DNA of 56,352 nucleotides from an uncultured Enterovibrio sp. GTDB taxonomy: Bacteria > Pseudomonadota > Gammaproteobacteria > Enterobacterales > Vibrionaceae. Made by a program: the position numbers and the translations under genes. The stretch's first letter is position 1. Every line of letters begins with the position of its first letter. Positions 1 to 56,352 of this stretch are shown in pieces. The stretch is from contig CAMRDW010000002.1 of the NCBI GenBank assembly GCA_947041315.1, positions 1-56,352 of the forward strand, in the 5' to 3' direction. The notes beneath the pieces were generated by a model. The model ran no database searches. It was not told the origin of the DNA and worked only from the letters and a program-made list of their open reading frames with translations.

Positions 1-8
1 TATACAGG

Positions 9-41
9 AAACCACTTTCTTTTTAAGTCAGTGGTTTTTTT
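9..41 (+). terminator. Rho-independent terminator
   Basis: An 8-bp perfect stem (9-16 with 30-37) is followed by a run of seven T on the plus strand. It would end a plus-strand gene lying to the left of the window. The minus-strand acyltransferase gene ends within its T-run (stop codon at 40-42). Confidence 0.75.
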
Positions 42-1158
42 ATTGGTTAAGTTGTTTTTCTTGATAGAAAGGGCGCTTTCCTTTTTGCTGCCATTTTAGC
101 TCTATATATTGATAGGTTAATTGAGACATGAATAAAACCAAAAAGAGAATGAACAATAAAAGGAGGTGATTGAGCAGGTCATTTTTTAATGTGAGATAAC
201 GAATGTCGTTGATCATGGGCGCAAATCCAATGCCCGTTATTTTTTGCAATACAAGCATCGAAGAGGTCACTAAAAATATAAGCGCTGCATGGGTCATGTA
301 AATGGAATAAGACAGTTTTCCTGCCGTTTGAAACGGTTTAAATTTCAAACAATGAGAAATAATCCCTGACTCAAAAGAAAAAATAAACACGCAGATAAAA
401 AAGAGGAGGCTTGCCGTTATCTCTTTATAGGGGAATTCTGATTGGACAAGGAGCACAATGCAAATGAGAGAAGACACTTCAAGCCATGTCCCTGTCATTT
501 TTGATAGATGTATATGGGCGTATTTTCTATAAATAAGATAAGTGGCGGCTCCGCCAAAAAAGCAGGACAAACCCCGTAACACTTCGCTCACAAACAAGGT
601 CGAATTATTTAAGATGAAATAAAACACAACAAGCGGGGTAAAGATCCAAATGTAATTTTTTACTCTCGAAAAGGTCGTCATAGAGACAAACAAAAGTATA
701 TAGAGATAAAATTCAATGCTGATACTCCAGGAAGCATAATTGAAACTTTTAGCATCATAAAAAGGGAGCCAGGCGTGAATAAGGAACAGATTGGGTATGA
801 TTTCTTTTATTGCGGTGCTTTCTGTAAAGGGCGTATGCGTAAAGCTAAAATCGGCATAATGAGAGGCGGCTAATTTTGAAAACTCTAAAAAAAGAAAAAC
901 AAAGAACATAAAAAAATGAAGGGGGTATAAACGATAAAAACGTGTTTTCATAAATGCAATAAAATGCAATTCTTTTTTAAAGCCATAGCCATGGGCTAAG
1001 ACAAATCCACTGAGTACAAAAAAGAATTCAACAAAGATGGCACTGCCTCTAAAAAAAGCAAGCTCGGTGACCGTCCCGACAATGTGCAAATGAAAAACAA
1101 CAACACAAAGGGCGCAAAGGCCTCTAAACGCATCCAGTGATGCAAATCTTTTCTTCAT
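40..1158 (-). CDS. Acyltransferase family 3 (OafA/YrhL-type) membrane protein
   Basis: This 372-residue integral membrane protein has the start typical of acyltransferase-3 proteins: a SLDAFRG motif near residue 8, a histidine in the next helix (VVVFHLH) and FFVLSGFVLAHGYG at about 45-58. Around ten hydrophobic segments follow. The family transfers acetyl or other acyl groups onto cell-surface sugars such as O-antigen or exopolysaccharide, and acts in the inner membrane. The ATG at 1158 has GAGG about 7 bases upstream. It stands alone, reading away from fur, with no polysaccharide genes beside it, so the substrate cannot be told. The family call is firm; the role in surface modification is inferred. 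Confidence 0.85.
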   Translation of the reverse strand: MKKRFASLDAFRGLCALCVVVFHLHIVGTVTELAFFRGSAIFVEFFFVLSGFVLAHGYGFKKELHFIAFMKTRFYRLYPLHFFMFFVFLFLEFSKLAASHYADFSFTHTPFTESTAIKEIIPNLFLIHAWLPFYDAKSFNYASWSISIEFYLYILLFVSMTTFSRVKNYIWIFTPLVVFYFILNNSTLFVSEVLRGLSCFFGGAATYLIYRKYAHIHLSKMTGTWLEVSSLICIVLLVQSEFPYKEITASLLFFICVFIFSFESGIISHCLKFKPFQTAGKLSYSIYMTHAALIFLVTSSMLVLQKITGIGFAPMINDIRYLTLKNDLLNHLLLLFILFLVLFMSQLTYQYIELKWQQKGKRPFYQEKQLNQ

Positions 1159-1448
1159 TAAAAAACCTCATTCTTCCATAAATAATGTTTCTTTGCCCTT
1201 GAAACGACAAGGCTCAATGCATCCTTTGCTTTTGATGGACTCGCTCTGATTGCTTGTTTTGATAAAGAGAGATTTCTTGAATGAAAAGAGTATATACCCC
1301 TTGCGTTTGAAAAGGCGGGCTTGTTGGCGGAGCTCTCGAAGCGTCATTAGAGGGCCCCTTGTTTTTTTGTTGCTTTATCGGGGGGGACTTTCTGACATGC
1401 CACAGCGGGTGTTTTAACGATGTAAAGAAAGGCGATGAAAGAGAAAAA
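1159..1448. other. Intergenic gap between acyltransferase and fur
   Basis: No convincing gene was seen. A short stretch near 1298-1330 (TATACCCC followed by a TTTGAAAAGGCG-like sequence) resembles one tip of the ERIC-like repeat found throughout the window, with the rest missing or decayed. Confidence 0.4.
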
Positions 1449-1469
1449 ACCCCGCTTTTTTTGCGAGGT
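1449..1469 (-). terminator. fur terminator
   Basis: Read on the minus strand, a 7-bp stem (one G-T pair) with a loop of seven A is followed by TTTTTT. It lies about 20 bases after the fur stop codon. Confidence 0.75.
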
Positions 1470-1487
1470 CAATTTAGAAAAAGGTTT

Positions 1488-1934
1488 TTATTGAGGTTGA
1501 TGAAGGAGAGGATCCTTTTTACATTCACCCTCTAAACAATGTCCATAAAGATAAAGGCTGTGGTAGGTTAATTGAACATTGTATTTTTTAGAAATTTCTT
1601 TTTGGCGTTCCTCAATGACATTGTCTGTAAATTCAATGACCTTACCACAATCTAAACAAACAAGATGATCATGATGCTGTTGGGTTGCCAATTCAAATAC
1701 GGATTTACCCCCTTCAAAATGATGTCGGGTTACAATGCCCGCATCATCAAATTGATTTAATACGCGATAGACCGTCGCAAGGCCAATTTCTTCGTCCATA
1801 TCAATCAGTTTTTTATATAAATCTTCTGCGCTAATATGTTGACAATCAGGATCTTGAAGGAGATCGAGTATTTTGAGTCGAGGGAGGGTAATTTTGAGTC
1901 CTGCCTTTTTCAGTGCCGTATTGTTGTTTGTCAT
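1488..1934 (-). CDS. fur: Ferric uptake regulator Fur
   Basis: Fur is a dimeric metal-dependent repressor that binds Fe2+ and blocks transcription of iron-uptake genes. The 148 residues match the usual length. The N-terminal winged helix begins LKKAGLKITLPRLKIL and carries the recognition segment IGLATVYRVLNQF. The C-terminal dimerisation and metal domain has HHDHLVCLDCGKVIEF and a second cysteine pair (HCLEGEC). The ATG at 1934 has AGGAAG six bases upstream. Its own terminator follows, so it is a single-gene unit. Proximity to the flavodoxin gene is the classical arrangement. No obvious Fur box was seen upstream by eye. Confidence 0.97.
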   Translation of the reverse strand: MTNNNTALKKAGLKITLPRLKILDLLQDPDCQHISAEDLYKKLIDMDEEIGLATVYRVLNQFDDAGIVTRHHFEGGKSVFELATQQHHDHLVCLDCGKVIEFTDNVIEERQKEISKKYNVQLTYHSLYLYGHCLEGECKKDPLLHQPQ

Positions 1935-1989
1935 CCAATTCTTCCTAGGTCAGGGCTTACCTTTTTAGATCTACACAAAAGGTGTAGGT

Positions 1990-2018
1990 TTCTTATGCTA
2001 GCGTATCAAATGTGGCAA
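1990..2018 (-). promoter_or_regulatory. Candidate fur promoter
   Basis: On the minus strand TTGCCA (2013-2018) and TAAGAA (1990-1995) are 17 bases apart upstream of fur. A perfect 6-bp inverted repeat CTACAC/GTGTAG (1971-1976 with 1982-1987) lies just downstream in the untranslated leader. The -10 match is weak, so this is tentative. Confidence 0.3.
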
Positions 2019-2243
2019 GCGCCTGCCAATAGTAGAGGAAAAATATCTGATATAATTATTTTTCCTTCATTTGTCTTTCATTGTAAAGGATTAAAATAAG
2101 CTCCGTAACCTCGAAAATACAGTTTGTTCTAAATTTTTACCTTTGGTTGTTTTTTTGTTGGCATTTTGTTTTGTAAGGTGTTAAATCCTTATCATCCTGC
2201 TTTAATGGTTCCCTTTAATTTTAGCATAGGCAATTGAATTAAA

Positions 2244-2729
2244 ATGGCTTTATATAAAATCCTCACCCCTTGGACTGTGAAACTTGCGCTTAATCTTTGG
2301 CCTCCTTTGTGGGGGGCTGGAATTAAAATTACCCATATTAGCGATGATTTTCGCTTGGTGAAAACCCGTTTAAAGTTAAGGTGGTGGAATAAAAATGCCA
2401 ACCGAACGCAATACGGTGGCAGCATTTTTTCAATGACCGATCCTGTATATGCCTTAATGTTGATGGGGGTTTTGAAGGAAAAATATTTTATTTGGGATAA
2501 AGAAGCGGACATTGATTTTATCGCCCCAGGAAAAACAGATCTTTATGCGGATTTTATTTTGACTGAAGAAACAATTTCTTGCATTAGAAAACAAACCAAT
2601 AAAGGGAAAAAAGCGTTTCCTGAATTTATTGTGCATGTGGTTGATGAAGAAGGGAAGCTTGTCAGCCGAATTAGAAGAGTTCTTTATGTGAGAAAAAAGC
2701 CAGAGTTTCGGGACACGGCATCAAAATAA
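2244..2729 (+). CDS. DUF4442 (hotdog-fold) protein
   Basis: This 161-residue protein looks like the DUF4442 family, whose members have a hotdog thioesterase-like fold. Supporting segments are NANRTQYGGSIFSMTDPVY (near 51-69), typical of the family's substrate-pocket helix, and a following beta-rich half ending FIVHVVDEEGKLVSRIRR. No signal peptide or membrane span is seen, so it is probably cytoplasmic. The biochemical activity of the family is not established. The start ATG has only a distant AGG. It converges with fldA and shares a bidirectional terminator with it. Confidence 0.75.
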   Translation: MALYKILTPWTVKLALNLWPPLWGAGIKITHISDDFRLVKTRLKLRWWNKNANRTQYGGSIFSMTDPVYALMLMGVLKEKYFIWDKEADIDFIAPGKTDLYADFILTEETISCIRKQTNKGKKAFPEFIVHVVDEEGKLVSRIRRVLYVRKKPEFRDTASK

Positions 2730-2751
2730 AAACGCGCCAAGACGCGTTTTT
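2728..2751. terminator. Bidirectional terminator between DUF4442 gene and fldA
   Basis: A 9-bp perfect stem (AAAAACGCG with CGCGTTTTT) has T-runs on both strands and sits between the two convergent stop codons. Confidence 0.8.
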
Positions 2752-2762
2752 ATTTATGGACA

Positions 2763-3290
2763 TCAATGAGTCAATTCTGATAAACACATTTCGCTATAAA
2801 TTTGTTTTACCCATTTATCAACCCGGTCAGCTGTCAGCTCTGGTTGGCGGTCTTCATCAAGGCATAAACCGACAAAATGCTGTGCATCCACAAGGGCTTT
2901 GGAGGCTTCAAATTCGTATGTTTCAGTAGGCCAATGTCCGATGATCGTGCCGCCTTTGGCTTCAAGGATATCTCGCAAAGATCCCATGGCATCACAGAAA
3001 TATTCTGCGTAGTCTTCTTGATCTCCACAACCAAAGATGGCAATTAATTTGCTAGAAAAATCTATTTTATCCAATTCAGGAAAGAAATCATCCCAATCAC
3101 ATTGGGCTTCGCCGTAATACCATGTTGGGATCCCGAACAAGAGCAAATCGAAGTTATTGATTTCTTCGACCGTGCTTTTTGCAATGTCCTGAACATGAAC
3201 CAGTTCTTTACCCAGTTGTTTTTGAATCATCTTGGCGATAGCTTCAGTGTTACCTGTATCGCTGCCAAAGAAGAGACCTACGCTCGCCAT
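2763..3290 (-). CDS. fldA: Flavodoxin FldA
   Basis: FldA is a soluble FMN protein that carries single low-potential electrons, for example to methionine synthase, biotin synthase and radical-SAM enzymes. The 175 residues start with the FMN phosphate loop FFGSDTGNTEAIAKMI (7-22). The flavin-stacking region IPTWYYGEAQCDWDDF and IAIFGCGDQEDYAEYFCDA are characteristic of long-chain flavodoxins. Neighbours DUF2788, ybfF and seqA downstream of fur reproduce the conserved order. The ribosome site before ATG 3290 is poor. An ERIC-like repeat begins 35 bases upstream, so the promoter lies in or beyond repeat DNA. Confidence 0.96.
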   Translation of the reverse strand: MASVGLFFGSDTGNTEAIAKMIQKQLGKELVHVQDIAKSTVEEINNFDLLLFGIPTWYYGEAQCDWDDFFPELDKIDFSSKLIAIFGCGDQEDYAEYFCDAMGSLRDILEAKGGTIIGHWPTETYEFEASKALVDAQHFVGLCLDEDRQPELTADRVDKWVKQIYSEMCLSELTH

Positions 3291-3324
3291 ATTAGAGAAT
3301 ACCTATTTTTTGTTGACTGTTTGA

Positions 3325-3451
3325 TATACCCGTCGCTTTTGAACTTGCGTGGGAGTTGGTTTCGCTCATTCGGCCCTATCACATCCTTCTTCTATGCTCA
3401 GGGGCTTCACTCACTTTCCGCCTACACGCAATGTCAAGTGTCTTGGGTATA
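3325..3451 (-). repeat. ERIC-like repeat, full length (127 bp)
   Basis: The element starts TATACCCGTCGC and ends CTTGGGTATA, and its centre folds as a long imperfect palindrome. It is exactly 127 bp, the size of ERIC/IRU elements. It lies in the upstream region of fldA. I call the orientation minus when the GTCGCCTTTGAAGC tip is on the left. Confidence 0.85.
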
Positions 3452-3469
3452 CAGTATGAAAAGAGAGTT

Positions 3470-3597
3470 TATACCCGTCGTTTTTGAAGATGCAGCGGTG
3501 TTGGCTGTTCTCGTTTAAGATCAATCACATAGTCTCTCTATGCTCAGGGTCTTCACTCGTTTGCCGCTGGCGTGCGTCTTCAAGTGTCTTGGGTATA
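3470..3597 (-). repeat. ERIC-like repeat, full length
   Basis: This is a second copy in the same orientation, 18 bp after the first. It runs from TATACCCGTCG to TTGGGTATA. Confidence 0.82.
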
Positions 3598-3648
3598 CAC
3601 CTGTTGTGCGTTTAAATGCAGGTTTTGATTTCGTTTTCTTATCTAAAG

Positions 3649-3705
3649 TATATCCATTGTCTTTGAAGGTGCTGAGGAGTTGGTTTCATTCTTAAAGCCC
3701 AATCA
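3649..3705 (-). repeat. ERIC-like repeat, left half only
   Basis: It begins TATATCCATTGTCTTTGAAG and follows the ERIC pattern to CCCAATCA, then stops abruptly where the next copy starts. This fits replacement or insertion by the neighbouring copy. Confidence 0.65.
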
Positions 3706-3832
3706 TATACCTGTCGCCTTTGAAGCTGCGTGGGTGTTGGCTGCTCTCATTCAGGCCAATCACATAGCCCATCTATGCTCAGGGCCTTCACTCGTTTGCT
3801 GCCTACACGCATCTTCAAGTGTCTTGGGTATA
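3706..3832 (-). repeat. ERIC-like repeat, full length (127 bp)
   Basis: This is a near-consensus copy with GTCGCCTTTGAAGCTGCG at the left and CATCTTCAAGTGTCTTGG at the right. It abuts the truncated copy on its left. Confidence 0.85.
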
Positions 3833-3844
3833 GAGTGCTTCTCT

Positions 3845-3902
3845 CTTTAAAGGCTTTTCATCTTTACTGCCAACCCGTATTTTCAAATTTTCTGGTTACA
3901 CA
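3845..3902 (-). repeat. Decayed right half of an ERIC-like repeat
   Basis: The segment has CTGCCAACCCGTATTTTCAA and a TGGTTACA end in the positions expected of an ERIC right arm. It is heavily substituted. Confidence 0.4.
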
Positions 3903-3944
3903 GAGCGAACTCTCATTTTAGGGGGACCGATTTTTTGGGGGATT

Positions 3945-4160
3945 TTAGGGCATTTTCGCCCAAAAAAACGTGACGAAGCCTTTTGCAATAAACCCAGTAC
4001 ATCCAAGAAAAAGAACAAACCAAACAACACGACGACCAAAAGGAGGGACTTTTCCTTCTTTTAAGACGTCTTTAATGGCCATGCCAATGAAAAAGAAAAT
4101 GCCTGCAAAGAATAAATCCAGGCCCACTTTTTCGAGCAATTCAAAATGCTCGTAAAGCAT
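3945..4160 (-). CDS. DUF2788 small membrane protein
   Basis: This is a 71-residue protein with two predicted membrane helices: LDLFFAGIFFFIGMAI and VVWFVLFLGCTGFIAKGFV, with a basic loop containing PPFGRRV between them. The pattern and place beside fldA and ybfF match the DUF2788 family of gammaproteobacteria. Its function is unknown. An in-frame ATG four codons upstream (4172) is less likely to be the start. GGAGGT, an ideal ribosome site, lies inside those codons and is correctly spaced before the ATG at 4160. The nearest upstream gene on this strand is ybfF, about 200 bp away. Confidence 0.8.
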   Translation of the reverse strand: MLYEHFELLEKVGLDLFFAGIFFFIGMAIKDVLKEGKVPPFGRRVVWFVLFLGCTGFIAKGFVTFFWAKMP

Positions 4161-4366
4161 GTCCACCTCCATTTGGCTGCCTATTCATGACAACTATATC
4201 ATATTAAAGGAGTAACTGTTATCAGCCTTCACGGGGAATCGCGCTCTTTTGTTTTTGTTTACGCACCCTGTCGATTTGTACCGCCTCTTTGATTATTTAA
4301 CCCTTCCGTGCAAGGTAACAAGGGATCCTTCAATAAAAAGAGGCCATCCTTTTGATGAGAAAAGGC

Positions 4367-5146
4367 TTATTTCGAGGAAGGAGGGGGGGCTAAAAAGCGC
4401 GAAATGGCCCGCATCACATTTTCTGGTTTTTCGGCATGCACCCAATGCCCTGCTTTTGCAACCAGGTGAAATTTTGCGTTTGGAAATTGCTGCTCAATCT
4501 CTTGACGGTGCTCAGGTAAGAGATAATCAGATTCTGCGCCTTTGATAAAAAGCGTTTCTCCTTTAAAGACATGGGTTGATTGCCAGTCAAGAATGTCCTT
4601 GTATTTTTCTTCCAATATTTTGGCGTTAAATTGCCAAGTGAAATGACTATTTTCTTTTTTAATCAATGATTTGAGAAGAAACTGGCGCACGTTTAGATCG
4701 TCAATATACTCACTTAAGATCTTGTCTGCGTCTTTTCTGTTTAAAATATCTGCATTTGAGCAGGCATGGATTCCTTTAAATATGGCCTTGTGTCGACCTG
4801 TTTGATATTGAACTGGCGCGATGTCAATGACGATCAATTTGTGGACCAAAAGGGGATCATTTAAAGCGAGCATCATGGCGATTTTCCCCCCCATAGAATG
4901 CCCAATAATCGACACTTCAGAAAGAGACTGTTGTTTAATAAATTCTTTTAAAATAGAAGCTTGTGTACTGTAGTCAAGCTGATCGCAATGCGGTGAAAGA
5001 CCGTGGTTTGGAAGATCAATTTGATAGACTTTATGTTGCTCTGAAAGTGTTTTAGCAAGGCCTCTCAAATTATCAAGGGATCCAAAAAGTCCATGGATCA
5101 AAAGCACGGGTGAGCCTTCACTTTGGATCTTCGCGTTCAAAAACAC
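4367..5146 (-). CDS. ybfF: Alpha/beta-hydrolase, YbfF esterase
   Basis: This 259-residue cytoplasmic alpha/beta-hydrolase has the oxyanion-loop motif LLIHGLFGSLDNLRG (16-30), the nucleophile elbow IGHSMGGK with Ser at the centre (about 90) and the catalytic histidine in KAGHWVHAEKP near the C-terminus. E. coli YbfF is an esterase acting on acyl-CoA-type and short esters; the physiological substrate is unsettled. Translation appears to begin at GTG 5146, because no in-frame ATG precedes the conserved core and the length then matches the family. It is divergent from seqA, as in the usual fldA-ybfF-seqA-pgm arrangement. Confidence 0.9.
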   Translation of the reverse strand: MFLNAKIQSEGSPVLLIHGLFGSLDNLRGLAKTLSEQHKVYQIDLPNHGLSPHCDQLDYSTQASILKEFIKQQSLSEVSIIGHSMGGKIAMMLALNDPLLVHKLIVIDIAPVQYQTGRHKAIFKGIHACSNADILNRKDADKILSEYIDDLNVRQFLLKSLIKKENSHFTWQFNAKILEEKYKDILDWQSTHVFKGETLFIKGAESDYLLPEHRQEIEQQFPNAKFHLVAKAGHWVHAEKPENVMRAISRFLAPPPSSK

Positions 5147-5201
5147 TGTTCTTTTCTCTCAATATGGCGGGTTTGACGTAGAGTATACCTTGTTAAATCT
5201 G

Positions 5202-5207
5202 TATAAT
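5202..5207 (+). promoter_or_regulatory. Candidate -10 element for seqA
   Basis: A perfect TATAAT lies 41 bases before the seqA start. TTGACG (5173-5178) is present upstream, but the 23-base spacing is too long, so the -35 assignment is uncertain. Confidence 0.3.
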
Positions 5208-5247
5208 CGTCTCGTTGAATTAAAATTGAAGGCACGATGACGAAACC

Positions 5248-5796
5248 ATGAAGACAATTGAAGTTGATAACGAGCTATACCGATACATTGCCAGTCAAAC
5301 TCTGCAAATTGGCGAAAGTGCATCGGACATTCTACGCCGACTTTTATTGGATCCGCAGAAGGATCAGCGCCCTGTCGCAACATTGGGTGATGCAGCAATG
5401 AAGCCTTCGGGGATCGTGGTCAGTAATAATATACTGTGCGCCAACCCTTTAGAACGATCTAAACAAATTCGATCTTTGCTTGTTTCAAAAGATTTTTCAG
5501 ATCAAAATAAAGCAATAGGCCGTTTTATGTTGTTGCTTTCAACATTGTATTTTGTTGATAAGCAAGGTTTTGCTGAAGCTGCTGCGTTAAAAGGCCGTAC
5601 GCGCGTTTATTTTTCAGATAACGCAGAAACCTTACTTTCAAGCGGGAATACCACAAAACCCAAAAAAATCCCTCATACCCCTTTTTGGGTGATAACCAAT
5701 ACCAACACAGGCCGAAAGCGCCAAATGGTAGAACAACTTATGATGAAAATGGGTTTTGATGAAGAAATGACGAACACAGTGACCAATGCCATTTAA
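5248..5796 (+). CDS. seqA: SeqA, negative modulator of replication initiation
   Basis: SeqA binds hemimethylated GATC sites. It sequesters newly replicated oriC and restrains DnaA-driven re-initiation. The 182 residues show both domains. The N-terminal oligomerisation part is MKTIEVDNELYRYIASQT and ESASDILRRLLLD. The C-terminal DNA-binding part includes FSDQNKAIGRFMLLLSTLY and HTPFWVITNTNTGRKRQM. A Dam methylase is implied elsewhere in the genome. pgm follows after a terminator and a decayed repeat, so the two genes are probably not strongly co-transcribed here. Confidence 0.96.
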   Translation: MKTIEVDNELYRYIASQTLQIGESASDILRRLLLDPQKDQRPVATLGDAAMKPSGIVVSNNILCANPLERSKQIRSLLVSKDFSDQNKAIGRFMLLLSTLYFVDKQGFAEAAALKGRTRVYFSDNAETLLSSGNTTKPKKIPHTPFWVITNTNTGRKRQMVEQLMMKMGFDEEMTNTVTNAI

Positions 5797-5871
5797 TGTG
5801 CAATGAAATCTGAAAGGTCTTTTTGATGGTATTTAAAAGAGCTTATGAGGTAATAATGTGAAAAGGCTTGA

Positions 5872-5891
5872 TTTTAATCGGCCTTTTTTTA
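5872..5891 (+). terminator. seqA terminator
   Basis: A 7-bp perfect stem (AAAAGGC with GCCTTTT) leads into a run of seven T. Confidence 0.7.
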
Positions 5892-5928
5892 TTTTCAAAA
5901 GGATTATTCCTTTTTTTTGATGGTTAAA

Positions 5929-6048
5929 TATGCCCAAGATATTTGAAGATGCAGCTCGGTGGAAAAGGAAAAAACTCCCAGAGTATTGATGTGCCTGAGT
6001 TTTGAAAGCCAGCCCAACAAGCCTGCATCTTTAAAAGCGACGGGGCGA
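5929..6048 (+). repeat. Diverged ERIC-like repeat between seqA and pgm
   Basis: The left tip TATGCCCAAGATATTTGAAG and right tip CATCTTTAAAAGCGACGGGG match the family. The central third does not. It covers the upstream region that an over-long pgm reading frame would include. Confidence 0.55.
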
Positions 6049-6075
6049 GTCAAAATAGACATAGGGAGTTTTATC

Positions 6076-7752
6076 GTGCTCAGTCATCGCGCAGGGCAAA
6101 AAGCCCAGCAGAAAGATTTATACAATATCCCACAATTGCTTACGCATTTTTATCAATACCATCCAAACCCTTCTGATAAAGAACATCAGGTTAAATTTGG
6201 TACCTCAGGGCATCGCGGGTGTGCCGATAATTTTACGTTTAATGAGGATCATATTTTAGCCATCACTCAGGCGATTGCGGATGTCAGAGCGCAGCAAGGT
6301 TTCCAAGGTCCTGTGTTTTTAGGTAAAGATACACACGCTTTATCCGAGCCTGCATTTTGTGCTGTGATTGAGGTTTTAGTGGGTAACGGAGTCGAAATTA
6401 TTATCCAAGAGCAAGGGGGTTACACACCCACCCCTGCCATTTCCTGCGCGATTTTAAATTACAATCAAAACCACACGGAAAAATCCGACGGCATTATTCT
6501 GACGCCATCCCACAATCCACCTCAAGATGGAGGGATTAAATACAATCCACCTCATGGCGGTCCAGCAGAAGAAGCTTTAACTCAGTGTATTGAAGAAAGA
6601 GCGAATGCGTATTTGGCTGCCCATTTAAAAGGGGTTCGCCGTGTTCAATGGATGAAAGCGAAAGAAAGCTCGCTTTTAATTGAAAGGGATTTATTGCGTC
6701 CTTATGTTCTTGATCTTGAAAATGTAATCGACATGAAGGCGATTAAAAAAGCCGATCTTCGCCTTGCTGCCGATCCTTTGGGTGGGTCAGGCATTGAATA
6801 TTGGAAAGAAATCGCAAATCATTTTGATCTTAACATCACCTTGGTCAATGAAAACATCGATCCTTCCTTCCGCTTTATGTTTCTTGATAAAGATGGAAAG
6901 ATCCGCATGGATTGTTCTTCACCTTCTGCCATGACAGGTTTGTTGGCTTACAAAGATCAATATGATTTGGCTTTTGGGAATGATCCAGATTTTGATCGCC
7001 ACGGCATTGTTACCTCGGCAGGTTTAATGAATCCCAATGATTTTCTTGCTGTTTGCATTGATTATCTTTATCAGCATCGTCCTTTATGGCGAAAAGATTT
7101 GGCCGTTGGGAAAAGTGTGGTTTCCAGTGGGATGATAGACAAGGTTGTTAAGCGGCTCGGGCTTTCACTTTGTGAGGTGCCCGTTGGCTTTAAATGGTTT
7201 GTGGAGGGTTTGTATCAGGGGAAACTCGGCTTTGGCGCGGAAGAAAGTGCAGGGGCCACTTTTCTTCGAAAAAGCGGAGAAACATGGTCTACAGACAAAG
7301 ACGGGATCCTCTTGTGCTTGTTGGCGGCTGAAATTATGGCGGTGACGGGGAAAAACCCTCAAGTCTATTTCAATGATCTCGTTAAGGAGCTGGGTCTTCC
7401 TTATTATTCCCGTATTCAAGCGCCAGCAAACACGCAACAAAAAGCCTTACTGAGCGCACTATGTTCTGAAACGCTGACAGCCCAAACCTTGGCGGGTGAT
7501 CCGATTGTTTCAACATTGACGCATGCACCAGGTAACAATCAAGCCATTGGTGGCCTTAAAGTCACGACGAAATCAGGTTGGTTTGCAGCGCGTCCTTCTG
7601 GGACAGAAGATGCTTATAAAATTTATTGTGAAAGTTTTATAAGCCAAGCGCACCTTGCTTTGATACAAGAAGAAGCACAAGCCATGGTCAGCCGTCTTTT
7701 TAAAAATGCAGGCTTGGACAATGACGAAAACCTGGACAATAAAGATGAATAA
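6076..7752 (+). CDS. pgm: Phosphoglucomutase (alpha-D-glucose phosphate-specific)
   Basis: Pgm interconverts glucose-1-phosphate and glucose-6-phosphate, linking glycolysis to glycogen and UDP-glucose. All active-site loops are present: GTSGHRG, the phosphoserine loop [11 protein letters not shown], the metal loop NDPDFDRHG, the sugar loop FGAEESAG and the phosphate-binding [13 protein letters not shown] start it at GTG 6076, giving 558 residues beginning MLSHRAGQ, because GGGAG sits seven bases upstream and the E. coli protein starts at the equivalent HRAGQ. The frame is open 39 codons further upstream, but that part lies in a decayed repeat. Its stop overlaps the next gene's start by 8 bases. 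Confidence 0.95.
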
Positions 7753-8503
7753 CATCGAATTAGAAAATCGGCTTAATGAATTTCTAAAGCCAGATGCAAT
7801 AAAAGATTATTGCCCTAATGGCCTTCAAGTTGAAGGCAAAACAAAGGTTCAGAAGGTGATAACGGGGGTGACTGCGTGTCAGGCTTTGATTGATGAGGCC
7901 ATTGCCCAAAAAGCAGATGCGATTTTGGTTCATCACGGGTATTTTTGGCGTGGTGAAGCGGCGCCGCTTCGTGGGATGAAATTTAAACGCATTAAAAGCC
8001 TGATTGAAAACGGGATTAATTTATACGCTTATCATCTGCCCCTTGATATACATCCAGATGTTGGAAACAACGCACAATTAGCTAAACGATTGGATATCAC
8101 TTTAAAAGGGCCGCTTGATAAAGCGGATCCCTCTTGTGTTGCGGTTTGGGGAGAACTTGTTAACCCAATGACTGCAAAAGCATTTTCTGATTTGATTGAG
8201 AAACAACTCTCTCGAACGCCTTTGCTCATAGACGCAGGAACTAAAGGATTGATTCATCGTGTGGGGCTTTGTACGGGAGGAGGGCAAGATTATATTGATA
8301 TGGCAGCCCTTTCGGGTATGGATGCTTTTATTTCGGGGGAGATTTCTGAGCGCACCCCGTTTTCGGCGCGAGAGCAAGGTGTTCATTATTACGCAGCAGG
8401 ACACCATGCAACAGAGCGTTATGGGATAAAAGCATTGGGCGAATGGTTGCGTGATGCACATGGCCTTGATATACGCTTTATCGATATTGATAACCCCGTT
8501 TAA
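7745..8503 (+). CDS. ybgI: Nif3-like dinuclear metal centre protein (YbgI)
   Basis: This 252-residue protein belongs to the Nif3/YbgI (DUF34) family, which forms toroidal hexamers with a two-metal site. Metal-ligand motifs are [26 protein letters not shown] and, near the end, [19 protein letters not shown]. The family has been called GTP cyclohydrolase 1 type 2, but that activity is not proven. The ATG at 7745 overlaps the end of pgm by 8 bp, which suggests translational coupling. Upstream in-frame ATGs fall inside pgm and lack family homology. ybgI is often near other genes in related species, so the pairing with pgm is notable but unexplained. Confidence 0.9.
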
Positions 8504-8519
8504 TCTTTTATGGGGTTTT

Positions 8520-8681
8520 ATACCAATTCCATTCAGTTGTTAGTCAGAAATTGCACCGGGAAAATCACAGAGAACAAGGCGTGAATTGTCGATAGCGAGT
8601 TATTCTAATTGAGAAATTCATAACGATGTTATCGGTGATTTTAACAAGCAAGAATGATCCCATTTTTAATGGGATTGGTAT
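8520..8681. repeat. Second repeat family (B), complete copy
   Basis: This ~162-bp element has imperfect terminal inverted repeats (ATACCAATTCCATT at the left; the complement of ATACCAATCCCATT at the right) and an inner pair AAAATCAC (8561-8568) and GTGATTTT (8635-8642). It has no open frame of note. Related copies are at 17353 and 31928. It has the shape of a MITE and does not resemble the ERIC copies. Confidence 0.65.
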
Positions 8682-8683
8682 TA

Positions 8684-8810
8684 TATACCCAAGACACTTA
8701 AGGTTGCGTGTCGGCGACAAGTGAATAAAGCCTTTGAGCACCGATGGACGCGGTGATTGGCTTGAGTGAGCGTAGCCAACACCTACGCAGGTTCAAAGGC
8801 GAGGGGGATA
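8684..8810 (+). repeat. ERIC-like repeat, full length (127 bp)
   Basis: It runs from TATACCCAAGACACTTAAGG to GGCGAGGGGGATA and lies two bases after the family-B element. Confidence 0.82.
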
Positions 8811-8819
8811 GCGGTCTTT

Positions 8820-8855
8820 TTTAAAGATGCAGTGTTCTTACGTTGCATCTTTAAA
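8820..8855. repeat. Inverted repeat (hairpin)
   Basis: A 12-bp perfect inverted repeat (TTTAAAGATGCA and TGCATCTTTAAA) has a 12-base loop. The arms resemble an ERIC arm (GATGC/GCATC), so it may be a collapsed repeat. There is no T-run, so I do not call it a terminator. Confidence 0.45.
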
Positions 8856-8969
8856 TATCCTGAGTCTATGCGCTGCTTGCTCGCGAGGGGAGCCTAAGAT
8901 TTATCATTTGTTATTTTCATTTTGAATGGTATAAGGCTTTTGATTTATCACTTTCTTTATTGGGAATGA

Positions 8970-9416
8970 ATGATGACAACGCCTTTTTGGGAAGAAAAAA
9001 AACTGTCTGAAATGACAGATGAACAGTGGGAGTCTTTGTGTGACGGCTGCGGAAAATGCTGTCTTCATAAGTACATCGATGATGAAACGGACGTTCTTTA
9101 TTTTACGAAAATTGCCTGCAATATGCTCGATAAAAAAACGGCCTCTTGTAACGATTATGCAAACAGACTCAATTTAGATGAAGGTTGCACTTCACTTTTG
9201 CGTAGCCAATTGACCAATCTTCATTGGCTACCAGAGACTTGTTCGTATCGTTTAATAGACCAAGGTATGCCTTTACCTCGATGGCATCCTTTGTTGACGG
9301 GATCAAAAAAAGCCATGCATGAAGCCCATGCTTCTGTTTGCTCAATGGACATTGTTTATTTAATTGAAGTTCAAGACTGGGAAGATCATATTATTGGTGA
9401 GACGGATCTTCCATGA
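8970..9416 (+). CDS. ycgN: UPF0260 / YcgN family cysteine-cluster protein
   Basis: This 148-residue protein has the YkgJ-type cysteine cluster of the YcgN family: LCDGCGKCCLHK (near 28-39), then single cysteines in IACNML, TASCNDY, EGCTSL and ETCSYRL. It also has the conserved WHPLLTGSKKAMHEAH. The cysteines are predicted to bind zinc or iron-sulfur; the function is unknown. The frame has two adjacent ATG codons (8970 and 8973), either of which could be the start. Its end overlaps dusC by four bases (ATGA), so the two are translationally coupled. Confidence 0.92.
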   Translation: MMTTPFWEEKKLSEMTDEQWESLCDGCGKCCLHKYIDDETDVLYFTKIACNMLDKKTASCNDYANRLNLDEGCTSLLRSQLTNLHWLPETCSYRLIDQGMPLPRWHPLLTGSKKAMHEAHASVCSMDIVYLIEVQDWEDHIIGETDLP

Positions 9417-10390
9417 GGCTTATTTTAGGTCCAATGCAAGGGGTGCTTGACCCCTTAATGCGTCAACTTTTATCCCAGATTAATCCATACGATTATTGCG
9501 TGACGGAATTTATTCGTGTGGTGGACAGACGCTTGCCTGCGCGTGTATTTTATGCCTCTTCCCCTGAATTAAAACGTGACGGTAAAACGTTAAATGGCAC
9601 CCCTGTCAGGGTTCAGCTATTAGGGCAACATCCTGAATATCTAGCAGAAAATGCAGCCTTGGCGGTAACTTTAGGTTCTTATGGCATTGATCTTAATTTT
9701 GGTTGTCCCTCAAAGACCGTCAATGGAAATAAAGGGGGTGCGGTCTTATTAAAAGATCCTGATGGGATGTATCAGATCATTCGGGCGGTGCGAAATGCGG
9801 TGCCGACTTCTTATCCTGTGAGTGCGAAAGTGCGTTTGGGTTTTGATGATTGCTCATCTTATCAAGAAATTGCGGCGGCAGTGCAAGAGGGCGGAGCGAA
9901 CGAAATTGTGGTGCATGGCCGCAGTAAAGCCGATGCCTATGATGCGGATACGGTGCGTTGGGATCTCATTGGGGATCTTGTTTTGCGTCTTAACATACCT
10001 GTGATTGCCAACGGAGACATTTGGCACAGAGACGATGCTTTAAAGTGCATAAAGGTAACAGGAACGGATTCTCTCATGGTATGCAGAGGGGCATTGCACA
10101 TGCCTAATTTGGGGGCGCATATTGTAAAAGGCCAAGCGCCAATGTGTTGGAGAGAGGTGCTTGAATTAATATTGCATTATTCAGACTTTGAAATAAAAGG
10201 CGATAAAGGTCAGTATTATCCCAATCGTATTAAACAATGGTTTCGCTATTTAAACATTCAGTATCCAGAGGCCAAAAAAATATTTTATAAGATAAGAACA
10301 ATAAAAGATAAAAAACCTATTTTAGATATTCTTAATTATTCTCTCGGTGAATATAACAATGTCGATGAGGCTTGTTGTCTTCTTGAATAA
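9413..10390 (+). CDS. dusC: tRNA-dihydrouridine(16) synthase DusC
   Basis: Dus enzymes are FMN/NADPH-dependent TIM-barrel reductases that convert uridine to dihydrouridine in tRNA; DusC acts at U16 of the D-loop. The 325 residues begin LILGPMQGVLDPLMRQLL, typical of DusC. The flavin and catalytic segment is DLNFGCPSKTVNGNKGGAVL, with the catalytic Cys. The barrel continues with SAKVRLGFDD, IVVHGRSK and PVIANGDIW, followed by a helical tRNA-binding tail. It overlaps ycgN by 4 bp. No clear terminator was seen after it; shortened repeats follow. Confidence 0.95.
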   Translation: MRLILGPMQGVLDPLMRQLLSQINPYDYCVTEFIRVVDRRLPARVFYASSPELKRDGKTLNGTPVRVQLLGQHPEYLAENAALAVTLGSYGIDLNFGCPSKTVNGNKGGAVLLKDPDGMYQIIRAVRNAVPTSYPVSAKVRLGFDDCSSYQEIAAAVQEGGANEIVVHGRSKADAYDADTVRWDLIGDLVLRLNIPVIANGDIWHRDDALKCIKVTGTDSLMVCRGALHMPNLGAHIVKGQAPMCWREVLELILHYSDFEIKGDKGQYYPNRIKQWFRYLNIQYPEAKKIFYKIRTIKDKKPILDILNYSLGEYNNVDEACCLLE

Positions 10391-10424
10391 TTAAAACCTC
10401 TTTGATTTTGAGCCTGCTTTTTTT

Positions 10425-10487
10425 CATACCCCTCGCCTTTGAAGCTGCGTAGACAACAGCCACACAGTTTCAAAAGCGACAGCTATA
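10425..10487. repeat. Shortened ERIC-like repeat (63 bp)
   Basis: Both ends are of the GTCGCCTTTGAAGC type: CATACCCCTCGCCTTTGAAG at the left and TTTCAAAAGCGACAGCTATA at the right. The centre is missing. It could be a hybrid of two elements. Confidence 0.6.
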
Positions 10488-10577
10488 TTGTAAATTTATT
10501 CGATTAAATTTGAATGTCTCTTTTTATTAACCCTGATCTTTTTTCAAAAATTAAAATGTTTTATTCTTTTTTGTTTA

Positions 10578-10606
10578 TATACCCAACTTCAAGGGCGACG
10601 GGTATA
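10578..10606. repeat. Minimal ERIC remnant (29 bp)
   Basis: TATACCCAACTTC is directly followed by AAGGGCGACGGGTATA, so both tips are present with almost no interior. Confidence 0.6.
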
Positions 10607-10651
10607 GAGATTAATTGCATGTCTGATGATCTGTAATTAAAAGAGGGTACT

Positions 10652-11259
10652 ATGTACAATTATTATTTGGCTTTTATTGCCTTTATACCCGTCGCCTTTG
10701 AAGCTGCGTGGGTGTTGGCTTCTCTCATTCAGGCCAATCACATAGCCCATCTATGCTCAAGGCCTTCACTCGTTTGCCGCCTACACGCATCTTCAAGTGT
10801 CTTGGGTATATAACGCTTCTTTTTTCTTCGTTTTCTTTTTCTTTAGAACAATCAGAATCCAATCCTGCAGATTTTGCTTGGCTTGCTTATGCTGGTTCGA
10901 CCAGCGTATACCAACCCAATGCGTTTTCCCGTTTTGGTGAGCAGTACGTCATAAACGGATTTATAACGAATAACCTTTCAGCAACCCGTGTGAATATTCC
11001 TGGGCGCTGTGGGGTGGGTCTTGAAAAAAATGCAGAGCTTTGTTATACACCGTGTAAAACAGGATTTACAGGGGCAGGGCTTATTGGTCCTCTAACTTGG
11101 CAGAAAGCCTCTAATAAAAGCAAGCGAGGTGATGTTTATCAATATTTGAACCCGAGCAATCAGGAGATTGAATATTTGAGATTGCTTAAAAATGGAACTT
11201 ATGATTATTTCCCATTAAATAAAAAAGACACGGAATATTGGCATTACATGTTCAAATAA
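10652..11259 (+). pseudogene. Secreted Cys-containing protein interrupted by an ERIC-like repeat
   Basis: ATG 10652 has GAGGGT just upstream and starts MYNYYLAFIAFI, the front of a signal peptide. The frame then runs into a repeat and stops at its far end (10811-10813). Deleting 10686-10810 (125 bp) joins codon ATA to ACG and continues TLLFSSFSFSLEQ into an open frame ending at 11259, giving a 160-residue secreted protein with a normal signal peptide. The mature part has RCGVGLEKNAELCYTPC and GFTGAGLIGP, recalling Cys-rich segments of bacterial secreted proteins. The downstream part could also be read from GTG 10708 inside the repeat, giving 183 residues with no export signal. I do not recognise the family. 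Confidence 0.7.
10684..10810 (-). repeat. ERIC-like repeat inside a coding sequence (127 bp)
   Basis: This is a near-consensus copy from TATACCCGTCGC to GTCTTGGGTATA. It splits the signal peptide of the 10652-11259 gene at a TATA site and shifts the frame. Confidence 0.88.
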
Positions 11260-11288
11260 TAAAAAGGCACATTGAACGATATAATAAG

Positions 11289-11318
11289 AATCCCCTTATT
11301 TTTGAGGGGATTTTTTTT
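11289..11318 (+). terminator. Terminator of the interrupted secreted-protein gene
   Basis: An 8-bp perfect stem (AATCCCCT with AGGGGATT) ends in eight T. Confidence 0.8.
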
Positions 11319-11321
11319 GAA

Positions 11322-11448
11322 TATACCCGTCGCTTTTGAAACCGCGTGGGTGATGGCTGCTCTCGCTTAAGATCAATCACAGAGTCTCTCTATGCTCAGG
11401 TCCTTCACTCGGTTGCCGCAGGGCGCATCTTCAAGTGTTTTGGGTATA
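11322..11448 (-). repeat. ERIC-like repeat, full length (127 bp)
   Basis: It runs from TATACCCGTCGCTTTTGAAA to TTTTGGGTATA and lies immediately after the terminator T-run. Confidence 0.83.
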
Positions 11449-11530
11449 AGGGGAAAAAAGAGGAGTGAGCTGTTCTCGATATTTTAAAACCTGCGTCGTC
11501 TGTCTGAGCGCAGAGGCATTATAGATTTGT

Positions 11531-12286
11531 TCAAGAAGGTGGATTTTCAATAAATGCATTGTATTTTACAAAGAATGCACCAAGTTTCGACATCAGCTCC
11601 TTGGCCATATCCATTTCATTTTTTATGCGTTCCAGATCACTCTGAGGCGCAATATCTGATTCTACCAGATGTTCGGAGAGGTGCGGCGCAAATATCCTTG
11701 CCAGGTTTTCCTCTGTCATTTTATTTTGATTTTCATATTTTTTAATAACAGGAAGCAGAGAAAGAAGGCAATTAAAATTTGGTGGGAATGTATTGCAAAA
11801 ATCTCTTGTTAATGGCGTTGTTTGAGTGATAATCCTTTGAATTTGCTCCGCATTCTCTTTCGTCAAGGAGTCTTTAAAATACGCTTTAAACAAGTTGCAC
11901 TGTAAATAAATATCTTGATTTGTCTTCATTAAATGCTTGTCTATGTTTTTTTGTGCGTTTGTTATGTCAGAGCTCTGAACGCATTGTCTAAATATCCCTT
12001 CATTTTTAAAATCATTCTCCTTGCTTAACAGTTGGGTTTTGAGTCTTTCTAGTGTTGGGCTATCACTGGTACCTGTCTTTTTTTTTCCGCATTTAAAAAA
12101 CGCCCAGAATCGTTTACAGCAACTTGATTCCTTTTTTTGGTTAACGCTTTGATTGTCCGTCGCTGTGTTTTGTGTTGACGGTGTAGAATGGGTATTCATC
12201 ACCCCTGAAATATGGGTACTGGATGCGGTATCAGGGAGATAAATTAAGTTTATAGAGTACGCCAGTGACGTCGGAGAGATATGCAT
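11531..12286 (-). CDS. RhoGAP-domain protein, possible eukaryotic-like effector
   Basis: This 251-residue protein has a region (about 75-235) matching the eukaryotic RhoGAP fold. ENDFKNEGIFRQCVQ carries the arginine-finger position (Arg100). LFKAYFKDSL stands where the family has K-x-FLRELP. NKMTEENLARIFAPHL is the hallmark helix with the conserved Asn. RhoGAPs speed GTP hydrolysis by Rho/Rac/Cdc42, which bacteria lack, so a host target is likely. The first ~45 residues are polar and there is no Sec signal. CCKRFWAFFKCGKKK near 60-75 is Cys-rich and basic and might be a lipidation or membrane-binding patch (inference). ATG 12286 has GAGG six bases upstream. No secretion genes are nearby. Confidence 0.75.
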   Translation of the reverse strand: MHISPTSLAYSINLIYLPDTASSTHISGVMNTHSTPSTQNTATDNQSVNQKKESSCCKRFWAFFKCGKKKTGTSDSPTLERLKTQLLSKENDFKNEGIFRQCVQSSDITNAQKNIDKHLMKTNQDIYLQCNLFKAYFKDSLTKENAEQIQRIITQTTPLTRDFCNTFPPNFNCLLSLLPVIKKYENQNKMTEENLARIFAPHLSEHLVESDIAPQSDLERIKNEMDMAKELMSKLGAFFVKYNAFIENPPS

Positions 12287-12392
12287 TTCAAACCTCAAAT
12301 GGTATATGGTTTCATTTTATTTTTTAGTCTTTCGGGACGGGTTCTTTTCGTTATTATATTTAACTGGAAATACATTCTATTTTATTATGTTA

Positions 12393-12519
12393 TATACCCA
12401 AGACATTTGAAGTTGCAGGGTTGTTGGCTTCAGTCTCTACGCTCAATCACAGAGTCCCTCTATGCAGAGGGGCTTCACTTGTTTGCCGCAGGTGCGCATC
12501 TTCATGTGTTTTGGGTATA
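12393..12519 (-). repeat. ERIC-like repeat, full length, both tips of the CCCAAG type
   Basis: It is 127 bp from TATACCCAAGACATTTGAAG to TTTTGGGTATA. Unlike most copies, both ends have the CCCAA(A/G) tip. It is about 100 bp upstream of the RhoGAP gene start and may include its promoter region. Confidence 0.75.
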
Positions 12520-12887
12520 GTTGAGTCCATTTGGGAGATGTTACACGGAAAAAAAGACATTAAATACAAGAAAGTGTGGGATATGTGTTTTAGATTGAAA
12601 AAAGCCTGTTTTGATTAATTGAAGGTGATTGTTAAAAAGTCTTCAAATATAAAACTAGAATGCGATTTAATATAAAAACAGAATGAAATTTATTTTAAAT
12701 CGACATTCCGTACATAGAAAAATAATATTGATTTACAGTCATTTGGATAAGAGGCTATTTATAACTCCGTGCCTTCGCATGAGGCGAAAAATTTGTATTT
12801 CAATTTTGACTTCAACATCAGATTTTAAAAAAGCACGCTTAGGTGCGAGATGAGGGTTCTAAGGCGAGGGACAGAAAATCTTGAATA
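12520..12887. other. AT-rich non-coding gap
   Basis: No gene was supported on either strand. Open frames here start inside the neighbouring repeat. The stretch is strongly AT-rich and could be decayed DNA. Confidence 0.4.
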
Positions 12888-13014
12888 TTTACCCAAAGGA
12901 ATTGAAGATGCGTGTAGGCGACAAGCGAACGAAGCCCCTGAGCATAGAGGTACTATGTGATTGGGCTGAGAGAGTGCAGCCAACAACCACGCAACTTCAA
13001 AGGCGACGGGTATA
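12888..13014 (+). repeat. ERIC-like repeat, full length (127 bp)
   Basis: It runs from TTTACCCAAAGGAATTGAAG to GGCGACGGGTATA. A further 27-base tip-like scrap (CTTTAAAGACGAGGGGCATA) lies at about 13040-13066. Confidence 0.84.
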
Positions 13015-13145
13015 GCTGCATATACAATGGAAGCCCCCAGACCGCTTTAAAGACGAGGGGCATATTCAATATACCGAACTCAGTTTTGGTGAAAAGCCAG
13101 ACAGAACAAGACCAAGATGTCACTTGGCCTGATTTTTTGAAAGGG

Positions 13146-14162
13146 TTACCAAGTCACGCTCATTCCAGTGCAATTAAGCCCACTTCCAATGCCCAATAAT
13201 GCAACATGGTTTCCTTTGGCTATCCGACCCGCTTCTTCCGCCATCTTGAGCGTAATTGGCAAGGCGGCAGGGCCGATGTTACCGAGGGTTTGTACATTTA
13301 AAAATATTTTATCCATCGACATCCCTAAAGCTTGCGAGAGTTTGGTGATGTGAGGAATGCTGACTTGATGTGGAATATAGATATCAATGGTTTCATCTTT
13401 CCAATTGTCTAATTCCTTTTCGCATATTTTCCACGTTTTCGCCGCAAGCTCGACGCCTGCAATGAGCAGTTTTTGAGGATCCGTGATACCCCCTTCGTGG
13501 GTTCCAATACACAGTCGGTTGTGCTTTGTATCGGCAAGGCTTGAATAGCCATTGATAAGGTGGCCGTCTTTGGCGTTATTTTTGTGGGTGAGGATCATGG
13601 CCACAGCCCCTGATCCTAGAGTGAGTGTTGCGAAGTTATCACGAAAGGTTTGTAGCGTTAAATTGGGGTTTTTTAATCGTTCCAGTGTGGGCTCCATGGG
13701 ATCACGAGAGCTTTCACCATTGACGATTAAGCCGTATTTTATCAGTCCACTTTCGATCATCATCATCAGAGTGGACATGCCATCCACAAATCCGAGGCAT
13801 GCATTACCGATATCATAATTTTTACATTGTGAAGACAGCTTTAGGTTTCCGTGGACCAAGCTGGCCACGGAAGGTTCGAGGTAATCTTTGCTCACTGAGG
13901 TGTTGATGATACAGCCAATTTCATTGGGATGAATGCCGGACTCTTCAAGCACTTTTTGTGCCGCGAGGGTTGCGACGTCGCTCGGTCGAATGCCGGTATC
14001 CCAGACTCGTCGTTCTTTTATACCAGAGAGCATTTCGAGGGTGCCAAGGGGCATAGCGAATTTTTCTAAGTTGTAAGAAATCTGCTCTTCAATACTCAGT
14101 GATGTAATGATATTGCTTGGAAGTTCATAAGCAATAGCTTCTATAACAACATTGCTGGGCAT
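13146..14162 (-). CDS. OleA-like 3-oxoacyl-ACP synthase III / thiolase-superfamily enzyme
   Basis: The 338 residues have the FabH/OleA fold. The catalytic Cys122 lies in YDIGNACLGFVDG, the histidine in IYIPHQVS and the asparagine in TLGNIGPAALP, and the end LGIGSGLNCTGMSV is very like OleA. The start (IEAIAYELPSNIITS, then LSGIKERRVW) also fits OleA better than FabH. OleA joins two fatty acyl-CoAs head to head as the first step to long-chain olefins in Shewanella and Xanthomonas. OleB, OleC and OleD are not in the window, so it may serve another acyl-condensing path. The gene is alone, flanked by repeats. Confidence 0.75.
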   Translation of the reverse strand: MPSNVVIEAIAYELPSNIITSLSIEEQISYNLEKFAMPLGTLEMLSGIKERRVWDTGIRPSDVATLAAQKVLEESGIHPNEIGCIINTSVSKDYLEPSVASLVHGNLKLSSQCKNYDIGNACLGFVDGMSTLMMMIESGLIKYGLIVNGESSRDPMEPTLERLKNPNLTLQTFRDNFATLTLGSGAVAMILTHKNNAKDGHLINGYSSLADTKHNRLCIGTHEGGITDPQKLLIAGVELAAKTWKICEKELDNWKDETIDIYIPHQVSIPHITKLSQALGMSMDKIFLNVQTLGNIGPAALPITLKMAEEAGRIAKGNHVALLGIGSGLNCTGMSVTW

Positions 14163-14214
14163 ATTGGGGTCTCTATTTAATGGCTATTAATAAGCGTGTT
14201 ACTGATAAGTTGCT

Positions 14215-14341
14215 TATACCCGTCGCTTTTGAATCTGCGTGGGTGTTTGCTAGGCTCGTTTAGCCCAATTACATCGTCTCTTTATGCTCAGAGGCTTCAT
14301 TTGCTTGGCGCCTACACGCATCTTCAATTACTTTGGGTATA
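14215..14341 (-). repeat. ERIC-like repeat, full length (127 bp)
   Basis: It runs from TATACCCGTCGCTTTTGAAT to TACTTTGGGTATA and lies about 50 bp upstream of the OleA-like gene start. Confidence 0.84.
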
Positions 14342-14463
14342 CACCCGTCGTCTTTAAAAATGCAGGATTTTTGCCTGCCTTCAAAACCCAATCACATCAT
14401 GTATCTATGCTCAGGGATCACTTTCTTGGCGTCTACACGCAAGGTTAAGTGTCTTGGGGTCAT
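14340..14463 (-). repeat. Degraded ERIC-like repeat in tandem with the previous one
   Basis: It starts TACACCCGTCGTCTTTAAAA, sharing its first bases with the end of the preceding copy, and ends TGTCTTGGGGTCA. It is slightly shorter than full length. Confidence 0.65.
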
Positions 14464-14596
14464 TTAGAAAATAAGGGCGAATGTGTTTGCAAAACAGGAG
14501 ATGAAGATGTAGGTATGTTCCTTTTTTCTTTTCATTGTGGGTGTTCATAACGGCTTCATTGTGAGCAGAAAAAACGGTATATACAAGGCGAATCAT
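14411..14596 (-). CDS. Possible small protein of unknown function
   Basis: The 61-codon frame starts MIRLVYTVFSAHNEAVMN with GAGG eight bases before the ATG. Its last ten codons lie in the degraded repeat. There is no homology I recognise. It is listed only because the ribosome site is good; it may be chance. Confidence 0.18.
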   Translation of the reverse strand: MIRLVYTVFSAHNEAVMNTHNEKKKGTYLHLHLLFCKHIRPYFLNDPKTLNLACRRQESDP

Positions 14597-14715
14597 AATT
14601 TATCCTCATGCGGGGAAGGATCATGAGCATAAAAGTGCTCTTTTCAACAAAAATTTTCTTGAAAGGGAGCCCATTGATATTTTAATCGAAAAGAAAGCCC
14701 CTGGAATGCGGCTGC

Positions 14716-15519
14716 TTATTGACGCAGGGTCGCTCTGCCAAAAATGCCCGTGATACGTCGAACCAACCACTTTGGTGTGGCGCGAGATAAAAGACAAGTC
14801 AATATATTCTTGGCCCCTGGCACTACAATGGTTTTTCCTTTAAGGCAAGCGCGAAAGGCTGTTTGAGCCACTTCATAGGGATCTGAGATCACGAGATTTG
14901 GGATCTTCAGTAAGCTGTGGTTTTTTTCTTGAGCCTGAGTCATCATGTTTGTTGCGGTGAGCCCGGGGCAGAGTGCTGTGACTGTGACGCCTGTGTCTCT
15001 TAGCTCTTCAGCAAGAGACTCGGATAAGGACAAGACAAAAGCCTTGCTTGCGGCATAGGTTGCCACAGAAGGAAGGGGTTGAAAGGCTCCAATGGAGGCA
15101 ACATTCAACAAGCGGCCATGACCCCGCGCGACCATGCTCGGCAAAAGCTGAGATGCGATCGCTGTGAGAGCGAGCACGTTTAATTGAAGGATATTTTGGT
15201 GCGTTTCAGAAGGGATATCGACAAAGGCCCCATGCTCTAGCATCCCAGCATTATTAATTAAAATCTCAATGGGTGTCCCTTCAAAAAGAAGTGATTCGGT
15301 TAGCTTTTTTATGTCATCCGGCACGGTTAAATCGCATTCCCTGACGCTGACTTCAATGGCGTGTTCTTCTGTTAACCTTGCCGCCAAGATGTTCAATTTT
15401 TTAATATTTCTGGCTACCAGAATTAAATCATATTGATGTTCTGCACAAACCCATGCGAATGCTTCACCAATGCCAGACGAGGCCCCGGTGATCAAAGCGA
15501 TGTTGCGTTTCAGCGTCAT
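14716..15519 (-). CDS. Short-chain dehydrogenase/reductase (DltE-like)
   Basis: This 267-residue classical SDR has the NAD(P)-binding motif ALITGASSGIGEAFA near the N-terminus, the NNAG motif (LINNAGMLEHG) and the catalytic Ser...YxxxK (VASIGAF, then TYAASKAF). CPGLTATNM follows the active site. The C-terminus has a hydrophobic, basic tail (KWLVRRITGIFG). The DltE-like subgroup reduces a range of carbonyls; no substrate is indicated here. The ATG at 15519 has TTGGAG nine bases upstream. An upstream TTG at 15543 is in frame but contains that ribosome site. It lies near the OleA-like gene, but is not the long OleD type, so a shared pathway is not supported. Confidence 0.85.
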   Translation of the reverse strand: MTLKRNIALITGASSGIGEAFAWVCAEHQYDLILVARNIKKLNILAARLTEEHAIEVSVRECDLTVPDDIKKLTESLLFEGTPIEILINNAGMLEHGAFVDIPSETHQNILQLNVLALTAIASQLLPSMVARGHGRLLNVASIGAFQPLPSVATYAASKAFVLSLSESLAEELRDTGVTVTALCPGLTATNMMTQAQEKNHSLLKIPNLVISDPYEVAQTAFRACLKGKTIVVPGAKNILTCLLSRATPKWLVRRITGIFGRATLRQ

Positions 15520-15628
15520 CAGTAAAAACTCCAAATGATTCAATAATGGGATCAGTTATATACCTAAATCCCCTAAATATGCATCGTTAAAGTGCTTTAT
15601 TTAAAGAAATGCCCCTCACAAGGCGATT

Positions 15629-15755
15629 TATACCCAAAGTAATTGAAAATGCGTGTAAGTGATAAGTGAGTGATGCCCCTGAGCATAAAGAGAGGATGTG
15701 ATTGAGCTGAACGAGCCTAGCCAACACCTACGCAGCTTCAAAGGCGAGGGGGGGA
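15629..15755 (+). repeat. ERIC-like repeat with worn right tip
   Basis: It starts TATACCCAAAGTAATTGAAA and follows the family for 127 bases, but the right tip reads GGGGGGGATT instead of GGGTATA. Confidence 0.78.
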
Positions 15756-16501
15756 TTTTCTTCAATGCTCCTTTGGCGTAAAGGTGCATGGGTATTTTTC
15801 AAACAGACGCGCACATACCTTATTGCTTACAAAGTTATTATTGCTTTGTTGCAAGAGTTAAAGAAAACAAGTTTCTTTGAAATGGATCCCTGTTCACCCG
15901 CTGGGATGGGGACATGCTTGAGCAATGCTTTTGAACGTGGAGGATCCCTTTTATCAATACAGGCTTGATAAGCGCTTTCAGAGGTTTATCGCCGTCGTCT
16001 TTTAAGTTGTCTGGGTGGACTTGCTTTTCGTTTAGAGGCAATCTCAAGCGTTTTGTGGACTCCTAAAGTGGGCGTTGATTTTGAGCTGGCTATTTTTGTC
16101 GGCTTGTTGGGTTCTCGAGTTGTCGAGTTCTTGGCTTGTTGGGAGGGGGGCTGTTGCGCCTATCATGAACGCGGGGCGTGTGTGGAATGAAACCCCGCAT
16201 TCTAAAATGTGGCATCTTTTCTTTTTTCTTAACGACTGATTTTGATGGGTATATTTGATGAAATCATTTTTAAGAGTCGCTTCAGTTATAAATATTGCCG
16301 GCTCGTAATAGACTAATCTTTAATATTGAAATTAAAAGGCACTAAAATCAGGAAGAAAACAATTTTTTGCTTAAGCTTTAAAGACCATATTTGCGGGTCT
16401 TTAATGATTTAACCTCCCCCTTTTCATGGGGAGCCGATAAAGATAAATCTGAAAAGAATAAAAGAAAGTCAGGCGAAAAATAAGTGATCCTTAAGCTGTG
16501 A
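15756..16501. other. Long gap without a recognisable gene
   Basis: No coding region is supported. It contains worn repeat-like scraps (around 15985-16060), two GGCTTGTTGGG direct repeats near 16111-16143, a GCGGGG/CCCCGC stem at 16171-16198, and a 9-bp perfect hairpin TTAAAGACC/GGTCTTTAA at 16378-16404 with no T-run. Confidence 0.4.
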
Positions 16502-16621
16502 TATACCCAAAGTAATTGAAGCGGTGCGCCAGCCCCAACCGAGTGAGCCCTCAGAGCATGATGCATTCTGTGACGGGGCGCTCGTAGCCAACACCAGGCA
16601 AGCTCAAAGGCGACGGGTATA
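16502..16621 (+). repeat. ERIC-like repeat, 120 bp variant
   Basis: The tips TATACCCAAAGTAATTGAAG and AAAGGCGACGGGTATA are perfect. The centre is more GC-rich and seven bases short. Confidence 0.78.
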
Positions 16622-16731
16622 AAAATAAATGAACAAAGACAAACAAAGTAACGGGCACGAATACAAGCAAATACAGGATCTTCAAAGGTGACAAGTCTAT
16701 TTATCAGATGAGATAAGAGGTGTGATTTAAG

Positions 16732-17040
16732 ATGGTGAGGGTATTGATTTTAATATTGGTTTTATCTGTTTCTGGATGTTCAACTGTCATTGTGCGCAGC
16801 AATGGGGGGGAATTCGGTCATCCTTTTTCAGGGCCTATTCAGTCTGTTCTTGTTCAGCCTTGCGGCTTCATGTTTGCGGCTTCATTCTTGCTTATACCTT
16901 ACCCTTTTATTTTAGCGGATATTCCCTTGTCCCTGGCGGCGGATGCCATGCTGCTTCCCATTGATTTGTTTATGATCCTTGAGGCCGGACCCGCTTACAA
17001 TAATGTCCAATACTACCCTCCGGCGGAGTGTGTTTTTTAA
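16732..17040 (+). CDS. Small lipoprotein, YceK/YidQ (DUF1375) family
   Basis: This 102-residue protein has a lipoprotein signal peptide (VLILILVLSVSGC; Cys16 would be lipidated). The mature part has FGHPFSGPIQSV and a hydrophobic stretch ending ADIPLSLAADAMLLPIDLF. The PLS...DxxLLPxDL pattern is typical of the YceK/YidQ (DUF1375) family of small outer-membrane-type lipoproteins of unknown role. GAGGTG lies about nine bases before the ATG. It is a single gene between repeat-filled gaps. Confidence 0.8.
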   Translation: MVRVLILILVLSVSGCSTVIVRSNGGEFGHPFSGPIQSVLVQPCGFMFAASFLLIPYPFILADIPLSLAADAMLLPIDLFMILEAGPAYNNVQYYPPAECVF

Positions 17041-17352
17041 CTGTGTTTTGGCTTCACATAAAAGAGTGTTGCCTGCGTCATTGAATGATCTTAAAACCCA
17101 AGTGAACGAAGAATGCTTTTTTCCGTGAGGATCTCTGTGGAACTCGCCAAGGGGATGATTTGTCGCTCACCTCTGCCTCTTTCATTTAGCGTCTTCGCTT
17201 AAAGTATAAAGAGTGTTAAGGCAATATCGAACCTATTCAACGCTTCCTTGGTCGTCAAAAAAGTGCGAGGCCATCCACACTCCGCCTCGAGTTAAATGTT
17301 CTTGAAAGAGAATGCCTATTTTATGCTCCATTTTTCTTGACGTGAAAGTCTT
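17041..17352. other. Gap without a recognisable gene
   Basis: There is no supported gene. On the minus strand a 32-codon frame begins MEHKIGILFQEHLTRGGVWM, but it is short and has no known family. This may be decayed coding DNA. Confidence 0.35.
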
Positions 17353-17514
17353 GTACCCATTCCATTAAGTCGTTACTCAGAAATTACGCCGGAAAAATCA
17401 CTGAAAACAAGGGGTGAATTCTCGATAACGCGTCATTTTAATTGAGAAATGCATAAGCATGTTATCGGTGATTTTCACAAGCCAGAATGCTCCAATCTTT
17501 AATGGGATGGCTAT
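17353..17514. repeat. Second repeat family (B), complete but diverged copy
   Basis: It follows the 8520 copy throughout, including TTACTCAGAAATTACGCCGG and TGTTATCGGTGATTTTCACA. The ends read GTACCCATTCCATT and AATGGGATGGCTAT. Confidence 0.6.
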
Positions 17515-17553
17515 TAATCCTCTTTTAAATCCCCCCCTTTTGAGCTTGTTTTT

Positions 17554-17680
17554 GTAAACCTTCGCCTTTGACGCAGCCTGAGTGTTGGCGCGGCTCGCAG
17601 CCCTCAGCCACAGAAGTGCGCCATGCTTTGGGGGGCCACTCGCTTGGTGCTGGCGCGCAAGGTCAATAAGCTTGGGTACA
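17554..17680 (-). repeat. Diverged, GC-richer ERIC-like repeat
   Basis: It is a 127-bp match in pattern (CTTCGCCTTTGACGC at the left, CTTGGGTACA at the right), 39 bp after the family-B element. It overlaps the extended upstream frame of the next gene. Confidence 0.6.
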
Positions 17681-17737
17681 AGGCTTATTTATCGTGTAAT
17701 CTGTTGTTTTTTTACTTCTTTATACGCAGAGGGGCTT

Positions 17738-18316
17738 GTGTCTCTATTGAAGAAAATGACCTTGATCTTTTTGGCTTTGTTCTTGCCTGGATGGGCTTAT
17801 GCAAATGCAGGTGTTCCCATGTTGTTTTTGGCCATGCCTGTTTTTGTATTCTCTTTGCTTCCTATTATCGCGATTGAAACTTTTTATATTTCAAAAAGCT
17901 TGGAGATCCGTCTCTGGCAATCATTAAAAACGGTCACCGTTTCAAACCTGATTTCTACTGCTGTGGGTATCCCTCTGACTTGGCTTTTACTGGTTTTCGT
18001 TCAAACGCTAACCGGTGGCACTTCGGCCTATGGGATTGATTCTTTTATAAAGAAAATAGGGGCGGTGACCTGGCAAGCGCCTTGGCTCATGGCTTATGAA
18101 AAAGAGTTAAATTGGATGATCCCAGCGGCAGGGCTCTTCTTGTTGGTCCCCTTCTTTTTTGCGTCATGGTGGACGGAGTCTTTCGTTTCTAAAAAAATGC
18201 TTCATGGGCTTTCTTCACAGAAGATCAACGTCAAGGTGCGCAATGCAAATCTTCTTACCTACGGTTTGCTTGCAACTTGGCCTGTTGCTTTTTGGGTTTT
18301 TAATGGGTTCAAGTAA
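17738..18316 (+). CDS. Multi-pass membrane protein of unknown function
   Basis: I do not recognise the family. The 192-residue protein starts VSLLKKMTLIFLALFLPGWAYA in translation, which looks like a signal peptide cleaved before NAGVPML, or a first membrane helix. Four or five further hydrophobic segments follow (FLAMPVFVFSLLPIIAI, LISTAVGIPLTWLLLVFV, IPAAGLFLLVPFFFASWW, LLTYGLLATWPVAFWVF). I place the start at GTG 17738, with GAGGGG just upstream; ATG 17756 is an alternative. The frame is open further back to 17582, but those codons lie in the repeat. Probably inner membrane. Confidence 0.6.
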   Translation: MSLLKKMTLIFLALFLPGWAYANAGVPMLFLAMPVFVFSLLPIIAIETFYISKSLEIRLWQSLKTVTVSNLISTAVGIPLTWLLLVFVQTLTGGTSAYGIDSFIKKIGAVTWQAPWLMAYEKELNWMIPAAGLFLLVPFFFASWWTESFVSKKMLHGLSSQKINVKVRNANLLTYGLLATWPVAFWVFNGFK

Positions 18317-18328
18317 GCATTGGATGCG

Positions 18329-18346
18329 GCGTCAATCAGGAGACGC
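18329..18346. other. Small hairpin after the membrane-protein gene
   Basis: GGCGTC (18329-18334) pairs with GACGCC (18341-18346) twelve bases after the stop codon. There is no T-run. The rest of the gap to 18527 shows no gene. Confidence 0.3.
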
Positions 18347-18527
18347 CAAGCTTGATTTTATCCTCTGTTCTGAAGACGAAAAGCCCTTCTAACAGAGGGA
18401 CTCTGTGAGTGGACTTTGAGAACGAAGCCCTGACTTCTGTCACTTTCTGTGACGGGTGTATAAACTTTCTCGATAAGAGCGTAACATCACATAAATTGAC
18501 TTAAAAAACAGATTTGCACACCAGTGC

Positions 18528-19883
18528 ATGGACATAAAAATTATGCCATTAACAGATAAACCAACCATCAATCGCGCGTTACTTATTTCTATTTGCACCC
18601 CTCAATTTAAAGGGGAGGAAGCGGAAAGCTCCTTGGCTGAGCTTGCGCGCTTGGTGACGACCCTCGGCTTTAAAGTGGTGGGGAGCCAATCACAAAAACA
18701 AAGTTCGACCCAAAAGTCCAGTGTATTGGGCTCCGGGAAATTGGCTGAAATCGCACGCTTAACGGGCAACAAAGGAGACATAGACGAGACGCAAGATCTT
18801 GACGATGTCATTGATCTCAGTGCGATGGACGCAGTTCAAAGTGAAAACCTTCCTTTTGGGTGCGCCGATGTTGTGGTATTTGATTGCGATCTAAGCCCTT
18901 CACAGCTTCGCAATGTTGAAAATCAATTGGGGGTTGAAGTTTTTGATAGAACGGGGATCATCATTGAGATTTTCAGCCGCCACGCCCGCACTCGAACCGC
19001 ACGTTTGCAAGTTGAAATTGCCCGTCTAAATTATTTGGCACCACGTCTTAGAGAGTCGAGCTCAGGCAATAACGAACGCCAAATGGGCAAAGGGGCAGGG
19101 GAAACAAGCTTAGAGCTGGATCGCAGAAAAGTCCGAGATCAATTGGCCGAGCTTCGACGTGAACTGGTCAGTGTGCAAGATGAATTAAAAGGACGCCGAA
19201 AACAACGTTCCGAGCTTTTTTGTGTGGCCTTGGTTGGTTATACCAATGCGGGAAAATCGTCCATGATGCGCGCCATGACAGGAAGTGAAGTCTTGGTTGA
19301 AAATAAACTTTTCGCAACCCTTGATACCACCGTACGCGCTTTACAGCCGATGACGCAGCCGCGCATCTTGGTATCAGATACGGTTGGTTTTATTAAAAAA
19401 CTCCCTCATGATTTGGTGGCCTCGTTTCATTCGACCTTGGCAGAAGCGCAGGATGCGTCCTTGTTGCTTTATGTGGTAGATGCTTCTGACCCTTCTTTTC
19501 GTTCTCAGTTGGAGGTGGTGCATCATGTGCTAGAAGAGGTCGGGGTGGATGACATTAAAAAGTTATTGGTACTCAATAAATCCGATCAGCTTAGTGATGA
19601 GCAACAAGACGCCTTAATGGACGAATTCCCCGATGCCATGATGACATCGACGCGTGATCCGCAAGATATAAAAAAATTACATCAATATATTGTGGGTGTG
19701 GCAGAAGAAGAGATGATTGAAGATGAAATCATTGTGGCTTATACCGCCAAAGGCATTATTGGCGAAATTCGTTCAAGCATGAGTATCACACGCGAAGAAT
19801 ATGAATATGATCATATTAAATTAAGCGTGCGCTCCAACGCAATTGAACTTGCGCGATTAAAAAAACGAATGAAGGATTTATAA
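18528..19883 (+). CDS. hflX: HflX-family GTPase
   Basis: HflX GTPases bind the 50S ribosome and split or rescue stalled ribosomes under stress. The 451 residues have the HflX N-terminal domain (VVVFDCDLSPSQLRNVENQL, DRTGIIIEIFSRHARTRTARLQVE), a coiled linker, and the GTPase domain: G1 GYTNAGKSS, G3 SDTVGFIKKLPH, G4 NKSD, G5 STRD. Two features are unusual. The glycine-rich turn usually written GxGGxGE here reads MGKGAGETSLE. An acidic segment (about 83-105, rich in D and E) sits between the HflX-domain strands. It is not beside hfq, so it may be a second HflX paralogue. Start 18528 or the ATG at 18543. Confidence 0.85.
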   Translation: MDIKIMPLTDKPTINRALLISICTPQFKGEEAESSLAELARLVTTLGFKVVGSQSQKQSSTQKSSVLGSGKLAEIARLTGNKGDIDETQDLDDVIDLSAMDAVQSENLPFGCADVVVFDCDLSPSQLRNVENQLGVEVFDRTGIIIEIFSRHARTRTARLQVEIARLNYLAPRLRESSSGNNERQMGKGAGETSLELDRRKVRDQLAELRRELVSVQDELKGRRKQRSELFCVALVGYTNAGKSSMMRAMTGSEVLVENKLFATLDTTVRALQPMTQPRILVSDTVGFIKKLPHDLVASFHSTLAEAQDASLLLYVVDASDPSFRSQLEVVHHVLEEVGVDDIKKLLVLNKSDQLSDEQQDALMDEFPDAMMTSTRDPQDIKKLHQYIVGVAEEEMIEDEIIVAYTAKGIIGEIRSSMSITREEYEYDHIKLSVRSNAIELARLKKRMKDL

Positions 19884-19987
19884 AAAGCTCAAGTGAGATA
19901 AAATGATTTTTATTAATAAAGAACCCTTGAAGATTATTTTTCATACATGTTCCGAATAAGAAATCAATATTCTTGCCCCTCTCTATA

Positions 19988-20068
19988 TAGACCCAAACTC
20001 ATTGAAGGTGCGCGCTTGCGGCAAGTGAGCGTAGCTAACAGGCACACAGTTTAAAGGCGAGGGGGATA
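19988..20068 (+). repeat. Internally deleted ERIC-like repeat (81 bp)
   Basis: The tips TAGACCCAAACTCATTGAAG and TTTAAAGGCGAGGGGGATA are kept. About 46 bp of the centre is missing. Confidence 0.7.
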
Positions 20069-20071
20069 AAT

Positions 20072-20101
20072 AAGGCGCATTTAACCCTGCGCCTTTTTTT
20101 T
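20072..20101 (+). terminator. Rho-independent terminator downstream of hflX
   Basis: An 8-bp perfect stem (AAGGCGCA with TGCGCCTT) leads into an eight-T run. It lies after the shortened repeat, about 190 bp from the hflX stop. Confidence 0.78.
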
Positions 20102-20255
20102 GAAATTCACTCTCCTTTTTTTAGACCTTCGTTAACCAAGACGCATATTTTAATTTCAAGGTGCGTCACGGCTCGTATTGAGGGGCGTTCTTTTTTACAG
20201 CTTGATTATCATATTTAAAATGGATGTGTTTTCTCTCGTTCAATAAGGACATTTC

Positions 20256-20957
20256 GTGCAGTACATCCAAATCAAAGAAATGATCCTCGAACAAATTGAT
20301 GGCGGGACGCTCTTACCGAGACAAAAATTGCCTTCTGAAAGAGTCCTCGCCCTTTCGTTTAACACGACCCGAATTACTTTGCGCGAAGCCTTGTCCTTGC
20401 TGGAGACAGAAGGACGAATTTACCGTGAAGACCGTCGAGGTTGGTTTATCTCTCCTTTGCCCTTACGATACTGCCTTCAAGAAAGCTTTGATTTCACCCA
20501 GATGGCCTTGTCTCAAGAGCGCCTTCCTAAAACAGAATGTCTTGGAGCAAAGTGTGTTTTAGCGGATCAGCGTGTTCTTGCACTTTTGGGGTTAGCGCCC
20601 TTTTCAACGGTTCATTGTATTGAACGGCTTTATTATCTTGAGGGGCGGGTGGTCGCTTATGGGGTTCATTATATTCGTGCGGACTGTTTCCCTCATTTAC
20701 TCAAACAAGACGGCGAGGCAACATTTGAAAAAAATTGCCTTGATCATGTCTCGCCCTTTTATAAAAAAACACACTATCAAATCAGCGCTCGCGCTTTATT
20801 TGGTTTAATGGCGAGTCGATTGCGTGCCACTTCGGGCACTTTGGGGTTAAGGGTGGAACGGATTCATAGCAATCAAGAGGGGAAAAGGTTGGATGTTGAA
20901 ATTGAGCATTGGAGACAAGATGCAATCCACCTTGAATTTCATTTAAGCCTTGAATGA
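20256..20957 (+). CDS. GntR-family regulator with UTRA domain
   Basis: This 233-residue repressor-type protein has an N-terminal GntR winged helix (LLPRQKLPSERVLALSF, then TRITLREALSLLETEGRIYRE) and a UTRA (HutC/FarR-like) ligand domain from about 75 on, ending RLDVEIEHWRQDAIHLEF. UTRA domains sense small molecules such as sugars, histidine metabolites or phosphonates. Translation begins at GTG 20256 with AAGGAC five bases upstream. The ynjBCDF transporter operon begins 1.1 kb downstream on the same strand, with a phosphatase-like gene between them. Control of ynj is a reasonable guess, not shown by the sequence. Confidence 0.85.
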   Translation: MQYIQIKEMILEQIDGGTLLPRQKLPSERVLALSFNTTRITLREALSLLETEGRIYREDRRGWFISPLPLRYCLQESFDFTQMALSQERLPKTECLGAKCVLADQRVLALLGLAPFSTVHCIERLYYLEGRVVAYGVHYIRADCFPHLLKQDGEATFEKNCLDHVSPFYKKTHYQISARALFGLMASRLRATSGTLGLRVERIHSNQEGKRLDVEIEHWRQDAIHLEFHLSLE

Positions 20958-21006
20958 TCTCTTGGAAAAATAAATCCCATGCGCAAAGTACGCATGAGAG
21001 AGGCAT

Positions 21007-21432
21007 TTAAAGCTTGATAAGATGTTGAAGTGAATAGCCTGCTTTTTCCATGATCTTGTACCTTGTTTCTGTGTCCATTTTATCCACATTGGCTAATGCC
21101 CAAAGGGTGATTGAACGGGTCCCTGTTCGGCAATATGCCAAAAGGGGTTTCGGTAAGGTTTGCAGGAGGCGGGCTGTTTCGTTGATGATGTCTTCGTTGA
21201 GATCTCCATTTATCAAAGGAAGAAATGCACACTCGATTCTGAGGTGATCGGCTTCTTTTTTTATTTCTTCATAATCGGGTTGGTTTGTTTCTTCGTTGTT
21301 AGGGCGGTTACATAAAATAGATTTAAACCCTCTTTTTTTAATCTCTTTGATATCAGAACGGGTGATTTGTTTTCGGGCAACAAAAAAAGAGGGGGTTATT
21401 TCTCTCATGTCGAGTTCTGGGTACGTTTTCAT
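21007..21432 (-). CDS. DUF442 / TIGR01244-type protein tyrosine phosphatase-like sulfurtransferase
   Basis: This 141-residue cytoplasmic protein of the beta-lactamase-hydrolase-like (DUF442) family has the phosphatase signature Cys-x5-Arg in LLAYCRTGTRSITLWA near the end. The start is MKTYPELDMREITPSFFVA. A conserved CNRPNNEE follows ITRSDIKEIKKRGFKSIL. Members occur with sulfide-oxidation and sulfurtransferase genes as well as alone, so the substrate is open. ATG 21432 has GAGG six bases upstream. The frame extends 45 codons upstream with a basic, low-complexity sequence that I exclude. E. coli ynj operons contain a sulfurtransferase, YnjE, so the link may be functional. Confidence 0.75.
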   Translation of the reverse strand: MKTYPELDMREITPSFFVARKQITRSDIKEIKKRGFKSILCNRPNNEETNQPDYEEIKKEADHLRIECAFLPLINGDLNEDIINETARLLQTLPKPLLAYCRTGTRSITLWALANVDKMDTETRYKIMEKAGYSLQHLIKL

Positions 21433-21513
21433 TGTTTGCCTCTTTTTTGATTTTTGATGTTTCTTTCGCCTTTTAAATGAAAAAAGGTTGAGTTGTTCTT
21501 TTTGTTCTTGAAT

Positions 21514-21628
21514 CGCGCCGCTTTTGAGGAGACTGGGATCTTGAGTGCGCTCTTGAAACGCAATCACAAAGTCTGTCTATGATCATGGGCTTTTTTTACT
21601 GTTTGGCTGCATCTTCAGCTTGTTTACT
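21514..21628 (-). repeat. Decayed ERIC-like repeat
   Basis: The scattered family signals CGCCGCTTTTGAGGAGACT, GCAATCACAAAGTCTGTCTA and GGCTGCATCTTCAGCTTG occur in the right order. Both tips are lost. Confidence 0.45.
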
Positions 21629-22040
21629 TATATTCAGTTGCTTACGTTCATTTGCTTTGTACCTGCACTTTTAAAGATGGCTTGCTTTTAAATCAAGAAG
21701 GTGCGTTTTATATATTTTTTCATGTTTTTATGGTAATTATCTTGGAGGTTTTTGTTTCAGGCTTGTTTTAGATGGCTTGTATTCACGGTTCTTTTTTCGG
21801 TATTTTTTGTTCGTATAAAAGAGATGTGGGCTTTTTTTTAATTAAAATAAGGGCTTTATGTTCACGTAGAAAAAGCAAGATCCCGCCCTATCTTATCACA
21901 AAGACAAAGACGAGACTTGAAGTTCAAAAAATACGGCAAGGGTCAGAGATTGTGAGAGGGGGTTTTTATTTTTGGGTGTTCATATGTGTTAGGATCGAGC
22001 GCTCATGCCTTAAGGATTTTATGTATTTTGGAACAGTAGG
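21629..22040. other. AT-rich gap upstream of ynjB
   Basis: There is no recognisable gene. A 92-codon plus-strand frame here has an unlikely composition and no family. I looked for a thiamine (THI-box) riboswitch because of the transporter type and did not see its conserved core. Confidence 0.4.
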
Positions 22041-22055
22041 GTGGTTATAGATCCC

Positions 22056-23210
22056 ATGATAAAACAATGCGTCATGGCATTTGCTTTTTTTTTGGCGTCT
22101 TTTGACGCGATTTCAATTGAATTGAACGATTGGAAAAAAATAGAAGCAGGCGCGGTAGGACAAGAGGTGTACTTTCATGCCTGGGGCGGAAATCAAGAGA
22201 TTAACCGATATATTCAATGGACAAAAAAAGAACTCCAGCGCCGTTACCGAGTGACCTTGCATCATGTGAAATTGACGGATGTTTCAGAAACAACTTCTCG
22301 CCTTATCGCAGAAAAAACAGTGGGAAAAGAAAAAGGGGGCACGGTTGATCTTGTTTGGATTAACGGAGAAAACTTTAGATCCCTTAAAATGAATAAGATG
22401 TTGTTTGGGCCTTTTGTGGATGCTTTACCCAATTGGAAATATGTTGACACCTCTTTGCCTGTTTTTACTGATTTTTCTGAGCCAACCGATGGATTAGAAG
22501 CGCCTTGGGGAATGGGGCAATGGGTGTTTATTGTTGATACAAAAAAAACACCGAATCCACCGCGCTCTTTTGCTGAGGTTTTAAAGTACGCTAAAGCGCA
22601 TCCTCATCGATTGACTTACCCAAGGCCGCCCGAATTTCATGGTACCGCGTTTTTAAAATCCTTGCTTATTGAGCTAACAAACAATGATCCGCGCCTTCAA
22701 AAACCGATGTCTAAAGCGGATTATGATGCACTCACGCCCTCACTTTGGGCTTACCTTGATGTTTTTCATTCACTTGCTTGGCGTGAAGGAAAGCAATTCC
22801 CTTCAGGGACCGCTGAAACCTTGCAATTGTTGGATGATGGACAAATCGATTTAGGGATCAGCTTTAATCCCAACGCGGTGTATGCCGCTCAAGCCGCAGG
22901 TAATTTAGCCGAATCGACAGAGGCTTACGCAATGGAGCAAGGCGCACTTTCAAATGTTCATTTTCTGACGGTGCCTTGGAATGCCAATGCGAAAGCGGGC
23001 GCGTTGGTGGCCATTAATTTTTTGCTCAGTCCAGAGGCCCAGTCCCGCAAAGGAAACATTGATATTTGGGGAGATCCCTCGGTGCTTCAAAAAGAATATC
23101 TCACAGGCTCGGCAAAAAATGCAAAGGTGTTTAAATCAATCAGTGAATTACATTCGACGTGGACCCGGGCCATTGAAAATGAATGGTTCAAACGCTACGG
23201 AAGCCATTAA
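22056..23210 (+). CDS. ynjB: ABC transporter substrate-binding protein YnjB
   Basis: This periplasmic binding protein of about 384 residues has a signal peptide (MIKQCVMAFAFFLASFDAIS). The mature protein begins with VYFHAWGGNQEINRYIQW, a signature of YnjB. Other conserved parts are VDLVWINGENFRSLK, LEAPWGMGQWVFIVDT and LGISFNPNAVYAA. YnjB is related to the thiamine-binding and iron-binding clusters, but its ligand is not known. It heads an operon with ynjC (3-base gap), ynjD and ynjF. GTG 22041 is a possible earlier start; I prefer ATG 22056 because it gives a normal signal peptide. Confidence 0.9.
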   Translation: MIKQCVMAFAFFLASFDAISIELNDWKKIEAGAVGQEVYFHAWGGNQEINRYIQWTKKELQRRYRVTLHHVKLTDVSETTSRLIAEKTVGKEKGGTVDLVWINGENFRSLKMNKMLFGPFVDALPNWKYVDTSLPVFTDFSEPTDGLEAPWGMGQWVFIVDTKKTPNPPRSFAEVLKYAKAHPHRLTYPRPPEFHGTAFLKSLLIELTNNDPRLQKPMSKADYDALTPSLWAYLDVFHSLAWREGKQFPSGTAETLQLLDDGQIDLGISFNPNAVYAAQAAGNLAESTEAYAMEQGALSNVHFLTVPWNANAKAGALVAINFLLSPEAQSRKGNIDIWGDPSVLQKEYLTGSAKNAKVFKSISELHSTWTRAIENEWFKRYGSH

Positions 23211-23213
23211 TTC

Positions 23214-24905
23214 ATGTTGAGGATGAGTTATTTTTTTGTCGTTTTATTTTGTATCGTACCGACCTTATTGGGCTTGCTTGGGGCTGTCTTTTCTTCTTTT
23301 GGCTATATTCCGCCTTTAAAGATGCTGGATTTTCGTTTAGAAGGGTATGCGCTTGTTTTTGCTTGGGAAGGCGTTTCGTATTCTATTTTTATGAGTTTTT
23401 ATACGGCGCTTTTTAGCACTTTTTTTGCGTGTTTTATGACTTTTTTAATTGTGCAATCTTCTTGGGAGACGCGTTTTTGGCGCTATGTTGAAACGGCTTT
23501 GTCCCCTCTGCTTGCTATGCCCCATGTGGCTTTTGCCATTGGTTTTTCATTTTTATTTGCTCCAACGGGTATGGGAATGCGTGTTTGGGATGGACTTTTT
23601 GGGGGGGATGCAGCAGCCCAAGGGGGAGGAGAGCTTGCCACCTTGGTCAACGACCCTTACGGATTGGGGATGATCCTGCTTTTGACCTTAAAAGAGATCC
23701 CCTTTTTGCTTTTAATGAGCTTGTCTGTCTTGCCTCAAATTAGAGTCAAAGAAATTGAAAAAGTGTGTGCTTCCTTGGGGTACACCCGCGCACAAGCGTG
23801 GTGGAAATGTATTTTTGTTCAGTGGTTGATTAAATTACGCTTTCCTTTGTTTGCTGTTATGGCTTATGGATTGTCTGTGGTGGATGTGGCCTTGATCCTT
23901 GGGCCGACCAACCCTCCCACGTTTGCGGTTTTAGTTTGGCAATGGTTTAACGATCCTGATTTGTCTTTATTACCTCGAGCCGGTGCGGGCGCCTTGGTTT
24001 TGTTTGCTCTGTCTTTGCTTTTGATGGGATTGACCTTCTTTCTTATTTGGCTTGTCACCCGCGCGTTTCCCTCTTGGCAATACGCAGGAAAATCCAGCCT
24101 GTGCTTGCCTGGAAAACCGATTTTTATTTTCTTGAGCTTCATTGCGCTTTTGATGCTTCCTCTTATGCTCCTTTGGAGCGTGGCGCAGCGTTGGCGATTT
24201 CCTGATTTATTGCCCAGTCAATACAGTCTGCGTTTTTGGCAATTTGAGTGGGATTCGATTTTAAGTGCTGTAGATCAAAGCTTGGCTATCGCCTTGATAT
24301 CGGCTTCTTTGTCTTTATTGCTGGCGATAATCGCTCACGAATACCGCATTCGTCATCGTTTGCAAGTGCCCGCTTACATTATTGCAATGCCCATGTTGCT
24401 TCCTCAATTGTCTTTGTTGTTTGGGTTGCAGGTGGGCACCTTGTCTCTTCATGGGATTTCCCCTTTTTTTTGGGTGTGTTGGGGACATGTGTTTTTTTCT
24501 TTTCCTTACGTCTATTTGTCGCTGGATGGTCCTTGGCGCAGTTTTGACACGCGATTAACAAAAGCCGCGCTGAGCCTTGGGAAATCGCCGCTTCGGGTTT
24601 GGTTTAAAGTGAAAATGCCCATTTTATTGCCTGCTATTGGTTTTGCGTGGGCGATGGGGATCAGTGTCAGTTTGGCCCAATATTTACCGACCTTGGTGCT
24701 CGGTGGTGGACGCGTCAGCACTTTAACAACAGAAGCGGTTGCACTTTCAAGTGGCTTTGATCGCCGAGTCACTGCTATCTATGCCTTGTGTCTCACGTTA
24801 TTGCCGTTGTTGTTCTTTTCTTTGGCCCTTTTGATGCGCCATTTACAAATAAAATACCGCCGCTCTTCTGCAAAAGGTTTTATCTCAAATGTCTCTTTAT
24901 CTTGA
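23214..24905 (+). CDS. ynjC: ABC transporter permease YnjC (fused double permease)
   Basis: The 563 residues contain two binding-protein-dependent permease domains in one chain, as in ThiP and iron permeases. Each half has about six membrane helices and an EAA-type loop that contacts the ATPase. The first is VCASLGYTRAQAWWKCIFV (near 185); the second is AALSLGKSPLRVWFKVKMP (near 450). It forms the inner-membrane channel for YnjB's ligand. It starts three bases after ynjB and overlaps ynjD by 17 bases, so the three are tightly co-translated. Confidence 0.92.
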   Translation: MLRMSYFFVVLFCIVPTLLGLLGAVFSSFGYIPPLKMLDFRLEGYALVFAWEGVSYSIFMSFYTALFSTFFACFMTFLIVQSSWETRFWRYVETALSPLLAMPHVAFAIGFSFLFAPTGMGMRVWDGLFGGDAAAQGGGELATLVNDPYGLGMILLLTLKEIPFLLLMSLSVLPQIRVKEIEKVCASLGYTRAQAWWKCIFVQWLIKLRFPLFAVMAYGLSVVDVALILGPTNPPTFAVLVWQWFNDPDLSLLPRAGAGALVLFALSLLLMGLTFFLIWLVTRAFPSWQYAGKSSLCLPGKPIFIFLSFIALLMLPLMLLWSVAQRWRFPDLLPSQYSLRFWQFEWDSILSAVDQSLAIALISASLSLLLAIIAHEYRIRHRLQVPAYIIAMPMLLPQLSLLFGLQVGTLSLHGISPFFWVCWGHVFFSFPYVYLSLDGPWRSFDTRLTKAALSLGKSPLRVWFKVKMPILLPAIGFAWAMGISVSLAQYLPTLVLGGGRVSTLTTEAVALSSGFDRRVTAIYALCLTLLPLLFFSLALLMRHLQIKYRRSSAKGFISNVSLS

Positions 24906-25533
24906 AAACATTGCGCTTCGAAAAGTGTCAGGTGATCTTCTTTTCTCTTCATTAAACATGCGGGTTGAAAAAGGGGAAGTATTGTGTTTAATGGGTCCGA
25001 GTGGGTGTGGAAAATCCACTCTTTTAGATACCATTGCAGGGCATTTGTCCGATGAGTTTACTTATTCGGGCAGCATTCAATTAAACGGGCTTGTATTGGA
25101 TGCTTTACCCGCACACCTTCGAGAAGTGGGTATTTTATTTCAAGATGATTTTTTATTTCCTCATCTTTGTGTTTGGCAAAATTTAGCCTTTGCTTTGCAA
25201 AACGAAATAAAAGGCAAACGCCGAAAAGAAATGGCGATGCAAGCGTTAAAAAACATTGAGCTCCTTCAAATTGCAGATTCTTATCCAGATCAAATATCAG
25301 GTGGGCAGCGGGCACGGATCAGCTTGATACGGATGTTACTAGCAAAACCCAAGTTGGCTTTATTGGATGAACCTTTTAGTAAGTTGGATAAAGCCTTACG
25401 GGTTCAATTTCGTGATTGGGTGTTCACGCAATTAAAACAAGCTCACATTCCAACCTTGATGGTGACCCATGATGCGAAAGACATTCCTGCGCACAGTCAA
25501 CAACTGAATTGGCCGTGGAAACAGGCATTATAA
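24889..25533 (+). CDS. ynjD: ABC transporter ATP-binding protein YnjD
   Basis: This 214-residue ATPase has Walker A GPSGCGKST (near 44-52), the Q-loop LFQDDFLFPHL, the signature ISGGQRARISLIRML, Walker B LALLDEPFSKLD and the switch histidine in MVTHD. It powers import through YnjC. The start ATG lies inside the end of ynjC (17-base overlap). At about 214 residues it is a short ATPase without a regulatory tail, as in E. coli YnjD. Confidence 0.94.
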   Translation: MSLYLENIALRKVSGDLLFSSLNMRVEKGEVLCLMGPSGCGKSTLLDTIAGHLSDEFTYSGSIQLNGLVLDALPAHLREVGILFQDDFLFPHLCVWQNLAFALQNEIKGKRRKEMAMQALKNIELLQIADSYPDQISGGQRARISLIRMLLAKPKLALLDEPFSKLDKALRVQFRDWVFTQLKQAHIPTLMVTHDAKDIPAHSQQLNWPWKQAL

Positions 25534-25543
25534 GAGGATAAAC

Positions 25544-26155
25544 ATGCTCGACAGTAAAATGATACAACACTTGCGTCGGCCCTTAAATTATGGCGCTTGC
25601 GTTCTTGACTCGAAAGGCATTAAAGCCAACAGGGTGACTGTCATTGGTTTTCTTGTGGGAGGGCTTGCTTTGCCTTCTCTTGTATTTGAACTTCCCTTGC
25701 TGGCTTTATTTTTTATTCTATTAAATAGAATTTTTGATGGCTTAGATGGGGCATTGGCACGTATTCAAGGTCCGACGGACGCGGGAGGTTTTCTCGACAT
25801 CAGTCTTGATTTCATTTTTTATTCTCTGGTTCCTTTTGCTTTTGTATTGGCGAATCCTTCTGAAAATGCAGTTGCCGGGGCTTTTTTGATTTTTTCTTTT
25901 GTCGGAACGGGCAGCAGTTTTTTGGCCTTTTCGAGCTTGGCTTTTAAAAAGGGGATCAGCGATCCTGTTTATAAAAATAAATCTATTTATTACATGACAG
26001 GCTTAACCGAAGGCACAGAAACCCTTCTGTGTTTTGTTTTTATGTGTCTTTTTCCGGCTTATTTTTCTGAAATCGCGTTTGTCTTTGCCTGTTTGTGTTG
26101 GTTTACGACAATGTCACGAATTTACAATGGATTTAAAACTTTGGAGATGCGTTGA
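25544..26155 (+). CDS. ynjF: CDP-alcohol phosphatidyltransferase family protein YnjF
   Basis: This 203-residue inner-membrane protein has the family catalytic signature DGLDGALARIQGPTDAGG, followed by FLDISLD, in its first cytoplasmic loop. Several hydrophobic helices follow (LVPFAFVLAN, FVFACLCWF). The family moves a phosphatidyl group from CDP-diacylglycerol to an alcohol acceptor. YnjF's acceptor is unknown, and its constant link to the YnjBCD transporter suggests the imported compound might be the alcohol or its precursor (inference). It starts ten bases after ynjD, with GAGGA before the ATG. No terminator was recognised downstream. Confidence 0.9.
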   Translation: MLDSKMIQHLRRPLNYGACVLDSKGIKANRVTVIGFLVGGLALPSLVFELPLLALFFILLNRIFDGLDGALARIQGPTDAGGFLDISLDFIFYSLVPFAFVLANPSENAVAGAFLIFSFVGTGSSFLAFSSLAFKKGISDPVYKNKSIYYMTGLTEGTETLLCFVFMCLFPAYFSEIAFVFACLCWFTTMSRIYNGFKTLEMR

Positions 26156-26381
26156 TTTCTTTTCTATTCTGTTGTTTTTTTGATTTTTCTATTCAAAGAG
26201 CGGATTAATACTGTGTTTTTATTGGTGTTGCCTATTTGTCTTTTGTTTTTATATTTGCGGTGACCGTATTCACAAATTGCTGTGTATGCGTGATTTATCC
26301 AGTAAATGAGCTTTATATCATATGTCTATTTTTGGTTGAAAAGCCTAGGATGGGGCCGTTTGTAGCAGAGGATGATGTCTT

Positions 26382-26678
26382 ATGAAAATCGTAGCGATTA
26401 CAGCATGTCATACCGGAATTGCTCATTGTTATATGGCTGCAGATCGTCTTATCCATGCCGCCCAAAGTCTTTCAATTCAAATCAAAGTTGAAACACAAGG
26501 GGCCATGGGAATAGAAAATAAATTATCAAAAAGAGAGTTTGATTCTGCAGATCATATTTTATTAGTAACAGAGATTTTTATTAGCGAAAGTGAACGATAT
26601 GAAGGGAAAAACCCTATTTCACTTTCCATGCAAGATGTTATTAATAATGCCACCGATTTATTAAAAAAACTTAAGTGA
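26382..26678 (+). CDS. fryB: PTS fructose-type EIIB component (FryB-like)
   Basis: The 98 residues form a single EIIB-Fru domain that passes phosphate from EIIA to sugar via a cysteine. The start KIVAITACHTGIAHCYMAAD matches the EIIB motif T-A-C-P-T-G-x-A-H, with active Cys9; histidine replaces the usual proline after it. EGKNPISLSMQDVINNATDLL closes the domain. It overlaps the reading region of the next gene and has no EIIC partner here. In E. coli fryA, fryB and fryC are clustered with aminopeptidase genes. Confidence 0.88.
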   Translation: MKIVAITACHTGIAHCYMAADRLIHAAQSLSIQIKVETQGAMGIENKLSKREFDSADHILLVTEIFISESERYEGKNPISLSMQDVINNATDLLKKLK

Positions 26679-26683
26679 TTAAT

Positions 26684-29164
26684 ATGAAAAAAGAATTGAA
26701 TTTTATTTGTGTATTACCCAATGGTATTCATGCGCGTCCTGCGAATCATCTTGAAGCCGAGTGCCGTCCATTTAAAAGTGAAATTACCTTATGTAATTTG
26801 AAAAATAACCATAAAGGTTCGGCCAAAAGTGTTTTATCTTTGGTCGGTACGGACACCTTGTTGAATGATCCTTGTATGCTGCTTATCGAAGGAGAAGACG
26901 CTGAGCTTGCGTTTGATGCTTTGTCTAAATACATGACAGAGGTTTTTCCTCATTGTGATGAAGCCCTTGTTGTGATGGACGACTCGGAGGTGTCTTTGCC
27001 TCAATCTTTGATGCGTCATTCACCTTCGCTTCTTGTGGCTAAACGCCTTTCTGCTGGTGTGGCGAAGGGCACCTTGGTGCGTTACACCGAAATTTCTTTT
27101 TCTCAGTTTGAAGAGGCGAATTCAAATTTTACATTTGAAAAAACCAAAGAGCAGGTGACTTTTTCTTTGCTTGATAAGCTCGAAAAGGCATCAGGACAAG
27201 AAAAAGAAATCATTCACGCCCATCTTGGAATATTAAAAGATGAGACTTTAAATGAAAAAGTCACAGGGTTTGTGTCACAAGGTCAATCTCTTGCAAAAGC
27301 CATTATTTCAGCTGCAAACGAGATCAGTGAAACCTTGTTGCAGTCGTCGTCTGATTATCTAAAAGAGCGCGTGCTTGATATCAAAGACATTGCCTTGCAG
27401 CTTTTAATATCGGCGCACCCTGAGCTGAATATTTCAACTCGTTTTGTCTTGACGTCGCCTTCGATTGTTATCGCGAACGATTTAACCCCCAGTCAATTTT
27501 TAGGTTTAGATCGTGACCTTTTAAAAGGTCTGATATTAACCAAAGCGGGTTCGACCTCTCACACGGTTATTTTGGCCCGTGCCTTTAATATTCCTACCGT
27601 CTCCGGTGTTTCTATTGACGCTTGCAAAGAGGAAGAAGGAAAAACACTTTATCTTGATGGTCAATTGGGTGTGATTGCGCTGTCGCCTTCTGAAAACGTG
27701 GCCCGTTATTTTGAACGTGTGCTTTGGCTTTCTCAAAAAACAGCGGGCATTGAACAGGCGTTTTTGCATCAAGCTGGGCAAACAAGAGACAATAAGCAAA
27801 TTGAAATTGCGGCCAACATCGCGTGTCCTGTTGAAGCCACCCCTGCCTTTGAAAAAGGCGCGCAAGGCATCGGTTTGTTTAGAACTGAAATGCTCTTTAT
27901 GGACAGAGCCACACCGCCTTTAGAAGAAGAGCAATTTAACGCTTATAAAGACGTGCTGGAAGCGGCGGATAAAAAAGCGGTGATCATTCGTACAATGGAT
28001 ATCGGTGGCGATAAGCCACTTGATTATCTGAATTTGCCTCATGAGCACAACCCCTTTTTAGGCTACCGCGCTGTGCGGATTTATCCGCAGTTTATTGCGC
28101 TTTTTCACACGCAACTTCGTGCGATTTTGCGGGCTTCTCTGTTTGGTCACACCAAAGTCATGATCCCCATGATCCAAAGCATTGAAGAGATCCGCTGGGT
28201 GAAAGCGCAAATTGAGCTTGTGAAAGCCGGGCTTGAACAAGAAGGCGTTGCTTTTGGGCATATTGAGCTTGGGATCATGGTTGAAATCCCTTCTGTGGCC
28301 TTCATCATGGATAAATTTTGCCAAGAAGTGGATTTCTTTAGCATTGGCTCCAACGACATGACCCAATATCTATTGGCTGTGGATCGTGATAATGATAAAG
28401 TCTCCTCTTTATATAACAGTTTGGCTCCGTCTTTTCTTCGTTTGCTCGGAACCGTGGTGAATGCGGCGCACGCGAACGGCAAATGGATCGGTTTGTGTGG
28501 TGAGCTTGGCGCGAATAAAAAAGTATTGCCCCTTCTCATTGGCGCAGGTTTAGATGAGCTGAGTATGGCGGCCCCGAATGTTGCGCCGACGAAAATGGCT
28601 TTACGTCAATTTGACAGTGCGCAGTGTGCAACCTTATTTAATGAAGCCTGTGATTGTGCAACCATCAGTGAGGTTGAAGCCTTGTTGGATGTTTTTGCCC
28701 GTTCACAAGAAAATAAACCCTTGCTTTCAAATGAATGTGTGCTTCTTGAATGCGACGCACAAACGAAAGAAGAAGCGATTCAAACCTTGGTAGGGAACCT
28801 TGGGGTGCATGGACGAACCTCGGTTGCCAATGATTTAGAAGCCGATATTTGGGCCCGTGAAGATGTTTTTACAACGGCCCTTGGCAATGGTTTTGCGATA
28901 CCGCATACGAAATCAGACAATATCATTCATTCTTCGATTTCGATTGCCCGTTTAAACAAAACGGTGCGTTGGAGTGAGGAGGATGACTCGGATGTGGATT
29001 TCATCATCATGCTGACGTTAAACAAAGATCAAGGTGATCAACACATGCGCATTTTCTCCGGTCTTGCGCGCAAACTGATCCATGAAAGTTTCCGTAATAC
29101 CCTTAAAACGATGAAATCAGAAGATGAAATCATCGCTTACCTGCATTCAGAACTTTCTTTGTAA
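26684..29164 (+). CDS. fryA: Multiphosphoryl transfer protein HPr-EI-EIIA(Fru) (FryA-like)
   Basis: This single 826-residue chain carries the general PTS enzymes and a fructose-type EIIA. The HPr domain has NGIHARPA (His16). The EI domain has GSTSHTVILARAFNIPTVSG (His293) and the pyruvate-binding part GLFRTEMLFM, FRTQLRAIL-like and IGSNDMTQYLLAVDRDN. The EIIA domain is at about 680-826 with GNGFAIPHTKSD (His741). The order and sequence match E. coli FryA (PtsA type). It would take phosphate from PEP and give it to FryB. ATG 26684 is six bases after the fryB stop; GTG 26675 overlapping that stop is also possible. A hairpin without T-run follows, then a mannosidase gene. Confidence 0.92.
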   Translation: MKKELNFICVLPNGIHARPANHLEAECRPFKSEITLCNLKNNHKGSAKSVLSLVGTDTLLNDPCMLLIEGEDAELAFDALSKYMTEVFPHCDEALVVMDDSEVSLPQSLMRHSPSLLVAKRLSAGVAKGTLVRYTEISFSQFEEANSNFTFEKTKEQVTFSLLDKLEKASGQEKEIIHAHLGILKDETLNEKVTGFVSQGQSLAKAIISAANEISETLLQSSSDYLKERVLDIKDIALQLLISAHPELNISTRFVLTSPSIVIANDLTPSQFLGLDRDLLKGLILTKAGSTSHTVILARAFNIPTVSGVSIDACKEEEGKTLYLDGQLGVIALSPSENVARYFERVLWLSQKTAGIEQAFLHQAGQTRDNKQIEIAANIACPVEATPAFEKGAQGIGLFRTEMLFMDRATPPLEEEQFNAYKDVLEAADKKAVIIRTMDIGGDKPLDYLNLPHEHNPFLGYRAVRIYPQFIALFHTQLRAILRASLFGHTKVMIPMIQSIEEIRWVKAQIELVKAGLEQEGVAFGHIELGIMVEIPSVAFIMDKFCQEVDFFSIGSNDMTQYLLAVDRDNDKVSSLYNSLAPSFLRLLGTVVNAAHANGKWIGLCGELGANKKVLPLLIGAGLDELSMAAPNVAPTKMALRQFDSAQCATLFNEACDCATISEVEALLDVFARSQENKPLLSNECVLLECDAQTKEEAIQTLVGNLGVHGRTSVANDLEADIWAREDVFTTALGNGFAIPHTKSDNIIHSSISIARLNKTVRWSEEDDSDVDFIIMLTLNKDQGDQHMRIFSGLARKLIHESFRNTLKTMKSEDEIIAYLHSELSL

Positions 29165-29189
29165 GCAGGCGCTTCACCCTAAAAACAAG

Positions 29190-29211
29190 CCTGCATCCTG
29201 ACGGATGCGGG
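29190..29211 (+). other. Hairpin between the PTS gene and the GH92 gene
   Basis: A 9-bp stem (CCTGCATCC with GGATGCGGG, one G-T pair) has a 4-base loop and no T-run. It may be an attenuator or RNA-stabilising hairpin rather than a terminator, leaving open read-through into the mannosidase gene. Confidence 0.5.
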
Positions 29212-29264
29212 TAAAACGCATTTAGACGTTATTGCTGAAAAGCGACTTTTTAGAGGTCCATTTT

Positions 29265-31688
29265 ATGAAAAACAAATTGACACCGTGTGCTATCGCGGTG
29301 CTTATTTCTTTAATTATTACAGGTTGTAATAAAGACTCTCCTTCTAATATTCATTTAACTGATACCCCCCTTAATCTGTCTTTACTTCAATATGTTGACC
29401 CCATGATTGGGACCGCAGGATCTGGACATACTTTTCCTGGCGCTGTCGTGCCTGCTGGCATGGTGCAGTTGTCACCGGATACCTTTATCGGATCGGGAGC
29501 AGGGCATGAGTCAGGTGAAAATCCTTGGCATTCGGCTTCTGGCTATTGGGATAAATCTCTTTATGGGCCAAACGGGCAAATCTTCGACACGGATTTAAGT
29601 CTTTACGGCTTTTCTCATACCCATCTTTCTGGGACTGGCGCCACTGATTTAGGAGACATTCTTCTTTTACCTTTTTCAAATCAGGCCGATGCGGATTTAA
29701 ATGCCTTTAATAAAATAAACGAAGTGGCCAAGCCGGGGTATTACAAAACCCAACTCAATAAAGGCGAGATTGAGGTTGAGCTGACAACCACAAAACGTGT
29801 GGGTTTACATCGCTATACCTTTAAAGCCGGGACCGACAGAAATATAAAACTCGATTTAGGTCACACCTTAAAGAACAACAATGGCGCCTCGCTTAGAAAT
29901 AAAATCCAATTCATTGACCCTTACACCATTCGAGGCCTTAAGTCCTCAACGGGTTGGTTCCAAGGTCAAGAGCATCAAGGGCAAGATGTATATTTTTATG
30001 CAAAATTTAATCTGCCTGTTGGGGGGGCCTTGTTAGGTGAAAATTCGGGTGTTCCAGCACGAGAAATGCGTTTCAACAGCGTGTATACAGGCACTGATTT
30101 AAAGACTCATTTGAATTTTGGAATTGGAGATGAAGCGCTGGAAGTGCGGGTGGGTATTTCTCCTGTCAATTGGCACGGCGCTCAAAAGAATTTAGAAGCA
30201 GAAGCCCCGACCTTTGATTTTGAAGGCGTGAAACTCAACGCAGAAAAAGCCTGGGCACAAAAGCTGAATACCATTCAAGTTGAAGGCGGTACGGAAAAAG
30301 AAAAGAAAATTTTCTATACCGGTCTTTACCACATGATGATAGCCCCCATTGAATTTTACGATGTGGATGGACGCTACGTGGACATGCTGGGAACGATTCG
30401 CACCCTTAAAGAAGGTGAAACCCCGAATTATTCCATTTATTCGACTTGGGATACTTTCCGTGCGGTTCATCCTTTATGGACCATCATCGACCCAAAACAG
30501 GCCACGCTTTATGTGAGAGATTTGATTCGAAAATCAAATGACGAATTTGGTATGCTTCCTAAATGGGAAGGGCACGGTTCAGAAACGGGCACCATGATAG
30601 GGTATCCTTCGACGGCGATTGTCGGGGATGCGGTAACAAAAGGCTTGGTTGACGCGAAAGAAGCCCTTGATGCATCGATAAAATCGGCTTATTACCGTCC
30701 ACATGATTTCTCGCAAATCAAAGATGAGATCCTGACGTCTTTGATGCCAGGACAATTGAATTACCACATTAACGAAAAATGTGTGCGCGCGCCGAACTGG
30801 AACTCGGTGTCTTATGCGCTGGAGTATTCCTACTACGACTGGACCATTGCAGAAATGGCCAAAGCTGCGGGAGACATGGCTCTTTATAATGAATTTAAAG
30901 CGCGTTCTGAATTTTCTCTCAATCATTGGGACCCGGCTTTTGGTTTCTTTGTTCCTACGGTACAAGCAGGGGAAAATAACTGTGCTTTCCTTGCCGGCTC
31001 TGGAGCACAATGGGACACGGAGAACTATCCAAACGGGTTTGATCCTTATGTTGCCAATCCGTTGTTTTTCACTGAAGGAAATGCGTGGCAGTGGCAATGG
31101 ACCTTCATGCAAGATTTTGACAAGTTAACCGAAGTGATGGGCGGGACGGAAGGCTTTAATCAAAAGCTGAATGATCTTTTCAGCGCAGACTCAAACCAAG
31201 GTGATCAACATCAAGACATGACAGGGTATATCGGTCAATATATTCATGGAAATGAGCCTTCACACCATGTTATTTACCTTTATAACCGCACCAACGAATC
31301 TTACAAGGTGCAAGAATATATCGACAGAGTGTACGATGAGTTTTATACCACATCCCCTGATGGGATCATCGGAAATGAAGATGTAGGACAGATGTCGGCT
31401 TGGTATATCATGTCTGCCTTGGGTTTTTATCAGGTCTCTCCAACCGATCCAACTTACAGCATTGGTCGTCCTATGTTTGATAAAGCGACCATCTCGATGG
31501 GGGGCGGTACCTTCACTGTCATCGCTGAAAATAACGGTCCAGACAACCTGTATGTTCAATCTGTGACCATCAATGGCAAACCTTTGAACAAATACAATAC
31601 CTTTAAGCATGAAGAATTTGTGAAAGGTGGCGTATTACGCTTTGTGATGACAAACAATAAAGCAGAGGCGATGGCGGCCAATATTTAA
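29265..31688 (+). CDS. GH92 exo-alpha-mannosidase, lipoprotein
   Basis: The 807-residue protein has a lipoprotein signal (IAVLISLIITGC, Cys about 21) and then a two-domain glycoside hydrolase family 92 enzyme. DPMIGTAGSGHTFPGAVVP (near 45-63) is the N-terminal hallmark. Catalytic-cleft motifs are PKWEGHGSETGTMIGYPST (near 433), GNEPSHHVIYLYN (near 662) and GNEDVGQMSAWYIMSALGFY (near 703). GH92 enzymes are calcium-dependent inverting exo-mannosidases that remove alpha-1,2, -1,3 or -1,6 mannose, typically from N-glycans. The lipid anchor suggests periplasmic or surface action. ATG 29265 has GAGGT seven bases upstream. The bond specificity cannot be read from sequence. Confidence 0.92.
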   Translation: MKNKLTPCAIAVLISLIITGCNKDSPSNIHLTDTPLNLSLLQYVDPMIGTAGSGHTFPGAVVPAGMVQLSPDTFIGSGAGHESGENPWHSASGYWDKSLYGPNGQIFDTDLSLYGFSHTHLSGTGATDLGDILLLPFSNQADADLNAFNKINEVAKPGYYKTQLNKGEIEVELTTTKRVGLHRYTFKAGTDRNIKLDLGHTLKNNNGASLRNKIQFIDPYTIRGLKSSTGWFQGQEHQGQDVYFYAKFNLPVGGALLGENSGVPAREMRFNSVYTGTDLKTHLNFGIGDEALEVRVGISPVNWHGAQKNLEAEAPTFDFEGVKLNAEKAWAQKLNTIQVEGGTEKEKKIFYTGLYHMMIAPIEFYDVDGRYVDMLGTIRTLKEGETPNYSIYSTWDTFRAVHPLWTIIDPKQATLYVRDLIRKSNDEFGMLPKWEGHGSETGTMIGYPSTAIVGDAVTKGLVDAKEALDASIKSAYYRPHDFSQIKDEILTSLMPGQLNYHINEKCVRAPNWNSVSYALEYSYYDWTIAEMAKAAGDMALYNEFKARSEFSLNHWDPAFGFFVPTVQAGENNCAFLAGSGAQWDTENYPNGFDPYVANPLFFTEGNAWQWQWTFMQDFDKLTEVMGGTEGFNQKLNDLFSADSNQGDQHQDMTGYIGQYIHGNEPSHHVIYLYNRTNESYKVQEYIDRVYDEFYTTSPDGIIGNEDVGQMSAWYIMSALGFYQVSPTDPTYSIGRPMFDKATISMGGGTFTVIAENNGPDNLYVQSVTINGKPLNKYNTFKHEEFVKGGVLRFVMTNNKAEAMAANI

Positions 31689-31823
31689 AAAAATGACCTC
31701 TTATACCCGAGATTTGAAGATGAAGTGCGACGGAAAAAAAGTGAAACCCCTTCCGTCAATTTCAACATTGAAAGGGAGCATGCAATACGACTCCCTATCA
31801 GCTCATTGAGGGTTAACGAGGCG

Positions 31824-31867
31824 AAGCGCTTGAGCATCCATGCTTGGATGTGATGGCGCTTTTTTTA
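31824..31867 (+). terminator. Terminator downstream of the GH92 gene
   Basis: A nested stem (AAGCGC with GCGCTT outside, CATCCA with TGGATG inside) ends in seven T. The inner arms resemble the centre of an ERIC-like element. Confidence 0.6.
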
Positions 31868-31927
31868 TTGGGCGCCCGTGTATCCGCCAATTTGACATGA
31901 AAATGGATTATTCATCAAAAGAAGATT

Positions 31928-32040
31928 ATCCCCATTCCATTACGTCGTTAGTCAGAAATTGCGCCGGAAAAATCACTGAAAACAAGGCGTGAATTGTCGA
32001 TAACGGGTTATTCTCATTGAGGCATTCATAACGATGTTAT
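31928..32040. repeat. Second repeat family (B), truncated copy
   Basis: It matches the first 113 bases of the 8520 element (CATTCCATTACGTCGTTAGT through AACGATGTTAT). It stops where an ERIC-like sequence begins; the right third and right terminal repeat are gone. Confidence 0.6.
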
Positions 32041-32110
32041 GCCCCAAGTCATTGAACTTGCCCGGATGCGGCCAGCGAGTGAAGCGCCTTGGTACAACGC
32101 CTTGGGCATA
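32038..32110 (+). repeat. Shortened ERIC-like element fused to family-B copy
   Basis: TATGCCCCAAGTCATTGAAC at the left and CCTTGGGCATA at the right flank a reduced centre. It shares the TAT with the end of the truncated family-B element. Confidence 0.5.
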
Positions 32111-32283
32111 AAATGAATGAAAAGAGGACAGATTTTAGATACAAGAATTAATGACACTGAATTTCTAATAAATTTGAGATCCAAAAAAACATTAAATGAT
32201 TTGAAACCCTTCGAATTTTAACGGGTAAGCCTGTGTCGCTTATTGTTGAGATCGCGCATTTTATCAAAATTTTAATTAGATAT

Positions 32284-32312
32284 TTGGTCGCTTGATGTCT
32301 GTTTGGTATATT
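32284..32312 (+). promoter_or_regulatory. Candidate promoter of yajD
   Basis: TTGGTC (32284-32289) and TATATT (32307-32312) are 17 bases apart and end 35 bases before the ATG. Confidence 0.35.
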
Positions 32313-32347
32313 AGATTTAAACCAAAAGACAAATAGAAGATATCAGT

Positions 32348-32692
32348 ATGTCATCAGATTATTTCGGAACCAGTGCGGCTTACGCGCGTCAAGAAAGTGG
32401 TTATCGTGAAAAAGCGCTCAAATTGTATCCTTGGGTTTGCGGCCATTGTGCCCGTGAATTTGTGTACTCTAATTTACGTGAACTGACTGTTCATCACGTC
32501 GATCACGACCACACCAACAATCCACCTGATGGAAGTAATTGGGAGTTATTGTGTTTATTTTGTCATGATCATGAGCATTCAAAATACACAGATCACGCTC
32601 AATACGGCTCAGAAATCAAAGCAGGTCAAGATGATCATCAAGCCGCGACGCACAATCCTTTCGCGGATTTAAAAAATTTGATGAAAAAATAG
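32348..32692 (+). CDS. yajD: YajD family HNH nuclease
   Basis: This 114-residue protein closely follows E. coli YajD: YARQESGYREKALKLYPWVC, the zinc Cys pair (CGHC), REFVYSNLRELTVHHVDHDH (the HNH core) and NWELLCLFCHDHEHSKYT (second Cys pair). HNH proteins cut nucleic acid using one metal ion; the natural target of YajD is not known. No phage or toxin genes are nearby, so it is a housekeeping member. It is a single gene with its own candidate promoter. Confidence 0.93.
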   Translation: MSSDYFGTSAAYARQESGYREKALKLYPWVCGHCAREFVYSNLRELTVHHVDHDHTNNPPDGSNWELLCLFCHDHEHSKYTDHAQYGSEIKAGQDDHQAATHNPFADLKNLMKK

Positions 32693-33201
32693 AGCCTTCA
32701 GGATTTATTGAATCGATATTCTGAAGCTTGAATGTTGTTTTTTTCTGCATTTTTTAAAGAGCACATCGTCAGCCTTCATCTCACGCCAATAAAGCCTCCA
32801 TGAGGGGATCAATGTCCTTCCCCTTATTGGATGTCCGCCAAGTCTTTAAAAACAAAGAGGGAAGTACGGGGATATTGTATTTGATTTGATTTGAAGTGAT
32901 GCGTTGCTCTTATGATGCTATCACCACAAGCGATTAAAAACAGTGGAAAGTGGAAGTGTCTCATCAATCGTTGAAGTCAAATACCCATTTAGCAAAATCG
33001 CCAACAAGCACAGTGTGAACCCAAAGTAACCACGTATTGATGTCAATTTGTGCAACATGTAGACTTGAATTTTCAGTATAAAAAACAAGCGGAATCCTTT
33101 CGTATTAATCCGAAAATCACGCATCAATACGACACAATGTGTATATGAATCATTAAAGCGATTTCAGAGTGCTGCGTAATAGCGTTTATCCCATCGTAAA
33201 G
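32693..33201. other. Gap between yajD and the glycosylasparaginase gene
   Basis: No gene is supported. A minus-strand frame (32921-33127) encodes one hydrophobic helix but has no ribosome site. No clear ERIC copy was seen here, which makes it one of the few repeat-free gaps. Confidence 0.4.
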
Positions 33202-33236
33202 AAGATAAAACCCAGCATGAAGCTGAGTTTTATCTT
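33202..33236 (-). terminator. Terminator of the glycosylasparaginase operon
   Basis: A 15-bp stem with one G-T pair and a 5-base loop lies just after the stop codon on the minus strand. A short T-rich tail (CTTCTTT) follows. It probably ends the five-gene operon. Confidence 0.75.
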
Positions 33237-33250
33237 TGAAAGGGAAGGCG

Positions 33251-34177
33251 TTATTTCGTCATGATGACTTCGGCTTGACGCGCTTCGGGTTTGTCCATGC
33301 CGGAGGTCCAATACCAATAGGTGATGTTTCCAGGGCAATTGAGGCTGACCACTTTGTGATTATTGTGCTTGTCGATGGCGTGAATGGTGACCCCTTCGGT
33401 GTAGCCGTCTTTTAGGTAATCTAAATCCTTGATGGCTTCGTAGACTGCGTCATCCAAAGACAAGCCCATTTTCATGTAAAGCACCACGGCGTGTGAAGTG
33501 GCGCAACGGATGGCCATTTCACCTGTGTGAGTGCAGGCGCATGCGCCGTAACGGCTGTCTGCGTAAGAGCCTGCCCCAATGATGGGGCTGTCTCCTAAGC
33601 GGCCTGGGTATTTCCATGCCCAACCGGATGTTGAAGTGGCCACGCTGATTTTTTTATGGGTGTCTTGACAGAGAAAAACGGTGGTGTCTCTTACGCGCTC
33701 AGGATCGGTGGCGTTATTGGAAAGAGGGGCCAAAGGGAGGTGAGGGAAGGCGGCTTGCTCTTCTTTTGTCATGGATTGCTCCAGTTTTTCCCACCATACG
33801 CGTTTGGAGTCTTCAATCAAATTGTTGCCCGCTTTGGCGCCTATTTCTTTGGCAAAAAGAGCGGCACCTTCACCCACTAAAATTTCATGGTTTAATTCGG
33901 TCATGATTTTGTGGGCCACTTCCACGGGGTGCATGTAGCCTTTTAACGCGCCTACCGCCCCTGTGCGCAAGGTGTCTCCGTCCATGACGGAGGCGTCCAA
34001 TTCCATTTCACCTAAGACATTGGGCCAGCCGCCGTAGCCGACGGTGCGCACGCGAGGGTCAAGCTCGACGCGCTTTATGCCTTCAATGAGAGAAAGTAAG
34101 CCATCTTGGCCTTCATTTAATTGGCGTGCACTGTATTCGATTCCTGGGTAGGCTTCTGAATTTGCTAATAAAATCAT
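33251..34177 (-). CDS. N4-(beta-N-acetylglucosaminyl)-L-asparaginase (glycosylasparaginase)
   Basis: This 308-residue Ntn-hydrolase cleaves the GlcNAc-Asn link left after glycoprotein breakdown, giving aspartate and GlcNAc. It matches the human/Elizabethkingia enzymes: VGYGGWPNVLGEMELDASVM, DGDTLRTGAVGALKGY, LVGEGAALFAKEIG. The self-cleavage site is RDT-TVFL, with nucleophile Thr165. Substrate-binding GRLGDSPIIGAGSYAD and THTGEMAIR follow. ATG 34177 has AGGAAG five bases upstream; the frame runs 18 codons further but would overlap the preceding gene. It has no signal peptide, so it should act in the cytoplasm on imported substrate. Last gene of the operon. Confidence 0.88.
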   Translation of the reverse strand: MILLANSEAYPGIEYSARQLNEGQDGLLSLIEGIKRVELDPRVRTVGYGGWPNVLGEMELDASVMDGDTLRTGAVGALKGYMHPVEVAHKIMTELNHEILVGEGAALFAKEIGAKAGNNLIEDSKRVWWEKLEQSMTKEEQAAFPHLPLAPLSNNATDPERVRDTTVFLCQDTHKKISVATSTSGWAWKYPGRLGDSPIIGAGSYADSRYGACACTHTGEMAIRCATSHAVVLYMKMGLSLDDAVYEAIKDLDYLKDGYTEGVTIHAIDKHNNHKVVSLNCPGNITYWYWTSGMDKPEARQAEVIMTK

Positions 34178-34203
34178 TTCTACTTCCTTGGTAATTCTGA
34201 TAT

Positions 34204-35583
34204 TTATTTTTGTGTTATCAATTTTTGACAAAGTGCGCTCAACAAGAGCACGCCATAGCCTGAGGCGGCTTTAGGGTAAATTTTTCGGTGTTGCATCCCT
34301 AAAGACATGGCGGCGGAATCGATGTGAATCCATTTTTGTTGCGGTTCAATAAAATGATTTAAGAAGGTCGCGGCAACGCAGGCGCTTCCATCCGGCTCTT
34401 CACTGCCGTGGCGGATGTCTGCAAAATCACTTTTTAAAGACGCTTCATACAGATCATGGGCAATGGGCATGTGCCAAAGGGGTTCGGCGCACTCTAAACC
34501 CGCTTCTTTTGCCGCGTCGATGAATGGGAGATCGTTGCCCATTAAGGAGGCATAGGCTTTGCCTAAAGAGATCCCGGTTGCGCCTGTTAAAGTTGCAATA
34601 TCAATAAGATAATCAGGGTTGTATGTTTTTTGAGCGTAATCTAAAACATCCGCCAGTACCATGCGCCCTTCGGCATCGGTTGTGATGATTTCAACCCCTT
34701 TACCGGAACGCATCCTGACCACATCTCCGGGTTTTATGGCCTCCCCTGAAGGCATGTTTTCAACCAATCCGCATAAACCGATGACTCGAACAGGGCATTG
34801 CATGGCAGCAATGGCGTGCATGCATCCCACAACGGCCGCCGCTCCGCCCATGTCGACTTTCATGGTGCTCATAAAACGAGGCTGCTTGATGCTTATTCCA
34901 CCCGAATCAAAGGTGACGCCTTTGCCGACAAGGGCCAAGGTGATCTTTGCGTTTTCTGGGTGATAATCCATGCACAATAACCTTGCCTCACGGCTGCTGC
35001 CTTGGGCTATTCCCATTAATCCGCCAAATCCTTGTTCTAGCATCATTTTTTCATCTAAAAAGGAAAGGTTAACGCCTTTCATGTTCAATTCTTGTACTGC
35101 CTGAACGAAGCTTTCAGGGAAAAGAAGATTGCCCGGTTTGTTCATTAATTCGCGGGAAATGATTTGGCTTTTTGCTAAGGTTTCGCCTTCTTTAAACGCT
35201 GATATCAATGCGTTATTGTCGCTGTTAAGGGAAAAATGCGCTTGAGAAAAAGAAAGATGGACACTTTCTGTGTGCTTGTATTCATAGCCTGATAACGCCA
35301 AGCCAAAAGAGAGCCATTTAATCCAGATTTCAACGGAGAAAGAAGGATGCAGGTTTTTTTCAATACTTAATTGAAGGCGCGCTGTTTTTTTAAATTGAGA
35401 GCCCAACAAAAAGCCAATGTCTTGGAGATCTGAAATGGAAAAGGTGTCTTTGCTAATTTCTGCATTAAACATTTCAACATCATGATTTAAATCGAGTGTT
35501 TTTTCTTTTCCCATTTTCAAATGCACGGTTTTAACATTTTCGCTTTCTTGAGGATGAAGACGGATAAATTCAATGTGAAGCAT
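34204..35583 (-). CDS. M17 leucyl aminopeptidase family protein
   Basis: This 459-residue cytoplasmic exopeptidase has the two-metal M17 active site: LVGKGVTFDSGGISIKQ, STMKVDMGGAAAVVG, GLVENMPSGEAIKPGDVV and the signature TTDAEGRMVLADVLDYA. It removes N-terminal residues from peptides. The N-terminal domain (about 1-150) is poorly conserved, as usual. It lies between the permease gene (48-base gap) and glycosylasparaginase (26-base gap) in the same operon, suggesting it trims imported glycopeptides until glycosylasparaginase can act, since that enzyme needs a free alpha-amino group on the asparagine (established for the family). Confidence 0.88.
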   Translation of the reverse strand: MLHIEFIRLHPQESENVKTVHLKMGKEKTLDLNHDVEMFNAEISKDTFSISDLQDIGFLLGSQFKKTARLQLSIEKNLHPSFSVEIWIKWLSFGLALSGYEYKHTESVHLSFSQAHFSLNSDNNALISAFKEGETLAKSQIISRELMNKPGNLLFPESFVQAVQELNMKGVNLSFLDEKMMLEQGFGGLMGIAQGSSREARLLCMDYHPENAKITLALVGKGVTFDSGGISIKQPRFMSTMKVDMGGAAAVVGCMHAIAAMQCPVRVIGLCGLVENMPSGEAIKPGDVVRMRSGKGVEIITTDAEGRMVLADVLDYAQKTYNPDYLIDIATLTGATGISLGKAYASLMGNDLPFIDAAKEAGLECAEPLWHMPIAHDLYEASLKSDFADIRHGSEEPDGSACVAATFLNHFIEPQQKWIHIDSAAMSLGMQHRKIYPKAASGYGVLLLSALCQKLITQK

Positions 35584-35631
35584 AAATAAAGAGGATCCTT
35601 AAAAAAAGAGGGGAGAGCCCATGATAAAAAC

Positions 35632-36645
35632 TCAGGTTCTTTCAGGTTCAAAAACAGGCTTTGTTTCGTCTTTTATTGCCTTTAATTGGCTTGTTTTTTT
35701 CCAACGTTTTAAGCCTGTGTGTGAACGCAATTGCGGATTGGCAATTTCATCTACAGCGAAATTGAGCAAAGACAAACCGATAGCGATAAAGGTTAAGGCC
35801 AAGCAAGGGGATAAAATTTCCCACCAAGCGCCCACTAACATCGAAGAGGAGGTTTGGACGTTATAGAGCATGACGCCCCAACTGATGGAATTGGGATCGC
35901 CAAGCCCTAAAAACGACAAACTGGCTTCCGTCATAATGGCCAGCAAAACACAGCCGATAAAACTGGCCCCAATGATGGACATTAAATTGGGCAATATTTC
36001 AACGGCGATGATCCGCCAAGGTTTTTCACCTAAGACTTCGGCCGCAAGAACAAACTCTTTTTCACGCACGCTCAAGGTTTGCGCTCGGATCACCCGCGCC
36101 CCCCAAGCCCAAGAGGTGATGGCGATGACGATGGCAATCGTTGTGGGACCCGCTTCCCCGATGAACGCGGCGATGATAAACAACAAAGGAAGCTGAGGAA
36201 CCACCAACATGATGTTCATGGCCGCGCTCAAATAATCATCGATTTTCCCACCAAAATAACCGGCAGTGATGCCGATGCTCGTCGCGAGGAAACACACCAA
36301 AACGCCGGCGCCAATTCCCACCGCAATAGAGGTTCTTGCGCCATAAACAAGCTGAGACCAAACATCTCGGCCCATTCTTGTGGTGCCCAAGACATGCTCT
36401 GCCTTTTCTGACATTCGCAGGGTGCGTTTGTTGGTTGCAAGGTGTGTGGCTATCCAGCCTTCTGGGTTATTTTTGGCCGCATTCACAACAAAAGCCGGGT
36501 ATTCGTGTGGGTTGCCGGTCCCTTTGTCGGGGGCATGCGTGGTAATGAAAGGGGCAAAAATCGCAGCCAGCATAAAGGTCAGTAAAATGCATAGACCCGC
36601 CATTGATTTGGGATTGCCCATGAGGAGCTTCAATATCATTTTCAT
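35632..36645 (-). CDS. Oligopeptide/chitobiose-type ABC transporter permease (DppC-like)
   Basis: This 337-residue inner-membrane permease is of the OppC/DppC class. It has an N-terminal helix (SMAGLCILLTFMLAAIFAPF), a long periplasmic loop with VLGTTRMGRDVWSQLVYGAR, and the ATPase-contact loop RAQTLSVREKEFVLAAEVLG. The C-terminal LSFLGLGDPNSISWGVML is a class hallmark. The start is ATG 36645, one base after the stop of the partner permease (TAAGATG), so the two are coupled. Its binding protein upstream is of the chitooligosaccharide type. No ATPase gene follows. Confidence 0.9.
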   Translation of the reverse strand: MKMILKLLMGNPKSMAGLCILLTFMLAAIFAPFITTHAPDKGTGNPHEYPAFVVNAAKNNPEGWIATHLATNKRTLRMSEKAEHVLGTTRMGRDVWSQLVYGARTSIAVGIGAGVLVCFLATSIGITAGYFGGKIDDYLSAAMNIMLVVPQLPLLFIIAAFIGEAGPTTIAIVIAITSWAWGARVIRAQTLSVREKEFVLAAEVLGEKPWRIIAVEILPNLMSIIGASFIGCVLLAIMTEASLSFLGLGDPNSISWGVMLYNVQTSSSMLVGAWWEILSPCLALTFIAIGLSLLNFAVDEIANPQLRSHTGLKRWKKTSQLKAIKDETKPVFEPERT

Positions 36646-36646
36646 C

Positions 36647-37633
36647 TTATTTTTTCCCTTTACGCAGGCGAGGATCCAAGTAAACAATCATGAGATCGGC
36701 CATAAAATTAAAAAAGAGCATAAACATGGTCATTAACAAAAGTTGCCCTTGTAATACTTGGTAATCACGGGCGTGAATGGCATTTAAAAGCACGGTTCCA
36801 AGGCCGGGATAGTTGAAAATCATTTCAACAATCAATTGACCACTGATGGCGCTTCCTAAGGCCATAGACAATGCGGTGACACTGGGCAGCATGGAATTTC
36901 TGGCGGCATAGTTAAAGACCACACGGTTTTCACTCAATCCCTTGGCTTTGGCCAAGGTGATATAGTCTTCGTTGAGCAGATTGATCATGTTGTTACGCAT
37001 GCTGATAAGAAAGCCGCCAATTTGCCCTATGGTGGCGCAAAATAACGGCAAGACGGCGTGGTAGGCCACGTCCTTATAGAATGCCCAACTTCCAAAATCA
37101 GGAAGGGTGCCGGAGGTGTATGCATTTCCTGAAGGGAACCATTCAAGCCCGATGGCGAAGGTGTAAAGCACGAGCATGGCGATCACAACAGAAGGAATAG
37201 ACTGAACAACCAACATGCTGGGTGAAATAAAGGCATCGTAATGGCTCCCACGTCGCCATGCGGCGAAAATCCCAAGAACAGAGCCAATGCAAAAGGCTAA
37301 AATAATGGCTGTCCCCGTTAAAAATAAGGACCAACCTACCGCGCCGCTTAAGAGTTCTGTGACTTCGATGGGGTAAAATTTAATCGACAATCCCCAATTG
37401 CCCGTAAAAATATTGGCAAGATAAGAAAAATACTGTTGGTACAAAGGGGCATCCACAAAGCCAAGCAATTTTTTCATCGCTTCAATGCGTTCAGGGGTCA
37501 CATGGGCCATGGCATTGGCAAACATCATGGTGACAGGATCCCCTGGCATGGCGCGAGGTAAGATAAAATTGAGGGTCGCAGCAAAGAGCAACGCCATCGC
37601 ATAAAATGACAATCGCCTTAAGAAAAAATCCAT
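36647..37633 (-). CDS. Oligopeptide/chitobiose-type ABC transporter permease (DppB-like)
   Basis: This 328-residue OppB/DppB-class permease has the start RRLSFYAMALLFAATLNFI, the family motif PRAMPGDPVTMMF, six membrane helices, the EAA loop NEDYITLAKAKGLSENRVVF and the end IVYLDPRLRKG. It forms a heteromeric channel with the DppC-like protein. AAGGAC lies about seven bases before ATG 37633. The gap to the binding-protein gene holds hairpins that could lower permease relative to binding-protein expression. Confidence 0.9.
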   Translation of the reverse strand: MDFFLRRLSFYAMALLFAATLNFILPRAMPGDPVTMMFANAMAHVTPERIEAMKKLLGFVDAPLYQQYFSYLANIFTGNWGLSIKFYPIEVTELLSGAVGWSLFLTGTAIILAFCIGSVLGIFAAWRRGSHYDAFISPSMLVVQSIPSVVIAMLVLYTFAIGLEWFPSGNAYTSGTLPDFGSWAFYKDVAYHAVLPLFCATIGQIGGFLISMRNNMINLLNEDYITLAKAKGLSENRVVFNYAARNSMLPSVTALSMALGSAISGQLIVEMIFNYPGLGTVLLNAIHARDYQVLQGQLLLMTMFMLFFNFMADLMIVYLDPRLRKGKK

Positions 37634-37673
37634 TTCTATGTCCTTAAAGTTAAAACAAGCCGCTCACCAGAGT

Positions 37674-37692
37674 CGCCTCTGAAAAAGAGGCG
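37674..37692. other. Hairpin between binding-protein and permease genes
   Basis: A 7-bp perfect stem (CGCCTCT with AGAGGCG) has a 5-base loop and TTTTTT on the plus-strand side. For the minus-strand operon it would be a stem without T-run, possibly an mRNA-stability element. Confidence 0.5.
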
Positions 37693-37850
37693 TTTTTTGA
37701 GTCTAAAAAGGAGAAGCAAACCTCGGTTATTTTCATTATTTAGTCATCATGATCCTTGAATAAGCGCCAAAAGTGGCAAACTGATCCAAACCCTGGGATG
37801 CATGTTTATTGAGAGGAAGTGTGTTTTTTTGCTCTTAAGCGAGATGAAAG

Positions 37851-37878
37851 AAGCCGTTGACGTTGAGGGCAACGGCTT
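37851..37878 (-). terminator. Hairpin just after the binding-protein gene
   Basis: A 9-bp perfect stem (AAGCCGTTG with CAACGGCTT) has a ten-base loop and a weak T-rich tail on the minus strand. A partial terminator here is common between an abundant binding protein and its permeases. Confidence 0.55.
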
Positions 37879-37885
37879 TCTTTTA

Positions 37886-39550
37886 TTAAGATCTCGGTTT
37901 TAAGTCTAAAACGTGCAGTAAACGTTCAGGAACACCCGCCCAAGACAAAGGACGTCCTTTGGGATTGTCAGCGCTCCACCAACCGGTAAAGCGGCTTTCA
38001 TTAAACTGATACACGTCAACACCGGACATCACAGGCACGGTGATTTGGTTTTCGGCGATGATTTTTTGGATTTTGTGTGCGATGTTTTTTTGTTCATCTT
38101 GTTTTGCTGTTTTGTAAAAGCTGTCAAGCAAGTTGTCTAACGTTTCATTTTTGTAAAAATGCATGGCAAAGCGAGGCATGCTTTCTCCTTGTTGATAACG
38201 AGAATGATACGCGCTTTCCCAGTATTTGTGAGGATCGGCCCCTAAGAAATAATTGGTATAAGCCACATCATAGGTGCCTGTAACCATGGCTTTGTTGTAC
38301 ACTGCGAAATCGGCTGTTCTGGCTTTCGCTTTGATACCCGCCGCTTCAAGCTGCTCGACGGTCAATTGCACCGTGTTGTTAAAATCGGTCCAGCCTGTTG
38401 GCGATTGGACTTCTAAATGGATGCTCTTGCCTGTTGGGGTTTCGACAAAACCGTCTCCATTAATGTCTCTAAATCCAGCTTTTTCTAATAAGGCCTTTGC
38501 GTTTTTTAGGTTGTAAGTGTTAAACCCGCGAAATGATTCATAGGTGTTTTTATCCGCCCAAAATTCAAAGACTTTCCCTAAACCAGAAGCATAATCATTG
38601 ACGACGCCATTGCCGTAAAAGGCAATATCGATGATTTTTTGACGATCAATGGACATGGAAAAGGCACGACGAAAATCGAGGTTATTAATGGCTTCGTTAT
38701 TCCCAGGATTGGGGGTTTTAAAGTTCAGCATCAAAGATTGGGTGCTGGCTGCGGGATACCAATATTTGTGGTTTTTATTTCGGCTGGTGTAGGTGCTTTC
38801 TATGTCTGGAATAAACGCCGCTGTCCAATCTAATTCTGATTTAATGATTTTACTTAAAAGTTGATCGTTATTGGCAATTTGTGGAACCCGTAGACAATCG
38901 ACCTCTAAATTGTCGTTATCCCAATAATGGGGATTACGGCATTGAACATAAAGCTGAGCGGTGAAAGTGCTTATTTCTGTAAAAGGCCCGCTTCCGACAG
39001 GGTTCGCGTTTGTATAAAGTTCAGGAAGATTGACGTCTTTCCATATGTGTTTTGGGACAATGGGAATGGTGGATATTTCGTATGGGAGGTTTGAATTGGC
39101 TTCTTTTAAATTAAAAATAACCTTGTTATTTTCTTGTTTGACCGATTTTATCCAACGCGCCATTCCTTTCGGATCAAGCTCTGGTTTTTCACGTAGAAGA
39201 TCAAAAGAATAGACAACATCTTCTGCAGTAAATGCCTGACCATCTGACCATTTTACCCCATCACGAATTTCAAAAACGACCTGCATGAGATCATCCGACA
39301 TGTAATAATTTTTGGCCAAACGCATTACGGGTTTATTGCCTTGCATTTGATTGAAAATAACCAAAGGCTCATAAATGAAGTCGGTCGTGGTCCGTAAATT
39401 GGTCGCCAAATACGGGTTGAAATTGCGGATCAGTGTGGGGTAAAAATCAGAAACAAGGGTGAGGTGTGTTTTTTCTGCGGCAACAGCGCCGGTTGAAAGC
39501 AATGAGGCCAAGATGAGCGCCGCCAGGGTGTTGTATCCATTCTTATGCAT
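37886..39550 (-). CDS. Periplasmic (GlcNAc)2/chitooligosaccharide-binding-type solute-binding protein
   Basis: This 554-residue family-5 solute-binding protein has a signal peptide (LAALILASLLSTGAVAA). It is strikingly close to the Vibrio chitooligosaccharide-binding protein CBP: TDFIYEPLVIFNQMQGNKPV, VKWSDGQAFTAEDVVYSF, DCLRVPQIANNDQLLSKII, SPTGWTDFNNTVQLTVEQL, RFAMHFYKNETLD, and the end WAGVPERLLHVLDLKP. As I recall, Vibrio CBP holds GlcNAc2 with Trp363, Asp365 and Trp513. The equivalents here are Trp387, Asp389 and Trp537, with the same 150-residue spacing. It leads the operon, with AAGGAAG before the ATG. The ligand is therefore probably a chitobiose-containing compound rather than a plain peptide. 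Confidence 0.88.
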   Translation of the reverse strand: MHKNGYNTLAALILASLLSTGAVAAEKTHLTLVSDFYPTLIRNFNPYLATNLRTTTDFIYEPLVIFNQMQGNKPVMRLAKNYYMSDDLMQVVFEIRDGVKWSDGQAFTAEDVVYSFDLLREKPELDPKGMARWIKSVKQENNKVIFNLKEANSNLPYEISTIPIVPKHIWKDVNLPELYTNANPVGSGPFTEISTFTAQLYVQCRNPHYWDNDNLEVDCLRVPQIANNDQLLSKIIKSELDWTAAFIPDIESTYTSRNKNHKYWYPAASTQSLMLNFKTPNPGNNEAINNLDFRRAFSMSIDRQKIIDIAFYGNGVVNDYASGLGKVFEFWADKNTYESFRGFNTYNLKNAKALLEKAGFRDINGDGFVETPTGKSIHLEVQSPTGWTDFNNTVQLTVEQLEAAGIKAKARTADFAVYNKAMVTGTYDVAYTNYFLGADPHKYWESAYHSRYQQGESMPRFAMHFYKNETLDNLLDSFYKTAKQDEQKNIAHKIQKIIAENQITVPVMSGVDVYQFNESRFTGWWSADNPKGRPLSWAGVPERLLHVLDLKPRS

Positions 39551-39661
39551 GAGTCTTCCTTACCGCATTAAAAAGCCAACAAAAATAACGAAAGTAATCT
39601 CCTTCGCTTCTCGAAGCCACTATGACGGTATTCATGAAATGCGGAAATGATAAATATCTCA

Positions 39662-39693
39662 AAATGAAATTTATATTGAGAATATTTTCATTT
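39662..39693. promoter_or_regulatory. Palindromic candidate operator upstream of the binding-protein gene
   Basis: AAATGAAA (39662-39669) and TTTCATTT (39686-39693) form a perfect 8-bp inverted repeat with a 16-base AT-rich spacer, 112 bases upstream of the start codon. This is the only strong palindrome in the operon's 5' region. Confidence 0.35.
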
Positions 39694-39893
39694 CTCGACA
39701 AGGCGTTTATTTTTTATGCATCAGAATGTTTGATTAAAAAAGGAAGGCGTATTTTTTAAAGGAAGCGCCTCATCCTTGAGTGCGAAAAGAAATGCAATGT
39801 GAAGATGCCTGAAATAGGACTGTTATGATTCATTATCCTGTTGTAAGGGAGGCGTTAAAAGGGCCGTCTGACAAGGGGGTCGATTAGGTTGCT

Positions 39894-40016
39894 TATACCT
39901 AAAATAATGGAAGATGCGCGCTTGCGACAAGCGAAGCCCCTGAGCATAGATGGACTCTGTGATCAGACTCCGCGAGGGTTGCCAACACCCACGCAGCGTC
40001 AAAGGCGACGGGCATA
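39894..40016 (+). repeat. ERIC-like repeat, 123 bp
   Basis: It runs from TATACCTAAAATAATGGAAG to GTCAAAGGCGACGGGCATA. It lies between the operon's upstream region and the end of dsbB. Confidence 0.78.
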
Positions 40017-40046
40017 ACATCTTTTCATTGTGTCGGTCTAAATGAA

Positions 40047-40586
40047 TCAAAATAAGCGAAAACGCTTAGGTTTACCTAAAAATTGTGAAATCAAAACGGT
40101 GAGGAAAATAAGGAGCATGCACCCGAAAATAAAAATAAGCCATTGTGGCATGGAAAAAGAAAGAAATTGCCAAACGATTTTTGAACATTCACCACTGGCT
40201 TCAAACATTGATGGAAACCATTGATTGAGCGGCGCCCAAGAGGGAAAAGAAACAAAAATATCGCACGTCTCGCCAAATAAATCATTGGGATCTGCAAATT
40301 GAAAGCGCACATGTTCAACCGAAAGTTTCAATCCCCAGGCGGCGGAAACTCCCCATGTAAGCAATCCTGACCAGCGTATTAAGACATTTTGTGGGGCCAT
40401 CATGCCTATCAAACCGGCGGCGAAAACGCCAAGCATAGCCAATCTCTCATAAATGCACATGACGCAGGGGGCGAGGTTCATTACATGCTGGAAATAAAGC
40501 GCACACATTTCGAAAATGAAAGCGAAAAGCATGAGTAAGAACCAAGCCAATCGACCTTTAGAAAGCGTATTGAAAAAGCAAAGCAT
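40047..40586 (-). CDS. dsbB: Disulfide bond formation protein B
   Basis: DsbB reoxidises periplasmic DsbA and passes electrons to quinones. The 179 residues have four membrane helices and the two cysteine pairs: Cys41-Val-Met-Cys44 (PCVMCIYER), at the same numbers as in E. coli, and the periplasmic-loop pair in GETCDIFV and SGECSK. The start is taken at ATG 40586, with GAGGAA about nine bases upstream; the frame runs 13 codons further. It follows nhaB, as in E. coli and Vibrio, though a terminator lies between them. Confidence 0.95.
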   Translation of the reverse strand: MLCFFNTLSKGRLAWFLLMLFAFIFEMCALYFQHVMNLAPCVMCIYERLAMLGVFAAGLIGMMAPQNVLIRWSGLLTWGVSAAWGLKLSVEHVRFQFADPNDLFGETCDIFVSFPSWAPLNQWFPSMFEASGECSKIVWQFLSFSMPQWLIFIFGCMLLIFLTVLISQFLGKPKRFRLF

Positions 40587-40613
40587 AGGGGGTCTGTTCC
40601 TCGTGATAAAAAG

Positions 40614-40639
40614 AAAGCCTCTCAATCTGAGGAGGCTTT
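40614..40639 (-). terminator. nhaB terminator
   Basis: An 8-bp perfect stem (AAAGCCTC with GAGGCTTT) has a minus-strand tail CTTTTT. It falls between the nhaB stop and dsbB, and overlaps the upstream part of the extended dsbB frame. Confidence 0.7.
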
Positions 40640-40660
40640 ATTTGGTGATTAAATGCGGTC

Positions 40661-42247
40661 TTAATGTGCTGAGATGACCGATTTTATTGGGTTCAATTCA
40701 CCCAGGTTGATTAAACCGAGATCGTGGAACCATTGTGTCATTGGAAGAAGCGTAAATTCAATGCACGCCAAGCCAATCAAACTTAATACAATGGTGTAGG
40801 GCAATGCCATGTAGACCATTTTTCCGTATGAAAGGCGCAGAAGGGGAGCCAATGTTGATGTCAAAAGAAACAAAAATGCGGCTTGTCCGTTGGGAGTTGC
40901 AACAGAAGGCAGATTGGTCCCTGTGTTGATGGCCACGGCCAATAATTCAAATTGTTCACGAGAAATAATCCCTTCTGTAAGTGCCGCTTTGACTTCTGTG
41001 ATGTAAACCGTTCCTACAAACACGTTATCTGAGACCATTGAGAGTAACCCGTTGGCGATGTAGAACATCGCAAGTTGGGCGGGACCTTCTAATTGCAATA
41101 CTGCGCTGATAATCGGGGTGAATAATTCTTGATCTACGATAACGGCCACAACAGAGAAAAACACGGCCAATAACGCAGTAAAAGGCAAGGCTTCTTGAAA
41201 GGCTTTACCGATGTGGTGTTCATCAATCACCCCAGTAAAGGAGGCTGCAAGAATAATCACGGACAAACCGACCAAGCCCACAGCGGCTAAGTGCATGGCC
41301 AAGGCTAAAATAAGCCACACAGCAATGAGCGCTTGAGCGATGAGTTTTGCGATGTCATTTTTTGTGCGCTTTGCTCGCTCTGCTTTATCAAATTCAATGA
41401 GAATTTGGCGTATATTTTCAGGTAATTGGCTCCCGTAATCGAAAAGTGCGAATTTTTCAATAACGACGCAAGTTAATAAACCGAAAATCAAGACAGGCAA
41501 AGATACGGGCAACATGCGAAGAATAAACTCACCAAATTCCCACCCAGTATTTTCAGCAATGATCAAGTTTTGAGGTTCACCGACCATGGTCATCACCCCA
41601 CCCAGGGCGGTTCCTATGCTGGCATGCATCAACAAACTGCGTAAAAAAGCACGGTATTTTTCTAAGTCGTCTCGGCTCAGCTCGTCGGATAAAGAGTCAT
41701 CTGAGGAAACATCGTGGCTTGGTGTAAAATCATTTCCAGAGGCGACGCGGTGATAGATGGAATAAAAACCAACCGCGACACTGATCACAACTGCGATCAC
41801 GGTTAAAGCATCTAAAAAGGCAGATAAAATGGCCGCAGTGATACAAAAAGCCAAGGACAGGCGTGTTTTAGAATGGATCCCCAATAGAATTTTTGTGAAG
41901 ATAAACAGCAAAAGCTGTTTCATGAAATAAATACCCGCCACCATGAAAATAAGCAGAAGTAAGACTTCTACATTGCTAATCAGTTCATGCATTACGGTGT
42001 CTGCGCTGGTCATTCCAATCATGACCGATTCAATGGCAAGCAATCCACCCGGTAAAAGTGGGTAGCATTTGAGTGCCATGGCAAGGGTGAAAATAAACTC
42101 CACAACCAACACCCAACCTGCGATGAAAGGATTGATGTAGAAAAGAAGGGGATTAATGATCAGAAAGGAAATGAGGGTCAGTTTGTACCAGTTTGGCGCT
42201 TTTCCGAGAAAATTTTGGAAAAAAGCGTTCCTAAGGGATATGGACAT
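40661..42247 (-). CDS. nhaB: Na+/H+ antiporter NhaB
   Basis: NhaB exports Na+ in exchange for protons in the inner membrane. The 528 residues, starting [20 protein letters not shown], match the family length. Conserved parts are [54 protein letters not shown] and [20 protein letters not shown], which hold the family's transport-core aspartates and asparagines. It is divergent from fadR and upstream of dsbB, the common arrangement. A NhaB antiporter fits a sodium-exposed (marine) habitat. Confidence 0.97.
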
Positions 42248-42342
42248 GATAGGTATCTCTTTCTTTTGTCAAACAAAGGTTTTGACGGTTTCAAAATATT
42301 AAACTTGGATCAATTTTAAGATGCAAGGTGTTTTTTAGGTGT

Positions 42343-42420
42343 TATATCCAAGAGAGTTGAATATGGGTCTTGAGTGGGTTTGCTTGTCGCCAACCTTTAT
42401 CTTCAAGCGTCTTGAGTATA
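42343..42420 (-). repeat. Truncated ERIC-like repeat
   Basis: TATATCCAAGAGAGTTGAAT starts one tip and TTCAAGCGTCTTGAGTATA ends the other. About 50 bp of the interior is missing. Confidence 0.55.
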
Positions 42421-42545
42421 TACCCCTTGCCTTTGAGAATGCAGTGTTGTCGACCGCGCGCTCAAAGTCCAATCAGAGAGTTCGTCCATGCCCCTAGGTA
42501 TTTTATCCTTGCCGTCGAGCTTCATCTTTAAATCTCTTGGGTAAA
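42419..42545 (-). repeat. ERIC-like repeat, full length, worn
   Basis: It runs 127 bp from TATACCCCTTGCCTTTGAGA to TCTCTTGGGTAAA and shares its TA with the end of the truncated copy. Confidence 0.68.
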
Positions 42546-42892
42546 GGACTCTGATGGATGGGATTGTGCGTTCCTTGTTTATCAAAAAAGGATTAAGCAT
42601 AAAAAGAAGTTAAATGGAAGTCAAAAAAAAGTAAATAAAAACAAAAAATAATCCCAAAAAAGAGCCATTTCGAAATAGAGCAGTCTTAATGTGAATATCA
42701 TGGTGATATAAGGGGAGGGAATTCAATAAAACAATAACAAGTACCCTCTTTTTTTAATGTGATGTCAGCCGTTAAAAGCGGATTTTAGGCTAAAAAGGCG
42801 CTTCCTCTCTCTTTCACGGCTTTCGAGGGGGTGGGCATCAGTGGTATGATGAAGTATTCGTAAAGAAGTAAAAGAAAATTGGATAACTGTCA
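42546..42892 (+). promoter_or_regulatory. fadR upstream region
   Basis: There is no gene. The stretch is A-rich. TATGAT at 42845-42850 could be a -10 for fadR, with a poor -35 (TTCGAG, 42822-42827) at 17 bases. Confidence 0.3.
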
Positions 42893-43750
42893 ATGGTTAT
42901 TAAGGCTGATAGCCCGGCTACATTTGCTGAAAAGTACATTATCGAGAGCATTTGGAAGAATCATTTCCCTCAAGGCTCAATTCTTCCAGCAGAACGAGAG
43001 TTGTCAGAGTTAATTGGAGTGACACGCACGACCCTCCGTGAGGTCCTTCAACGCTTGGCGCGGGATGGTTGGTTGACTATCCAACATGGAAAACCGACAC
43101 GCATTAATGATTATATGGAAACATCGGGACTGAGCATACTGGATACCTTGGTCACGCTTGAAGGTGTCGATGTTCATGGCGTTCTCGAAAACTTGTTGGC
43201 TGCACGCACGGATATCAGTGGTGTTTATTTTCGATATGCCATAAAAAATGACACTCCGGCTTGTATTGCTTTGATTGAGAAAGTGATCCATCAATGTGAG
43301 GCACTTCTTAATGCAGAAAATTTTAAAAGCTTTATTGAGACCTCTGAAGATAAATTGATCATTGAAAGAGACGTAAAAAAGATTGTTTCGACCTTTGGTA
43401 AACATGACGCGGATTTGACAGAAGCGATTTGCCTTGGTCGAGCGTTTAATTATTTTGATTACATGTTATTTCAAGGGATGGCGCAAGGCTCTGGCAATAA
43501 AGTGTATGTACTTACAATCAATGGAATGCGGAAGATTTATACCCGAGTGGGTGGGTATTATTTTATGGATAAAAAAGCCTGTGCACTCGCGTTAGATTTT
43601 TACCGTGATTTATTAAATATCACGAAAGCGACCAATTCATCTCAACTTGATGTTGCTGAACGTGTAAAACAATACGGACGAGAAACGGCTTTAGTGTGGT
43701 TTTCAAATCGTGAAACCATTGCCAAATTGATGCAAGAAGAAGAAGCCTGA
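42893..43750 (+). CDS. fadR: Fatty acid metabolism regulator FadR
   Basis: FadR is an acyl-CoA-responsive GntR-family factor that represses fad degradation genes and activates fab synthesis genes. The N-terminal winged helix is clear: PQGSILPAERELSELIGVTR and TTLREVLQRLARDGWLTIQHGKP. The C-terminal acyl-CoA domain follows. At 285 residues it is about 45 longer than E. coli FadR. The extra part lies around 135-185 (including LNAENFKSFIETSEDKLI), where Vibrio FadR carries its known insertion that adds a second ligand site. It is divergent from nhaB, as in Vibrio and E. coli. Confidence 0.95.
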   Translation: MVIKADSPATFAEKYIIESIWKNHFPQGSILPAERELSELIGVTRTTLREVLQRLARDGWLTIQHGKPTRINDYMETSGLSILDTLVTLEGVDVHGVLENLLAARTDISGVYFRYAIKNDTPACIALIEKVIHQCEALLNAENFKSFIETSEDKLIIERDVKKIVSTFGKHDADLTEAICLGRAFNYFDYMLFQGMAQGSGNKVYVLTINGMRKIYTRVGGYYFMDKKACALALDFYRDLLNITKATNSSQLDVAERVKQYGRETALVWFSNRETIAKLMQEEEA

Positions 43751-44248
43751 CTGGTATGATTTCCACCTAGGGGAAAATCGGGTTTGTCCACAGGGAGTGA
43801 ACCCCATGAGAGTGTCTTTGATTGGGGTGAGCAATGGCCGTTGATTTCCTAACCAGGGTGAGACCACGAACGTTTTTTGAACAAAGATATTGGGACTTGA
43901 TCCGTCGACATTGAACATGAAAGAAGCAGTCCGCATTCACTCTTGCATACCTAAGTCATTTAATTTGAGGGATGCTTTCAATAATGAACAGATAGGATCT
44001 CATCCGGACACCCAAAAACCGAAAGATGCCTTATTTTAGAGGCCATCAGTCGGTTTAATCCAAGACATTTGCGACGCGCTGATGATTGATCCCCTCGGAT
44101 GCCCTCGTATGCACTGATATGCTCTGAGGCGAGTTTACTGGGCTTTTATGTGACAAACCTTCTTTATTTTAGCGGTCAAGAGCCGCCTCACAGGCTTATT
44201 TAGAGCCTTCTTTATCTTCTTTGAAATCAGGAACTTCAAGCATAAAAA
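43751..44248. other. Gap between fadR and spoVR
   Basis: No gene was seen. A worn ERIC tip-like sequence (TACCTAAGTCATTTAATTTG) lies near 43948-43967. The rest shows nothing I recognise. Confidence 0.35.
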
Positions 44249-44270
44249 GAGGGCTTTTTGAATGCCCCTC
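44249..44270 (-). terminator. spoVR terminator
   Basis: GAGGGGC and GCCCTC pair with one bulge. On the minus strand the stem is followed by TTTTTATG. It lies about 50 bases after the spoVR stop. Confidence 0.6.
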
Positions 44271-44319
44271 CATTTATTCAGGTGTTGTCAAGACGGGCCA
44301 TTTTTTAAGAGATTTCAGA

Positions 44320-45855
44320 TCAGAGCTTCGGTTCAAATTGAGTGCGTTTTGGACAAGTACTGATTATTTTCACCTGTCCGTCAGCCTCTTCTTCTTCCAA
44401 AATAACCTCAAATCCCCATAATCGATGTAAGTGTTTAAGCACTTCATCCAAGCCTTCATCCAGTGGAACGCGATTGTGTGGAACATAACGTAAAGTCAAA
44501 GATCTATTTCCTCTTAAATCAACATTCCAAATTTGTATGTTCGGCTCGTTGTTGCTGAGGTTATATTGCATTGAAAGTTTTTCTCTTATTTCTTGATAGC
44601 CTTCTTCGTTATGGATATTACTTATTTCGATGTAGTTGTTTTTGTCATTGTCTTCAATAGAAAAAAGTTTCATGTCCCGCATGACTTTGGGAGAAAGGAA
44701 TTGACTGATAAAGCTTTCGTCTTTGAAATTTTGCATGGCAAAATGCAGGGTATCAAGCCAGTTTGAACCGGCAATGTCAGGGAACCATTCTTTGTCTTCT
44801 TGTGTGGGGTTTTCACATATCCGACGAATGTCTTGAAACATGGCGAAGCCGAGTGCGTAGGGGTTGATCCCACTGTAATACCGATGATTGTAGGGGGGTT
44901 GAAGAACCACATTGGTGTGATTATGTAAGAATTCTAGGATAAATCGCTCTGTGACTAAATTTTCGTCGTAGAGGTGGTTCAATATGGTGTAATGCCAAAA
45001 TGTTGCCCAACCTTCATTCATGACTTGGGTTTGTTTTTGAGGGTAAAAATATTGGCTTGTTTTACGTACGATCCGAATAATTTCACGTTGCCAAGGCTCT
45101 AAGAGGGGGGCGTGTTTTTCAAAAAAATAAAGAATATTTTCTTGTGCCTCTGAAGGGAAACGCTGGATTTCTTTTGTTTGTTTTTTTTGTTGTTTTGGAA
45201 TGGTGCGCCATAACTCATTGACTTGAGTTTGAAGGTAGTCTTCTCGCGCTTTTTGACGTGCTTTTTCTTCTGCCATGGATATTTTTTGTGGTCGCTTATA
45301 ACGATCTACGCCGTAATTCATTAAGGCGTGGCAGGAGTCTAATAATTCTTCCACTTCATCAATGCCGTATTTTTCTTCGCATTCTGTGATGTATTTTTTG
45401 GCAAAAAGTAAGTAGTCAATGATGGAGCTTGCGTCTGTCCAGGTTTGAAAAAGATAATTGCCTTTAAAAAAGGAATTGTGTCCATAACAAGCGTGGGCTA
45501 TCACCAAAGCCTGCATTGTAATGGTATTTTCTTCCATGAGGTAGGCAATACAAGGGGAGGAATTGATCACGATTTCATAGGCAAGGCCCATTTGCCCGTG
45601 TTTGTAGCCTCGCTCGGTTTCAATGAATTTCTTTCCAAAGGACCAATGATTGTAATTGATAGGCATCCCTACACTGGAATAGGCATCCATCATTTGTTCT
45701 GCCGTGATAATTTCAATCTGGTTTGGGTATGTATCTAATCGGTAATACTGGGCGACACGTTCAATTTCTTTTTGATATTCGTCAATTAAAGTAAACGTCC
45801 AGTCAGGGCCATCACTGAGTTGTGTCTTTTTGTTTTTTGTGGATGTGACACCCAT
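44320..45855 (-). CDS. ycgB: SpoVR family protein (YcgB)
   Basis: The 511 residues are a typical SpoVR/YcgB protein. Family blocks include PINYNHWSFGKKFIETERGY, GQMGLAYEIVINSSPCIAYL, HACYGHNSFFKGNYLFQTW, QTQVMNEGWATFWHYTILNH and PYALGFAMFQDIRRICENP. The role is unknown; in enteric bacteria it is tied to stationary phase with YeaG and YeaH, and in Bacillus to spore cortex formation. GGAGG lies seven bases before the ATG. It is the last of three co-directional genes, 39 bp after yeaH. Confidence 0.95.
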   Translation of the reverse strand: MGVTSTKNKKTQLSDGPDWTFTLIDEYQKEIERVAQYYRLDTYPNQIEIITAEQMMDAYSSVGMPINYNHWSFGKKFIETERGYKHGQMGLAYEIVINSSPCIAYLMEENTITMQALVIAHACYGHNSFFKGNYLFQTWTDASSIIDYLLFAKKYITECEEKYGIDEVEELLDSCHALMNYGVDRYKRPQKISMAEEKARQKAREDYLQTQVNELWRTIPKQQKKQTKEIQRFPSEAQENILYFFEKHAPLLEPWQREIIRIVRKTSQYFYPQKQTQVMNEGWATFWHYTILNHLYDENLVTERFILEFLHNHTNVVLQPPYNHRYYSGINPYALGFAMFQDIRRICENPTQEDKEWFPDIAGSNWLDTLHFAMQNFKDESFISQFLSPKVMRDMKLFSIEDNDKNNYIEISNIHNEEGYQEIREKLSMQYNLSNNEPNIQIWNVDLRGNRSLTLRYVPHNRVPLDEGLDEVLKHLHRLWGFEVILEEEEADGQVKIISTCPKRTQFEPKL

Positions 45856-45894
45856 ATTCTATCCTCCATGGCGGAATATTGATTCAAATAAAGA

Positions 45895-47163
45895 TCAGCT
45901 GATTTGTTTTTTAAAGAGCTCTCGAAACACGGGAAATATGTCCTCAGTGGTTCGAATATTTTGCATTGAAAAATTCTCGAAATGATCATTGAGGGATTCA
46001 TATTCTCGCCACAATGTTTGATGTGCACGGCGCGTGATTTCGATGTATGCATAATACCGAGTAACGAGAAGAAGTTGTTTTTCTAGAAGCTCTTTGCATC
46101 CAGGAGAGTCATCTGCCCAATTGTCGCCATCAGATGCTTGGGCGGCATAAATATTCCATTCATTTGAAGGATAACGGTCTTTAACAATGTCATTCATTAA
46201 ACGTAATGCACTGGAAACAATGGTTCCCCCCGTTTCTTGGGAATAGAAAAACTCATGTTCATCGACTTCTTTTGCTTGTGTATGGTGGCGAATAAAAACA
46301 ACCTCTACGTTTTTGTAGGTTCTTTTTAAAAACAAATAAAGCAAAATATAAAATCGTTTTGCGATGTCTTTTGTGGCTTGGTCCATAGAGCCTGAAACGT
46401 CCATTATACAAAACATGACCGCTTGACTTGTCGGCTCTGGGCGCTTTTCATAATTTTTAAATCTTAAATCGTAGGTATCTATAAAAGGAACCGAGGCAAT
46501 TTTTGCTTTTAATTCATCGATTTCTTTTTGAATTTTTATTTCTTCAAGTCGCTGGGCTGGTTCTGTGTTTTTGAGCTCTTCCAATGTTTCTTGAAGCGCT
46601 TTGAGTTTACGGCGTTTTCCCGCGCTCATTGCTGTGCGGCGTGCTAATGAATTTTGCAAAGAGCGAACAATCGCAATATTGGCGGGCACCCCAGAGGCTT
46701 TAAAACCTGAACGGTGCGTTTTGTAATGGACGAGTTTGTTCATTTGGTTTTTTTGAAGGTTTGGGAGCTCAAGATCTTCAAACAATAAATCAAGGTATTC
46801 ATCTTTTGATATTTGAAAGACGAAATCGTCTTGTCCTTCACCGTCTGGGCTGGCTTGTCCTTCCCCTGAACCGCCTGAACCTTGCTTTGTTGGGCGTTCA
46901 ATTCGGTCACCTGGAGTAAAAACATCATTTCCAGGATGCACCGCTTCGCGTTGCCCCCCTTTTCCTTGTCTGAATGAAGGCTCACGGATATCACGAGAGG
47001 GGATGGTAACACTTTCACCACTTTCGATGTCCGTAATTGAACGGTTGTTTACCGCGTCGGCAATCGATTCTTTAATTTGAATTTTATGCCGTCGCAAAAA
47101 ACGTTGACGATTGACTGTACTTTTGTTTTTTCCATTAAGCCTTCTGTCTATCAAATGTGCCAT
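45895..47163 (-). CDS. yeaH: YeaH/YhbH family protein (DUF444)
   Basis: This 422-residue protein starts [20 protein letters not shown], the usual beginning of YeaH. A basic, glycine-rich region ([16 protein letters not shown]) follows, then a von Willebrand-type domain with [20 protein letters not shown], a MIDAS metal site (DxSxS). It works with the PrkA-type kinase YeaG in stress and nutrient-starvation responses; the biochemical role is unknown. GAGGTG precedes the ATG closely. An ERIC-like repeat separates it from yeaG, so the usual tight coupling is loosened here. Confidence 0.95.
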
Positions 47164-47305
47164 TTTACACCTCTTATTTGAATCGATTACACCTATAGGA
47201 TGTGAAAAAATGCGTTTTTAATAACCCCCATTTTTTCTTTATCGACTCAGATCGTTCGATCCGAAAGGGAAAGTGTTTAATAAAACAAAATCCCTTTTTT
47301 ATGGG

Positions 47306-47431
47306 TACAGACCCGCAGCTTGAATGTGCCGCGTTGTAGAGCCACCACACTCACCTCAATGACAGAGTTTGTGTATGCTCATGGCGTTCACTCACTGAGC
47401 TTTGACGGCGTCTTCACGTGCTTTGGGTCTT
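47306..47431 (-). repeat. Degenerate ERIC-like repeat between yeaG and yeaH
   Basis: The family pattern (GCAGCTTGAATG, GTATGCTCATGGCGTTCACT, CGTCTTCACGTGCTTTGGG) is kept with many changes. It ends about 15 bases after the yeaG stop. Confidence 0.6.
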
Positions 47432-47445
47432 ATCGTAAATGTCTT

Positions 47446-49380
47446 TTATGTCGATTTACGCACCCGAAGATACCATTCAGATAAGAGTCTCACTTGTTTT
47501 CTGGTGTAGCTTTTTTCCATCATGCGAGCGACAAAATCGTCGTGTTTTTTCTGTTCTTCTGAGGAGGTTTTTGCGTTAAATGAAATGACGGGAAGAAGCT
47601 CTTCTGTGTTTGAGAACATTTTTTTCTCAATGACAGTCCGCAATTTTTCGTAGCTGACCCATGAAGGATTTTTACCTTCATTATTGGCTCTTGCGCGAAG
47701 TACAAAATTAACGATTTCATTTCTAAAATCTTTTGGATTGCTTATTCCTGCGGGTTTTTCAATTTTCTCCAGTTCACTGTTTAGTGCCGAGCGGTCAAAA
47801 AGTTGCCCCGTGTCTGGGTCGCGGTATTCTTGATCTTGAATCCAAAAATCGGCATACACAACGTACCTGTCAAAAATATTTTGCCCATATTCAGAGTAAG
47901 ACTCAAGGTATGCGGTTTGGATTTCTTTGCCAATGAACTCGACGTATTTCGGAATTAAATAGCCTTTGAGGTGTTCGAGGTATTTTTCAGCGATTTCTTG
48001 CGGAAATTGCTCTCGTTCTATTTGCTGCTCTAGAACATAAAAAAGATGAACGGGGTTTGCTGCAATTTCTGAGGGATCAAAATTAAAGACGCGAGACAAA
48101 ATCTTAAATGCAAAACGGGTTGATAGGCCATTCATGCCTTCATCAACACCCGCATAATCGCGGTATTCTTGGTAGGATTTTGATTTTGGATCTGTGTCTT
48201 TTAATGTTTCGCCATCATAGACCCGCATTTTAGAGTAAAGACTTGAATTTTCAGGTTCTTTTAAGCGGGATAAAACACTGAAACGAGCAAGAATATCCAG
48301 GGTGCTGGGTGAGCAGGGTGCACAGGAGAGTTCGCTGTTTTCGAGTAATTTGTTGTAGATTTTCATTTCTTCAGAAACGCGAAGACAATATTGTACTTTG
48401 ACAATGTAAACACGATCGAGGAATGCTTCGTTGTTTTTATTGTTACGGAACGTTTGCCATTCTGACTCATTGGAGTGGGCCAGGATCATCCCATCAAAAG
48501 GCAAGGCAGACAGGCCTTCCGTTCCATTGTAATTGCCTTCTTGTGTTGCGGTCAGGAGTGGATGAAGGACTTTAATGGGGGCTTTAAACATCTCCACAAA
48601 TTCCATTAAGCCTTGATTTGCTTTACACAGTGCGCCTGAATAACTGTATGCGTCGGGATCGTCTTGTGCGAAATGTTCGAGTTGGCGAATGTCCACTTTT
48701 CCGACCAAAGAAGAGATATCTTGGTTGTTTTCATCTCCTGGCTCTGTTTTTGCGATGCCAATTTGATTGAGGATGGAAGGGCGCACTTTGACCACTTTAA
48801 ATTGACTGATATCGCCACCAAATTCTCGTAAGCGTTTGGCTGCCCAAGGAGACATGATGGAGTTTAAATAGCGTTTGGGTATGCCGTATTCTTTTTCGAG
48901 TAATTCCCCGTCTTCTGTGTTATCAAAAAGACAGAAGGGATGATCGTTTACAGGACTGCGTACCCCATTTGCGGTCAATATATAAATGGGGACGTTTTGC
49001 ATTAAGCTTTTTAATTTTTCTGCCAACGAGGATTTACCGCCACCGACAGGCCCCAATAAATAGAGAATTTGTTTACGCTCTTCAAGTCCTTGTGCTGCGT
49101 GTTTTAAATAAGAAACAATTTGTTCAATGGCGTCTTCCATACCATAAAAATTTTCAAATGTTTTATATCGAGAAATCACGCGATTGGAAAACAGCCGACT
49201 TAAACGTGGATCTAAAGCGGTATCAATCATTTCAGGCTCGCCGATGGACATTAACAGCCTTTCAGCGGCGTTTGCGTAGGTACTGCGTTCTTCTTTACAA
49301 AGACTCAAAAACGCCTGAAGGCTCAGCTCTTCGTCTTTGCTTTCTTCATAGCGCTGACGATAGTGATCGAAAATACTCAT
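47446..49380 (-). CDS. yeaG: PrkA-type serine protein kinase YeaG
   Basis: This 644-residue protein has an N-terminal AAA-like module with Walker A LLGPVGGGKSSLAEKLK (near 108) and Walker B-like MILAHSNESEW. The C-terminal PrkA domain resembles kinases. The start MSIFDHYRQRYEESKDEELS and the FFGMEDAIEQIVSYL-like part (NFYGMEDAIEQI) are typical. E. coli YeaG is a kinase active during nitrogen starvation and stationary phase. AGGGGGAAGG lies just before the ATG. It heads the yeaG-yeaH-ycgB unit. Confidence 0.96.
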   Translation of the reverse strand: MSIFDHYRQRYEESKDEELSLQAFLSLCKEERSTYANAAERLLMSIGEPEMIDTALDPRLSRLFSNRVISRYKTFENFYGMEDAIEQIVSYLKHAAQGLEERKQILYLLGPVGGGKSSLAEKLKSLMQNVPIYILTANGVRSPVNDHPFCLFDNTEDGELLEKEYGIPKRYLNSIMSPWAAKRLREFGGDISQFKVVKVRPSILNQIGIAKTEPGDENNQDISSLVGKVDIRQLEHFAQDDPDAYSYSGALCKANQGLMEFVEMFKAPIKVLHPLLTATQEGNYNGTEGLSALPFDGMILAHSNESEWQTFRNNKNNEAFLDRVYIVKVQYCLRVSEEMKIYNKLLENSELSCAPCSPSTLDILARFSVLSRLKEPENSSLYSKMRVYDGETLKDTDPKSKSYQEYRDYAGVDEGMNGLSTRFAFKILSRVFNFDPSEIAANPVHLFYVLEQQIEREQFPQEIAEKYLEHLKGYLIPKYVEFIGKEIQTAYLESYSEYGQNIFDRYVVYADFWIQDQEYRDPDTGQLFDRSALNSELEKIEKPAGISNPKDFRNEIVNFVLRARANNEGKNPSWVSYEKLRTVIEKKMFSNTEELLPVISFNAKTSSEEQKKHDDFVARMMEKSYTRKQVRLLSEWYLRVRKST

Positions 49381-49835
49381 TGTCCTTCCCCCTAACTTGC
49401 ACGGTTATTCATATAATGCAGACAGGTGCCATATGGCTTATGCATCTGCTCACTTTATAAATACTAGTCGCAACTATTGAATATGCCTGATTGAATTATT
49501 TGTTTTTACGATAAATTTTCAGTTTAGGAGAGGGGTATTTATTTCTTTTTTAATATGAATCGAGGCGTGTATTGGCTCTTTCAATTTATTTTAAACTCTA
49601 TTTTTTTGTGTAAAGAATTCATTCATTAAAATCGCATATTTAAGACTTTAAAATAAATAAAAGCCGAATTAATAAATTCGACCTTTTCTTATTTTTAATA
49701 TTTCAATACGTCAGACACTTTTTGAATTTAGTGATAGAAGGTAAGGTTAAAATATTGATTTTAAAGGAAATATCGGCTCTACCCCCTAAAGATTAAAATC
49801 ATTTAAATTCAATCAGTTATGAAAACTGTCCGCAC
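49381..49835 (-). promoter_or_regulatory. yeaG upstream region
   Basis: This AT-rich non-coding gap should hold the promoter of the yeaG operon. On the minus strand TGGCACCTGTCTGCAT resembles a sigma-54 site, but the GG-GC spacing is nine instead of ten bases. No other clear promoter was identified. Confidence 0.3.
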
Positions 49836-49962
49836 TATACCCAAAGGAATTGAAGATGCGTGTAGGCGGCAAGCGAATGAAGCCCCTGAGCATAGATCTA
49901 CTATGTGATTGGGCTGAATGAACCTAGCCAACACCCACGCAGTTTCAAAGGCGACGGGTATA
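49836..49962 (+). repeat. ERIC-like repeat, full length (127 bp)
   Basis: This is a near-consensus copy: TATACCCAAAGGAATTGAAG to AAAGGCGACGGGTATA. It lies seven bases beyond the stop codon of yeaD. Confidence 0.86.
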
Positions 49963-49969
49963 TTGATAT

Positions 49970-50830
49970 TTAAGAGCTGCGAGAAAGGCTGGTGGATAAA
50001 GTGTGTTTTTGTCCTGGTTGAAGAAGAACACTGCGGTCATGAATACATGACTCCACACAGACCATGGTTTTGTAGCCTTCGTCTTTCATGTCTTGCATTT
50101 GTTTAGACAAGGCGGAGTCTGGATTCCAAAGAACCACGGCGTTATGCCCTGCATTGGTTATTTTGATTTGTCGTTCAAAGGCCTTGTCAATCAGTATGAT
50201 TTCATTTTCAGGTTGGGTATAAATACGGTCAATTTCATGATCAAAAACGATTTCTTTTAAGCATGTTTTCGACTCTCCTCGTTCAAGATAGGCTTCTCCT
50301 AAACCGTGGATCCCGATATCACTGATATTTTGAATGTTCAGGTAGGTGTGCAATGCACCGCCTATTTTGTAGGGGATTTTGTCTGTGTTTGTTGAAATCA
50401 GACTGACTTTTAAATCTTCTGTGATTTCAAATTGCGCTTCAAGATGAAATGCATGCGGCCAGATTTCTCGTGTGTGGGGTGAGTCTTCCAAGATCATGGA
50501 GAGAATGACGCCATTTTCGTTTTCACGGTGCTCTTTTAATGTCCATATTGCGTTACGTGCAAAACCATGAGAAGGAAGACTTGATTTTCCGAACCAAGGC
50601 CAGCATAGAGGGATCCCGCCCCGAAGAGGGGTTTTTCCGCTGAAATCGGCTTTTTCACTCATCCAAATGAAGTCTTCTTGTCCCTTGGGTTGAAAATGAA
50701 GGAGATGGGCGCCGAACAATGAAATGCTGGCAGAAACTTTTGGATGTTTAATTTGGATGATTTTGATCCCATCTTGTTCAGAAACACTGAGATAATCAGA
50801 CAAGGAGATGGTGGGATGAGGTAAAGGCAT
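49970..50830 (-). CDS. yeaD: D-hexose-6-phosphate mutarotase (YeaD)
   Basis: This 286-residue galactose-mutarotase-fold enzyme interconverts the alpha and beta anomers of glucose-6-phosphate and related sugars. Conserved blocks are ISLFGAHLLHFQPKGQEDFI, KTPLRGGIPLCWPWFG, SHGFARNAIWTL, GGALHTYLNI (with the catalytic His) and VVLWNPDSALSKQMQDM. It lies just downstream of gapA, as in E. coli, with a strong terminator and a shortened repeat between them, so it probably depends partly on read-through or its own promoter. Confidence 0.93.
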   Translation of the reverse strand: MPLPHPTISLSDYLSVSEQDGIKIIQIKHPKVSASISLFGAHLLHFQPKGQEDFIWMSEKADFSGKTPLRGGIPLCWPWFGKSSLPSHGFARNAIWTLKEHRENENGVILSMILEDSPHTREIWPHAFHLEAQFEITEDLKVSLISTNTDKIPYKIGGALHTYLNIQNISDIGIHGLGEAYLERGESKTCLKEIVFDHEIDRIYTQPENEIILIDKAFERQIKITNAGHNAVVLWNPDSALSKQMQDMKDEGYKTMVCVESCIHDRSVLLQPGQKHTLSTSLSRSS

Positions 50831-50861
50831 ATTGATTTTCCATTCATGTAATTTTACAAAT

Positions 50862-50889
50862 AAAAAAGCGGCATATTTGCCGCTTTTTT
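50862..50889 (-). terminator. Strong terminator between gapA and yeaD
   Basis: A 12-bp perfect stem (AAAAAAGCGGCA with TGCCGCTTTTTT) has a 4-base loop and T-runs on both strands. Confidence 0.85.
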
Positions 50890-50913
50890 ATTGTTCCTGC
50901 CAAAAAGGCATTT

Positions 50914-50974
50914 TACACCCTTTGCTTTTGAAGCTGCTGTTGTGTTGCCTGCATCTTCAGATGGCTTGGGTATA
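50914..50974 (-). repeat. Shortened ERIC-like repeat (61 bp) in the gapA 3' region
   Basis: TACACCCTTTGCTTTTGAAG at the left and CATCTTCAGATGGCTTGG then GTATA at the right, with the centre missing. It ends seven bases from the gapA stop codon. Confidence 0.65.
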
Positions 50975-50981
50975 GAACTTA

Positions 50982-51977
<996 letters not shown>

Positions 51978-52022
51978 TTATTGCTCCACAACTTGTTATT
52001 AGATTAAATGAAATTGCCGATA

Positions 52023-52051
52023 AAATTACAGAATCAAGCCCAAGCATGCAA
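52023..52051 (-). promoter_or_regulatory. Candidate gapA promoter
   Basis: On the minus strand TTGCAT (52046-52051) and TAATTT (52023-52028) are 17 bases apart, about 46 bases before the start codon. Confidence 0.4.
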
Positions 52052-52439
52052 GAAAAAAACCACTCTTAATTGCTTAAAATCAAAAATTGCGATTTATTTT
52101 AACCATAAAACGCCAATGCGTATTTAAAATGAGCAAATTAAAGAAAATATTAACTTTACGAATGTGATATTTATTCAAAATTCAAATGTGATTTGAGGCG
52201 CATCGATTATTTGCTTGGCGATTGTTTTATAAAAACGGATCCTATTTGAATGAAAGAAAAGCGATTTTTAGGGCGATTCGGTTTTTTGAATAGGGTGTTA
52301 TTTGAGTCATACAAACTATTTTAAGCTTTATATTGAATGCATTAAAATGACATGGTGTTATATCTTCTCATTGATGTTTTATTTTTAAATGTTTATTTTG
52401 TGTTAATTTAATGTTTATTAATTGGTGTTTTTAGATTTG
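52052..52439. other. AT-rich gap between gapA and msrB
   Basis: No gene was found. The stretch is very AT-rich (many A/T runs) and may hold further control sites for gapA or msrB that I cannot define. Confidence 0.35.
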
Positions 52440-52565
52440 TGTACCCAACGTATCTGACGTTGTGCGCCTGCGAGAAGTGAGTGACGTCCTGAGCATCGAT
52501 TGACGATCTAATTGGACGCTTCGAGCGTAACCAACACCCACGTAAATTTAAAAGCGACGGGTATA
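52440..52565 (+). repeat. ERIC-like repeat (126 bp)
   Basis: It runs from TGTACCCAACGTATCTGACG to TTTAAAAGCGACGGGTATA and ends 31 bases before the msrB start, so it lies in its leader or promoter. Confidence 0.78.
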
Positions 52566-52596
52566 GAGGAAGCGATAGATGAAGAGGAAGCTTTAG

Positions 52597-52989
52597 ATGG
52601 AAAAGAAGGATAAAAAAATGCAGTCTGATGGACTTGCTTACAGAGTCTGTCGCTTAGGGGAAACGGAGCCTGCGTTTAGCGGCGATCTTTTATATCATGA
52701 TGAAGAGGGAAATTACCTTTGTTTTTGTTGTGATGTTTGTTTGTTCGATGCGTCCTCTAAATTCGATTCTGGCTGTGGTTGGCCCAGTTTCTTTATTGCA
52801 AAAGAAGGAGCGATTCGGTATTTAGACGATCTGAGCCACGGCATGAAAAGAACAGAAATTCGCTGCGCTGCGTGTGATGCTCATCTCGGACATGTTTTTG
52901 ATGAACCTTGGACTGAGCATGGAAAGCGTTATTGTGTGAATTCAGTTTCCCTTTCTTTTTTCAAGAAAACACAAAAGGATGAACTTTAA
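52597..52989 (+). CDS. msrB: Peptide methionine-(R)-S-oxide reductase MsrB
   Basis: MsrB reduces the R-form of methionine sulfoxide in proteins. The 130 residues have the fold's zinc pairs (CFCCDVC and CAACDAHLGHVF), the substrate-binding FDSGCGWPSF and the catalytic cysteine in RYCVNSVSLSF. The first ten residues (MEKKDKKMQS) are basic and poorly conserved; the ATG at 52618 is a possible alternative start. It is divergent from gapA, matching the gapA-msrB neighbourhood of enteric bacteria. Confidence 0.94.
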   Translation: MEKKDKKMQSDGLAYRVCRLGETEPAFSGDLLYHDEEGNYLCFCCDVCLFDASSKFDSGCGWPSFFIAKEGAIRYLDDLSHGMKRTEIRCAACDAHLGHVFDEPWTEHGKRYCVNSVSLSFFKKTQKDEL

Positions 52990-53146
52990 AAAACAGAATG
53001 GGATGACAGGGGAGGGGGGACTCTGCAAGCTATTAGATGATCACTTTCAACGTTTGATTTGCATTTTCTTAATGAGGAACACCTTATTTTAATTTTAGGG
53101 TTCGAATTGAATGCGTATTTCTGAAAATAAGTTCAATATTCGGGCT

Positions 53147-53179
53147 TATACCCAAAAACCTGAAGTTGCCTATAAAGGG
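53147..53179 (+). repeat. ERIC-like repeat, left tip only
   Basis: TATACCCAAAAACCTGAAGT, then TGCC, is cut short directly before a full copy. Confidence 0.5.
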
Positions 53180-53306
53180 TATACCCAAAGTAATTGAAGA
53201 TGCGTGTAGGCGGCAAGTGAACGAAGCCCCTGAGCATAGAGGTACTATGTGATTGGGCTGAGAGAGCGCCGCCAACAACCACGCAACTTCAAAGGCGACG
53301 GGTATA
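53180..53306 (+). repeat. ERIC-like repeat, full length (127 bp), near consensus
   Basis: TATACCCAAAGTAATTGAAG to TTCAAAGGCGACGGGTATA. It is nearly identical to the 12888 copy across most of its length, so one may be recent. Confidence 0.88.
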
Positions 53307-53396
53307 AGTGACTGAAACCTTGAGCATCAATGGGCTATTTGATTGCTCTGAGCGAGAGCAGCCAATACCCACGCAAGTTCAAAGAGGACGGGTATG
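53307..53396 (+). repeat. ERIC-like repeat lacking its left ~35 bp
   Basis: It follows the full copy directly. It keeps CTTGAGCATCAATGGGCTAT through AGGACGGGTATG. Confidence 0.65.
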
Positions 53397-53455
53397 GAGA
53401 CAATTGCGTGCCGTGAAATGAACTGTGCAAACTGCTCTTGAATCAATCTCGACCG

Positions 53456-54331
53456 TTATTTTTTTGATTTCGTGTTTTCTATATTTTTAAATCGTGGCAC
53501 CATTTTTTTATTAAACTCCCCATCTTCAATTGCATTGGTAATTTTTTTTGCGATATAGGCTATTTTTTTTCGTTTTTGATTGGTCATAGGATAGAGGCGG
53601 TTTAGTTGTGCTTCTTTTGCAACAGGTAAGCCTAAATTCTCCCCAATCAGTGCCCAAAGATAGGCTTGATCTCGTTTTCCAAGGCCATGATTGAGCGTTG
53701 CAAGGGTTTTTATGACTTCTGGGATGGTTTTTTCGAGGGTGCGGCCTTTTCTTCCATCGTAGAAGGTCAATGATTTTAAGAGCAATTGAATGGTATGTTC
53801 TTTGTCTTTGTCTGCATAATAGCTTGCAAGACCGAGTTGTAATTCTGAGCTGTTTAAAAAATCTGTTTCTTCCAGTTTTAAAAATTGCTCTAAAGCCTCC
53901 CTTTCTCCTTGCGTCCAACGATAATAAATGATGGAAGGTTGATAAGATGATTTGAGTTTTTTCTCTAAGGCTTCAATGGCATCAAAAGAGTGAAAGAGGG
54001 CTTCTGTTCTGAGTTGTTTTTTAGATTTTAATGTGGTCGTTTCTATTTGAGCAACCATTTCCATGCATTTTGCGTATTTTTTCGTAAGAAGTAATTCATC
54101 AAATAAATTCAGATCAGATGGTTTTTCCTGCGCTTTATAACGTTTCCAAATTAAATCAGTGCGTTCATGACGACATTGACCGTCCTTGTTATTTAATTTT
54201 GCGCAGATATTTGGATGATTCTCACAAAGTTTATTTGTATTTCTATTATTTTCAAAGCACCCAAAGAGAGATAAAAACAAAGTCGATAAAAGTGCGGCCC
54301 TGAAATAAAATGCAGGATGTGGTAGTTTCAT
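53456..54331 (-). CDS. DUF2989 lipoprotein
   Basis: This 291-residue protein has a lipoprotein signal peptide (ALLSTLFLSLFGC; Cys at about 25) followed by FENNRNTNKLCENHPNIC, DGQCRHERTDLIWKRY and a helical, repeat-like remainder (SSELQLGLASYYADKDKEHT). This is the pattern of the DUF2989 family of Vibrio and Shewanella. The helical part resembles TPR-type scaffolds. The function is unknown. The start is taken at ATG 54331, with AGGTC upstream; the frame runs 20 codons further. It reads alone, between repeats. Confidence 0.82.
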   Translation of the reverse strand: MKLPHPAFYFRAALLSTLFLSLFGCFENNRNTNKLCENHPNICAKLNNKDGQCRHERTDLIWKRYKAQEKPSDLNLFDELLLTKKYAKCMEMVAQIETTTLKSKKQLRTEALFHSFDAIEALEKKLKSSYQPSIIYYRWTQGEREALEQFLKLEETDFLNSSELQLGLASYYADKDKEHTIQLLLKSLTFYDGRKGRTLEKTIPEVIKTLATLNHGLGKRDQAYLWALIGENLGLPVAKEAQLNRLYPMTNQKRKKIAYIAKKITNAIEDGEFNKKMVPRFKNIENTKSKK

Positions 54332-54417
54332 GTTCGACCTGTCTTTGAGTGCAGGATCAATTTTAATATGACGATAAGTGCATATTTTCATTGTTCTATT
54401 CTTTAAAAAAAAAGATG

Positions 54418-54543
54418 TTTATCCAAACACTTGAAGTTGCGCGCATGCTGCAAGTGAGTGAAGCCCCTAAGTATAGATAAACGATGTGATTGGGCTGAAT
54501 GAGCCTAGTTAACACCCACGCAAATTCAAAGGCGATGAATGTA
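54418..54543 (+). repeat. ERIC-like repeat (126 bp), worn tips
   Basis: It runs from TTTATCCAAACACTTGAAGT to TTCAAAGGCGATGAATGTA. The centre is close to consensus. It is upstream of the DUF2989 gene. Confidence 0.72.
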
Positions 54544-54670
54544 CATTTGATAGAATAAAACCCTGTTTTTTAAAATGTATATCCAAAATACGCTCTGTCA
54601 ATATCGCGTCTTCTTCAAAATCGACTGACATATCAAAATGAAGACCTCAAGGACCTTTAAGAGGAAGGGG

Positions 54671-54756
54671 TTTTTGAAGATGCTCTTTTTATCAACTCAA
54701 ACAAATTTGAACCCCTACTTGCTGCAAGGGCGCATCTTCAATTTACTTTGGCGATA
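54671..54756 (-). repeat. Decayed ERIC-like repeat at the end of the sulfotransferase pseudogene
   Basis: GGGGTTTTTGAAGATGCTC at the left and CGCATCTTCAATTTACTTTG, then GCGATA, at the right match the arms. Its right tip supplies the TAA (54743-54745) that ends the pseudogene frame. Confidence 0.5.
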
Positions 54757-55893
54757 TCACCCTGCTGCAGTCAGGATTTAAATTTACGCTGATGTTAGCT
54801 AAATAAGAAAAACTAATGCGCTCAGAACGATAAACCGATCCATCGACATCACTTATAATCAGTGATTGAAAATCAGCTCCTCTTGATGTCCATATAAATT
54901 CAAAATCAGGAACACCACTGGTTAATAAATAATCTTCGTAACCATCCCAGCCTTCATCGTCTGGTGTTTCGTTTTCTGGTAAATTACTGCCTTTATAAGC
55001 ATCTGTTTGGGTGAAAATCCAAACTAATTTGTTACTTTCACTAAACCTTGTCGTTGCCCTGAAATGAGTAATGAAGCATTATCCTTAGCATAGATAATTG
55101 CGTTATTATGAAACCAATCAACAGGATCTGTCACTAAATTATCTCTTCTATTTGCTTAAGAGGGGAAACATATCCTAAACACAAATAACTTCACCCGAGT
55201 CCCTCTTTAATTCAAAAACATGATCTTCAATTGTTGCACTTTCTGCTTTATTTACTGTAACGAAGATATCAGTATTCGGTTTTTCTACAATATCATGATG
55301 AACGCCGTTATAATTGTTTCTTAAATGCCAAATATTTTTTAATTCCCCCATCCAAGAATATTCAATAATCTTGCTTTTATTTAATAAGCCATAAGCGAGA
55401 TTTCCGTTATTAAGAGGGATTAATCCATACTTTTCTTCTTTTACATCTAAAAACCATCTAACGATCCATTTTCTGTCGACCATAAAAGGGGCTTGACTTG
55501 GACGGTAATTGATTAAGGTGAAATGATCAGTGTCATCACTCATTACATCGACATATAATCAGGTAATGTTTGTGTTTTTATTAATAAGGATTGATTTTTC
55601 ATCTTTATTAATAGATAGACTAATATTTTTTTCTGTATTTGCATAAAGCCCAATTAAATTAATGCTCTGTGATGAAGTCGGTGTTTTTGATTCTATTACT
55701 ATAGGATCATCACCATGAATCGTAATTTTAGCGCTTGAGTTATTTTTAGTGGAAAATTGAATGTTTGCAGTAAGAGGCGAATGTCCCGAAGGATTAAGTT
55801 GGTATTTAAGATCTCTGATCGAATTATTAGGTGATTCTTCTGATTCACTTACATTAATGTGAATTGATTGCACCCTATCAGTGACAGGAGTGC
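54743..55893 (-). pseudogene. Decayed aryl-sulfate sulfotransferase (ASST)-like gene
   Basis: The pieces read in order on the minus strand. The N-terminal beta domain (LNPSGHSPLTANIQFSTKNN, 55559-55893) is followed by an in-frame TGA (55559-55561). The propeller continues in the same frame (MVDRKWIVRWFLDVKEEKYG, NNGNLAYGLL, VHHDIVEKPNTDIFVTVNKA) to an in-frame TAG (55175-55177), probably once Trp in CVWDM. After two frameshifts (near 55150 and 55040) it continues DPVDWFHNNAIIYAKDNAS and KLVWIFTQTDAYKG to a stop in a repeat. ASSTs move sulfate between phenols in the periplasm. The signal peptide and start are missing, replaced by repeat DNA. The ASST call is from recognised motifs. Confidence 0.65.
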
Positions 55894-56151
55894 TATACCC
55901 GTCGCCTTTGAAGCTGAGTGGGTGTTGACTCGTGCACCGAAGCTCTAATAGCAATACACCTAAACAGATGCGTTGATAGACAGGGTAAAACCATTTAAGT
56001 GGAGGTTTCAAGGCCGAATATTGCAAACATAAAGTGTTCCCGTATAAACGCTTAGCTGCACGAGGTTCGCAGCGCCCAATCACATAGGGCATATCATGCT
56101 TGGGGGTTCAGTTGCTTGGTGCAAGCGCATCACTTTAATAACCTTGGGTAT
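55894..56151 (-). repeat. ERIC-like repeat split by a small insertion
   Basis: The left part (TATACCCGTCGCCTTTGAAG to about 55928) and right part (about 56065 to CCTTGGGTAT) together make about 122 bp of ERIC. A ~136-bp unrelated segment lies between them. Confidence 0.65.
55929..56064. mobile_element. Possible MITE-like insertion inside an ERIC
   Basis: The segment is flanked by perfect 8-bp inverted ends CTCGTGCA (55929-55936) and TGCACGAG (56057-56064), and has no coding capacity. No clear target duplication is visible, so it could also be a rearrangement. Confidence 0.35.
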
Positions 56152-56242
56152 CCTTGCCTATGCCTATGAGTGAAGGTGTTCATATAGAAAACGATATAAA
56201 GAGCTGACTTTGCCAGATAGATATCATGTTGTGGGGTTTTAG

Positions 56243-56352
56243 AAAATATGCCAAAAAAGAAATGTGGTAATAAAAAACGAAGGACCTTGTTTGAATTTCT
56301 ACAATAGCGCCTTTTCGCCAGAACAGATTTCAGGAAGGATGAAAATAGAAAA
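56243..56352 (+). mobile_element. Possible IS30-family transposase fragment at the window edge
   Basis: The last frame reads NFYNSAFSPEQISGRMKIE; SPEQISGR is the motif of IS30-type transposases before the catalytic domain. Codons just before it do not look like the family and follow a stop, so this may be a truncated or frameshifted copy. The right side lies outside the window. Confidence 0.4.

Follow-up and report, generated by a model that had tools for sequence, protein, structure and literature searches.

A conserved operon of Vibrionaceae proposed to salvage the core stump of N-glycoproteins

How bacteria that use N-glycans deal with the remaining GlcNAc-Asn stump has received little study, and the only such pathway that we found in the literature is that of Lactobacillus casei. 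Its alf-2 cluster (alfH, alfC, asdA, alfR2, pepV, asnA2, and sugK) brings together a permease, the peptidase PepV, the glycosylasparaginase AsnA2, and a sugar kinase, and growth on the single glyco-amino acid does not require the peptidase (PMC6960285). A second point of reference is the chitobiose-binding protein of Vibrio. In VhCBP, the non-reducing GlcNAc lies innermost and the reducing end is directed toward the outside (PMC8449061, PMC10667598), and the substitution S221A caused no loss of affinity (PMC8449061). Here, we analyze a five-gene operon in a stretch of 56,352 nucleotides, referred to as the window, with coordinates counted from its first letter. We propose, with a probability of roughly 0.7, that the operon is a salvage system for the core stump of N-glycoproteins. 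The preliminary description of the locus knew of no described operon with this make-up. It had overlooked alf-2 (PMC6960285), and with that precedent the idea of a glycoasparagine operon is not wholly new.

A conserved cassette with a paralogous chitobiose-type importer

All five genes are on the minus strand in the order originally given, and their reading frames are open and intact, at matching positions. CBP2, a periplasmic binding protein (37886..39550, 554 amino acids; Pfam SBP_bac_5, E 5e-61; signal peptide by inspection), is followed by two inner membrane permeases, B (36647..37633, 328 amino acids; Pfam BPD_transp_1) and C (35632..36645, 337 amino acids from the ATG at 36645; BPD_transp_1 and OppC_N). 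Next come an M17 aminopeptidase (34204..35583, 459 amino acids; Peptidase_M17, PF00883, E 6.5e-105), in which no signal peptide was seen on inspection, and a glycosylasparaginase-like Ntn hydrolase (33251..34177, 308 amino acids; Pfam Asparaginase_2, E 2.9e-54). The intergenic distances were described as short, which is true of three of them (1, 48, and 26 bp) but not of the 252-bp gap between CBP2 and permease B. This gap holds a stable minus-strand hairpin 3' of CBP2 (37847..37883; -17.1 kcal/mol and z -3.8 when positions 37800-37890 were folded, with 0 of 200 shuffles equally stable), probably a partial terminator or mRNA-stabilizing element. Only the five named genes make up the operon, the flanking open reading frames having been scanned in part. 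An Rfam scan of the window gave no match, a tRNA scan found none, and a promoter scan yielded fewer promoter-like sites than shuffled sequence (8 versus a mean of 11.5).

When the same gene order was sought in other genomes, it was kept in 17 of 20 loci retrieved from the surroundings of the top asparaginase matches, including one (L038) with fragmented, frame-broken genes for the CBP and the two permeases. The five genes are thus a conserved cassette, found in Enterovibrio, Photobacterium, Aliivibrio, and one Vibrio; a chance row of genes was considered and rejected on the same count.

Based on its sequence, CBP2 is a paralogue of the Vibrio chitobiose-binding protein. Among its best phmmer matches in the PDB are 1zty (chitin oligosaccharide binding protein, E 8.4e-265) and 5yqw (VhCBP, E 1.5e-249), and 22 CBP2 rows (the window plus 21 loci, with L146 left out because its CBP is in pieces) form a monophyletic clade with support of 100/100. 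The GlcNAc2 contacts proposed at the outset hold up, as Trp387, Asp389, and Trp537 align with VhCBP Trp363, Asp365, and Trp513; Asn228, Phe246, Asn433, Phe435, Arg460, and Phe461 align with further VhCBP contacts. At the Site1 and Site2 contact positions of VcCBP, the window protein is identical in 10 of 11, the sole change being Ala245, which corresponds to Ser220 of VcCBP and Ser221 of VhCBP. Because the sugar bound by VhCBP has its reducing end outward, a reducing-end Asn can fit CBP2 (PMC8449061, PMC10667598).

Permeases B and C are 77% and 71% identical, respectively, to the canonical chitobiose permeases of the same genome. The window operon lacks both of the ATPases that could be expected between permease C and the M17 gene, so the importer described earlier stands as to its binding protein and two permeases but is incomplete, a point that escaped the preliminary description. 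Given the absence of two cognate ATPases, we classify it as a paralogous variant of the Vibrio chitobiose-type ABC importer and not as a complete one. Both ATPases are encoded within 11 of 22 named loci and are absent from the other 11. Loss through assembly was rejected, as the same junction occurs in genomes G000 and G014 and in 10 named Photobacterium loci. The full canonical chitobiose operon lies elsewhere in the window's genome, where it includes the nearest ATPase pair (C56), and the CBP2 importer probably borrows these ATPases.

The hydrolase, the peptidase, and their relatives

The last gene encodes a protein with an Ntn-hydrolase fold and the Asparaginase_2 domain. The assignment of Thr165 as nucleophile fits the likely start at ATG 34177, and inspection agrees with the reported lack of a signal peptide. 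The residue before the nucleophile Thr is Asp in glycosylasparaginase and Gly in isoaspartyl peptidases. The D-T motif occurs in 19 of 19 rows of the window clade, and G-T in 5 of 5 isoaspartyl-type paralogues of related genomes; the nearest row outside the window clade (L022) has Gly before its presumed nucleophile. In a midpoint-rooted tree with long branches, from which L023 was excluded, the window rows form a clade of their own, which the tree does not join to known glycosylasparaginases in preference to isoaspartyl peptidases. The best sequence and fold match is the glycosylasparaginase of Elizabethkingia (PDB 1p4k/9gaf), from which the window protein departs at two loop positions (Trp11 to Ser and T-G to T-H). 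The D-T motif and these matches suggest that the enzyme may act as a glycosylasparaginase, with the separate clade, the Gly of L022, and the two loop changes speaking on the other side.

Of 398 relatives found, 80 were kept, including those from Rhizobiales, Serratia, and Pasteurellaceae. Among these 80 loci, members of the same enzyme clade occur beside CUT1 sugar importers and M17 (11 loci), beside polar-amino-acid importers without M17 (42 loci), with POT peptide transporters (2 loci), and immediately following a GH20 gene (1 locus). The presence of sugar, amino acid, and peptide transporters near related enzymes fits the expectation for a glyco-amino acid. Separately, a GH85-GH2-GH92 cluster contains a relative that is secreted and belongs to the other type, the one resembling the Elizabethkingia enzyme.

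The M17 protein matches 13 NCBIfam leucyl-aminopeptidase/PepB models but reaches the cutoff of none. According to the alf-2 report, glycosylasparaginase requires both a free alpha-carboxyl and a free alpha-amino group (PMC6960285). For this reason, an aminopeptidase alone would leave a glycopeptide unfinished, and of the earlier suggestion that the peptidase exposes the Asn we keep only the alpha-amino side.

Mannosidase linkage, rival explanations, and a proposed pathway

The operon has a GH92 alpha-mannosidase gene beside it in 6 of 22 named loci and likewise in the window (29232..31688, plus strand; PF07971, E 7.7e-141, and PF17678; lipoprotein-type signal LIITGC by inspection). The window gene, which the preliminary description did not mention, converges on the operon from a distance of 1.56 kb and lies outside it. 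Upstream of GH92 is a gene for a fused PTS protein of the HPr-EI-IIA fructose type (26675..29164, plus strand; NCBIfam TIGR01417 and TIGR00848), for which uptake of released mannose is a possible role; like proteins, recognized by eye, occur near GH92 genes in other loci. Directly upstream of CBP2, 15 of 22 named loci carry a GH2 beta-mannosidase gene by clustering and gene order (beta-mannosidase domains were scanned on one of them, L149), and L146 is a 16th such locus, in pieces. The GH2 gene is not adjacent to the operon in the window, but the same genome carries one on C148 and also has GH20 elsewhere. No signal peptide was seen in the three GH2 proteins examined. As the operon-linked beta-mannosidase shows none, the core mannose may still be present on the ligand. 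Thus, next to the ligand first suggested, GlcNAc(1-2)-Asn or a short glycopeptide, Man-GlcNAc2-Asn(-peptide) is an equally likely candidate.

Across 91 Vibrionaceae genomes, the asparaginase occurs in 20, GH92 in 19, and both in 17 (Fisher 1.6e-13), counts that include broken or fragmentary genes (G001 and G005), an asparaginase beside another transporter (G029), and GH92 matches consisting solely of fragments (G009 and G061). Within-genus permutation of labels gave a maximum overlap of 14, with 0 of 20,000 runs reaching 17. GH2 is present in all 20 asparaginase genomes (within-genus permutation, 1/20,000) and also in 21 genomes without the asparaginase. The exceptions for GH92 are three asparaginase genomes that lack it and two GH92 genomes without asparaginase. 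We conclude that GH92 is functionally linked to the operon and that the link of the operon to N-glycans is strong. GH85 was not found in any of the 17 asparaginase genomes searched (17 of the 20); the PNGase N-domain had no match in 17 genomes, and control genomes likewise gave none.

CBP2 may simply bind chitobiose, since nearly all contacts are kept and S221A cost VhCBP no affinity (PMC8449061). The operon could then be a spare importer for GlcNAc2 derived from chitin, with the peptidase and asparaginase as unrelated, co-transcribed passengers, and it is consistent with this that CBP2 branches among chitobiose CBPs and probably has its ATPases in common with the chitobiose operon. We nevertheless consider such redundancy improbable: one or more additional CBP matches occur in each of the 19 CBP-type cassette genomes, and the full canonical operon is present in the window's genome. 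The M17-asparaginase pair is constant in 22/22 CBP-type loci and in 11/11 CUT1-type loci with unrelated transporters. Ser220 is changed in all 22 CBP2 rows (to Ala or His) but kept in all 19 CBP1 rows, which are part of the canonical copies found; and the linkage found is to mannosidases, chitinases having been outside the search.

Scavenging of isoaspartyl or other peptides, in which the hydrolase would be a beta-aspartyl peptidase supplied by peptide uptake and M17, seems less probable still. The Asp before the nucleophile, in place of the Gly of the isoaspartyl-type paralogues, argues against it, and partners of the sugar type (CUT1, GH20, ROK kinase, GH2, and GH92) would be unexpected. It is very unlikely that the operon is a decaying remnant in which the ATPases are gone and the other genes are drifting. 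That the window and half of the named loci lack the ATPases would suit decay, but the ATPase-less five-gene form is unbroken in 11 named loci, and all eight ATPase-less genomes tested keep a close ATPase pair elsewhere, beside its own CBP. Moreover, dN/dS values against G014 are low (asparaginase, 0.06; M17, 0.12; permease C, 0.08; permease B, 0; CBP2, 0.05), and there are no stops.

We therefore return to salvage of the N-glycoprotein stump. Mannosidase neighbors, within-genus co-occurrence, GlcNAc2 contacts, the D-T motif, and the sequence and fold matches all favor the glycoasparagine uptake and cleavage put forward in the preliminary description, in the modified form given here. We infer the ligand, the enzyme specificities and locations, the sharing of ATPases, and the order of steps. 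GH92 lipoproteins and proteases would trim glycoproteins outside the cytoplasm, and CBP2 would bind the resulting stump, (Man)GlcNAc2-Asn, either free or still joined to a short peptide. The sugar would occupy the closed inner sites, and the Asn end would point to the open sites 3/4. Import would proceed via the two permeases, with the canonical chitobiose operon contributing the ATPase pair in this genome. A cytoplasmic beta-mannosidase would strip the core mannose, the M17 peptidase would liberate the alpha-amino group of the Asn, and the glycosylasparaginase would cleave GlcNAc(2)-Asn to aspartate and sugar, the latter entering GlcNAc/chitobiose catabolism.

A further-reaching reading, which we offer tentatively and as a whole consider rather doubtful, is that the CBP2 importer serves specifically for the beta-mannosylated core (Man-GlcNAc2-Asn, alone or bearing a short peptide), such that Gram-negative bacteria would complete N-glycoprotein breakdown in the cytoplasm, akin to the animal lysosome. 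The importer would have evolved from a chitobiose importer via the innermost pocket change (Ser220 to Ala/His) and given up its own ATPases in several lineages, and the clade of 398 relatives would represent a glyco-asparagine hydrolase that is widespread in bacteria and has come to be paired with at least four classes of transporter. CutC might be a further step; it is present in 86 of the 91 Vibrionaceae genomes, so its co-occurrence with the asparaginase is uninformative there.

Comparison with described systems

If the salvage proposal is correct, the operon represents an ABC-importer version of glycoasparagine use in marine Vibrionaceae, gives the asparaginase-like clade a testable function, and is a natural example of a chitin-sugar importer redirected to glycoproteins. 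Compared with the Vibrio chitobiose ABC importer (VcCBP/VhCBP), CBP2 and the permeases are paralogues, and CBP2 keeps nearly all GlcNAc2 contacts. The differences are the CBP2 changes of Ser220 to Ala/His and of Gln101 to Pro and the absence of dedicated ATPases, and the genes of the chitobiose pathway are replaced as neighbors by M17, asparaginase, and mannosidases. The hydrolase shares with the Elizabethkingia (Flavobacterium) enzyme the D-T (wild type), the VGYGG-P motif, and the GR-(V/L)-GD segment, but identity is ~25% over the fold, Trp11 of the loop is replaced, and the signal peptide found there was not seen here. The N-glycan loci of Bacteroides, Streptococcus, and Xanthomonas likewise use GH92 and further mannosidases to trim N-glycans, whereas they free the glycan by GH18, GH85, or PNGase, usually extracellularly, as reviewed (PMC10154615).

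The closest parallel is alf-2 (PMC6960285). Each cluster groups a glycosylasparaginase, cytoplasmic in alf-2 and predicted to be so in the window from the lack of a signal peptide on inspection, with a peptidase and a transporter, the last without ATPases in the window, and the scheme proposed here is the same, import of a glyco-amino acid and its conversion to GlcNAc and aspartate. Only alf-2 has an MFS permease, which requires the 6'-fucose of the ligand, and an M20 peptidase; its fucosidase and sugar kinase are absent from the five-gene operon. Conversely, alf-2 lacks the binding protein and ABC permeases of the window operon. By analogy, the window operon would work like alf-2 without being a member of the alf-2 kind.

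Operon make-up and binding protein

The five-gene operon recognized in the preliminary description is confirmed. It is read on the minus strand from 39550 to 33251 in the order CBP2 (a paralogue of the canonical chitobiose-binding protein, CBP1), permease B, permease C, M17 aminopeptidase, and Asparaginase_2 hydrolase, with gaps of 252, 1, 48, and 26 bp. The contig belongs to a 3.69-Mb genome whose source we infer to be an uncultured Enterovibrio (Vibrionaceae). A stable hairpin lies in the 252-bp gap between CBP2 and permease B; as hairpins commonly follow binding-protein genes, CBP2 is likely cotranscribed with the rest of the operon. In the assembly of Enterovibrio coralii (locus L146, 2836..6587, plus strand), the reading frames of CBP2 and the two permeases are broken up, by either sequencing error or decay, and the peptidase and asparaginase are intact.

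CBP2 matches PDB entry 1zty at 882.7 bits. In a 43-row tree, the asparaginase-adjacent copies form one fully supported clade of 22, placed among canonical CBPs near some from Photobacterium. According to PMC8449061 and PMC10667598, the Vibrio protein VhCBP holds the non-reducing sugar of GlcNAc2 in its innermost site 1, the reducing end in the outer site 2, and a third sugar, loosely, in site 3. Asp9, Asn203, Phe221, Trp362, Asp364, Asn408, Arg435, and Trp512 (VcCBP numbering) occur in all 22 CBP2 rows, and Phe410 and Phe436 are retained in 18. The Ser220 position, whose VhCBP equivalent touches the site-1 GlcNAc (PMC8449061), is occupied by Ala in 19 CBP2 rows and by His in the other 3, versus Ser in 19/19 CBP1 rows. 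The Gln101 position, which lies where the Upper2 and Lower domains meet, toward sites 3/4 (PMC10667598), is Pro in 22/22, versus Gln or Arg in 19/19 CBP1 rows. Together, the kept contacts and the two changed positions suggest that CBP2 probably still reads a GlcNAc core; its innermost pocket and outer side are altered. The change at Ser220 need not cost chitobiose binding, since the S221A mutant of VhCBP binds GlcNAc2 normally (PMC8449061).

ATPases and likely ligand of the importer

The earlier interpretation, uptake of GlcNAc(1-2)-Asn or short glycopeptides followed by cleavage, was largely right in kind but incomplete as to the absent ATPases and the likely ligand. Of the 22 CBP-type named loci (part of a set of 80 retained from 398 asparaginase relatives), 11 carry a pair of OppD/F-type ATPases between permease C and the peptidase, counting L159, where the first ATPase matched only in part; the pair is missing from 11 others and from the window. 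The ATPase-less forms are scattered on the CBP tree rather than grouped, so loss probably occurred more than once. A close ATPase pair is present in 8/8 ATPase-less genomes tested; in the window's genome it lies on contig C56 and is 86% and 82% identical to that of E. baiacu. This locus also has its own CBP (66%) and permeases, and GH20 is among the genes that come next; we take their order to be that of the V. cholerae chitobiose operon, and names other than GH20 are likewise assumed. We infer that the operon's importer shares the ATPases of this second locus.

A GH2 (beta-mannosidase type) gene lies immediately upstream of CBP2 in 15 of the 22 named loci, and a 16th, L146, has it there as fragments; the copy at L149 was scanned for beta-mannosidase domains and has them, the remaining copies being assigned through clustering. 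By inspection, three translated copies have no visible signal peptide, which points to an enzyme that probably acts in the cytoplasm; the imported ligand may, if so, still carry core mannose. GH2 was found in 10/10 asparaginase genomes tested (contig C148 in the window's genome).

Other probable N-glycan enzymes

Of the 22 named loci, 6 have GH92 (alpha-mannosidase) genes beside the operon, as does the window, whose genome contains five such genes, four of them in tandem on contig C98. Among 91 family genomes, GH92 is present in 17 of 20 with the asparaginase versus 2 of 71 without, counts in which the GH92 genes of G009 and G061 are fragments, genes of G001 and G005 are broken or fragmentary, and G029 is included with an asparaginase that adjoins a different transporter. 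Permuting labels within genera (20,000 runs) gave a maximum of 14 versus the observed 17. In E. calviensis, the operon is followed by a GH38 gene, PTS genes, and an RpiR-type regulator, and the same clusters occur in three further loci. GH85 was searched for in 17 genomes and found in none of them; as regards this one endoglycosidase family, the result is consistent with exo-trimming that stops at the asparagine. Outside the family, genome G140 carries in one run a TonB receptor, BadF-type kinase, secreted asparaginase, GH85, CutC, GH2, symporter, and GH92. Characterized GH85 enzymes have N-glycans as their sole substrates, according to a review (PMC10154615).

By eye, several Vibrionaceae have a fused HPr-EI-IIA PTS protein next to their GH92 lipoprotein genes or at most about 5 kb from them (window 26675..31688, plus strand; likewise L254, L257, L259, L260, and L264), accompanied in L254 by an EIIC gene; it is possibly a mannose uptake partner of GH92. 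Elsewhere in the window, a RhoGAP-domain protein (11531..12298, minus strand; PF00620, E 6.7e-11), with a eukaryote-like domain in a bacterium, is a possible host-directed effector.

Related asparaginases and known systems

Contexts were read for 80 relatives retained from the 398 asparaginase relatives found. A CBP-type importer with M17 accompanies 22 and a CUT1 sugar importer with M17 accompanies 11 (six Serratia, four Pasteurellaceae, and one Photobacterium), the Serratia loci additionally carrying a second, Dpp-like importer. Polar-amino-acid importers without M17 account for 42, mostly in Rhizobiales, with some Vibrio and others; the rest adjoin POT peptide transporters (2), directly follow GH20 (1), or have other contexts (2). 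M17 is thus present in 33/33 CBP- and CUT1-type loci and went undetected in the remaining 47 of the 80; on the simplest reading, importers of glycopeptides need the peptidase, and importers of a single glyco-amino acid do not. These 47 loci carry LacI-type regulators (41/47) and ROK-type kinases (20/47, two of them weak assignments at 27-28% identity).

In Mesorhizobium albiziae (L187, 7977..10918, plus strand), a GH20 gene overlaps the asparaginase gene start, a direct beta-GlcNAcase and asparaginase pair, and in two Neisseriales MAGs (L180, 8566..10948, and L182, 3520..5947, both plus strand) the overlapping neighbor of the asparaginase gene encodes a POT-family peptide transporter. CutC genes occur in 24 of the 47 non-CBP/CUT1 loci, in 3 of the 4 from Pasteurellaceae, and in the G140 run that contains GH85 (loci drawn from L163, L174-L220, and L265, all outside the CBP type). 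The enzymatic role of CutC is, to our knowledge, unsettled, and it may handle the 1-amino-GlcNAc product; it is found in 86/91 Vibrionaceae genomes, so co-occurrence is no test there.

No description of the Vibrionaceae operon was found among the open-access papers searched, subscription papers being mostly outside this coverage. The statement that no described operon of this make-up was known is nevertheless too strong, given the alf-2 precedent in L. casei: as described in PMC6960285, an MFS permease imports fucosyl-GlcNAc-Asn, cytoplasmic AsnA2 splits it, and the peptidase gene is dispensable.
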